Shown here: positions 1 through 32,980 of the stretch, piece by piece | Numbering within the stretch: the first letter of the stretch is position 1 | Layout of the letters: each line of letters starts with the position of its first letter | Origin: a virus | Strand: one strand, 5' to 3' | IMG/VR virus record: IMGVR_UViG_3300044825_000554 | Location: 1-32,980 of that record | Length of the DNA: 32,980 nucleotides | Made by a program: the position numbers and the translations under genes | Notes under the pieces: generated by a model | Database searches by the model: none | The model's input: only the letters and a program-made list of their open reading frames with translations | Told to the model about the DNA's origin: nothing

Positions 1-3
1 CTT

Positions 4-213
4 ATGGATGATAGACAAATGATGGATGCTCAATCTGAACTTGAATATGAACTAACTGTGATTTTTGAGGACTTAGAACAGGGCAATATGCTAACAGCTT
101 CACAAATAGACACGCTTCGCTATGCAAGTGGATTCCCTAAAAAGACTAGGGTTATCCCTGTATTGGGTGAAGTATTTAATGACTTTGGAAATATTTTTGG
201 GGGAACAAAATGA
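4..213 (+). CDS. Hypothetical small acidic phage protein (69 aa)
   Basis: I do not recognise this protein. It is a short, acidic, soluble protein with no membrane segment and no cysteines, and its C-terminus is rich in Gly and Phe. The ATG lies only three bases from the window edge and the codon before it is open, so the true start may lie outside the window. Its last four bases (ATGA at 210-213) overlap the start of the SSB-like gene, so the two are probably translationally coupled and may act in the same replication or recombination step. That functional link is inference from gene order only. Confidence 0.6.
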   Translation: MDDRQMMDAQSELEYELTVIFEDLEQGNMLTASQIDTLRYASGFPKKTRVIPVLGEVFNDFGNIFGGTK

Positions 214-818
214 TAGTTACAGGAACAGCACCCGTGAAAGAATTTAAGATTGCACCAACTGGGTCACATTTGGCTCGTCTATACCGCATTATTGACCTCG
301 GTACTCAAAAGTCAGAGTATATGGGCAAAGTCAATATGTTGCGTAAAGTCAAGTTTTTTTGGGAATTGCACGGTGATGACCTAAAGACCGATGACGGCAA
401 ACCCTTAATCCAAACCCGCAATTACACGCTGTCGCTAGGCGAAAAGGCTTCGTTACGGAAAGACTTGGAGAGCTGGCGGGGCAAATCATTTACCGATGAT
501 GAATTGCGGGGCTTTGACCTTACAAACCTATTAGATAAATGGTGCATGATTACTGTTCAGCATAGAGAGTCGAACGGAAAGACCTACGCAGATGCGGTAG
601 CTGTAACCCCAGTACCAGCCGTAGTTGCTAAGAATGGCTTACCTGAGGGCGTAAACCCAACACTTCTGTTTGATATGCAGAAGTTTGACCAAGCAGTATT
701 TGATGGTCTGTCCGATGGCTTGAAGAATCAAATCATGCAGTCGGCAGAGTTTCAAAACAAGAACCGCAAAGTCCTTAATGCGATTGAGGATGATGAGGAT
801 TTATCAGTACCCTTTTGA
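210..818 (+). CDS. Putative single-stranded DNA-binding-like protein with acidic C-terminal tip
   Basis: This 202-residue protein ends in a cluster of acidic residues followed by a hydrophobic Pro-Phe terminus (DDEDLSVPF). That resembles the SSB C-terminal tip (DDDIPF in E. coli), which recruits replication and repair partners. The body is a mix of predicted beta and helical segments, with basic and aromatic residues in the first 70 positions that could contact DNA, but I see no clear OB-fold signature by eye. It starts by an ATGA overlap with the preceding gene and lies about 650 bases upstream of a RecB/Cas4-type exonuclease, a setting typical of phage recombination or replication modules. 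ssDNA binding is therefore inference from the tail and context. A different DNA-metabolism accessory role is possible. Confidence 0.55.
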   Translation: MIVTGTAPVKEFKIAPTGSHLARLYRIIDLGTQKSEYMGKVNMLRKVKFFWELHGDDLKTDDGKPLIQTRNYTLSLGEKASLRKDLESWRGKSFTDDELRGFDLTNLLDKWCMITVQHRESNGKTYADAVAVTPVPAVVAKNGLPEGVNPTLLFDMQKFDQAVFDGLSDGLKNQIMQSAEFQNKNRKVLNAIEDDEDLSVPF

Positions 819-819
819 T

Positions 820-1239
820 ATGAAAACTTGCTTTAAATGCCATCAACAAAAGCCGCTTGAGGAGTTTTATAAACATCCTCAAATGGCTGATGGTTATTTA
901 AATAGTTGCAAGACTTGTAAAAAAAAGGATTCTATTGAACGCAGATTTGGTGATAGGCGTGAATTTATTTTGGAGTATGACAGGCAAAGAGCCAAAGCAC
1001 CACATCGCAAAGAACAAAAAAAGAGAATTAATCTTGAATATTACAAAAATTTTAAAGATAGAAAAAAGGCGGGAACACAACTTAGGTATGCCGTAGCTAA
1101 GGGCTTGATACAGCCTATGCCTTGTTTGTGTTGTGGGGGAAAAGCAGAAGCACATCATCCTGATTACTCAAGACCTCTTGATGTAGTTTGGTTGTGTCCT
1201 TCGCACCATAAACAGGCCCATGCTGTTTCTAGACCATAG
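820..1239 (+). CDS. Zinc-binding HNH-like phage protein
   Basis: This protein has 139 residues counted from the ATG at 820, which follows the upstream stop by one base. An in-frame ATG at 778 would start inside the SSB-like gene and is less likely. The N-terminus has two CxxC pairs (C4/C7 and C30/C33). The C-terminus has a second metal-binding cluster: C102, C104 and C105, then H112-H113 followed by Pro-Asp-Tyr, then C126 with H129-H130. This resembles treble-clef or HNH-type folds seen in small phage endonucleases. The middle (about 40-85) is very rich in Lys and Arg and AT-rich at DNA level compared with its neighbours, which hints at a mobile origin. Nuclease activity is not shown. It could be a DNA-binding zinc protein only. 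Confidence 0.65.
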   Translation: MKTCFKCHQQKPLEEFYKHPQMADGYLNSCKTCKKKDSIERRFGDRREFILEYDRQRAKAPHRKEQKKRINLEYYKNFKDRKKAGTQLRYAVAKGLIQPMPCLCCGGKAEAHHPDYSRPLDVVWLCPSHHKQAHAVSRP

Positions 1240-1248
1240 GAGAAAGCC

Positions 1249-1449
1249 ATGAACCATGCAATTAAGGATGTAATTGAGTGTAAATATACTGTCAAAACCT
1301 TTCAGGAAAGGGGCTACGATGAAGAAGTTCCTATCATTGGGTTTGCAGTTGAGGACTTAGAAACTGTCATTAAAAGTGTGGTTCATGCTTGTGCGGAACG
1401 AGTCACTAATGACTCTGAACGCAAAGCTATACTATCGTTAGCTAGTTAA
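1249..1449 (+). CDS. Hypothetical protein (66 aa)
   Basis: A strong ribosome binding site (aggagaaagcc) stands directly before this ATG, nine bases after the stop of the HNH-like gene. The 66-residue product is soluble and mildly acidic, with predicted beta segments at the N-terminus and a helix from about residue 35 (EDLETVIKSVVHACAERV). I recognise no family. Its position between a zinc-binding protein and an exonuclease suggests an accessory role in the early region, but the sequence does not show what that role is. Confidence 0.6.
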   Translation: MNHAIKDVIECKYTVKTFQERGYDEEVPIIGFAVEDLETVIKSVVHACAERVTNDSERKAILSLAS

Positions 1450-1469
1450 ATTTAACTTAGGGGGAAGTG

Positions 1470-2234
1470 ATGTTAGTTAAAGACTTTACAAGTGAGTCGG
1501 GTCATTGGTATTCGCCAGACGGCAGTCCAGCCTATCGAGTTGTCGGTAAAAACGGCAAAGAAAGAAACACAACTGTCAAAGACGCAAGAGAACAGGGTTT
1601 ATTGCCCTCTGTTACAACCATTATTGGGTGTGCAGCACGCCCAGCATTAGATATTTATAAGCAACAACAGGCTATCCTAGCTGCCTTGACCTTACCTCGT
1701 AATGAGGATGAATCCGAGGAAGAATGGTTGGCCCGTGTGGTCGCTGACTCTAAAGAACACGCCAAGCAAGCAGCCGAACGGGGAACACAGGTACACGGCA
1801 TCATAGAAGCGTTTTACAGCAATGTTTACCTACCTGAGCTACCAACCTATGTCCGAGTCGTAGAAACGGCTATAAACGAGCATTTTGGGCAACAGCTATG
1901 GGTTGCTGAGAAATCCTTTGCCAAAGGTGGATATGGCGGTAAATGCGACCTCATTAGCCGACCCCACCACCATCCCAAGACGGATGGGTTTGTGATTGAC
2001 TTTAAAACCACAGAAAAAGATGTGGATAAGCTAGATACCTATTTTGACCACCATATGCAGTTATCCGCCTACCGTATGGGCTTTGATATGCCCAAGGCTA
2101 GGTGTGCGATTGTGTATGTCAATGCCAACGAAAATAGGGCTAAACTAATTGAGATACCCGAGGATGACCTGAGAATTGGGTGGGAATGTTTTAGCTCGCT
2201 GTTGGCGTTTTACAGGGCTAAAAACCGCTTATAA
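1470..2234 (+). CDS. PD-(D/E)XK exonuclease, RecB/Cas4-like
   Basis: The core motifs of a PD-(D/E)XK nuclease are visible. Numbered from the GTG at 1467, they are an RGTQVHGIIEAF segment with H110, an acidic E148, the Gly-Gly-Lys-Cys-Asp motif with D161, the catalytic D178-x-K180 in IDFKTT, and the QxxxY motif (Q198, Y202). This order is shared by Cas4, AddB and RecB nuclease domains and by many phage recombination exonucleases, which resect DNA ends for annealing or repair. The ATG at 1470 sits after AGGGGGA. The GTG at 1467 is the alternative start. Together with the SSB-like gene upstream it suggests a phage recombination module. No annealing protein is recognised inside the window. The family call is firm. 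The exact substrate is inference. Confidence 0.85.
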   Translation: MLVKDFTSESGHWYSPDGSPAYRVVGKNGKERNTTVKDAREQGLLPSVTTIIGCAARPALDIYKQQQAILAALTLPRNEDESEEEWLARVVADSKEHAKQAAERGTQVHGIIEAFYSNVYLPELPTYVRVVETAINEHFGQQLWVAEKSFAKGGYGGKCDLISRPHHHPKTDGFVIDFKTTEKDVDKLDTYFDHHMQLSAYRMGFDMPKARCAIVYVNANENRAKLIEIPEDDLRIGWECFSSLLAFYRAKNRL

Positions 2235-2242
2235 TCAATAAC

Positions 2243-2352
2243 GGGGTGGTGGCTGGGCTTCCCCCGCCCAACCTTCACGGGCCATCACCCCACCCTTTAC
2301 AGGGCGTTAAGCCGCCCCAAGAGGATGTGGCAAGTAGCGAGTTTTGCGGCTT
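2243..2352. ncRNA. GC-rich structured non-coding element with nested and competing hairpins
   Basis: The 250-base gap between 2235 and 2484 holds no supported gene but contains strong dyad symmetry. An 11-base stem pairs 2243-2253 with 2281-2291, with one G-U pair if transcribed on the + strand. A 5-base stem is nested directly inside it (2254-2258 with 2266-2270). A second hairpin pairs 2302-2306 with 2313-2317 around a TTAAGC loop. Bases 2309-2315 (AAGCCGC) can instead pair with 2346-2352 (GCGGCTT), which would break the second hairpin. Bases 2241-2320 are 54 of 80 G or C, far above the surroundings. It could be an RNA element, a cis-regulatory leader, a weak terminator without a T tract, or a DNA site such as an origin. 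The strand is not certain. Confidence 0.45.
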
Positions 2353-2484
2353 TCTGCGTTACATGAAACAGTCCACCAAATCTTGCCCTGTCTTTTTACT
2401 CTTGTATAAGACTTAGGGTTTATCCTAATAAAATAAAGTTGATTGTATGTAATACTACGGGTGTTGTTTAACTAAGGGGGAATT

Positions 2485-2577
2485 ATGAAACAGTTTATTT
2501 TAGGAGTTGTAGGGGGGCTGATTGCCTTTGGCATACCAGCAGTTGTATATGTTTTACAAACAGGGGGTATATCGTGA
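2485..2577 (+). CDS. 30-residue single-span membrane peptide
   Basis: A short reading frame begins with ATG after a strong AAGGGGG ribosome binding site and encodes 30 residues. These are a Lys at position 2, one hydrophobic segment of about 20 residues (roughly 4-24) and a short polar tail. It ends by a GTGA overlap with the lipoprotein gene, so the two are likely co-translated. The leader sequence before it nearly repeats the leader of the exonuclease gene. The product is probably an inner-membrane peptide. Roles in lysis or superinfection exclusion are possible but not shown by the sequence. Confidence 0.5.
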   Translation: MKQFILGVVGGLIAFGIPAVVYVLQTGGIS

Positions 2578-2819
2578 AATACATTATCTTTATCGCAGTA
2601 TTACTAACGGGCTGTTCATCGTTTACACCGCCCAACGCCACGCTAGAAACTGACAAAACTGTAGTCCATATGACTCGTAGTCAGGTTATCTTGGCTATCA
2701 ATGAGTGTGAATCTGCTGGCACACGCCCAGTTGTAGTTGAGGCTAGGCGCAAGATTAACGGTGTTACTACAACCGTGCCTGTAGAAGTTACTTGCCATCC
2801 TAAGTACAAGTTCTTTTAA
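2574..2819 (+). CDS. Predicted outer-membrane or periplasmic lipoprotein (81 aa)
   Basis: The N-terminus has a Lys, a hydrophobic stretch and a lipobox (L11-T12-G13-C14), so signal peptidase II would cleave before C14 and leave a lipidated 68-residue protein. Serines at +2 and +3 after the cysteine favour the outer membrane in Gram-negative hosts. Two further cysteines (in NEC and VTC) could form a disulphide in the periplasm. The start is a GTG overlapping the stop of the 30-residue membrane peptide. Phage lipoproteins of this size include outer-membrane spanins and exclusion proteins. The gene lies close to the lysis cassette but on the opposite strand, and it lacks the proline-rich character common in Rz1, so its role is open. 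Confidence 0.7.
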   Translation: MKYIIFIAVLLTGCSSFTPPNATLETDKTVVHMTRSQVILAINECESAGTRPVVVEARRKINGVTTTVPVEVTCHPKYKFF

Positions 2820-2821
2820 CC

Positions 2822-2995
2822 ATGAAAGAACAGCTACTTAATAAGCTGGTCATCGCCCATAAGCTAGTGCGTGAAGTCCAAGATGAGTTGGATTTTCACC
2901 CAGAAATACTACAAAAGCATATGCAAGTTGACCAGTACATCATGGCCCTTATTTATGACATTGAGGATACTAATTCTGAGGAGTTTGACTTATGA
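2822..2995 (+). CDS. Hypothetical helical protein (57 aa)
   Basis: This 57-residue frame starts two bases after the lipoprotein stop and ends in an ATGA overlap with the next gene. Both junctions fit the tight packing of this block. The sequence is acidic and almost wholly helical, with heptad-like leucines and isoleucines (LLNKLVIAHKLVREVQDEL at the N-terminus) and no membrane segment. It is probably a small cytoplasmic accessory protein that dimerises or binds a partner. I recognise no family. Confidence 0.5.
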   Translation: MKEQLLNKLVIAHKLVREVQDELDFHPEILQKHMQVDQYIMALIYDIEDTNSEEFDL

Positions 2996-3207
2996 AAGCG
3001 TTTCCAAAAACTAGCAATTATGAAGAAAACAACGGCATGGATTTGCGGGATTACTTTGCGGCTAAAGCTATGCAAGGTTTATTAACTCATCAATGGTTAT
3101 ATTTATATGACAGGGCTGAATCGGTAGGTTGTGACAATTGGGATGATTATGTTGTTGAAACATCTTATGCTGTTGCCGATGCAATGTTAGCGGAGAGGAA
3201 CAAATGA
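2992..3207 (+). CDS. Conserved small phage protein (MDLRDYFAAKAMQ type, 71 aa)
   Basis: The central segment (MDLRDYFAAKAMQGLL) followed by a C-terminal YAVADAMLAERNK is a pattern I know from many small hypothetical phage proteins of tailed phages. Their function has not been established to my knowledge. The product is soluble and mostly helical. It is joined to both neighbours by four-base ATGA overlaps, which supports the start at 2992. An internal Met at about residue 16 could also serve as a start, because the recognised pattern begins there. The gene is probably expressed with the early rightward block. Confidence 0.65.
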   Translation: MKAFPKTSNYEENNGMDLRDYFAAKAMQGLLTHQWLYLYDRAESVGCDNWDDYVVETSYAVADAMLAERNK

Positions 3208-3407
3208 ACATTCCATACGATACAGGCAAAGTTAAGATTGGACTTTATTACCAAAAACCAAGGTATGTAGAAGAGGATTTGGATATGCTACGGCTTCAGT
3301 CCTACTTGATTTACGACCCAGCAAGGCTTAAGCGTCAATACTGGCTAAACAAGTTCTTTGTCGGCTTGGGGGTCTTTGTCTTGATTGTCGCAATCTTGCA
3401 AAGCTAA
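3204..3407 (+). CDS. Small C-tail-anchored membrane protein (67 aa)
   Basis: The first 45 residues are polar and charged. A hydrophobic segment then runs from about residue 49 to 66 and ends the protein, as in a C-tail-anchored membrane protein. It starts by an ATGA overlap with the preceding gene. Its last 63 bases overlap the 3' end of the endolysin gene on the opposite strand, so the two transcripts converge here. A role in lysis control would fit the location, but the protein lacks any recognised holin or antiholin signature, so I leave its function open. Confidence 0.6.
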   Translation: MNIPYDTGKVKIGLYYQKPRYVEEDLDMLRLQSYLIYDPARLKRQYWLNKFFVGLGVFVLIVAILQS

Positions 3408-3905
3408 TTGCCTAGCTTCTTCGACCCGTCTAAGCCAGCCACGAATAAAACGGGCTTGGTCGGGTTTTCTTGCAACTATCCCTTGGTAAAAGTCTGTCCG
3501 AGCGTCTGAAAACTTTGCAACCAAGTTTTTAGTGTTTGCACTGTTAATCGCTGCCATAGTCCTAGGCCCGATAATTCCGTCAGCCAATACTCCGATAGCC
3601 TGTTGTAGCGTCTTAACGCTTCGCCCTGTTCCTGCATTAACGGCAAAATCAAATACCACATAATCTAGCCCTTTCGGTAAGACTTCACAATAGGCAGCGT
3701 TCCAATACTTCTGCTTATACAGTTTGCTGACCTTTTCGGGGGTCAAGGCTCGCATATCGGCTTCAGATACAGGATGACCAACAAACTCTTCCCAAACACG
3801 CTGGGTAACGCCTAAATTGGTTCTACCGCCAGAATCTAGCGGGTCGTTTACATAACCGCCTTCATGTTTAAGCACACGGGCTAAACATTCATCAAAACGG
3901 GTCAT
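3345..3905 (-). CDS. Endolysin, GH108-type muramidase with peptidoglycan-binding region
   Basis: The N-terminal HEGGYVNDPLDSGGRTNLG motif identifies a GH108 family phage lysozyme. E15 is the expected catalytic residue that cleaves the MurNAc-GlcNAc bond of peptidoglycan. Residues from about 90 to 165 match the predicted peptidoglycan-binding domain that follows in this family (LQQAIGVLADGIIGPRTMAAI and later GWLRRVEEAR). The total of 186 residues is usual. There is no signal peptide, so release to the periplasm would depend on the adjacent holin-type proteins. The start is coupled by ATGA overlap to the holin gene. The 3' end overlaps the convergent membrane-protein gene by 63 bases. Confidence 0.92.
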   Translation of the reverse strand: MTRFDECLARVLKHEGGYVNDPLDSGGRTNLGVTQRVWEEFVGHPVSEADMRALTPEKVSKLYKQKYWNAAYCEVLPKGLDYVVFDFAVNAGTGRSVKTLQQAIGVLADGIIGPRTMAAINSANTKNLVAKFSDARTDFYQGIVARKPDQARFIRGWLRRVEEARQLALQDCDNQDKDPQADKELV

Positions 3906-4270
3906 TTCTTTAAGTTTGCCATAATACGGCTACCAAACAGGAATCCGAAAGCGATGTTGGCGGCTTCTAAGCCGATGCGTTGTACATACATATCAACGGG
4001 CAAGAATAGGGTTGATAAGCCTACAAGAATGACAACCAATGCACCAATATAGCGACTAGAAGCTCTTAAATCGACCACCCATTGGCTAGGTTGCCCAAAC
4101 GGGTTGTCAAGCTTTGCAAGGGCTTCTAAACGAGCAATTTCGCTGTTATCAAGCTGAATCTGCTCTGCAATGGTGGTTGGGCGAACTCCACCGTTAAAAC
4201 GCCCTATGAGCTGCTTAATGCCTTCTACCCCTACGGGTACTAAAGCACCAATGATAGTTTCTAAAATCAT
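3902..4270 (-). CDS. Holin-like protein, 3TM (gene-transfer release) type
   Basis: This 122-residue protein resembles the 'holin of 3TMs' family. It has an amphipathic hydrophobic N-terminus (about 2-22), a charged middle, a hydrophobic segment at roughly 74-94 preceded by the SRYIGALVV signature, and another at about 98-116. Family members form lesions in the inner membrane that let the endolysin reach the cell wall. The gene overlaps the endolysin downstream and an XhlA-like membrane gene upstream by four bases each, forming a compact lysis cassette. Which of the two membrane proteins is the pore former and which the modulator cannot be told from sequence. Confidence 0.75.
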   Translation of the reverse strand: MILETIIGALVPVGVEGIKQLIGRFNGGVRPTTIAEQIQLDNSEIARLEALAKLDNPFGQPSQWVVDLRASSRYIGALVVILVGLSTLFLPVDMYVQRIGLEAANIAFGFLFGSRIMANLKK

Positions 4271-4479
4271 TTCTTAAATACCAAGTCTGCCATCCAAGTG
4301 ACAAAGCCACCAAATAAAGATGCCGCACCCATAATCGCCCAAAGGCTACCTTTAGAGCGTTCTGCCATGGCGACTAGCTTCTTAATGTCGGCTTCCATGG
4401 TGTCGACTTTCTTTTCCATGGTCTCAAATTGGGCCACTAACTTACCGTATTTGTAAGGGTCGAGAAAGTCGTCAGCCAT
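4267..4479 (-). CDS. XhlA-like haemolysin or holin accessory protein (70 aa)
   Basis: The first 42 residues form a charged heptad-type helix (YGKLVAQFETMEKKVDTMEADIKKL). A Lys-Gly-Ser-Leu-Trp turn and one membrane segment at about 45-67 follow. This order, an N-terminal cytoplasmic coiled coil and a C-terminal anchor with KGSLW at the membrane border, is typical of the XhlA family that works with holins in cell lysis. It sits in the lysis cassette with ATGA coupling to the 3TM holin. It could act as a holin, an antiholin or a scaffold for the lysis machinery. Confidence 0.7.
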   Translation of the reverse strand: MADDFLDPYKYGKLVAQFETMEKKVDTMEADIKKLVAMAERSKGSLWAIMGAASLFGGFVTWMADLVFKK

Positions 4480-4480
4480 A

Positions 4481-4639
4481 TCATGCTTTCTTACGGACAG
4501 TACGAGTGGTGGCTTTTTTGACGGCTGGTTTACGCTTTACAGGTTTTTGAGGTTTTTCTTCCCAAGTAGCAAATACTTCAGCCCAATGTACCTTTTTGGT
4601 ATAGCCCATTTTGTCAAACATCCACTCGATGATAAACAT
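4481..4639 (-). CDS. Small basic-tailed protein (52 aa)
   Basis: This short frame fills the gap between the XhlA-like gene and the coiled-coil protein, with spacings of one and two bases on its sides, which is how the other genes here are packed. The N-terminal half (MFIIEWMFDKMGYTKK) is hydrophobic and aromatic. The C-terminal half is a run of Lys, Arg, Pro and Thr. Similar small phage proteins with a basic Lys-Pro-rich tail occur next to lysis and tail genes. I do not know a function. Confidence 0.5.
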   Translation of the reverse strand: MFIIEWMFDKMGYTKKVHWAEVFATWEEKPQKPVKRKPAVKKATTRTVRKKA

Positions 4640-4641
4640 GA

Positions 4642-4836
4642 TTAGACCTTTAGTTCAGCAAGTTGAGCTTGTAACCGAGCAATTTCTTCTTCAAGCAATT
4701 TAGGCATTTCAGCCTTACGCTTTTCTTCGTCAGCCAACCATTGTGCGTATTGAGCTTGTGCTTGTGCTAACTCTTCAGCATTTAGCTCAATTACTTTACG
4801 CTCACCAGTAATCACATCAATTTCGATTCTATCCAT
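4642..4836 (-). CDS. Small coiled-coil protein downstream of tail fibre genes (64 aa)
   Basis: After a short beta-type N-terminus (MDRIEIDVITGERKVIEL) the rest is one long Ala, Glu and Gln-rich helix with clear heptads. The product is acidic and has no membrane segment. It lies three bases after the stop of a fibre-tip gene. Small coiled-coil proteins in this place are often fibre-assembly or tail accessory factors, but nothing in the sequence proves that. The start is well fixed, since the upstream gene ends just before it. Confidence 0.6.
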   Translation of the reverse strand: MDRIEIDVITGERKVIELNAEELAQAQAQYAQWLADEEKRKAEMPKLLEEEIARLQAQLAELKV

Positions 4837-4839
4837 GAT

Positions 4840-5352
4840 TTACTCGTAAAGAATGTTTACACTACCGTTATCAAAAGTGTCTGTGCCGTTTACAGTAGTT
4901 AATCTTACTCGGTCTAATGTAGCAGCCAATGAAATTCCACCGCAAACAGTACCGCCAGCATCGTTGGTTGATGGGCCAATAGTTCCCATTATCATCCACA
5001 CATTTGAACTGATATTGTGAATAAAAAGTGTTCCATTAAAAGTGTAACTTGCATTACCGTATAAAGCTAATGAAAATCCATCGGTATAAGTAGCTCTAAC
5101 GCTACCACCAGCATCAACCACATTACCGTAATAACCCGATGTTGTTACTCCGCTAGAAGTTCCTAATTGCACTCTAAATATAGAAGAGCCATTAGTAGAT
5201 ACTTGATTCATTAAAAGAGTTATTCTTTTTACCCAGCTAGGGATGCTAGTAAAGTCAATGCTTGTTCCACTAGTAGAAGCTACAGAAGTTCCACGAACAA
5301 AAGCACCTGAATTATCTTGTACTCCAGTAGTACCGTTTAGGACTAAAGGCAT
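4840..5352 (-). CDS. Tail fibre tip or receptor-binding-type structural protein (170 aa)
   Basis: The N-terminal MPLVLNGTTGVQDNSGAFVRG is a pattern found at the start of many short phage fibre-tip proteins. The rest is rich in Gly, Ser, Thr and Asn with alternating hydrophobic residues, as expected for a beta-sandwich trimeric tip. Segments such as FNGTLFIHNI and RVRLTTVNGTDTFDNGSVNILY fit a jelly-roll fold. The gene belongs to a run of five fibre-related genes just upstream of lysis. It probably contributes to host surface recognition. That role is inference from composition and neighbours. Confidence 0.65.
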   Translation of the reverse strand: MPLVLNGTTGVQDNSGAFVRGTSVASTSGTSIDFTSIPSWVKRITLLMNQVSTNGSSIFRVQLGTSSGVTTSGYYGNVVDAGGSVRATYTDGFSLALYGNASYTFNGTLFIHNISSNVWMIMGTIGPSTNDAGGTVCGGISLAATLDRVRLTTVNGTDTFDNGSVNILYE

Positions 5353-5353
5353 A

Positions 5354-5767
5354 TTACACCTCTGCTTTCAAGGCTCTCAATTCTTCAAGCGTTTTATCTT
5401 CGGTTGCTAGATTGGTAATATCACGCAATCTTTGTTTCTCAGCAACGATAGCGGATGTGTCTGCACCGCTTTCTAAGGCACGCTGAAACGCTACATCTTG
5501 CTTGGCAAGGAGTGGCTCACGCTCTGCACGCAAACGCTTCTTAGTGAGTTCTACGGCTTTGGCTTTGTTGACGGTAACAGATTTGTCATCCATTTCCCAA
5601 GCGTCATAAAAGTCATTGTATTGGTTGGGTAGGTCAGCGACATTGACGATTCTTGCACCTTTACCTTTAGGAACATCTTTCTCCAATACGGCTTCGATTG
5701 GCAGTTCGCCTGTGGGGATGCAGGTGGATACGCCACCGTTATCGTTTGTAAAAATAATTGCTTGCAT
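5354..5767 (-). CDS. Tail fibre assembly or tail accessory-like protein (137 aa)
   Basis: The N-terminal half is a small beta-rich domain. The C-terminal half is helical and carries KKRLRAEREPLLAKQDVAF followed by an Ala-Glu-rich turn and KQRLRDIT. This helical pattern (R-x-x-REPLLAxxDVxxxRA) is common at the C-terminus of phage tail-fibre-associated proteins whose role is assembly or attachment. The gene lies between two fibre-tip genes, one base from its downstream neighbour. A chaperone or accessory function in fibre maturation is the best guess. Confidence 0.6.
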   Translation of the reverse strand: MQAIIFTNDNGGVSTCIPTGELPIEAVLEKDVPKGKGARIVNVADLPNQYNDFYDAWEMDDKSVTVNKAKAVELTKKRLRAEREPLLAKQDVAFQRALESGADTSAIVAEKQRLRDITNLATEDKTLEELRALKAEV

Positions 5768-5779
5768 TAAAATCTCTCC

Positions 5780-6172
5780 TTAATCAAATACAGATACACA
5801 AATAGCTGAACTATCAACTACTGCTGTTGTTAAATTGGATGAAGCAACATTAAAACTACTTGTAGTGCCTGCTGTGTAAGTTGCTGAAGTTGTAGCTGTA
5901 AAAGGGGTCAAAGCTAGTAAATTACCGCTTCCAATAGCAGCAGTTCCAGATACGCAATAATTAGCGTCAGGTAGTGCGTTTGTAAAATTGATTGTGTAAT
6001 AACCTGTTGCATTGCGTGTAACGCTACTTACATTATAAGAAGCCCGAATAGCTACCGAACCGCTTATTCCATTAAAGTTCACCCAAGCCTTTGCAGAGCC
6101 TTGAATACAATTTGTTGCGGAAGTACTATTAGTTCCGTCAGATAAGGTTGTAATTACGAGTGTGCCTGCCAT
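5780..6172 (-). CDS. Fibre-tip-like structural protein, paralogue A (130 aa)
   Basis: The segment GSAKAWVNFNG, then IRASYNVSSVTRN, then YTINFTNALPDANY is a widespread module of phage fibre and receptor-binding proteins. The protein is almost entirely Ser, Thr, Ala and Gly-rich beta strand, with no charged core. It is 130 residues long, exactly as long as its upstream neighbour, and the two align along their full lengths (AKAWxNF, SxNVSSVTR, YxxNFTxAxxxANY), so they are tandem duplicates. A good ribosome binding site (AAGGAT) precedes the ATG. The copy probably forms part of the distal fibre or a decoration of the tail. Confidence 0.7.
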   Translation of the reverse strand: MAGTLVITTLSDGTNSTSATNCIQGSAKAWVNFNGISGSVAIRASYNVSSVTRNATGYYTINFTNALPDANYCVSGTAAIGSGNLLALTPFTATTSATYTAGTTSSFNVASSNLTTAVVDSSAICVSVFD

Positions 6173-6181
6173 GATTTATCC

Positions 6182-6574
6182 TTATGAACCAAATACTGCA
6201 ACTGAAATGTAATCTTCATCAAAAACACCGCTTGTATAGGTGCTAAACACGGTAACTGAAGAAGTTGTTGGCGTTACGGTTGTTCCAGTTACTCCCACAA
6301 TAGGTGCAAATTTTCCATATACGCCATTTTGCATGGAAGAAGTTGAGGTTAATGTTGCATAATTTGCATTGGCCATAGCAGTTGTAAAATTTACAGCGTA
6401 CTGCCCAGCAGCAGTTCTTGTAACTGAAGAAACATTGAATGAACTTCTAGTTGTCATTGCGCTTGAAACATAACCAAAATTTGCCCATGCTTTAGCAATA
6501 CCAGTCATTCCGTTCTGTGTTGCAAGAACGCCTGTATCGTTGTTTAATGTCGAAACTACGACTTTGCCCGCCAT
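6182..6574 (-). CDS. Fibre-tip-like structural protein, paralogue B (130 aa)
   Basis: This protein has the same fold signature as the gene below it. MAGKVVVSTLNNDTG opens it, then IAKAWANFGYVSSAMTTRSS, then NVSSVTRTAAGQYAVNFTTA, and it ends in YISVAVFGS. The shared strands keep their spacing while the loops differ, as expected when a receptor-contact surface diversifies after duplication. Its ATG overlaps the stop of the GIY-YIG endonuclease gene by one base (TAATG), so it is likely translated by re-initiation. The function is probably host-surface contact, inferred from family and location. Confidence 0.7.
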   Translation of the reverse strand: MAGKVVVSTLNNDTGVLATQNGMTGIAKAWANFGYVSSAMTTRSSFNVSSVTRTAAGQYAVNFTTAMANANYATLTSTSSMQNGVYGKFAPIVGVTGTTVTPTTSSVTVFSTYTSGVFDEDYISVAVFGS

Positions 6575-7170
6575 TATAAAACTCCTTTTTGTCTAGCCCA
6601 TTGCTGTTTTGCAGCTTCGGATAGTTTTTGCCTAGTTTCGGCTGATAATTTTCTGTGACTTAATGCTAACGCAATTTTTCTTTTTGTTTCTTCGGATTTT
6701 GGTTTGCCCAAAGCACTTCTACTCATTTTAGCTTTAGATTCTTCCGTCAAAACCCATTTTTTTCTAGCATCTGACAATTTTTTGCGTCTTTCTTCTGTCA
6801 TGTTTTTTAAATTTGACATAGATATTTTTGCTCGTGATTTTTTGGTGTGTTTTGTTCCAAGTTTAGCTAATCTTAGTTTTTGTTTAGTTTCTGCTGATAC
6901 TTCGCCTTTTGTAGAACCACCTTCTTCAATGTTATAACCGTTTGGTTTGCGTGTATCCATAACACGAATCCAAAATCGCTCAACATAATTTAATATTGGT
7001 CTGTTATTTAAAAAATCACATATTCTTTCATAAGTAAAATTATCTTTACCATATTTCTTATAAGCCGCAGTAATCATGTATCCATGACCTACCTTATTTG
7101 ACTCAACAATGGTCTGACCGACATATTGCTTGCCGTTCAGTTTATTGGTTACAAGGTAGACATGAGCCAT
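6574..7170 (-). CDS. GIY-YIG homing endonuclease with NUMOD3-type repeats
   Basis: The first 90 residues carry the GIY-YIG nuclease core in a variant form: VYLVTN and QYVGQT as the two signature strands, a KKYGKDNF segment, and E84 in YVERFWI as a likely metal ligand. Residues 105-195 hold about five repeats of the NUMOD3 kind (for example SEETKRKIALALS and SAETRQKLSEAA), short helical DNA-binding modules of phage homing endonucleases. The gene is AT-rich and sits between fibre genes, consistent with lateral spread by homing. It shares the AAAGGATATAT leader with the capsid gene. The canonical Arg after YVGQT is not obvious, so activity should not be assumed. Confidence 0.88.
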   Translation of the reverse strand: MAHVYLVTNKLNGKQYVGQTIVESNKVGHGYMITAAYKKYGKDNFTYERICDFLNNRPILNYVERFWIRVMDTRKPNGYNIEEGGSTKGEVSAETKQKLRLAKLGTKHTKKSRAKISMSNLKNMTEERRKKLSDARKKWVLTEESKAKMSRSALGKPKSEETKRKIALALSHRKLSAETRQKLSEAAKQQWARQKGVL

Positions 7171-7199
7171 AATATATCCTTTGTTCTCAGTATTTTAGA

Positions 7200-7922
7200 C
7201 TACACTACAGTCCATGTCGAGCCAGTCGAAACTGTGACTGTAACGCCTGTATCAATGGTAATTGGGCCTGCTGACATTGCATTTTTGGTAGCAGGTACGG
7301 TGTAGTTTACGGTAACTGTTTGGTCGTTTTCAAAGAATACTTGGTTTCCTGCACCACCAGTAGCACCACCACCCAATGAACCCCATGAACTAGCACCATA
7401 ACCTTCAAATAGGTTAGTAGAGCTATTAAAACGAATCATTCCCGTAGTTGGGCTAGGCTGTTGGGCAGTCGTTCCTGCGGGGATTTTTAGTGCGCCAGTA
7501 CCATTAAATGCGCCTAAACCTGTAACCGTTAAAGTACCGCCTACCGTAGCGTTTGTGCCTACGGCTAGGGTGCTTGTGGATTCTAAGGTAGTAAAACGCC
7601 CACTTGCGGGGGTGGTTGCACCAATCGTAGCACCATTAATCGTACCGCCTGTAATAGCAACAGCAGTAGAAGTAGCGGCAACAAACTGAGCATATTCAAC
7701 AGCATCACCAGCTACCGTAGCGGGGTCAAGGTTAATAATCTTATTGGTGTTTAAGTCTAAATCACCCGTCATTGGGGTTTGACCGTCTGCCGCTACCGAG
7801 TCGGTAAGCGCAGCAGCTAAGTCGTTCATGGTGTTATTAGCCCATGAGCTAGATATAGTTGTGCCTGTAACTACGGGATTACCCGCAGGTAAAGAATATA
7901 CGCCTGACCCGTTTCTACTCAT
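7200..7922 (-). CDS. Tail fibre protein (240 aa)
   Basis: The N-terminus (SRNGSGVYSLPAGNPVVTG) is a common attachment sequence of phage tail fibres. LDLNTNKIINLDPA and GDAVEYAQF, typical of the fibre shaft entry, follow, and then Gly, Thr and Ser-rich repeats (TINGATIGATTPASGRFTTL). The last 27 residues, ending TVTVSTGSTWTVV, are nearly identical to the end of the 854-residue fibre about 13 kb away, so both fibres share one C-terminal cap. The stop is separated from the GIY-YIG gene by 29 bases. The protein probably forms a trimeric fibre that contacts the host. Confidence 0.82.
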   Translation of the reverse strand: MSRNGSGVYSLPAGNPVVTGTTISSSWANNTMNDLAAALTDSVAADGQTPMTGDLDLNTNKIINLDPATVAGDAVEYAQFVAATSTAVAITGGTINGATIGATTPASGRFTTLESTSTLAVGTNATVGGTLTVTGLGAFNGTGALKIPAGTTAQQPSPTTGMIRFNSSTNLFEGYGASSWGSLGGGATGGAGNQVFFENDQTVTVNYTVPATKNAMSAGPITIDTGVTVTVSTGSTWTVV

Positions 7923-9935
7923 TTATTGCTCCTCTTGTGCGGTTAATTCGGGTTTTTGACCAACATAACCGCCAACAATTGTGTTGACAAGTGCTTGTGA
8001 TTTAGCAGAATTAGGTTTTGTTCGGGCTAAATCTTCTAATTTTTTGATTGAATCTTTATCAGTTAATATTTTAGCTAATAATTCTGCATTTTTACCCAAT
8101 CTAAATTGTTCATATTGGGTTCTTAAGGCTGAAGGGGATACAGCAGCTTTAGCGTAGCCACCAATTCCACCTTCACGCAAAGATTCCATAATTTGTTGGT
8201 TGTATGCAGTAGCAGAGCCTACTGGCTGACGCTTTCCTTGTGCTTCTAATACATCTAACATACGCTCAAAACCTTGATAGGCTTGCATACCAGCAGATTC
8301 TTGTATCAAAGCTTGCAAATTAGCCTTTTGTTGCTTGTTGCCTTGTATTGTTGCAGCAAATTTAGGCCCACCAAACTGATTTTCGCCACCAACTAATTTT
8401 TGAGATGTTTCGTCAAAAATGCTTTGTAAGTTTTGCTTAGTCCAATCAGCTACAACAGTTGGGTCTTTTCTTCTTAATAGCTCAACAGTCCGTTTTATGT
8501 CAGAAGGTTGCAAAGCTTTAGGAGTTTGTGGCATTAATACTGCTTCTTGGGTACGCATTAACTGTTCAGGAGTGCCTTCTGTTTTGGCAATAACTCCAAC
8601 TGCACCACGCTTTAATGGCTGAATTTGCGTTTCTTGGGCAATTTCATACTTTTTTGCGCCTTTAGCGTATTCAGGTGATATTTGTTTTAAGTAATTACTT
8701 AATTCTGCACGAGCTTGTTCAGTTATTCCTGAAGCCCCTCTTTGCAATCCAGATACAGCAGAAGTTTGTGCGGCATATTCATCGTCTAAATATTTTTTAG
8801 CTGCAATCAATGTTTTTAAAGAATTTGGAGATGCGTCTTTAACACCATATTTTGCTGTTTTTGTAACCGCATCTACAGCTTCAGAAATTCTATCGTTAGC
8901 CAAAACACTAGGAGTTGGGTAAACGCCAAATTTACCAGCTTGTTGGTAATATGGGTCAATATTTTTAGTAAGACTCTTTTCTGCACCTTCAATAAGCTGT
9001 TCGCCAGCTTGTTGCAAACGAATTGGAGTTTGCGAAGTTGCTTGTCTTGGGCTAATTTGACCAAGTGTAGACTCAACCAATTGTCTAGTTTGTGCTGGTC
9101 TTTCTCTTAAAAATTGAGCCATTACAGCAGAACTTTGGGGTGCGTTTTCCAAAACTCTCTGTGTTGCTTGCAATGGCGTTTGACCAACTGTTTGCGCTAT
9201 TGCTTCTGCGCCAGTTAAAGGTGCGCCCATTTGATAAGAGCGTCTTTGTAAACCTTCTGCAATACGCAAATCTTGTGGGGTTACGCCTCGCAAAGATTGA
9301 CGAGCAACTTCAGAAGGTGTTGAGCGTATAAAAGATGGCGCACCAGCAGCAGCAGCGCCTCCAGCAGTAATTAAAGATTGTGCCAATGGGTTATCTACAC
9401 CGCTTTGTCTTGCAAATTCTAATGCTGTACTTCCACCCATTGCTTGTGCAAAACTAGGCAAATATTGATTTGCTTGTGTCAAACTTCTTGGATTTAATAC
9501 GCCACCGCCTACCATCATTTGTGTGCCTACATCAGCAATTCTTAACAATGGCGTGTTTGGTTCATTTTCAGGTGTAATTACATTTGCTCTTTGAAGCTGT
9601 GTTGTTACAGGCGTAACACCTCTTGGAACATTTACATCTTCACCCTGAATTTTGCCTTTTAAATATCTGTATAAATTAATGTAATTTTGCGGTGCGCCAA
9701 CAATAACATCACCAATATTTGCAACGCCTTTTATAGCACTTTGACCCAATACTTTAGGTAAGCTTTTTTGTTGCTCATACAAAACGCTCTCAGCACCGCC
9801 TGATTGAATTTCTAATGCACGAACTTCGTCTTGCTTAGCTTCTTCATAAGCTTTAGCAACAATATTAAATTCAGGCGTTCCCTTTTTAGCCTGATTTTTA
9901 ACAATCCAACTTGCGTATTCTTCTGCTGTAGCCAT
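7923..9935 (-). CDS. Putative internal virion or DNA-ejection protein (670 aa)
   Basis: This large, mostly helical protein is rich in Gln, Ala and Leu. It has a hydrophobic Gly-Ala-rich region at about 185-200 (ITAGGAAAAGAPS) but no clear transmembrane anchor and no enzymatic motif that I can see. In podovirus-like genomes, long helical proteins between the tail-completion genes and the fibres are often ejected with the DNA to form a channel through the envelope. The position here, directly after a second such protein, supports that reading. The gene is visibly more AT-rich than the head and tail genes. The ejection role is inference from size, composition and order. Confidence 0.6.
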   Translation of the reverse strand: MATAEEYASWIVKNQAKKGTPEFNIVAKAYEEAKQDEVRALEIQSGGAESVLYEQQKSLPKVLGQSAIKGVANIGDVIVGAPQNYINLYRYLKGKIQGEDVNVPRGVTPVTTQLQRANVITPENEPNTPLLRIADVGTQMMVGGGVLNPRSLTQANQYLPSFAQAMGGSTALEFARQSGVDNPLAQSLITAGGAAAAGAPSFIRSTPSEVARQSLRGVTPQDLRIAEGLQRRSYQMGAPLTGAEAIAQTVGQTPLQATQRVLENAPQSSAVMAQFLRERPAQTRQLVESTLGQISPRQATSQTPIRLQQAGEQLIEGAEKSLTKNIDPYYQQAGKFGVYPTPSVLANDRISEAVDAVTKTAKYGVKDASPNSLKTLIAAKKYLDDEYAAQTSAVSGLQRGASGITEQARAELSNYLKQISPEYAKGAKKYEIAQETQIQPLKRGAVGVIAKTEGTPEQLMRTQEAVLMPQTPKALQPSDIKRTVELLRRKDPTVVADWTKQNLQSIFDETSQKLVGGENQFGGPKFAATIQGNKQQKANLQALIQESAGMQAYQGFERMLDVLEAQGKRQPVGSATAYNQQIMESLREGGIGGYAKAAVSPSALRTQYEQFRLGKNAELLAKILTDKDSIKKLEDLARTKPNSAKSQALVNTIVGGYVGQKPELTAQEEQ

Positions 9936-9937
9936 GT

Positions 9938-11200
9938 TTACTTTCCAAGAATTTCATCAGCTTGTTGTCGAACTGCACTAGGTGTACGATTTTTAGATTG
10001 TGGCTCAAAAATTGATGGATTTGCTTGAATTTGATAAAAAGGCACAAGACTTTTATTTTGTGGGTCAGCCTGCAAAGTATTAACCATGCCCTCATGTTGT
10101 TGGTATGTGAATTTAGCAGCCCTTCTTGCAGCTTCAGCAAGCTGTTTAATTTCTGCAGCAGTAAAGTTAATGTCACCACCAATTGCTCTTTCAGCCAATC
10201 TACCTTCAGATTCTGTAATTGAACCTTCGCCACGCATTTGTTTGCGACCTTGCAATGTAAGCTGAGCCAATCCTTGCATAGCTTGACGGCTATTAGCAAT
10301 CATTTCTGCTTGTGTTGCTCCACCAGCACCCAATAATTGAGAAACTTGAGCAATTCCTAAACGAACATTAGCCGATGGGCCAGTAATAATTTTTCCAGAT
10401 TCTACTGCGCTAATAATACGATTTGCTGCATCTGCTGTTTGAACTGCGCCTGTAGCAGCAATTTTAGATTCTTTTAAAATTTCACCAACTTGACCTGCTC
10501 CGCTTTTGCCTAATAAATTCGATAAGTCAACATTAGTTGCTCCAGCTTTTTTAAGGTCACGCTGGTAATCAAAAAATGTACCTTGATAACCTTCTTTTTG
10601 AGCTTGTAAATAATTTCTTTGATTTTCTGTTAATTTTTCACCACCTTCTGCAACAACTTCATTTTTACCAGTAACAGGGTTAAAACGAATAACTCTTTCG
10701 CCTTCGCTAACTTTTTGTGGTTTAAGCATTTCAGCAACATTTTGTTTAAGCCAACTTGGAGCATAGGGGTCGTTTGCAATTTGTATAGCCTGTTGAAAGT
10801 CTGGTTTTTTCTCTGGTTTATACAATATTGGCGCAGGAATATCTTGTCCTTCTTCACCCATACCTTTCCCATATGGGCCAGCCATTTCAATAATTTGCTC
10901 AGGAGAACCTTGTGTTGCCTCAAAATATTCTTTAACAGCTTTGCTTTGGCCCTCACGCAAGCGTTGAGCCATTTCTAATTGTTTCTTATCGGCTTCTTTT
11001 TCCAATCTAGTGCCTACATAAACATTAGCTAAGTTTGCTAAGTTTTGGAAAATGCTAGGCGGCACATAACGACCACCAACAATTTGTCCTTGTGGCGTTT
11101 GCATCCCTTGTTGCATAAGCATTTGAGCCATTCGTTGTTGGCGTGATACATCCTGTTGTTGTTCAAACAACTCTGGGGGTAATGTTCCTAGTTGTGCCAT
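9938..11200 (-). CDS. Putative internal virion or DNA-ejection protein (420 aa)
   Basis: The N-terminus (about 1-45) is rich in Gln and Met (ELFEQQQDVSRQQRMAQMLM), followed by a long helical region with coiled-coil character and a conserved-looking helical C-terminal half (from about 230). In the latter, ESGKIITGPSANVRLGIAQV and GRKQMRGEGSITESEGRLAE resemble phage structural proteins annotated as injection or internal virion components. No signal peptide or enzymatic motif is present. Two bases separate its stop from the start of the 670-residue gene, which suggests co-translation and a shared particle. Function is inferred from context. Confidence 0.6.
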   Translation of the reverse strand: MAQLGTLPPELFEQQQDVSRQQRMAQMLMQQGMQTPQGQIVGGRYVPPSIFQNLANLANVYVGTRLEKEADKKQLEMAQRLREGQSKAVKEYFEATQGSPEQIIEMAGPYGKGMGEEGQDIPAPILYKPEKKPDFQQAIQIANDPYAPSWLKQNVAEMLKPQKVSEGERVIRFNPVTGKNEVVAEGGEKLTENQRNYLQAQKEGYQGTFFDYQRDLKKAGATNVDLSNLLGKSGAGQVGEILKESKIAATGAVQTADAANRIISAVESGKIITGPSANVRLGIAQVSQLLGAGGATQAEMIANSRQAMQGLAQLTLQGRKQMRGEGSITESEGRLAERAIGGDINFTAAEIKQLAEAARRAAKFTYQQHEGMVNTLQADPQNKSLVPFYQIQANPSIFEPQSKNRTPSAVRQQADEILGK

Positions 11201-11204
11201 AGTA

Positions 11205-11537
11205 TTAGTCCATGCCAGTAGTCATTGTGGGTACTTGTCCTTGACCGCCATAACCGTACACATTTTCTGCACCATATTGTTGCATCGCAGCTTGAGCGTT
11301 TGTGTATGGGTTAGAGCTTTGCCCTTTTCTAAGCATTGCCGCCATAGCCATTGGGTTCATGCCGCCACCTCCAACTTGCCCAGCTTGTTGGCTCAAGCCT
11401 TGGTTTTTAGCCATTGCTTGATTGAGGTTAGCTTGTTGTGCGCCAATGTTCTGAAAAACAGGGGCTAAACCGCCAATGTCTTGTTGTTGCCCTTGTTGGA
11501 TATAAGGGTTAGGTGCGTATGGGTTGTACATATTCAT
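11205..11537 (-). CDS. Gln, Gly and Met-rich low-complexity protein (110 aa)
   Basis: The composition is dominated by Gln, Gly, Met, Asn and Ala, with Tyr-Asn-Pro-Tyr repeats at the start (MYNPYAPNPYIQQG) and a Gly-Met-rich middle (GGGGMNPMAMAAML). It looks disordered with short helices. Such linkers occur near the portal and ejection apparatus of podovirus-like phages. The start is fixed by an ATGA overlap with the S74-domain gene. It may be a minor virion component, but I recognise no family. Confidence 0.55.
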   Translation of the reverse strand: MNMYNPYAPNPYIQQGQQQDIGGLAPVFQNIGAQQANLNQAMAKNQGLSQQAGQVGGGGMNPMAMAAMLRKGQSSNPYTNAQAAMQQYGAENVYGYGGQGQVPTMTTGMD

Positions 11538-12592
11538 GGTATTAATCCGTAATCTACGACCTTATAGCCGTCATCAAGGGTTTTAACTGCATATGGGAAT
11601 ACTTGTTCTACTTCGTCAGCCATTACGCCAACATGAACTCCATGTCCTGCATAGTCACGGTTTTTGAACTCGTCTTTGTATTCAAAGCTGTACAAGGTCA
11701 AACCGTTATCCATTACACCGATTGGCTTAATGTTTTCTTTGGTGCGTGGGTCAGAATATTTCATAATTCCAGCACCAGCCAAGCCCATTAAACCTTGATT
11801 GAAGTTAGATTGAGCGGCTTGTTGGGCGTTAAAGTCGCCCATCTGAGCGTTATAGCCCATTTGTGCGGCAGATAACAAGTCAGGGCCAGCCGTTGTAGCT
11901 TGTTGGGCAGAATTAACAAACTGTGGGCCAGTTACTTGTGCGCCACTACGAACAGCATTAAGGGTGTTAATCGGTTCGTTACGCTGATAAGCAAGTTCCT
12001 CAAAACCACGCTGACGGGCTTGTAAACCTACGCCAAATCCGCTTGTGATAGCCGAGTTCAACAGGTCATTTTCACGCTGTTGCTGTTGCATCATGGCACG
12101 GTTATAAGCCTCAGAATTTAGCGGAATACCTTGATTGGCTAACTTAGTTTCTAAAGCTTCACGCTGATTTTGTAAGGTTGGCTCAAGCCTGCGAAGCATC
12201 GCATCTTGATATTGCTCACCTGCATTAATTGGCATACCAGCCAAACCAGCCGTACTAAACGGCTGTGCAATCATTTCTTTAACATAGCCTAGACCTTGAC
12301 CCGATAACTCGCCAAGTCCAATACTGGCTTGGTTTTGTAGGTCAAGTAGTCGCTGTTGCTGTGGGTTTAAACTTTGGGTAGCAGTCCAAGTTGGGTTGCC
12401 GTATGGGTCTTCGCCAGTAATTGAGTAGCGTAATTCGCCATAAGGGGTAATTTGATTTACACGGTTAGCAGCAGTAGCTTGACGGGCTGCCGCTAAGTTA
12501 CCAGCCGCAGTCTGTGACGCTGCACCTGCGTAATCGGGGGCTGCTGGCGCACTTGGCGCAGGCCCTAGTCCTAAAAATCCACCACCACCCAT
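11534..12592 (-). CDS. Virion protein with C-terminal S74 intramolecular chaperone domain
   Basis: Residues 1-275 are helical and rich in Gln, Ala and Asn, without fibre repeats. From about 278 the sequence turns into a peptidase S74 chaperone: YSDPRTKENIKPIG with S280 as the presumed cleavage serine and a nearby Lys, then LYSFEYKDE, then HVGVMADEVEQVFP and DGYKVVDYG. In other phages this domain helps trimerise a beta-helical fibre and then cuts itself off. Here it is attached to a protein of the ejection or tail-completion type, and it is short (about 75 residues). Autocleavage is likely but not shown. It is unclear what the domain helps to fold. Confidence 0.8.
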   Translation of the reverse strand: MGGGGFLGLGPAPSAPAAPDYAGAASQTAAGNLAAARQATAANRVNQITPYGELRYSITGEDPYGNPTWTATQSLNPQQQRLLDLQNQASIGLGELSGQGLGYVKEMIAQPFSTAGLAGMPINAGEQYQDAMLRRLEPTLQNQREALETKLANQGIPLNSEAYNRAMMQQQQRENDLLNSAITSGFGVGLQARQRGFEELAYQRNEPINTLNAVRSGAQVTGPQFVNSAQQATTAGPDLLSAAQMGYNAQMGDFNAQQAAQSNFNQGLMGLAGAGIMKYSDPRTKENIKPIGVMDNGLTLYSFEYKDEFKNRDYAGHGVHVGVMADEVEQVFPYAVKTLDDGYKVVDYGLIP

Positions 12593-12593
12593 A

Positions 12594-13037
12594 CTATTCT
12601 CCTCTTGCTTTCCTTAGAGGGCATTGGATGTCTAGCCACCGACATTCCTCTTTCCTCATCGCCATAATGACCAAATCCCCTTCCATATGGGCATCAGGTA
12701 TTTCAGCAACCACTTTAAAGCCCAAATGTCGGTTTAACTTTAGGGCATCCGTGTTATCAGCACAGATTTGCCCTAGTATAACGCTAACTCCTAGTTTATT
12801 AAAGGGGTAATCAAAAGCCGCCCATAATAAATCCCTACTCATCCAGTTCGTTTCTGCCAATGAGCCAATGTGCATTTCGCAGGCTTTTGGCATGAAATTA
12901 CAGTACCCAACCACCGCTACTAAATTACCGTCTTGCAACTGCCCAATACATTGCGTGGACTCAGGCAGGGGAAAGTTCAAAACCCTTACTAACCAATCCC
13001 CCAAATACTTTTGGTTATCTGTAGTAACAGTCCTCAC
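12594..13037 (-). CDS. GNAT-family N-acetyltransferase
   Basis: The segment CADNTDALKLNRHLGFKVVA is the typical C-terminal part of the GNAT acetyl-CoA fold (the N-x-x-A/S-xx-L-x-x-x-x-GF motif). It is preceded by strands (LVAVVGYCNF, CEMHIGSLA) and followed by the usual final strands with DLVIMAMRKEECRWL. I choose the GTG at 13037, because it overlaps the TGA of the preceding gene as GTGA and follows a GGCGGGG box, giving 147 residues. The open frame extends to 13079, but that would place 46 bases inside the tail gene. The substrate is unknown. Phage GNAT genes within tail operons are common. Confidence 0.8.
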   Translation of the reverse strand: MRTVTTDNQKYLGDWLVRVLNFPLPESTQCIGQLQDGNLVAVVGYCNFMPKACEMHIGSLAETNWMSRDLLWAAFDYPFNKLGVSVILGQICADNTDALKLNRHLGFKVVAEIPDAHMEGDLVIMAMRKEECRWLDIQCPLRKARGE

Positions 13038-14809
13038 AATACCCCGCCACGCTCCATCACAAAATCGGTAGAAGCCCACCGTAATTCAAGTCCTTGTGCT
13101 GCCACATTAAGACTTATTGAGCCAGCATATCCAATACCTGTCACGCCTTGCCATAGCTTACTTTGAACTGGGCCACCCCATTTCTTGTTATCCCATGTAG
13201 CTGTGTCCCAAATACCAATTTGGTTTAAATTTGGGTTAAAGCTGACCTGTCCTGTAAGGTCTTGCACCTCAAAATCGGTACTTAAACCGCATAAAACGGT
13301 AGGAATAGCCCCTTCAATTTGGAATATGGGGCGAACCATCGTAAACCGCTTCTGTTGCCCTCTAGCGTCAAAATACGAGTAAGCCTGCTGTACCCAAGCC
13401 TTGATGTTTGTACCGCCATCGGACAATCCGTTGTAGTACTTAGCCACAAAGCCGTTGCTACCAAAATAAAGGTCATCTCCGCTTATTTCAAAGCAGGCAG
13501 CGTTGATATTAGTGAACCGACCCCATGATTTTGTAATGTTGTGCATTACAAATTGTTCATACTTACCGCTTCCCAAGGGAATATTGATGATAAGCATATT
13601 AAACTTAGCAAAATACACGATTTGCCAGCCAAAATTGTTGGCATATAGGTCAGCCGCTTGGCTAATAGCGTAGTAAATCTTGTCGGTGACATTGATTCGG
13701 GGGTCTAAACGGCTAGATTGCAGGGCAGAAGCAAGGGGAACTAGCCCATCCTCGGTCAAAAGCAGTAAATCGCCACCAAATTTGTAAAAACAACGCCTTG
13801 AAAAGGTTTGTCCTAACTGCCAAACACCAATTAATGACCAATCGTTCGCATCCGATGGGTTTGAACCCTTGTAAACAATGGCCTCACCTTGACTGGTAAT
13901 GGCTACAAGGTAATCATCTACCCCATAACCAGCGTCAAGAGTCCAAGTTCCTAGAGCTTGTAAGAATCCACCGCTTCTAGCGACACCGCCTAGATTGTAT
14001 TCAGTCAAAACACCGCTTACAGAGTCAACTGGCAAGTACCAAAAGCTTAGACTTTGCTCTTCAACAAAGAATAAACGCTCTTTGTGCAGATTTACGCCAA
14101 TTAGCTTGTCACCGTCTATGCCTGTAATGTAATAATTAATCGTATAAGCACCAACAATAGTAGCGTCATTGGCTGGCGCAGTTGCCATTATGTAAGTAAA
14201 TGTGGTGTTACCTGTAACGGTAATGCGGTATGTGCCATTAAACTCGGCTGGCGTTGTGCCAGTTACCGTAATCGTATTTCCAGTCACTAAACCGTGGGCT
14301 ACGCTAGTTGTGACAGTAGCCGTTAGGTTGCCTGTGCCACCCCGTGTCATTGTTAGGATAGTTTGGGGAGTATCTGTGCCAGCCGACTTTTGCCAGCGTG
14401 TGCCGTCATAAACAACCATTTGGTCTGCGCCATTTACGCCAACCATAAACGAGCCGCCTGCCGTAGTAATGACTTGGTGCTGTACTTTGCCGTTACCTAA
14501 ACTGACAGGAAAGGCAGAAACAGGGCTTGCACCTGATACATCTAGAATGTCGCCAGCCGCATTAACCCCAAATAGCTTTTGTTGGGTGGGGCTGCTGTAA
14601 TTCATGAGGGTTTGGACTTCACCCGTAATGCCTGTGCAGGTCTTTGTATAGCCTTGACGCAAAGTCACATCGGATGGGGTCGGGAAGAAGTTGACCATTT
14701 GAACCGCATCTAATGGGTTCATTTCAGCCACAGAATCTCGTGCGTTCCAACCCCCGATTGGGGCGGGTAAACTAGCGGTTACAGCCCTTCTTTGTTGCGG
14801 TACACGCAT
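13034..14809 (-). CDS. Tail stabilisation protein, P22 gp10-like
   Basis: The start (RAVTASLPAPIGGWNARDSVAEMNP) and the beta-propeller-like repeats over 591 residues (for example ERLFFVEEQSLSFWYLP, LLLLTEDGLVPL and DLYFGSNGFV) match packaged-DNA or tail stabilisation proteins of P22-like phages. These form a ring beneath the portal and bind the fibres or needle. At about 150-220 a Thr, Gly and Val-rich segment (NTITVTGTTPAEFNGTYRI) looks like an inserted beta domain. The order adaptor, then stabilisation protein, is the usual one. The stop is coupled to the GNAT gene. I am fairly sure of the role but not of the exact homologue. Confidence 0.8.
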   Translation of the reverse strand: MRVPQQRRAVTASLPAPIGGWNARDSVAEMNPLDAVQMVNFFPTPSDVTLRQGYTKTCTGITGEVQTLMNYSSPTQQKLFGVNAAGDILDVSGASPVSAFPVSLGNGKVQHQVITTAGGSFMVGVNGADQMVVYDGTRWQKSAGTDTPQTILTMTRGGTGNLTATVTTSVAHGLVTGNTITVTGTTPAEFNGTYRITVTGNTTFTYIMATAPANDATIVGAYTINYYITGIDGDKLIGVNLHKERLFFVEEQSLSFWYLPVDSVSGVLTEYNLGGVARSGGFLQALGTWTLDAGYGVDDYLVAITSQGEAIVYKGSNPSDANDWSLIGVWQLGQTFSRRCFYKFGGDLLLLTEDGLVPLASALQSSRLDPRINVTDKIYYAISQAADLYANNFGWQIVYFAKFNMLIINIPLGSGKYEQFVMHNITKSWGRFTNINAACFEISGDDLYFGSNGFVAKYYNGLSDGGTNIKAWVQQAYSYFDARGQQKRFTMVRPIFQIEGAIPTVLCGLSTDFEVQDLTGQVSFNPNLNQIGIWDTATWDNKKWGGPVQSKLWQGVTGIGYAGSISLNVAAQGLELRWASTDFVMERGGVL

Positions 14810-14811
14810 AA

Positions 14812-15735
14812 TTAAGTTCCATAGCCAGTATCAGGGATGTTTGCGTAACCAATCAGCACCTTGGTTGGGTATGGTGCAAACGATAGGTTTGCAGAACCCT
14901 TATCGTTGGCTTTGGCTACATTCAAAATCCTAAAGTAATCTTGTTGCAATGCAGTAGTGTCAAATGACTTGATTTGGAAATACTTAAGCTTTGTGCCAAG
15001 AACCATTACACGGTCATCGTAAATAGTGGTGTCATCGTCAGCCGTAAAGCTGTTTTTAACAGCACCAGCAGCACTTCTAGCCCAACCTTTAGAGCGGTAC
15101 TCAAAGCCTAAATACTCTTTTGTATTGTATGGTGGCCAAATTTGGAACTGTTGGCCTAAAATACGCCACCTAATGCGTGGGCCAGTCGAAATATAACCCG
15201 ACTTTAGCCATTGCCATTGTTGGGCATCCTCAGGGCCAAGCATCTGCCAATGCTTTGTCTTATCCCAATGGGTATTGTCCGTAATGGTCTCAAAGTCGCT
15301 TGGTAGCGGGTATTTGGTTTGGCTAAAAGTAAAGGTTACGCCTGTATATGTGCCACTAGCCAACTGACTCATCACAATAGTGGATAACCCTGTAATGTTG
15401 TTGTAAGTGACGCTTGAGACATAGGTATCTTGGTTAATACCTGTGCCAGTAATCGAATAATTGCCGTTCAAGGCGGTTGCATCGCCAGTAACAATAATGT
15501 TATAGCTGTTATCGCTTACCGTATCGCCTACAAAGGTCACCGCATCGGTGTAAAAACGATACTCCAACTCAAGCCCTTGCCAATCCGTTTCTTTAAGTAA
15601 TTCATAGCCTTGGGCGTTCATCAACGCTAAGACCTGTTGAACATCCTGATTGGGATTGCCAGCCACATAAGTGGGGACTGCAAGGTTTAATTCAGCCGTT
15701 ACTTGCTGAACTAGTTGGAGCATCGTTTGGCTCAT
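14812..15735 (-). CDS. Head-to-tail adaptor or tail accessory protein, P22 gp4-like
   Basis: Residues 1-60 are helical with QLVQQVTAELNLAVPTYVAG and LALMNAQGYELLKETDWQ, a pattern of podoviral tail accessory proteins that bind the portal. A beta-rich insertion (about 70-130, with YNIIVTGDATALNGNYSITG) interrupts the fold. The core then resumes with KYPLPSDFETI, WQMLGPEDAQQW and RWRILGQQFQIWPP and continues to a C-terminal helical region. Two bases separate it from the stabilisation gene, as expected for a joint module. The length of 307 exceeds many family members because of the insertion. P22 gp4 similarity is judged by eye. Confidence 0.75.
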   Translation of the reverse strand: MSQTMLQLVQQVTAELNLAVPTYVAGNPNQDVQQVLALMNAQGYELLKETDWQGLELEYRFYTDAVTFVGDTVSDNSYNIIVTGDATALNGNYSITGTGINQDTYVSSVTYNNITGLSTIVMSQLASGTYTGVTFTFSQTKYPLPSDFETITDNTHWDKTKHWQMLGPEDAQQWQWLKSGYISTGPRIRWRILGQQFQIWPPYNTKEYLGFEYRSKGWARSAAGAVKNSFTADDDTTIYDDRVMVLGTKLKYFQIKSFDTTALQQDYFRILNVAKANDKGSANLSFAPYPTKVLIGYANIPDTGYGT

Positions 15736-15736
15736 A

Positions 15737-16381
15737 TTATGCTTCCTCTACGACTTTTGGTTTACGAGTACGAGTTTTCTTTTCACCAACTGCCGCAAGT
15801 ATAGCCGCCATTTGCTCTTGCATTTGGGCGAGCTTCGCATCAGTTTCAGCCTTGATTTTAGCATTTTCCTCGTCTTTTTTGGCAAGTTCTTGCTTTAGCG
15901 CATTAATTTCTTCTTCACGCTTGGCTGCATCTGCTGATTCTGTAGCTAGATTTAGGAAAGCCCTAGCCTTGTCACGGAACGCATGGGGTGACATACCAGC
16001 AATCATGCCGATACGCTGTAACTGTAAGTCTGAGGCATTAGCGATGGATTCTACGGTCATAAACTTTACACCCCGTAGTTCTTGAGCTTGGGATTGGCTA
16101 ATTAAAGGCCATTGTTCTACGGGTGTGCCTAATATTTCGCTACTTGAGTCTTGGGTAGCTTGATACTGTAACCATTGGCGGGGAAAGCGTTGTTTATGGC
16201 TTTCTTGTGCGTAGGTATCAATTTCCGTCAGATTATCCCCAGCAACCATAATGCGTACAAAGTCAAAGTCCTTGTAGATTGGTCTGCCAGCTTCGTTGGA
16301 TTCATGCTCTAGTTTGACTGCTCGCTTATAAAACTTAACTGCCAAACGAGAATCTGCGTCTTGGGTATCGCTATCAATCAT
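15737..16381 (-). CDS. Conserved phage protein with C-terminal coiled coil (214 aa)
   Basis: The first 130 residues contain RFPRQWLQYQATQDSSSEI and IANASDLQLQRIGMIAGMSP, patterns I know from hypothetical proteins lying next to the capsid gene in several podovirus-like phages. From about 140 to 195 there is a long charged coiled coil (KREEEINALKQELAKKDEENA). The end is a basic stretch (KKTRTRKPK) with an acidic tip. It follows the capsid terminator, so it begins a new transcription segment or is expressed by read-through. It may be a head-completion or scaffold-like factor. The function is unknown. Confidence 0.6.
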   Translation of the reverse strand: MIDSDTQDADSRLAVKFYKRAVKLEHESNEAGRPIYKDFDFVRIMVAGDNLTEIDTYAQESHKQRFPRQWLQYQATQDSSSEILGTPVEQWPLISQSQAQELRGVKFMTVESIANASDLQLQRIGMIAGMSPHAFRDKARAFLNLATESADAAKREEEINALKQELAKKDEENAKIKAETDAKLAQMQEQMAAILAAVGEKKTRTRKPKVVEEA

Positions 16382-16424
16382 GTAAAACTCCTTAAGTGGT
16401 TAAGGTAAAACGGTTAAAAGAAAA

Positions 16425-16460
16425 AGGGCTACCCCAGTTACGAGATAGCCCCTTGTTTTT
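16425..16460 (-). terminator. Intrinsic terminator after the capsid genes
   Basis: A 6-base stem pairs 16426-16431 with 16446-16451 around a 14-base loop. On the minus strand it is followed by a run of five T and a second T run (TTTTTCTTTT). It lies in the gap of 93 bases between the capsid-associated gene and the next minus-strand gene, where it would end most transcripts of the highly expressed capsid genes while allowing some read-through. On the + strand the arm is followed by TTGTTTTT, so it could also act weakly in that direction. Confidence 0.75.
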
Positions 16461-16474
16461 ACTACAATTTCTGA

Positions 16475-16783
16475 TTAAACGCTAGCTTTACCAAACCAGC
16501 CATATTCACCCGATACCATCGAAACGGCAGGAGCAATGTATGCACCACCACCGCTAGTAGCGGCAAAGGTTGAAGCGTTTACAGTTACATCGGTTGCACC
16601 AGCAGCAATCGTACCACCAGCTTTGGCAAATACATAACGCAAGCCATCGCTACCAAAAGTCTCAGCACCGAGAGGGCCAAAACTTGGGATAGAAACAGCA
16701 GTTGCGCCATTTGTATAGTCAAAGCTAATAGGCGTGGTGCTTTCTAAATCAACACCAGCAATAGGGAGAACTGAATAAGCCAT
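16475..16783 (-). CDS. Probable capsid decoration or head fibre-like protein (102 aa)
   Basis: This small protein is rich in Gly, Ala, Ser and Thr, all predicted beta, with no cysteine and few charges. It lies 17 bases downstream of the major capsid gene behind an AAAGGAA ribosome binding site, and a terminator follows it. Small beta-rich proteins in this place usually decorate the capsid surface and stabilise it. I recognise no precise family, so the call rests on position and composition. A head-tail joining role is an alternative. Confidence 0.55.
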   Translation of the reverse strand: MAYSVLPIAGVDLESTTPISFDYTNGATAVSIPSFGPLGAETFGSDGLRYVFAKAGGTIAAGATDVTVNASTFAATSGGGAYIAPAVSMVSGEYGWFGKASV

Positions 16784-16800
16784 GATTATTTCCTTTACTG

Positions 16801-17775
16801 TTAGACGGTCAAAATACCCTGCAACGAAGCGTTGCTGGTGGTTAAGTTACCTGCCCAACCGTAGAGCTTCACAATCGCATCTTGGTTAATGGCTTGACGC
16901 TCACCACCGATAGGCACGAAATTACGCTCTTTATGTGGGCGGAAGAAAATGTAATTGGTGTTCAAGAGATACATATAGTTTGCGTTCTCTTGTGCGCCAA
17001 TACCACCACCGAGTACTACATCAGCCGATGTACCGCCACCATAGAACTTGAGGGATGCGAAACCAGCAGCACCGCTCTCTTCGGTAGTAATACGCTGAAT
17101 TGCTTGCAATGCACCAACGAAATATTGGTATGCGGTGTTACCAGCAATGTAAAGGTCAGCCTTGTCTGTGCCACGAACCTGCTTGATAGCAGCTTCAGTC
17201 ATCTTAGCCAAGGTGTTATTGGCGGTTAAACCAGTAGTTACTTGGTTCTGCCAGAAAGACCAGTTTGCACGGTTAATACCACCGTAAGTACCTGTGGTTG
17301 GGGAAGTAGAAACTGCGGCAGCTAGACCGTCAATGTTTTTACCACCGTTACCAGTACCATCGCCATAGAGGTCGCCAGAAATGCGGTTCAAAAGACGAGC
17401 TTCAGAAACTTGCATACGACCGTCTAACAGGTCAATGATTGCCTCTTTGCTAGAGTTTTGGAGCATTTCCAAACCGCTCATCGTTACAGCAGCAGCGTAC
17501 TGAGCAATCTTGAACTGAGCAGCCGAGATTGGGCTATCAGGAGCAATGTTCAGAACTTCGTAACCGCTATACGAATTAGCGTTGTTGGTGTTGGGGTCGT
17601 TGTACATGATTTCTTCCAAAATCACATTACCACCCGAGAATGGGCGTACATTGCCCTTAGAGTTTAAGCGTTGCAGAATCGCATTGTTCTGCGTTAAGTT
17701 ATCAGCCAATTCACCGCTACGACTTTGAATGGTGGTAGCGATAATATCGGTGATTGCTGAGTTAGCAAATGCCAT
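16801..17775 (-). CDS. Major capsid protein
   Basis: This 324-residue protein follows the scaffold gene and has the layout of an HK97-fold coat protein. It has an N-terminal helix (AITDIIATTIQSRSGELADN), an extended loop (NVILEEIMYNDPNTNN), the spine-helix region (AAAVTMSGLEMLQNSSKEAIIDLL) and a C-terminal P-domain with LKFYGGGTSADVVLGGG and FFRPHKERNFVPIG. A strong AAAGGA ribosome binding site (17782-17787) and a nearby terminator fit high expression. The sequence identifies a phage coat protein with good confidence. The exact coat family is not certain. Confidence 0.88.
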   Translation of the reverse strand: MAFANSAITDIIATTIQSRSGELADNLTQNNAILQRLNSKGNVRPFSGGNVILEEIMYNDPNTNNANSYSGYEVLNIAPDSPISAAQFKIAQYAAAVTMSGLEMLQNSSKEAIIDLLDGRMQVSEARLLNRISGDLYGDGTGNGGKNIDGLAAAVSTSPTTGTYGGINRANWSFWQNQVTTGLTANNTLAKMTEAAIKQVRGTDKADLYIAGNTAYQYFVGALQAIQRITTEESGAAGFASLKFYGGGTSADVVLGGGIGAQENANYMYLLNTNYIFFRPHKERNFVPIGGERQAINQDAIVKLYGWAGNLTTSNASLQGILTV

Positions 17776-17797
17776 GATATATCCTTTATTTAGTTAA

Positions 17798-18883
17798 TTA
17801 AAGCCTACCGCTCTCTGCCTCGGCTAACTGCGCCATCAGCATTGAACGCCTGTCCTTTGCTTCGACTTTCGCTTGTGTCCCGTTAGGAGTAACGGATTTT
17901 GGGCTAACAGCCGTTGCTTTAGCTCGTGCTACTTGCTGGGCTTTAGACGCTTGTTTCTTAGCATCGTTAAGGAGTCTATCCTTTTCCAATGCCCAAACTT
18001 CGTCATTCAGGCGCACAGCTTTCGTATAAGCCGTTTCAAGGTCTTGGGCCTTACCTAGCTCAAGTAGTTGAGCCATTTCTTCCCTAACCATATCAAAGTG
18101 CGGAAACCGCTCTCTGTCACTTCTTACACGCTCAATTTCATTGCTCAAGCGTTGTTGTTCTTCCATCTCAAACCGTGACTTTATCGTGCTAACCTCTTGA
18201 TTAACTTGATAAAGTTGTTGCATTAACTGTTGAGTGTACGCATCTTGTGGCGTTAATTCAGCAGTTGGTTGAGATACTGAATTTAAGTTTACTCCATAAT
18301 CTTGTGCAAGTCTATGAAACATCTGCACTTTTTGGTCGTAGGGGGCTTTGGTCAAAATCATGTGCGCCCGACCAAGATTGCTTATCCATGCGGCTGGGTG
18401 GATTCCTTGTGCTTGGAGTTCAGGTACGAATGGATTAATCGCTTCCTCAAGAGCCTTTGCTCGTTCCGCTTCCGCTTTATATACGCTAACGCCCTTTTTA
18501 AATTCATTCTCTCGTTGGTTAAGGTATTCAAGGTGTTTTCTACTTTCTTCAGGTGTTAATGTTTCGCCTTTAGCTATCTTATCCCATAAAGGTAGTAGGT
18601 CTTTCTTCCAAGTTGTAGGCTTTGGTATATCAGCTTCCTCATGTGATTCTTGGGACTGTTCGGGTGCAACCTCATCTTCTGCAATATCCTCAGAGCTTGC
18701 TTCCTTTGCAGGCGTTTCCTCTTTTGAGACAAAACGACCTTTTTCATCCCGTACTGGTTCATCTTGAGAAACCTCGACTTCACTTTCCTCATGTGTCTCC
18801 TCTGTATCTACGGGTTTACCCTCATCCTCAGGCAAATCTACATCTGCCATAGCTGCTTCTAACATCTCTCTGCGGTCTGCCAT
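17798..18883 (-). CDS. Scaffolding protein
   Basis: The first 95 residues are extremely rich in Glu, Asp, Ser and Lys (for example DVDLPEDEGKPVDTEETHEE) and look disordered. From about 95 to 330 the protein is helical with coiled-coil character, and the last 40 residues are basic (KKQASKAQQVARAKATAV). This acidic-helical-basic order, and the location immediately before the capsid gene, are typical of phage scaffolds. The basic C-terminus usually binds the coat protein. At 361 residues it is within the usual range. The ATG follows an AAGGAG box. The gene has several antisense open frames, which are shadows. Confidence 0.85.
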   Translation of the reverse strand: MADRREMLEAAMADVDLPEDEGKPVDTEETHEESEVEVSQDEPVRDEKGRFVSKEETPAKEASSEDIAEDEVAPEQSQESHEEADIPKPTTWKKDLLPLWDKIAKGETLTPEESRKHLEYLNQRENEFKKGVSVYKAEAERAKALEEAINPFVPELQAQGIHPAAWISNLGRAHMILTKAPYDQKVQMFHRLAQDYGVNLNSVSQPTAELTPQDAYTQQLMQQLYQVNQEVSTIKSRFEMEEQQRLSNEIERVRSDRERFPHFDMVREEMAQLLELGKAQDLETAYTKAVRLNDEVWALEKDRLLNDAKKQASKAQQVARAKATAVSPKSVTPNGTQAKVEAKDRRSMLMAQLAEAESGRL

Positions 18884-18892
18884 GATTGCTCC

Positions 18893-19267
18893 TTAACGAT
18901 AGTTTAGTTTGGCGTAAGCAAGTTCGGCAATCTTGCGTTTACGGGTTTCTTGGTCTTTGCGGCTTAATTCCACAGGCTTGTGCTGTAGCGGTACATCATT
19001 GCCAAGCTCAATCATGCGATGCTGTTTAAGGTGTTCTCTGTGGTGGCTACGGCTTTTAATCCATGTGCCATCAACTTGAGATACATAGCCTTCAATGTCT
19101 GACATCACCATAGGGGTTTCCCGTGCGGTCATTTCTTGTTTTAATCGCCAAGCTTCCTCGGCTTCGGGTGTGCCTAGGGTAAACCCCCAAAACTCTAAAT
19201 ACTTTTCTTTATCAGTTTTGGCAACGACATGGTTGCCTTCAGAATAGCCACATTTAGGGCAAATCAT
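18893..19267 (-). CDS. Conserved phage protein with N-terminal CPKCG zinc knuckle (124 aa)
   Basis: The N-terminus MICPKCGYSEG has one CxxC pair. No second pair follows, so it would need partner cysteines or histidines for a full zinc site. The middle segment IEGYVSQVDGTWIKSRSHH is a pattern seen in many hypothetical phage proteins near the scaffold gene. The remainder is charged and helical (SRKDQETRKRKIAELAYAK). The start overlaps the glycosyltransferase stop by ATGA. A regulatory or head-assembly factor is possible. The function is unknown to me. Confidence 0.6.
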   Translation of the reverse strand: MICPKCGYSEGNHVVAKTDKEKYLEFWGFTLGTPEAEEAWRLKQEMTARETPMVMSDIEGYVSQVDGTWIKSRSHHREHLKQHRMIELGNDVPLQHKPVELSRKDQETRKRKIAELAYAKLNYR

Positions 19268-20157
19268 AGCTTCTCCAATAAAAACGGCAATTTTTGCCAG
19301 TCTTGTTTACGCAATGGCACGATTGAGTCGTACCACACCCCGTTTTTCCATCGCCAACAGATGTATTCATCGTCAGGCAATAGTAAGAAACATTTGACCC
19401 CTAATGCACCAGCAAGGTGAGCCGTAGCTGTATCAGGAGCAACCACCGCTTTCATGGACTTCATGTGGCAAGCAGTCTTATAAAAGTTTTCTTTCCAGCC
19501 GTCTTGTGGCAAAGGCACAAAAATATCGTCATTGCTAAGGTTTAGGGAATAACAGTTACTACCTAAAGCTTCCCGCAAAAAATTGACATCCACAGATTTG
19601 ACATAATGGAGTGGGCCACCGCTTGCGTGCCAGTTGACCCCTACCTTGCGCTCAATACCGCTTGGAATAGCGTTTAAATAGCCCTCTGCGCCTACTATTT
19701 TCTCTTTGCTAATTGGGTATGACTGACGCACATACAAAGGTGAGTGTAGGGCAAAGAATGGCAAACTCATACTGCCAATCCAATAATCAGCCTCTAGCGG
19801 TCTACCCTCATCTCTTATACAAGACAAGGTGTCAATACAGTCCATCTGCCCTAGTAACTGGAGCATAGAACGGTGGCACATGACAGACACTTCCCTTGCA
19901 CCCCAAGCCTTTAGCATGGGTAAAAAGCGAGCAAACTGGATTATGTCGCCAAAGCCTTGTTCCATCTGCACGGTGATGTGTTTACCGTATAGGCGTTCAC
20001 CATCCCATTTTGGTGCTTTTATTAGCTTTTCCCATTGTTCGCCAGTTGCTTCACGGGTTTTTTTGTGCCAGCGAAACTCATACAATCGGAAGCCCGACTG
20101 GTAGTGTCCTAAGTGTAGTAAATCAAGCCCTTTTTGGTACTGGGTGTACGGTGTCAT
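19264..20157 (-). CDS. Glycosyltransferase with TPR-like N-terminus (GT9/GT41-like)
   Basis: Residues 1-40 (QKGLDLLHLGHYQSGFRLYEFRW) form a tetratricopeptide-like helix pair. GKHITVQMEQGFGDIIQFAR, the nucleotide-sugar fold entry of heptosyltransferase-like enzymes, follows. VGVNWHASGGPLHYVKS and VVAPDTATAHLAGALGVKC near residue 250 are typical of the C-terminal donor-binding half. The enzyme probably transfers a sugar to a host surface glycan or a virion protein. Which substrate is unknown. It lies between a zinc-knuckle gene and a coiled-coil gene inside the head operon, coupled to both by ATGA overlaps, so it is co-expressed with structural proteins. It looks host-derived. Confidence 0.78.
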   Translation of the reverse strand: MTPYTQYQKGLDLLHLGHYQSGFRLYEFRWHKKTREATGEQWEKLIKAPKWDGERLYGKHITVQMEQGFGDIIQFARFLPMLKAWGAREVSVMCHRSMLQLLGQMDCIDTLSCIRDEGRPLEADYWIGSMSLPFFALHSPLYVRQSYPISKEKIVGAEGYLNAIPSGIERKVGVNWHASGGPLHYVKSVDVNFLREALGSNCYSLNLSNDDIFVPLPQDGWKENFYKTACHMKSMKAVVAPDTATAHLAGALGVKCFLLLPDDEYICWRWKNGVWYDSIVPLRKQDWQKLPFLLEKL

Positions 20158-20681
20158 AAAAGCATCAGTAGTGATTCTTCGTCATCCAATTCAGCTTGTC
20201 GTTGGGCTTCGAGAATCGCTAACTGAGCTTGTATATAAGCTTGTTGCTTTCTTAAATCTACCGCCCTTAATAACTTACTGCGTTGGTTCTCAAGGTAGGC
20301 GATAGACTGCTCTAGTTCTGTAGTATCGACTGACGGTATATCAGCCTTAACCTCTTGAATAGATTGTAGTTTATTTCGTTTTGCTTTTGCAACAGGTGGG
20401 TCAACTAAATCTTTGATTTGTTGCTTCCTGCGTTTCTTGGCTTCTTCCTGTGCTTTGTACAGGGCGGCTTGTTTAGCCCGAATCTTAGCGTCAAGCTTTC
20501 TAGCCCTGCGGATTTCTTCAGGGGTAAAGCCGTCATGGGTATCAATACCCTCACCACCAGATACTTCGCCTAAGAATATGCCTAAGTCGTTATTGTCGGT
20601 AGCGTTAATTACGCCCTCAACGACTAGCGTCTGAAAGGCGTTAGGCTGAAATGCGTCTAGTTGAAATGCGGGTGTCGTCAC
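20154..20681 (-). CDS. Fibre-associated coiled-coil protein (175 aa)
   Basis: I place the start at the GTG at 20681, which overlaps the TGA of the long fibre gene as GTGA. The reading frame also extends through a TTG at 20693 but then overlaps the fibre gene by 16 bases without a matching signal. The N-terminus TPAFQLDAFQPNAFQ is a short repeat found in fibre-associated proteins of many phages. From about 55 to 170 it is a charged, Gln-rich coiled coil. It probably attaches or assembles the preceding fibre. No enzymatic motif is visible. Confidence 0.65.
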   Translation of the reverse strand: MTTPAFQLDAFQPNAFQTLVVEGVINATDNNDLGIFLGEVSGGEGIDTHDGFTPEEIRRARKLDAKIRAKQAALYKAQEEAKKRRKQQIKDLVDPPVAKAKRNKLQSIQEVKADIPSVDTTELEQSIAYLENQRSKLLRAVDLRKQQAYIQAQLAILEAQRQAELDDEESLLMLL

Positions 20682-23242
20682 ACAACAGTCCAAGTTGAGC
20701 CAGTAGGCACGGTTACAGTTATCCCAGTCGATACGGTAATTGGGCCAGCCGATACTGCGTTATTGCCTGAACCAATCGTATAGTTCGCTGAGATGGTTGC
20801 GGAGTTTTCCCACAATCCATTAGCGGTAATGTTACTACTTGCGGCTGCGCCCCATGCTGGCTTACCACCTGATACAGTCAATACCTGACCAGTAGTGCCA
20901 ATCCCTAAACGAGCAGCAGTTCCACCTGTTTCTTCGTAAATAATGTCGCCCAAAGTGGTCATTGGGTTTAGCGCATCAAAAGCAGCAGAAGCGGTTGTTT
21001 GTCCCGTACCACCATTAGCAATAGGCAATGTGCCAGTTACTTGGGTGGTCAAGTTCACGCCTGACAAAGTGCCACCAAGAGTTAAGTTCCCGCTTGATGT
21101 GACCGTTCCAGTCAAAGTAATGCCGTTGACCGTTCCTGTGCCACCTACGCTAGTAACCGTACCATTACCTTTGCTGTTAAAGGTAGTCCAATCGGTGCTT
21201 GTTAGATAGCCGTTGGTGCTTCCATTGGCGGCTGGCATAGCAATCGTAGGAGTTGTACCGCCTGTGCTGGTTACAGGGCTTGTAGCCCCTACAGATGTCA
21301 CATAAGTGCCAGCAGGCTGTTTATTGTTAAAGGTGTTCCAATCGGTGCTAGATAAATATCCATCAGTCGATGATGTAGCCTGAGTAATGCTAATGGTTGG
21401 GGTGTTACCACCGCTTGATGCAATCGGGGCTGAGCCACTTACTGAAGTTACCGTACCTGTGTATTGGTCGTTACTGGTAATTGTAAAGTTTGGGTAAGTA
21501 CCACTAATTGTGGTCGTTCCAGCACCCGTAAGGCTTACAGTCTGGTCTGGCGCAGAGTTAGTAATCGTAAAGCTTGGGTATGTACCGCTTGTGCTAATTC
21601 CTGTACCTGCGGTTAAGCTAACTACTTGGTCAGGTGCAGAGTTGGTTACTGTTACGCTACCAGTCGAACCCGATACGGATATGCCTGTACCAGCAGAGAG
21701 AGCGGTAACACCAGTATTCGTTACTGTGACTGAACCCGCCCCTTCGGTGATTGAGATGCCTGTTCCGTCTGTTAGGTTTGCGTTCTTCCATACACCAATA
21801 GGACTTGTAGTTGCGTCATAAATCAGGACATTACCGCTTTGTGGGCTAGTAATGCGTACATCGTGTAATTCGTCTAATTCGTAACCATTGTCAATCTTGA
21901 CATAAATAGAGCCTACGATGTTATCTACACGCTCCACCCAACCGACAACTACTAACTGGTCAGGGGCTTGTGGCTTGGTGGTTGTTACTGCACCAGCCGT
22001 GGTTGGCGATACATAGACAGTTGCACCAGCAGTCAAACCTGTGGTATTTAGCTTGTAAAGCGCACCCGATACGATAATAAAACCTTCAGCACCAGCCGTC
22101 ATGGTTTCAGCGACTAAGCCGATTGTGCCAAACGAGGTAGCCTCTACATCAGCCCTAGCTAGTTTTACGGCTACACGGTTACCTTGTGCGCCTGAAATAT
22201 AGACCGCTTGACCTTTGGTTAGGGTCGTACCGCTATCGTTATAAACCCGTGCGTATTCTTGTGTGCCGACTTGCAGATTGACATTGCCGCCTTTTAATTG
22301 GACTGTTGGCACTCCATCGCCATCATCCCAAGACATTGTTCCTACGGCTGTTGGTACGGTTGCTGGAGTTGTATCCAACCCGACAGAATTGGCATTAATG
22401 ATGTTGCCATTGTCATCAAGGGTTACGGTTGAGTTCTGAATTAGTTTGCCAGTCGTTAAATCAAATCGAGTAATGGCGTTATCCGTAGCCGATGCTGGGC
22501 CAACCACATCCCCACCGCTTGATGGGCTGGTATTTGTAATAGTGAAGTTAGGGTATGTACCTGATACCGAGATACCTGTACCCGCAGTCAGTCCTACGGT
22601 TTGGTCAGGTGCAGCATTTGTAACTACGCCCGTGCCATTATCGTAAGAAATGCCCGTGCCTGCGCTGATGGATTGTCTAGCACGAGCCTGAGTAAAGTAT
22701 TCGTTTGTGCCTTCAGCGATATTGGTTGTGGTTAATACGACCGCTCCAACCTGACCGTTTACGCTAGTTACAGCATCGGTGTTATCTACTTTTTGCCATA
22801 CCGTGCCATTAAAAATAGCCCAGTCACCAATCTGCCAATCGGTAATGCCATTGAGGTTGGTTGTACCCGCTACATCCACCACATAGTAATAACCCTTAGT
22901 TCCTACGCTTGAGGTCAAGGTCGGGCTGTTTGTACTAGCGTTCCATGTGCCTTGATAGTTCAAGTCACCCTGTAATGGGATTTGGCTAGTTGGTACTTTA
23001 CCGCCAGCATCAAGCGTAGCTACACCGTTGTTTGCACCCTTTTCGGTCGTTGGGATGTAACCCGATACCGTAGCACCGCTAATAGACCCGCCCGTAATAT
23101 TGACATTGTTGGCATCTTGTTCTGCCATCGTACCCAAGCCAGTTAAGGTATGGTCTGCGTTCCAATCCGATGGGCGTACTAAGCTTGTATCTGCGCTATC
23201 AGGTACGGTGCTAACTTTAGTGTGTTTGACGGTTATAGCCAT
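20678..23242 (-). CDS. Large tail fibre protein (854 aa)
   Basis: The N-terminus (TVKHTKVSTVPDSADTSLV and RPSDWNADHTLTGLG) matches the start of many phage tail fibres, and TKGYYYVVD-type and FNGTVWQKVD segments occur near 105-135. The centre is a shaft of Gly, Thr and Ser repeats (TAGTGISVSGTYPNFTITN and variants, plus YLSSTDWNTFNNK and YLTSTDWTTFNSK). The last 27 residues end in TVTVPTGSTWTVV, shared with the 240-residue fibre. It has no S74 chaperone of its own. It probably forms a long trimeric fibre. A single-base overlap with the upstream gene and a GTGA overlap downstream support the ends chosen. Confidence 0.82.
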   Translation of the reverse strand: MAITVKHTKVSTVPDSADTSLVRPSDWNADHTLTGLGTMAEQDANNVNITGGSISGATVSGYIPTTEKGANNGVATLDAGGKVPTSQIPLQGDLNYQGTWNASTNSPTLTSSVGTKGYYYVVDVAGTTNLNGITDWQIGDWAIFNGTVWQKVDNTDAVTSVNGQVGAVVLTTTNIAEGTNEYFTQARARQSISAGTGISYDNGTGVVTNAAPDQTVGLTAGTGISVSGTYPNFTITNTSPSSGGDVVGPASATDNAITRFDLTTGKLIQNSTVTLDDNGNIINANSVGLDTTPATVPTAVGTMSWDDGDGVPTVQLKGGNVNLQVGTQEYARVYNDSGTTLTKGQAVYISGAQGNRVAVKLARADVEATSFGTIGLVAETMTAGAEGFIIVSGALYKLNTTGLTAGATVYVSPTTAGAVTTTKPQAPDQLVVVGWVERVDNIVGSIYVKIDNGYELDELHDVRITSPQSGNVLIYDATTSPIGVWKNANLTDGTGISITEGAGSVTVTNTGVTALSAGTGISVSGSTGSVTVTNSAPDQVVSLTAGTGISTSGTYPSFTITNSAPDQTVSLTGAGTTTISGTYPNFTITSNDQYTGTVTSVSGSAPIASSGGNTPTISITQATSSTDGYLSSTDWNTFNNKQPAGTYVTSVGATSPVTSTGGTTPTIAMPAANGSTNGYLTSTDWTTFNSKGNGTVTSVGGTGTVNGITLTGTVTSSGNLTLGGTLSGVNLTTQVTGTLPIANGGTGQTTASAAFDALNPMTTLGDIIYEETGGTAARLGIGTTGQVLTVSGGKPAWGAAASSNITANGLWENSATISANYTIGSGNNAVSAGPITVSTGITVTVPTGSTWTVV
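21475..22640 (-). repeat. Internal repeats of the long fibre gene
   Basis: At least three copies of a repeat encoding GTGISxSGTYPxFTITN-type strands can be read near 21477-21520, 21560-21620 and 22525-22600, with related shorter copies between 21630 and 21740. The base sequences are similar (for example TAAAG/AAGTTTGGGTA around a conserved centre) but not identical. They build the repetitive fibre shaft and could recombine with one another, so the fibre length may vary between related phages. Confidence 0.6.
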
Positions 23243-23640
23243 TATTGGTTGTTCCTAATAATCGTGCCTGAAGTAATGGAAACAGTTTGCAGGGCAACAA
23301 TGGTTGTCGTGTTAAGGATTAAATCAGCCCCCGATGTTCCGATACTTCCATCCATTACAACGGTTGTACCATCTGATTTGGTGATGCGGAAAAATGACGC
23401 TGTGCCACCGTTTGTTGCGCTAGTGGCGGTAACTGAATTAAGAGTCAATACTCCATTGCTATCTGTACCAAAAGCACCCACAATCGGCAGGCTTACCAAC
23501 AATGTCTGTGTGGTGATTGCCGTATTTGCGTTAGCTGGTGGCGTACCCGCATACAAATGAATAATGGCGTTAGTACCCGCAAAGGTAATTAACGCATTAT
23601 TTTGTGCGCTACGGACAGCATTGGAGTAGGTTAAAGCCAT
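23242..23640 (-). CDS. Conserved phage structural-type protein (132 aa)
   Basis: The N-terminus (MALTYSNAVRSAQNNALITF) followed by IIHLYAGTPPANANTAI is a pattern that occurs in small structural or fibre-adjacent proteins of several phages. The remainder is beta-rich with few charges. The gene sits between portal and long fibre and shares one base with each neighbour (TAATG-type junctions), so it is tightly coupled to both. A head-tail joining or fibre-base role is possible, but I know no assigned function. Confidence 0.6.
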   Translation of the reverse strand: MALTYSNAVRSAQNNALITFAGTNAIIHLYAGTPPANANTAITTQTLLVSLPIVGAFGTDSNGVLTLNSVTATSATNGGTASFFRITKSDGTTVVMDGSIGTSGADLILNTTTIVALQTVSITSGTIIRNNQ

Positions 23641-25940
23641 TACTGAACCCCAATAATCTTACCGTTTTCGTCACGAATAACTTGCTTAGGTTGGCTTAAC
23701 TTATCAATCAAGGCAGCTAACACCTGTGCCATCTGATTGTTGCTGTTCTGCATATTTTCAATGATAGGTTGTAGCGGATGGTTTGCCATATTTGGATACC
23801 CCATTTGGTCTTGCATAATCTTAGCCTGTCCTGCGGTTTCAATGTACGCATCAGAACCGTCAGTAAGCCCCTGAGAAATACGAGCAGTTTCAATTTTAGT
23901 GCTATTGTCGAGATAAGCCAAAAGAATATCTTTGTTGTTTTCCAACTCGGCTTTCATCTTAGTCAACTCAGCTTCTAACTCAATCTCACGCTGATTGCGC
24001 TGGTCTTCCAACTGGAATTTAAGTTGGTTCTCTTGGGCTTGGAACTCCTGTTTAGCCTTCTCAGCTTCAATCTGAGCTTGTAACTTCTGTATTTCAAGCT
24101 GGGACTGAGCCTGCAATTCGGCTTGCTTGGCCTGCATTTGCATCTGGAGTTTCTGAATCTCAACAGGCGGTGGTTTAGGCTGACCCGCCATCGCTTTAGC
24201 CTGATTTCTAAAATTATCGGCAGTTTCATCGATGAGTCCTTCCATACCTTTACCAGCCTTAAATGCGGTTACACCGAACTTGAGCATCTCCATGAGCATA
24301 GGTGTAATCTCAGGCGTGGCTTGAGCAGCAGGAATGGTCTGTTGTAAAAAGCCAGCCATTGCTTGCAAGAACTCTACACGGTCTTGTTTCTCTTGTTGCT
24401 CGTCTTGGAAAATCATTGAGTCGCTAGTAACTTCAATGCGGAAATTCTTAGCTGGCTCATCCTTCAATAACATCAAAGCTTGTGGGATTAATGCTTGGTC
24501 TTGTGGGCTTAACTGCATTGCGCCACTAATCTTGACGATGGTGTCATCTGTAAAGTGCTTGCAGATAATCTGTGCTTTGATGCGGAGCAGTTCGGTCGCA
24601 AAGTCCACGACTGCGTGTTGCATGGTCTTGAGGCGACCTGAAGCATTATTGGACTTAATAATCTGTGCGCCAAGCGTTTCATTGGGGTCGGTCTGACCAC
24701 GCTGAATATCGGCAATGCCCATAATCTCGTAAATCTGACCCTTGACTTGTTCCATTGCTTGATAAGCCATCTGTAAGGCTTGGGCAAACGGGGCTAAATC
24801 TACGAGGTCAATCGCACCTCTCATTCCCTGCTTCTCAGCAAAGGCAGCCCAATTCTTGACTGGAATCAAGGCGTTGTTTTCGCCCTCAGAGAATAGACGA
24901 GCAAGGCTAGACTCAGAAGCGTCATACACACCACGCACACGCAAGGCGTTGACTAAGCCGTCAATGCGGTCAGCCAAAGTATCTAATTGCTTGGCTTGGT
25001 CTTGATACAGTACAAAGTCAGGTACAGGCTCAAGGTTATCTGTGGTTAGCGTAGCGTATAAAGGTTTGGGGCATGGGAAGAAACCCTCAAGCTGTAATGG
25101 GTCATCCTTTTCGTCAAGGATTTCACCCATAGACTTACTGAGCCAAAAGACTTTGCCTTGTTCTTTATCCCAAATCTCGTATATACAAGCTTGGTAATGT
25201 TCGGCAACCATTTGCTTGGTAGCCCATTTGTCTGTATCAGGCTTGGTGTCTAGAGGAATACGGCTGCCAACTTCTTCGCCAAAGCGGTCAATTAATGCTT
25301 GGCGGCTCATATAGACCTTACGCCATACAGCCGTTACCTCTTCCCAAGTACGAGCAACAGTATGACCAAAGTCACGCCAATGCACATAATCAACTGGGGC
25401 GCACTCATACTCAATGCGCTCTTGCGATTCCAATAGTTCAGCGTCTTGCGTTTCGGCTTCATCGGCATCCTCTGTTATCTGTACACCGTTGCCGACATCT
25501 TGACCAGCTAACCCTGAGTTCAGGTCGTTTTGCTCTGCAACAATGTGTGGCTCATACCGTACCCATGCAGTACCACGCCCACCCAATAGGCGGTCAAGGA
25601 CTGCGTTATCCATAGCCGAGCGATAGTCACCGTAATGCTCAACCTCATATTCCAAAGCCCTCTCAAGCATCATTGACGCAACACGCCCAATCGGGTCGTT
25701 GTCACGGAATCTACGGCTTACATCGGGGCGGGGAAGTCTTGCAAAGATAGCTGGTCGGATGACCTGAACATTCGACCAAAGGATATTAAAGCGAGCATTA
25801 GGGTTGTTACGGGTACGGCTGTCATCACGATAACGCTTAATAATCCGAGGTACTCGTGCTTCCCATTCCCTAAAAGACTTATCGTACTGGGCTATGGTGT
25901 TATACCAATCCTCGTAGGTCTTATTTAGCGTATCGTTCAT
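23640..25940 (-). CDS. Portal protein, P22-like
   Basis: This 766-residue protein has the podoviral portal pattern: an N-terminal helical region with RIIKRYRDDSRTRNNPNARFNIL and WSNVQVIRPAIFARLPRPDV, a central region with RGTAWVRYEP and HWRDFGHTVARTWEEVTAV, and a helical stem with ADIQRGQTDPNETLGAQ. The last 190 residues are a Gln, Glu and Lys-rich coiled coil (about 570-690) like the barrel of P22-type portals. The portal forms the dodecameric DNA gate at one capsid vertex and binds terminase. It lies directly after the large terminase gene, the usual order. The start is three bases from the TerL stop. Confidence 0.9.
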   Translation of the reverse strand: MNDTLNKTYEDWYNTIAQYDKSFREWEARVPRIIKRYRDDSRTRNNPNARFNILWSNVQVIRPAIFARLPRPDVSRRFRDNDPIGRVASMMLERALEYEVEHYGDYRSAMDNAVLDRLLGGRGTAWVRYEPHIVAEQNDLNSGLAGQDVGNGVQITEDADEAETQDAELLESQERIEYECAPVDYVHWRDFGHTVARTWEEVTAVWRKVYMSRQALIDRFGEEVGSRIPLDTKPDTDKWATKQMVAEHYQACIYEIWDKEQGKVFWLSKSMGEILDEKDDPLQLEGFFPCPKPLYATLTTDNLEPVPDFVLYQDQAKQLDTLADRIDGLVNALRVRGVYDASESSLARLFSEGENNALIPVKNWAAFAEKQGMRGAIDLVDLAPFAQALQMAYQAMEQVKGQIYEIMGIADIQRGQTDPNETLGAQIIKSNNASGRLKTMQHAVVDFATELLRIKAQIICKHFTDDTIVKISGAMQLSPQDQALIPQALMLLKDEPAKNFRIEVTSDSMIFQDEQQEKQDRVEFLQAMAGFLQQTIPAAQATPEITPMLMEMLKFGVTAFKAGKGMEGLIDETADNFRNQAKAMAGQPKPPPVEIQKLQMQMQAKQAELQAQSQLEIQKLQAQIEAEKAKQEFQAQENQLKFQLEDQRNQREIELEAELTKMKAELENNKDILLAYLDNSTKIETARISQGLTDGSDAYIETAGQAKIMQDQMGYPNMANHPLQPIIENMQNSNNQMAQVLAALIDKLSQPKQVIRDENGKIIGVQ

Positions 25941-25942
25941 AT

Positions 25943-27304
25943 CTAATACCTTTGATATTTAGTTGTTGGTGTGCTTCGCCACATTTCCTCAAGGGTTACT
26001 TCGTTCTGTCCGACCGTAATGCCACGAATCGGTGCGTTAGGGTCTTTAATTTGCGACTCATCCTGCCAAGCGACAGAAAGCATCCTGAAAGCATCCGCAC
26101 CATGTGAAGTCCAATCATGGCGGGGCTTATCCCTAAATACCTTCTTATCCTCATCGTACTCCCTCTGATACTGACGCAAGCACTCAATCCCATCCTGACA
26201 TTTAAAACCATCAAACCAAGTTCTAGCTAATGCCATCCTTGTAGCTTGAATACCGTCTTGTAATGACAGATTTGGAACAATTTTAAACAAATTTCCGCTT
26301 TTTAGGGGCAATTTATCCATTAATTGTTCAATTATTGACTTACCACCGCTTGCTAGTGTCTTTGCTCTAGCGTCATGCGGTAGCCAATGTGTGCCATATT
26401 CGTATGGTCGTTCTTTGATTTGGTTAGCGTAGTAGATGATAGGTTGCCCATGTGCTTCGTGGTAATCCAATATGCGAATCTCGCCATGCACCACCTGATA
26501 CCACCAAATAGCCGTAGCATCGTTGTAGCCCAAATCCCATGCCGTATTTACTTTAAACATGGGGTCAGCCTCAACCTTAGTAATACGCCCAGCATCCGTA
26601 AGCAATCGCATTTCCGTGCCGTATATCGCACCCAATATGGCAGCTTCAAAGCTACACTCAAACTCTTGCTGATACTGGTCAACGCTCATGGATTTCAAGG
26701 CGTCATCTAGTTCTGACTGAGCAATCAGCTTAGTCTGACTAGCCCGTAAGACGGAACAGTACCATTCGTTCTGATGGAGCGTGGCGTACTGGTAAATATC
26801 GTAAAAAGTATTGTGGCCCTTTGGTGTACCAATAAACACGCCCCAGCCCTGTCTATCAGCCAATAGAGGTCGAATTACCTCGCCCCATATCTTTGGCTTC
26901 ATGTCGGCATATTCGTCAAGCACTACGCCATCTAGGTATAAACCCCTAAGTGCGTCAGGATTGTCTGCACCAAACAAACGAATTCTAGCCCCGTTAAACA
27001 GTTCCACCCATAGTTCAGAGATGTTATGGCGTACCCTAGCAGGCTCACTAAACTGCATAAGGTAATCAAACGCAATAGACTTAGCTTGGGCATAGTACGG
27101 TGCAATATACGCATATCGGGCATTTTCCTTAGTTTCGGTCAAGGCTCGCCAAAGAATGTCATTAATACACGCTACAGTCTTGCCAGCCCTTCGGTGGGCA
27201 ATGATAACAGCCCATCGCTGGGTTCTATCGTGGAAGTCTAAGAATACATCCCTAGGCTTATACAGTTCTATGTTGTAGTCTGTATATTCGGTTACTTCTT
27301 CCAT
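25943..27304 (-). CDS. terL: Terminase large subunit
   Basis: The ATPase has a variant Walker A, HRRAGKT at 37-43, a Walker B at about 127-131 (VVLDE with catalytic E131), and the coupling motif in FIGTPKGHNTFYD at about 158. The nuclease half has D257 in AWDLGYNDATAIWW and a late acidic site in HDWTSHGADAFRM, as expected for the RNase H-like domain that cuts concatemers. At 453 residues it has the usual length. It overlaps the small-subunit gene by 13 bases and is followed by the portal gene. The enzyme drives DNA into the prohead. I am sure of the family but cannot tell the packaging strategy (cos or headful). Confidence 0.95.
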   Translation of the reverse strand: MEEVTEYTDYNIELYKPRDVFLDFHDRTQRWAVIIAHRRAGKTVACINDILWRALTETKENARYAYIAPYYAQAKSIAFDYLMQFSEPARVRHNISELWVELFNGARIRLFGADNPDALRGLYLDGVVLDEYADMKPKIWGEVIRPLLADRQGWGVFIGTPKGHNTFYDIYQYATLHQNEWYCSVLRASQTKLIAQSELDDALKSMSVDQYQQEFECSFEAAILGAIYGTEMRLLTDAGRITKVEADPMFKVNTAWDLGYNDATAIWWYQVVHGEIRILDYHEAHGQPIIYYANQIKERPYEYGTHWLPHDARAKTLASGGKSIIEQLMDKLPLKSGNLFKIVPNLSLQDGIQATRMALARTWFDGFKCQDGIECLRQYQREYDEDKKVFRDKPRHDWTSHGADAFRMLSVAWQDESQIKDPNAPIRGITVGQNEVTLEEMWRSTPTTKYQRY

Positions 27305-27582
27305 GTAACCACATAACGGATAGGTTTCTCTTCGCTACCAGTATGCTCAGTACGAGCTAATTTGGGTACATGGTATTCAGCCACTTGCATAAAGCAGTCA
27401 AATGCGTGTTTAGGGCCATACTTAGGGTCATCAGCAATGGCTTCTAGCCACTCTTGTAACTTATGGCTATTACCATCAACAAAGCGTGCTATGGCTTCTC
27501 TAGCCAATGCGGTGCTTTTATTGGGGCTTCCTGCTGGTCTGCCTGCCCCTTTAGGATTATTTTTTAATTGTTTATTAACCAT
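27292..27582 (-). CDS. terS: Terminase small subunit-like protein
   Basis: The N-terminal KNNPKGAGRPAGSPNKSTAL is the GRPxGSxNK signature of many phage small terminase proteins, which bind the packaging site. REAIARFVDGNSHKLQEWLE follows, then a helical C-terminus with EYHVPKLARTEHTGSE that is often conserved. At 96 residues it is short. It lies directly upstream of the large subunit and overlaps it by 13 bases, the common layout. The AGG-containing site before the ATG is modest. The assignment rests on pattern and position, and I see no helix-turn-helix clearly enough to point to the DNA-contact helix. Confidence 0.8.
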   Translation of the reverse strand: MVNKQLKNNPKGAGRPAGSPNKSTALAREAIARFVDGNSHKLQEWLEAIADDPKYGPKHAFDCFMQVAEYHVPKLARTEHTGSEEKPIRYVVTWKK

Positions 27583-27635
27583 ACTACCTCAAGTGATTGA
27601 TTTAGTTAGGGTAAATTCTAATACTAAAATTTAGT

Positions 27636-27782
27636 TTATGCCATGTCCTTAGCAAATTTATTAAAATGCTTCATCAATGCGGCTTTACGCTTCTCACGCT
27701 TATCTTGATTATTCTCTAATGTAGATTGTTTGTGCGGTTGCAACAAACTGTTCTCAGGTTTAATCTTTTCTTTTTTCCACAT
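27636..27782 (-). CDS. Small basic protein upstream of terminase (48 aa)
   Basis: This is a Lys-rich, Asn-rich helical peptide with no membrane segment (WKKEKIKPENSLLQPHKQS, then REKRKAALMKHFNKFA). It lies two bases after the stop of the 60-residue protein and ends shortly before a small palindrome (27623-27635). The frame has a plausible start and fits the tight packing of neighbours. It may bind nucleic acid or the terminase, but I recognise no family and it is short enough to be chance. Confidence 0.45.
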   Translation of the reverse strand: MWKKEKIKPENSLLQPHKQSTLENNQDKREKRKAALMKHFNKFAKDMA

Positions 27783-27784
27783 GG

Positions 27785-27967
27785 TTACATATCCTTCATA
27801 GCGTCAGCAATCATTTGTCTGCGGGGCTTTTTAGCAGTTCTAGCGGCATCTTTAAAGTCTTGGGCGGTTGGGCGGCCTTCTTGACCAGCCTTCTTCATCT
27901 TTTCGCCTGAGCCAGCTTTAATCCGTTCACGCTTGGCGTGGATATTGGCGTATAGACCGTTCTTCAT
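27785..27967 (-). CDS. Conserved small basic phage protein (60 aa)
   Basis: The sequence LYANIHAKRERIKAGSGEKM, followed by Gly-Arg-Pro-Thr and a helical DFKDAARTAKK, is a pattern that occurs in many tailed phages close to the terminase or portal genes. It is basic and probably binds DNA or a head protein. It overlaps its upstream neighbour by four bases (ATGA). I know no experimental role. Confidence 0.65.
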   Translation of the reverse strand: MKNGLYANIHAKRERIKAGSGEKMKKAGQEGRPTAQDFKDAARTAKKPRRQMIADAMKDM

Positions 27968-28149
27968 GCCTTGCTTTCAATGTACTTACCGTAAGCTTCT
28001 TCTAACTTGGCTTTTCTTGCACCTTTGGCGTATTTACGCTCGGTAGATAGGGCAATAGCAACAGCCTGTTTCTTGGGCTTGCCAGCTTCCATCTCTTTTT
28101 TGATGTTTTTGCCTACCGCTTCTTTGCTGCCAGATTTGATTAAAGGCAT
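27964..28149 (-). CDS. Conserved small basic phage protein (61 aa)
   Basis: MPLIKSGSKEAVGKNIKKEM and then GKPKKQAVAIALSTERK form a pattern I know from a widespread family of short phage proteins near packaging genes. It is basic with a central helix (KKQAVAIALS) and has no membrane segment. One base is shared with the upstream gene's stop (TAATG), and the next gene overlaps by ATGA, so the three small genes are likely translated together. The function is unknown. DNA binding is possible from the charge. Confidence 0.7.
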   Translation of the reverse strand: MPLIKSGSKEAVGKNIKKEMEAGKPKKQAVAIALSTERKYAKGARKAKLEEAYGKYIESKA

Positions 28150-28388
28150 TATCGGCCTCTCATTCTCATCATTTGTTGTAGTTGTGCGGGGGTTGCGGTC
28201 TGTGGGAATTGCTGACCTACTGGCATACCGCCTTGGGTAGCAGGCATAATTCCAACATTACCAGCAGCCACTTCAGGCAACATCGCCTGATTAATGTTCT
28301 GCATAAGTTGTAGTTCTTCGGGGGTCATTTGCCCACGCTTTGACATCTTTAGCACATATGCCATATCCATTGGATTGTAGTTGGGCAT
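28149..28388 (-). CDS. Gln, Met and Pro-rich small protein (79 aa)
   Basis: A helical N-terminus (MDMAYVLKMSKRGQMTPEEL) is followed by a Gly, Met, Gln and Pro-rich tail ending in a basic MMRMRGR. A good AAAGGAG ribosome binding site precedes the ATG. Similar low-complexity small proteins lie upstream of the terminase in podovirus-like phages, but I know no function. The gene starts 11 bases after the DUF5856-like gene. Confidence 0.55.
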   Translation of the reverse strand: MPNYNPMDMAYVLKMSKRGQMTPEELQLMQNINQAMLPEVAAGNVGIMPATQGGMPVGQQFPQTATPAQLQQMMRMRGR

Positions 28389-28399
28389 GATTTCTCCTT

Positions 28400-28756
28400 T
28401 TATTTCAAGAACTTAAGTTTATAAGTGGTGGAATTGATAAGGTCTGCAATCTCATCAATAATGTTCTGCAATTCAGAATCTTGCGGCAAATCTTGGCGGG
28501 CATCAGCCACAAAGTTTTGTAGCGATTCCATGTATTTGATTGGGTCTTTTGGCTGGTGGTAAACGCTTGGAAAAGTGGTTAGCTTTCCGTATTTACCCAT
28601 GTAAGATTCCGCTAAAGTATCGACCAACTCCACGATTTCATCGTAGTAATTGCCTAAAGCTTTGTGTTGGGCGTATGAGCCTGTACTCCAATGGAAAAAA
28701 TGCGTGTTAGTCGCAGAATGTAGCAATGTTGCTAGAAACAGGGCGCAATTTTCCAT
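28400..28756 (-). CDS. DUF5856-like helical protein with Dps/ferritin-like pattern
   Basis: The segment THFFHWSTGSYAQHKALG, then YYDEIVELVDTLAESYMGKY, is the mark of a phage family known as DUF5856. The order of His, Trp and His followed by Tyr, Asp, Glu and Val-Asp-x-x-Ala-Glu resembles the first helices of Dps and ferritins, where such residues bind iron, but the spacing differs. The 118 residues would make about four helices. It lies between the methyltransferase and small basic proteins at the head of the late operon. Any DNA-protection or metal-binding role is inference. Confidence 0.6.
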   Translation of the reverse strand: MENCALFLATLLHSATNTHFFHWSTGSYAQHKALGNYYDEIVELVDTLAESYMGKYGKLTTFPSVYHQPKDPIKYMESLQNFVADARQDLPQDSELQNIIDEIADLINSTTYKLKFLK

Positions 28757-28783
28757 AGAAACTCCTTTACATACCTCATTATA

Positions 28784-29464
28784 TTAGGTTTTTTGTAAAA
28801 TCCACACCGACCAATAAGAGTAAGCGTTAAAAAAGTTCTCGTCTTTGTCCTCTGTTGGCTTGTATTTAGAGTTAACAAATTTGTTATACGCTTCTACATC
28901 AAACATAAACCCATGCTTATGGAATAGTCGATACCAATAATTAATCGGCTGAATGTTTACATGGGTTGGGTCACCCATATACATTTCTTTGGTTTCCCCG
29001 TCTTTTACGGCATCTAAGCAAATAAACGCCCGACCTGATTTCTTTAAAATTCTTGAAAATTCATGCAATATGGCATCCATTTGGTCTTGCGGGATATGCT
29101 CTAACACCTGTGCTGTATGCACCAAATCCACGCTTTCAGTCAAAGCTGGAGTTTCTGCGATTGAGCCACAAACAAGCTCGTTAGCGTAATACCCAAAATG
29201 GGTACGGCCTAGCTTAATCATGGATTCGTTTAAATCTACCCCTAAAACTCTCATATTTAGCTTATGGAAGCCTTTTAGGATTGAGCCACACGCACATCCA
29301 GCATCCACCACAAAGCCGTCACGGGGCGTTTTACAGGCTTCTATGACCATTTTGGCGTATTCCTCTTGCCAATAGCCATGCCCCAAGTAATCAAGACCAG
29401 CATCTTTATGCTCGTCATAGTAGTCTTGGTTGTATTCGGTGACTTTAAGATTGGTCAGCAACAC
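28784..29464 (-). CDS. Class I SAM-dependent methyltransferase
   Basis: Motif I is FVVDAGCACGSILKGF (about 51-66), the acidic end of strand 2 is in VLGVDLNESM, and the motif IV region is SVDLVHTAQVLEHIP, as in class I small-molecule or glycan methyltransferases. The C-terminal part (about 165-226) is aromatic and probably binds the substrate. It has no DNA-methyltransferase catalytic motif such as DPPY or PC, so the target is probably a small molecule, sugar or protein. The start is a GTG overlapping the VRR-NUC gene by 20 bases. A later in-frame start is possible. It may be associated with the glycosyltransferase, which is not shown. Confidence 0.8.
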   Translation of the reverse strand: MLLTNLKVTEYNQDYYDEHKDAGLDYLGHGYWQEEYAKMVIEACKTPRDGFVVDAGCACGSILKGFHKLNMRVLGVDLNESMIKLGRTHFGYYANELVCGSIAETPALTESVDLVHTAQVLEHIPQDQMDAILHEFSRILKKSGRAFICLDAVKDGETKEMYMGDPTHVNIQPINYWYRLFHKHGFMFDVEAYNKFVNSKYKPTEDKDENFFNAYSYWSVWILQKT

Positions 29465-29738
29465 GGATTAATCCAATCGCTCGTAGTGCAGCTTCAGGTG
29501 AATCTACCCGACTGAGTGGCCCACCCTTCCAGTTGGCAATAAACTTAAGCTGGTCTTTGGTGAACTTAGCCTTTGCGTCACGCTTGACTTCCATCAAGAT
29601 TGTTTCACCGTTGTAACACACCATCAGGTCAGGTATTCCACGCCCAACCATCGACAAAATGTACACATCTGCCCCAGCTTTTCTAAGGGTTTCTACTATT
29701 TCTGTTTGGTTTACATCAACCTTACGGGCGTATGGCAT
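29445..29738 (-). CDS. VRR-NUC domain nuclease
   Basis: This 97-residue protein fits the VRR-NUC form of the PD-(D/E)XK fold. VNQTEIVETLRKAGADV opens it, GRGIPDLMV carries the acidic D37, and ILMEVKRDAKAKFTKDQ carries E50-x-K52 and the following Gln. The C-terminus GGPLSRVDSPEAALRAI completes the fold. Phage members act as structure-specific nucleases or Holliday-junction resolvases that clear branched DNA before packaging. It is the first gene of the long leftward block and could help process concatemers for the terminase. That link is inference. Confidence 0.85.
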   Translation of the reverse strand: MPYARKVDVNQTEIVETLRKAGADVYILSMVGRGIPDLMVCYNGETILMEVKRDAKAKFTKDQLKFIANWKGGPLSRVDSPEAALRAIGLIRVADQS

Positions 29739-29795
29739 TGATTATTAACAATTTTCGGTTAAGATAAGCTAACTTTATCATAGTCAAGGCTATAT
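29739..29795. promoter_or_regulatory. Divergent intergenic region with candidate promoters and dyad
   Basis: This 57-base gap separates the leftward late block from the rightward phosphoesterase operon, so promoters for both must lie in or near it. On the minus strand a good -35-like TTGACT occurs, but no clear -10 stands at the right distance. On the plus strand TATCAT and TATATA boxes precede the ATG. A small dyad, GATAA (29763-29767) and TTATC (29775-29779), could be an operator. I see no phage-RNA-polymerase consensus. The call rests on gene orientation more than on motif quality. Confidence 0.4.
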
Positions 29796-30827
29796 ATGGG
29801 TCAAAATCAATACGGTTATTTTCTTAGCGATGAAGAATTTATAGCAAAGTGGCATGAATACCCAAGCCCTGCTGCTTTTTCAAAAGTAACGGGGGTCAAT
29901 GTACGCAACATCATGGCTCGTAGGCGGTCGATTGAAGTAAGACACAAGATTAAGCTAGATACCGACCCTATTTACAAACAAAACAGAATTAAAGAATTAG
30001 CAGAAAACGCAAAAATTGAGCGAGAAAAACGAGAAGAAAAACTAAAAGAGCGTTTAGAAGCAACGCAACATAGCGTTAGGCGTGGCATGGAGATGGAAGA
30101 AGGGCGTGTCATTATCTTTTCCGATGCCCACTTTACTGAAAGCACAACGACCTCATTTAAAGCATTAATTAAATTTATTGAGTACTTCAAGCCAAAAGCT
30201 ATCATTTGTAACGGTGATGCGTTTGACGGGGCTGTATTGAGCCGTTTTCCTAAGATTAACTATGACCGTCAACCTAGCGTATTAGACGAACTAAACTATT
30301 GTAAAACCCATTTAGAAGCCATTGAAAAGGTGCGCCCAGCAGGGGCTAAACTGATTTGGACTTTGGGTAACCACGATATGCGCTATGAAGCTGCATTAGT
30401 AGCCCGTGCGCCTGAGTTTTCAGGGGTTGATGGGTTTAACCTTAAATACCATTTCCCTAATTGGGAAACTTGTTGGTCGTTTTGGGTCAATGACGATACT
30501 GTAATTAAACACAGGCATAAAGGGGGTCGGTACGCTGGTTATCAGAATGTACAGGCAAGTTTCTGTAATATCTTTACGGGTCACACCCATGTGTTGACTT
30601 GTAGCCCAATATCGACTTTTGACCAAAAGACCTATTGGGGTGTGCAAACTGGCACTTTAGCCGACCCTAACGATGAGGCCTTTGGGTACTGTGAAGACTC
30701 AGCCCGTGACTGGCGTCAGGGTTTCATTATGGCTTCGTGGGAGCGTGGTAGGCTATTAATGCCTGAAATGATTATGGCCTGCGGTGAGGATGAAGTCGAG
30801 TTTCGTGGGGAAATATTGCAAGTATGA
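29796..30827 (+). CDS. Calcineurin-like metallophosphoesterase with N-terminal helical DNA-binding-like region
   Basis: The metallophosphoesterase motifs are complete: D110-x-H112 (FSDAHF), G140-D141 with DAFDG, GNHD at 191-194, H239 and H241 in KHRHKG, and GHTH at 262-265. These bind two metal ions and hydrolyse phosphomono- or diesters. Residues 12-50 (EEFIAKWHEYPSPAAFSKV, then VNVRNIMARRR) resemble a helix-turn-helix, followed by a charged coiled coil (about 60-95). The protein may therefore be a nucleic-acid-directed phosphatase or nuclease. Phage relatives are often annotated as DNA repair (SbcD-like) proteins. The partner gene downstream overlaps by ATGA. The substrate is unknown. Confidence 0.85.
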   Translation: MGQNQYGYFLSDEEFIAKWHEYPSPAAFSKVTGVNVRNIMARRRSIEVRHKIKLDTDPIYKQNRIKELAENAKIEREKREEKLKERLEATQHSVRRGMEMEEGRVIIFSDAHFTESTTTSFKALIKFIEYFKPKAIICNGDAFDGAVLSRFPKINYDRQPSVLDELNYCKTHLEAIEKVRPAGAKLIWTLGNHDMRYEAALVARAPEFSGVDGFNLKYHFPNWETCWSFWVNDDTVIKHRHKGGRYAGYQNVQASFCNIFTGHTHVLTCSPISTFDQKTYWGVQTGTLADPNDEAFGYCEDSARDWRQGFIMASWERGRLLMPEMIMACGEDEVEFRGEILQV

Positions 30828-31177
30828 AGCTAAGCCCAGCAATATTGAAAAATTTGTATTCAACAATATATTGCTGCCACCCATTTAGTCGGTGGAAAAT
30901 GCCTTTGCCTGACGAAATCAAATTTGAAGTAATCCATGACAAAGCCGCATACGGTTACTATTTATACGATGAGGGCGGTAAATACGCCCACACCATTCAA
31001 ATTAGCGATGCCATGTGTGGTCATTTTATGACCCTTCTTCGTACGATGGCTCACGAGTGCTGTCACATGAGCCGTTGGGCGCATAGCAGAGAACGATGGA
31101 ATCACCATGATAAGGAGTTCCGTAGGCGTTGTTCCCTCGTTGCCCAAGAATTTGGCCTAGACCCGCTAGAGCTTTGA
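30824..31177 (+). CDS. SprT-like zinc metallopeptidase
   Basis: The HECCH motif (H77, E78, H81) is a HExxH zinc protease site. H94 or H95, in RWNHHDKEFRRRC, would supply the third ligand, as in SprT and Spartan domains where a W-x-x-H-D-x-x-F segment follows. With 117 residues it is a minimal catalytic domain without the zinc ribbon. Relatives cleave DNA-crosslinked proteins or act as metallopeptidases of unknown target. The gene is coupled to the phosphoesterase by a four-base overlap. The two could act in DNA or nucleoprotein processing, which is inference. Confidence 0.75.
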   Translation: MKLSPAILKNLYSTIYCCHPFSRWKMPLPDEIKFEVIHDKAAYGYYLYDEGGKYAHTIQISDAMCGHFMTLLRTMAHECCHMSRWAHSRERWNHHDKEFRRRCSLVAQEFGLDPLEL

Positions 31178-31187
31178 TACTATCCAC

Positions 31188-31208
31188 AACGCTATTAAAG
31201 GAAGCGTT
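31188..31208. other. Convergent-gene hairpin without T tract
   Basis: Between the rightward SprT-like gene and the leftward Ref-like gene lies a 61-base gap. In it, AACGCT (31188-31193) pairs with AGCGTT (31203-31208) around a nine-base loop. No T run follows on either strand, so it is not a classical intrinsic terminator, but its place where two transcripts meet suggests transcript termination or 3'-end protection for one or both. The rest of the gap shows nothing I can name. Confidence 0.35.
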
Positions 31209-31238
31209 AATATGACAATTCCAAAATAAAGTGCTAAA

Positions 31239-31517
31239 TCATTCATTTATAGCGAGCAACCTCTCCGTGTAGGTAAGCAAATCTTCTTGAGTAAGATTGT
31301 ATCTACGCTCAAATCCTTTAGCTCCAAGTCCGTGAACACCTGTATTCCCTCGATGATGTTCGGGGCATAACGGTATGACTTCTGCGTTTTCTCGCAACCC
31401 ACCAAACCTTCTAATGTGGTGGATTTCGGCTGGGGTGTCTTTGAATCCAAATTGTCGGCATAAGATACAGCCAAGTCGTGCAACTTTGTCATAGTGTTTT
31501 TTGGTTTGCGTATTCAT
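31239..31517 (-). CDS. Ref-like HNH nuclease
   Basis: The sequence has C17 and C20 near the N-terminus, EIHHIRRFGG (the HH of the catalytic site), VIPLCPEHHRGNTGVHGLG and then the C-terminal GFERRYNLTQEDLLTY. This fits the Ref family (phage P1 Ref, a RecA-dependent HNH nuclease), of which short versions are common in phages. The active site would be the His-rich HNH fold with zinc-binding Cys and His. RecA dependence is a property of P1 Ref and is not visible here. It overlaps the upstream PD-(D/E)XK gene by 29 bases. Confidence 0.8.
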   Translation of the reverse strand: MNTQTKKHYDKVARLGCILCRQFGFKDTPAEIHHIRRFGGLRENAEVIPLCPEHHRGNTGVHGLGAKGFERRYNLTQEDLLTYTERLLAINE

Positions 31518-31890
31518 ACCACATTACATAAAAGGCTTTAAATTCCTCAACTCCTTGCCCCAATTTTACACATGAGCCATAGGGTTGCACTTGCCAAAAG
31601 TCTTGAATAACCAGTTGGTCATCCGTATTGCCTTGCACAATAACCACCGTAAAATTATGCGTTTTGGCAAAAGCTTGCAGTAATCTACGCTGGCCTTCGC
31701 TAACCTTTTCATTAGGGCGTTTCCATTCCATCACCAAAAACTTGCCATTGCGCTCGGCTATGCCATCAATATTGCTTGGGCAAAAGGCAGGGTTGCTAGG
31801 AATTAAGCCTTTAAACGCACCGTAGTCAATGTGCGTAGCAAAGGCGTTCCGCATTATCTTATTGAATGTTTGCGTCATTTTGCAATACAT
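31489..31890 (-). CDS. PD-(D/E)XK endonuclease-like protein
   Basis: The motif NIDGIAERNGKFLVMEWKR, with an Asp in the first part and Glu-x-Lys in the second, then EGQRRLLQAFAK and TVVIVQG, matches the VRR-NUC or resolvase-type PD-(D/E)XK fold. I use the ATG at 31890. An upstream TTG at 31896 adds two residues, and the ATG at 31878 (with an AGGA box about 11 bases away) would shorten the protein by four. The C-terminal 45 residues, with WQVQPYG and YVMWYEYANQK, may carry partner contacts. It lies beside a Ref-like nuclease and a DNA methyltransferase, suggesting DNA processing. The substrate is unknown. Confidence 0.72.
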   Translation of the reverse strand: MYCKMTQTFNKIMRNAFATHIDYGAFKGLIPSNPAFCPSNIDGIAERNGKFLVMEWKRPNEKVSEGQRRLLQAFAKTHNFTVVIVQGNTDDQLVIQDFWQVQPYGSCVKLGQGVEEFKAFYVMWYEYANQKTL

Positions 31891-32026
31891 CCTCAAGTTC
31901 TTGGGCCAAGTCGGTCACATCACAGCTAATTAAGTAAGCCTGTGTATGGTCTTGCTTTAGCTTGGCATTGTGTAGCTTTTTAATTGTGCGGTTTAGGTCT
32001 AAAAATACTTCGGCAAATTCTCTCAT
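31859..32026 (-). CDS. Small helical protein (55 aa)
   Basis: This short frame starts with an ATGA overlap with the preceding 109-residue gene and ends inside the next nuclease gene by about 30 bases. Both junctions fit the coupling pattern here. The product is an amphipathic, acidic helical peptide (FAEVFLDLNRTIKKLHNAKL and then DVTDLAQELEDVLQ). It has no membrane segment or cysteine pair. I do not recognise a family. It could be a regulatory or accessory protein of the nuclease it precedes. Confidence 0.5.
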   Translation of the reverse strand: MREFAEVFLDLNRTIKKLHNAKLKQDHTQAYLISCDVTDLAQELEDVLQNDANIQ

Positions 32027-32352
32027 TTGGTTAGTCTTTCTATTTGTCTGTCGTTAGCTTGTTGGGTACGCCATGCTTCAAACCTCATCTTGGCAGCTTC
32101 TAATTGCCAGCGTAGGGCTTCTTTTTGCTCTACCGCTACGCCTATGGCTTTGCAAAGGTCTTGGTAGTCTTGGCTACGGTAGGCTTCTCGTTCCTGTGCG
32201 CCTAGCGATTGTTCTTCAGTTTGCGACATCTTAATGGCTTTAAGACTATGCCTAAAGTTTTCAAGCTGGGCCAATTCACCTGACGCTTTAGCGTATTGCG
32301 GTGCGGTTTTAAATATAAAGTCTATTGCTTCGTGTGGGTCATAATCTTTCAT
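32023..32352 (-). CDS. Conserved helical phage protein (109 aa)
   Basis: The N-terminus (DYDPHEAIDFIFKTAPQYAK) is followed by a long helical region (ELAQLENFRHSLKAIKMSQ, EREAYRSQDYQDLCKAIGVA and then RWQLEAAKMRFEAWR) that I know from hypothetical proteins in many tailed phages. It has coiled-coil character and no cysteine motif or membrane segment. The start overlaps the methyltransferase end by about 14 bases. The function is unknown. An association with the upstream DNA methyltransferase is possible from gene order only. Confidence 0.65.
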   Translation of the reverse strand: MKDYDPHEAIDFIFKTAPQYAKASGELAQLENFRHSLKAIKMSQTEEQSLGAQEREAYRSQDYQDLCKAIGVAVEQKEALRWQLEAAKMRFEAWRTQQANDRQIERLTK

Positions 32353-32980
32353 CTAATCTTCCTTTAAGGATGTTCCAAGCGGTTGCTGCACACAATGGCA
32401 CTTGTCCATTTCCAATGGATTTAAGTCTGTCCACCCGATTGGCCATCCCATTAACCACTCTGTCCAATTTGGGTTCAACTTCCCACCATCCAACATTTTT
32501 TTCTTCTTTTCTTCGAACAAAACTGCGTCTGAAAGTTTTGCTCCATATGTCATATTTGCTTTGTTTAGTTTCCTCAGAATGTAACCACCCCCTAATGTTT
32601 TCTCTACCCTGCTTGATTGTTCTCCGCCCTCTACACAACCTACTGTCGGTGTTGGCCACATTTCGATTCTTTTCTTCAATGCTTTGCGACTGTTGCTGCC
32701 ACCATCTATTCCCGTTGTGTTCGGTGTGTGAAAAAAGTCTAAATTGTTTGGTACTTTTTCCGACAATCCATATTCGTTCTCTAAGGTGGTTTGCTCCCAC
32801 ATCGGCTGCTGAAATAACTCCCCATTCCGCATCGTACCCCAGCGTGGAAAGGTCTCCGAGTACTGTTCCCAATCCCCTAGAAGTGAGCATTGGACTGTTT
32901 TCCACAAAGACATATTGGGGTCGTACCTCGCTAATAATCCTTGCCATCTCTTTCCACATTCCTGACCGTTCTCCGTCAAT
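32339..32980 (-). CDS. C-terminal part of cytosine-5 DNA methyltransferase, cut by the window edge
   Basis: The frame is open to the last base of the window and reads DGERSGMWKEMARIISEVRP, then YVFVENSPML (the ENV-like motif IV of cytosine-5 methyltransferases), LGYDAEWGVISAADVGA, RERIWIVGK (motif VIII region) and finally RVDRLKSIGNGQVPLCAATA (motifs IX and X). Thus the N-terminal half with the PC nucleophile lies to the right of the window. The enzyme would methylate cytosine in DNA, perhaps against restriction. The ATG at 32959 is internal and not the true start. The region between motif VIII and IX also carries an alternative long frame, described separately. The target sequence is unknown. 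Confidence 0.85.
   Translation of the reverse strand: MDGERSGMWKEMARIISEVRPQYVFVENSPMLTSRGLGTVLGDLSTLGYDAEWGVISAADVGANHLRERIWIVGKSTKQFRLFSHTEHNGNRWWQQQSQSIEEKNRNVANTDSRLCRGRRTIKQGRENIRGWLHSEETKQSKYDIWSKTFRRSFVRRKEEKNVGWWEVEPKLDRVVNGMANRVDRLKSIGNGQVPLCAATAWNILKGRLDERL
32353..32980 (-). CDS. Overlapping-frame ORF inside the methyltransferase gene, recognised phage pattern
   Basis: A second minus-strand frame stays open for at least 208 codons to the window edge, shifted by one base against the methyltransferase. Its product reads LLARYDPNMSLWKTVQCSLL, FPRWGTMRNGELF, WPTPTVG and LNPNWTEWLMGWPIGWTDL. This pattern is known to me from many phage proteins of the methyltransferase kind. The same bases encode VANTDS and RVDRLKSIGNGQVP in the other frame, so each conserved pattern is a frame-shifted reading of the other. 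The first codon shown (TTG) is not a proven start. Whether it is translated is open. It may be an artefact of conservation in the first frame. Confidence 0.45.
   Translation of the reverse strand, partial: LTENGQECGKRWQGLLARYDPNMSLWKTVQCSLLGDWEQYSETFPRWGTMRNGELFQQPMWEQTTLENEYGLSEKVPNNLDFFHTPNTTGIDGGSNSRKALKKRIEMWPTPTVGCVEGGEQSSRVEKTLGGGYILRKLNKANMTYGAKLSDAVLFEEKKKKMLDGGKLNPNWTEWLMGWPIGWTDLNPLEMDKCHCVQQPLGTSLKED

Follow-up and report, generated by a model that had tools for sequence, protein, structure and literature searches.

A viral DNA of 32,980 nucleotides (IMG/VR record IMGVR_UViG_3300044825_000554, analysed over its whole length and called the window here) ends in a cytosine-5 methyltransferase gene whose DNA can be read in two same-strand frames, and the question raised by this locus is whether the second reading is also a gene. 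A first-pass annotation had left two possibilities: the gene might be conserved as a dual-coding one, its second product possibly acting as a partner or regulator of the enzyme, or the conservation of the second frame might be merely apparent and due to that of the first; the former was to be abandoned if the openness and conservation of the second frame followed fully from the codons of the first, if no start signal lay upstream, and if stop codons were frequent in close relatives. The analysis reported here indicated that the locus very probably encodes a two-chain C5-cytosine methyltransferase in two overlapping frames, the expression, assembly, activity and specificity of which are inferred.

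Both frames lie on the minus strand (Table 1). F1, the methyltransferase frame, is open for 213 codons up to the window edge, and F2, placed one base after it, is open for 208 codons, as had been described. The peptides named by the first-pass annotation as paired readings of one DNA were found at matching coordinates, GWTDLNPLEMDK (32436-32401) with RVDRLKSIGNGQ (32437-32402), and WPTPTV (32658-32641) with VANTDS (32659-32642). Its recognition of both frames as recurrent in phage protein sets also held, since F1 matched phrog_363 and F2 matched phrog_1008 (1e-27; the F2 of locus L002 gave 5e-28 and Alma gp82 gave 3e-68), phrog_26627 (9e-13) and others. The families phrog_26627, phrog_35493 and phrog_27243, all of unknown function and all matching F2, probably represent either pieces of this second frame or annotations nested within it. 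No PHROG match was found for the ORF that follows.

Table 1. Coordinates of the two reading frames, their conserved segments and the adjoining ORF
Feature	Position	Strand	Basis or remark
F1 (alpha), C5-cytosine methyltransferase chain	window 32339..32980	-	PF00145 6.9e-16; phrog_363 2e-36
F2 (beta), +1 frame, stop-free throughout	window 32353..32979	-	open frame; stop depletion
F2 SLWKTVQCSLL...FPRWGTMRNG, conserved, over F1 motifs VI-VIII	window 32821..32910	-	alignment conservation; phrog_1008
F1 RERIWIV, end of motif VIII region; predicted fold stops shortly after	window 32762..32782	-
F2 module 1, FHTPNTTGIDGGSNSRKALKKRIEM	window 32659..32733	-	module family in 58 loci
F2 module 2, WPTPTVGCVEGGEQ..., proposed target-recognition module	window 32482..32658	-
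F2 KLNPNWTEWLMGWPIGWTDL, motif IX-like, strongest dual constraint	window 32422..32481	-	divergence 0.023
F1 RVDRLKSIGNGQVP, motif X, partial overlap with F2 motif IX	window 32396..32437	-
Next ORF	window 32023..32352	-	ATG directly abuts F2 stop (TAGATG); 14-base overlap with F1 end
F1 full gene	L170 1736-2638		301 codons, TTG start
F2 full ORF	L170 1740-2624		295 codons, ATG 4 bases past F1 start

The window edge removes the 5′ part of F1 and an F2-specific N-terminal part, and the complete gene is contained in contig L170, which is DNA-identical to the window gene. The 206-aa frame described in the first-pass annotation does belong to a methyltransferase, but the ATG at 32959 is not its start, since the window cuts the gene and the start is given by L170. 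The Asn2 codon of F1 was AAT in all 173 loci with start context (117 distinct upstream sequences), and for this reason the ATG of F2 is invariant; the start codon of F1 itself varied among ATG, GTG and TTG. The two starts overlap in the sequence NTGAATG, the F2 ATG being placed immediately after an in-frame TGA, and Shine-Dalgarno-like motifs were commonly found 4-5 nt upstream of the F1 start and 8-9 nt upstream of the F2 start. That one site initiates both chains was inferred from this layout and not demonstrated; an invariant ATG behind a ribosome-binding site nevertheless removes the objection that no start signal lies upstream.

F1 carries motifs I-VIII and X, and motif IX is absent; in the window, the motifs up to VIII are followed by a non-conserved linker and then by motif X. 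The catalytic domain of C5-cytosine DNA methyltransferases was recognized in F1 (PF00145), in which GGFPCQD and VENSP vary little or not at all. The structural model of F1 was confident at residues 17-171 and 280-300, residues 172-279 forming an unstructured linker (pLDDT 30-38), and Foldseek matched this model only to the catalytic portions of M.HaeIII and M.HhaI, over about 170-175 columns. Among the bacterial relatives scanned, which were chosen by F1, the motif IX pattern was found in none of the F1 frames, and most of those with a full-length gene had it in the +1 frame. F1 does not qualify as a single-chain enzyme, which would carry motif IX and the recognition domain in one chain. In three loci (L270, L271 and L298), which weigh against the proposed two-chain enzyme, one stop interrupts F1 near or after motif VIII and motif X is still found downstream in the F1 frame; these are either decaying genes or a split version.

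As far as sequence patterns can tell, the motif IX lacking in F1 is present in F2. The modules of the variable region of F2 open with a P-T-P signature and recur across loci, and the first ~95 residues, to which no role was assigned, are under less constraint. No family was found for F2 in Pfam or NCBIfam, and a PDB sequence search returned only a chance match to zyg-11. The AlphaFold model of F2 alone was poor (pLDDT 54, pTM 0.23), and a recognition-domain fold could not be shown because of this. Profile comparison of F2 with the single chain of Gordonia phage Stultus aligned the IX segments weakly (probability 5%, E 0.007), and in the alignment with split-type relatives the match fell on another segment, not IX. 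The putative kinship of F2 to single-chain relatives rests on PHROG membership and on the IX segment, pairwise scores not being strong.

C-terminal halves of the F2 type exist as separate genes and in frame within a single-chain methyltransferase. In Alma gp83/gp82, GaugeLDP, Iracema64, EdgarPoe and L304, motifs I-VIII are found in one frame and the modules, motif IX and motif X in the next, separate F2-type genes being seen in mycobacteriophages and an Arthrobacter phage. In Stultus gp4, all parts are in frame in one chain, which matches both phrog_363 and phrog_1008. This joined order, existing in the split relatives and in the Stultus fusion, is the one that a ribosomal frameshift past motif VIII would generate, with motifs I-VIII of F1 followed by the modules and motif IX of F2. 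Such a frameshift is unlikely in the present gene, however, since the N-terminal half of F2, needless for a shift past motif VIII, is open as well, the F2 ATG is kept directly behind the in-frame TGA, and the fused product would be without motif X, which lies in F1.

As physical assembly was not shown and the fold of F2 is unresolved, F2 could also be real and yet stand outside the enzyme, as an overprinted regulator, inhibitor or anti-restriction factor. This is quite improbable, considering that F1 has neither a folded recognition domain nor the motif-IX pattern, that the pattern is provided by F2, and that the F2-type half is fused in frame to the catalytic half in Stultus and carries motif X in the split phages. 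Most likely, F1 and F2 fit together into one DNA-methylating enzyme in which F2 carries the target-recognition part, and the partner suggested by the first-pass annotation can be named, by inference, as a target-recognition and motif-IX subunit.

The evidence that F2 is maintained as a coding frame came from relatives gathered in three viral scans, one genome scan and annotated phages. Of 236 sequences, 235 had the F2 profile match placed at +1 to that of F1, and the single exception was without both. In 20,000 synonymous-codon shuffles of the window gene, a mean of 6.3 stops appeared in the +1 frame over 208 codons, and no shuffle was stop-free. The key sample comprised 52 non-redundant genes (14,859 codons) picked by F1 alone, in which 63 stops were observed in the +1 frame versus 323±12 after synonymous shuffling, and the +2 frame was not depleted (955 stops versus 852 in shuffles). 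Similarly, the interior of 80 prophage or bacterial loci had 6 stops in the +1 frame versus 208.6±8.9. In 79 aligned genes, no such stop occurred within alignment columns 36-494, and those present were almost confined to the TGA before the F2 ATG and to the F2 end. Other long ORFs of the same contigs, used as controls, presented a stop ratio of 0.96, and flanking genes were undepleted. The second frame is stop-free beyond chance, one of the checks that had been proposed, and neither the codons of F1, the shuffles of which predict many more stops, nor frequent stops in relatives can be invoked against it.

Synonymous-site constraint, which had also been proposed as a check, was measured as the divergence of F1 4-fold sites over 242 close pairs. 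The tail past the F2 end gave a divergence of 0.349, the catalytic N-terminal part 0.227 and 0.198, the variable region 0.158, and the stretch where F2 reads LNPxWVEWLMGWPxGW only 0.023, so that F1 sites are frozen under F2 motif IX and relaxed past the F2 end. In the motif IX overlap, the same codon was used at 0.88 versus 0.36 expected, and single codons were fixed (e.g., GGG 79/79, GTG 63/63 and GAC 76/76). The codon-position pattern indicated that F1 is dominant in the N-terminal part and in the tail, with F2 prevailing over the variable region and the IX segment. In fact, among pairs chosen by F1 similarity, mean identity in the variable region was 0.87 for F2 and 0.55 for F1, F2 exceeding F1 in 1031 of 1036 pairs. 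Constraint alternates along the gene, and each frame is therefore a passenger through the important part of the other. Both frames are under selection.

The comparison of +1 and +2 identity between distant pairs was dropped as a test, being uninformative because conserved DNA lifts both frames. A by-product of the conserved methyltransferase frame, to which strong F1 conservation lifting identity in all frames and a +2 identity of distant pairs also above its shuffles would lend support, is excluded with near certainty as the cause of F2 conservation, and codon constraint as the whole cause with it, by the restriction of stop depletion to the +1 frame and its absence from the controls, by synonymous sites that relax past the F2 end and by the greater conservation of F2 in the variable region. 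The first-pass alternative of a frame that merely looks conserved is thereby rejected, and the dual-coding one strongly supported.

Among described enzymes, the two-chain M.EcoHK31I (YGGCCR) is the closest, and its small chain is encoded in another frame within the large-chain gene. According to PMC3404938, which cites Lee, Kam and Shaw 1995 for this layout, the large chain contains motifs I-VIII, X and the predicted recognition domain, and the small chain contains motif IX only; the same source describes M.AquI as split differently, with motifs I-VIII in one chain and the later motifs in a second. The division of motifs I-VIII and X from motif IX is seen in F1 and F2, which, judging by this pattern, would work like M.EcoHK31I, with neither sequence kinship nor descent shown. 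Unlike in M.EcoHK31I, F2 covers the whole gene from its start near that of F1, the arrangement is widespread in phages, and the variable-region modules are conserved in F2 (without binding data), not in the large chain where the recognition domain of M.EcoHK31I is predicted. M.AquI and the mycobacteriophage gp83/gp82 type, the latter belonging to the same PHROG families as F1 and F2, likewise keep catalytic motifs I-VIII apart from the later ones, but motif X is in their second chain, their first chain ends past motif VIII, and their annotated frames overlap briefly. M.HhaI and M.HaeIII have the catalytic fold of F1 but consist of one polypeptide with motif IX and the recognition domain in frame, neither of which is shown by F1. 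Moreover, Paenibacillus phage Diva gp50, nested in the methyltransferase gp49, is a member of the F2 family (phrog_1008 1e-73); it differs from F2 by an internal start, was deposited as 'g49 internal gene' without a function, and is not discussed in the accessible part of a paper on 48 P. larvae phages. No phage dual-coding methyltransferase was found in the literature searched, from which most subscription journals were left out.

In the proposed mechanism, alpha (F1) would supply catalytic motifs I-VIII and X, with an unstructured linker in place of the DNA-recognition domain, and beta (F2) would supply exchangeable P-T-P target-recognition modules and motif IX. With the beta ATG overlapping the alpha start behind one ribosome-binding site, both chains would be produced from one mRNA and should assemble into one enzyme marking phage DNA. 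The translation of F2, the assembly, the requirement of two chains for activity and the protection from host restriction are inferred. It is also conceivable, at somewhat less than an even chance, that F2 is a swappable specificity cassette, in which phages exchange P-T-P modules and the F1 linker passively reads through; if so, one annotated methyltransferase gene would give rise to enzymes with many, and sometimes multiple, target sites.

Genes filed merely as 'DNA cytosine methyltransferase' in phages, prophages and RefSeq genomes conceal a second gene of full length, in which the specificity of the enzyme probably resides. An inactive enzyme would be expected when the annotated frame is cloned in recoded form, and predictions of specificity from that frame alone would read the wrong one. 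The same-strand overlap is unusually long, with selection shifting between the frames over its length, and makes overprinting and split-enzyme evolution testable.

The dual-frame arrangement is present in hundreds of phages and prophages, and the second frame is almost never annotated. At least 575 F2-encoding stretches were found in one viral scan, and in a sample of 399 genomes from one bacterial phylum, 16 had an F1 relative. A plasmid search gave two matches only, both annotated as methyltransferase, and RefSeq examples filed as DNA cytosine methyltransferase include E. coli and Leptospira loci.

Several loci depart from the common layout. In Mycobacterium phage Llama (gp74 and gp75; L239 1243-2002), a one-base frame change inside F1 splits the methyltransferase, and the F2 reading shifts along with it, both frames being maintained on each side of the break. 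Rhodococcus phage ReT1v-2 (L325 550-1464) has a mixed arrangement, with P-T-P modules in the +1 frame and motifs IX and X in the F1 frame. In Arthrobacter phage EdgarPoe gp80 (L326 1162-2439), a single chain bears an extended array of P-T-P modules, which suggests several recognition modules per enzyme. Elsewhere in the window, a second, unrelated methyltransferase-like ORF (28784-29464, phrog_27380) and an endonuclease-like ORF (29445-29738, phrog_93) were observed.
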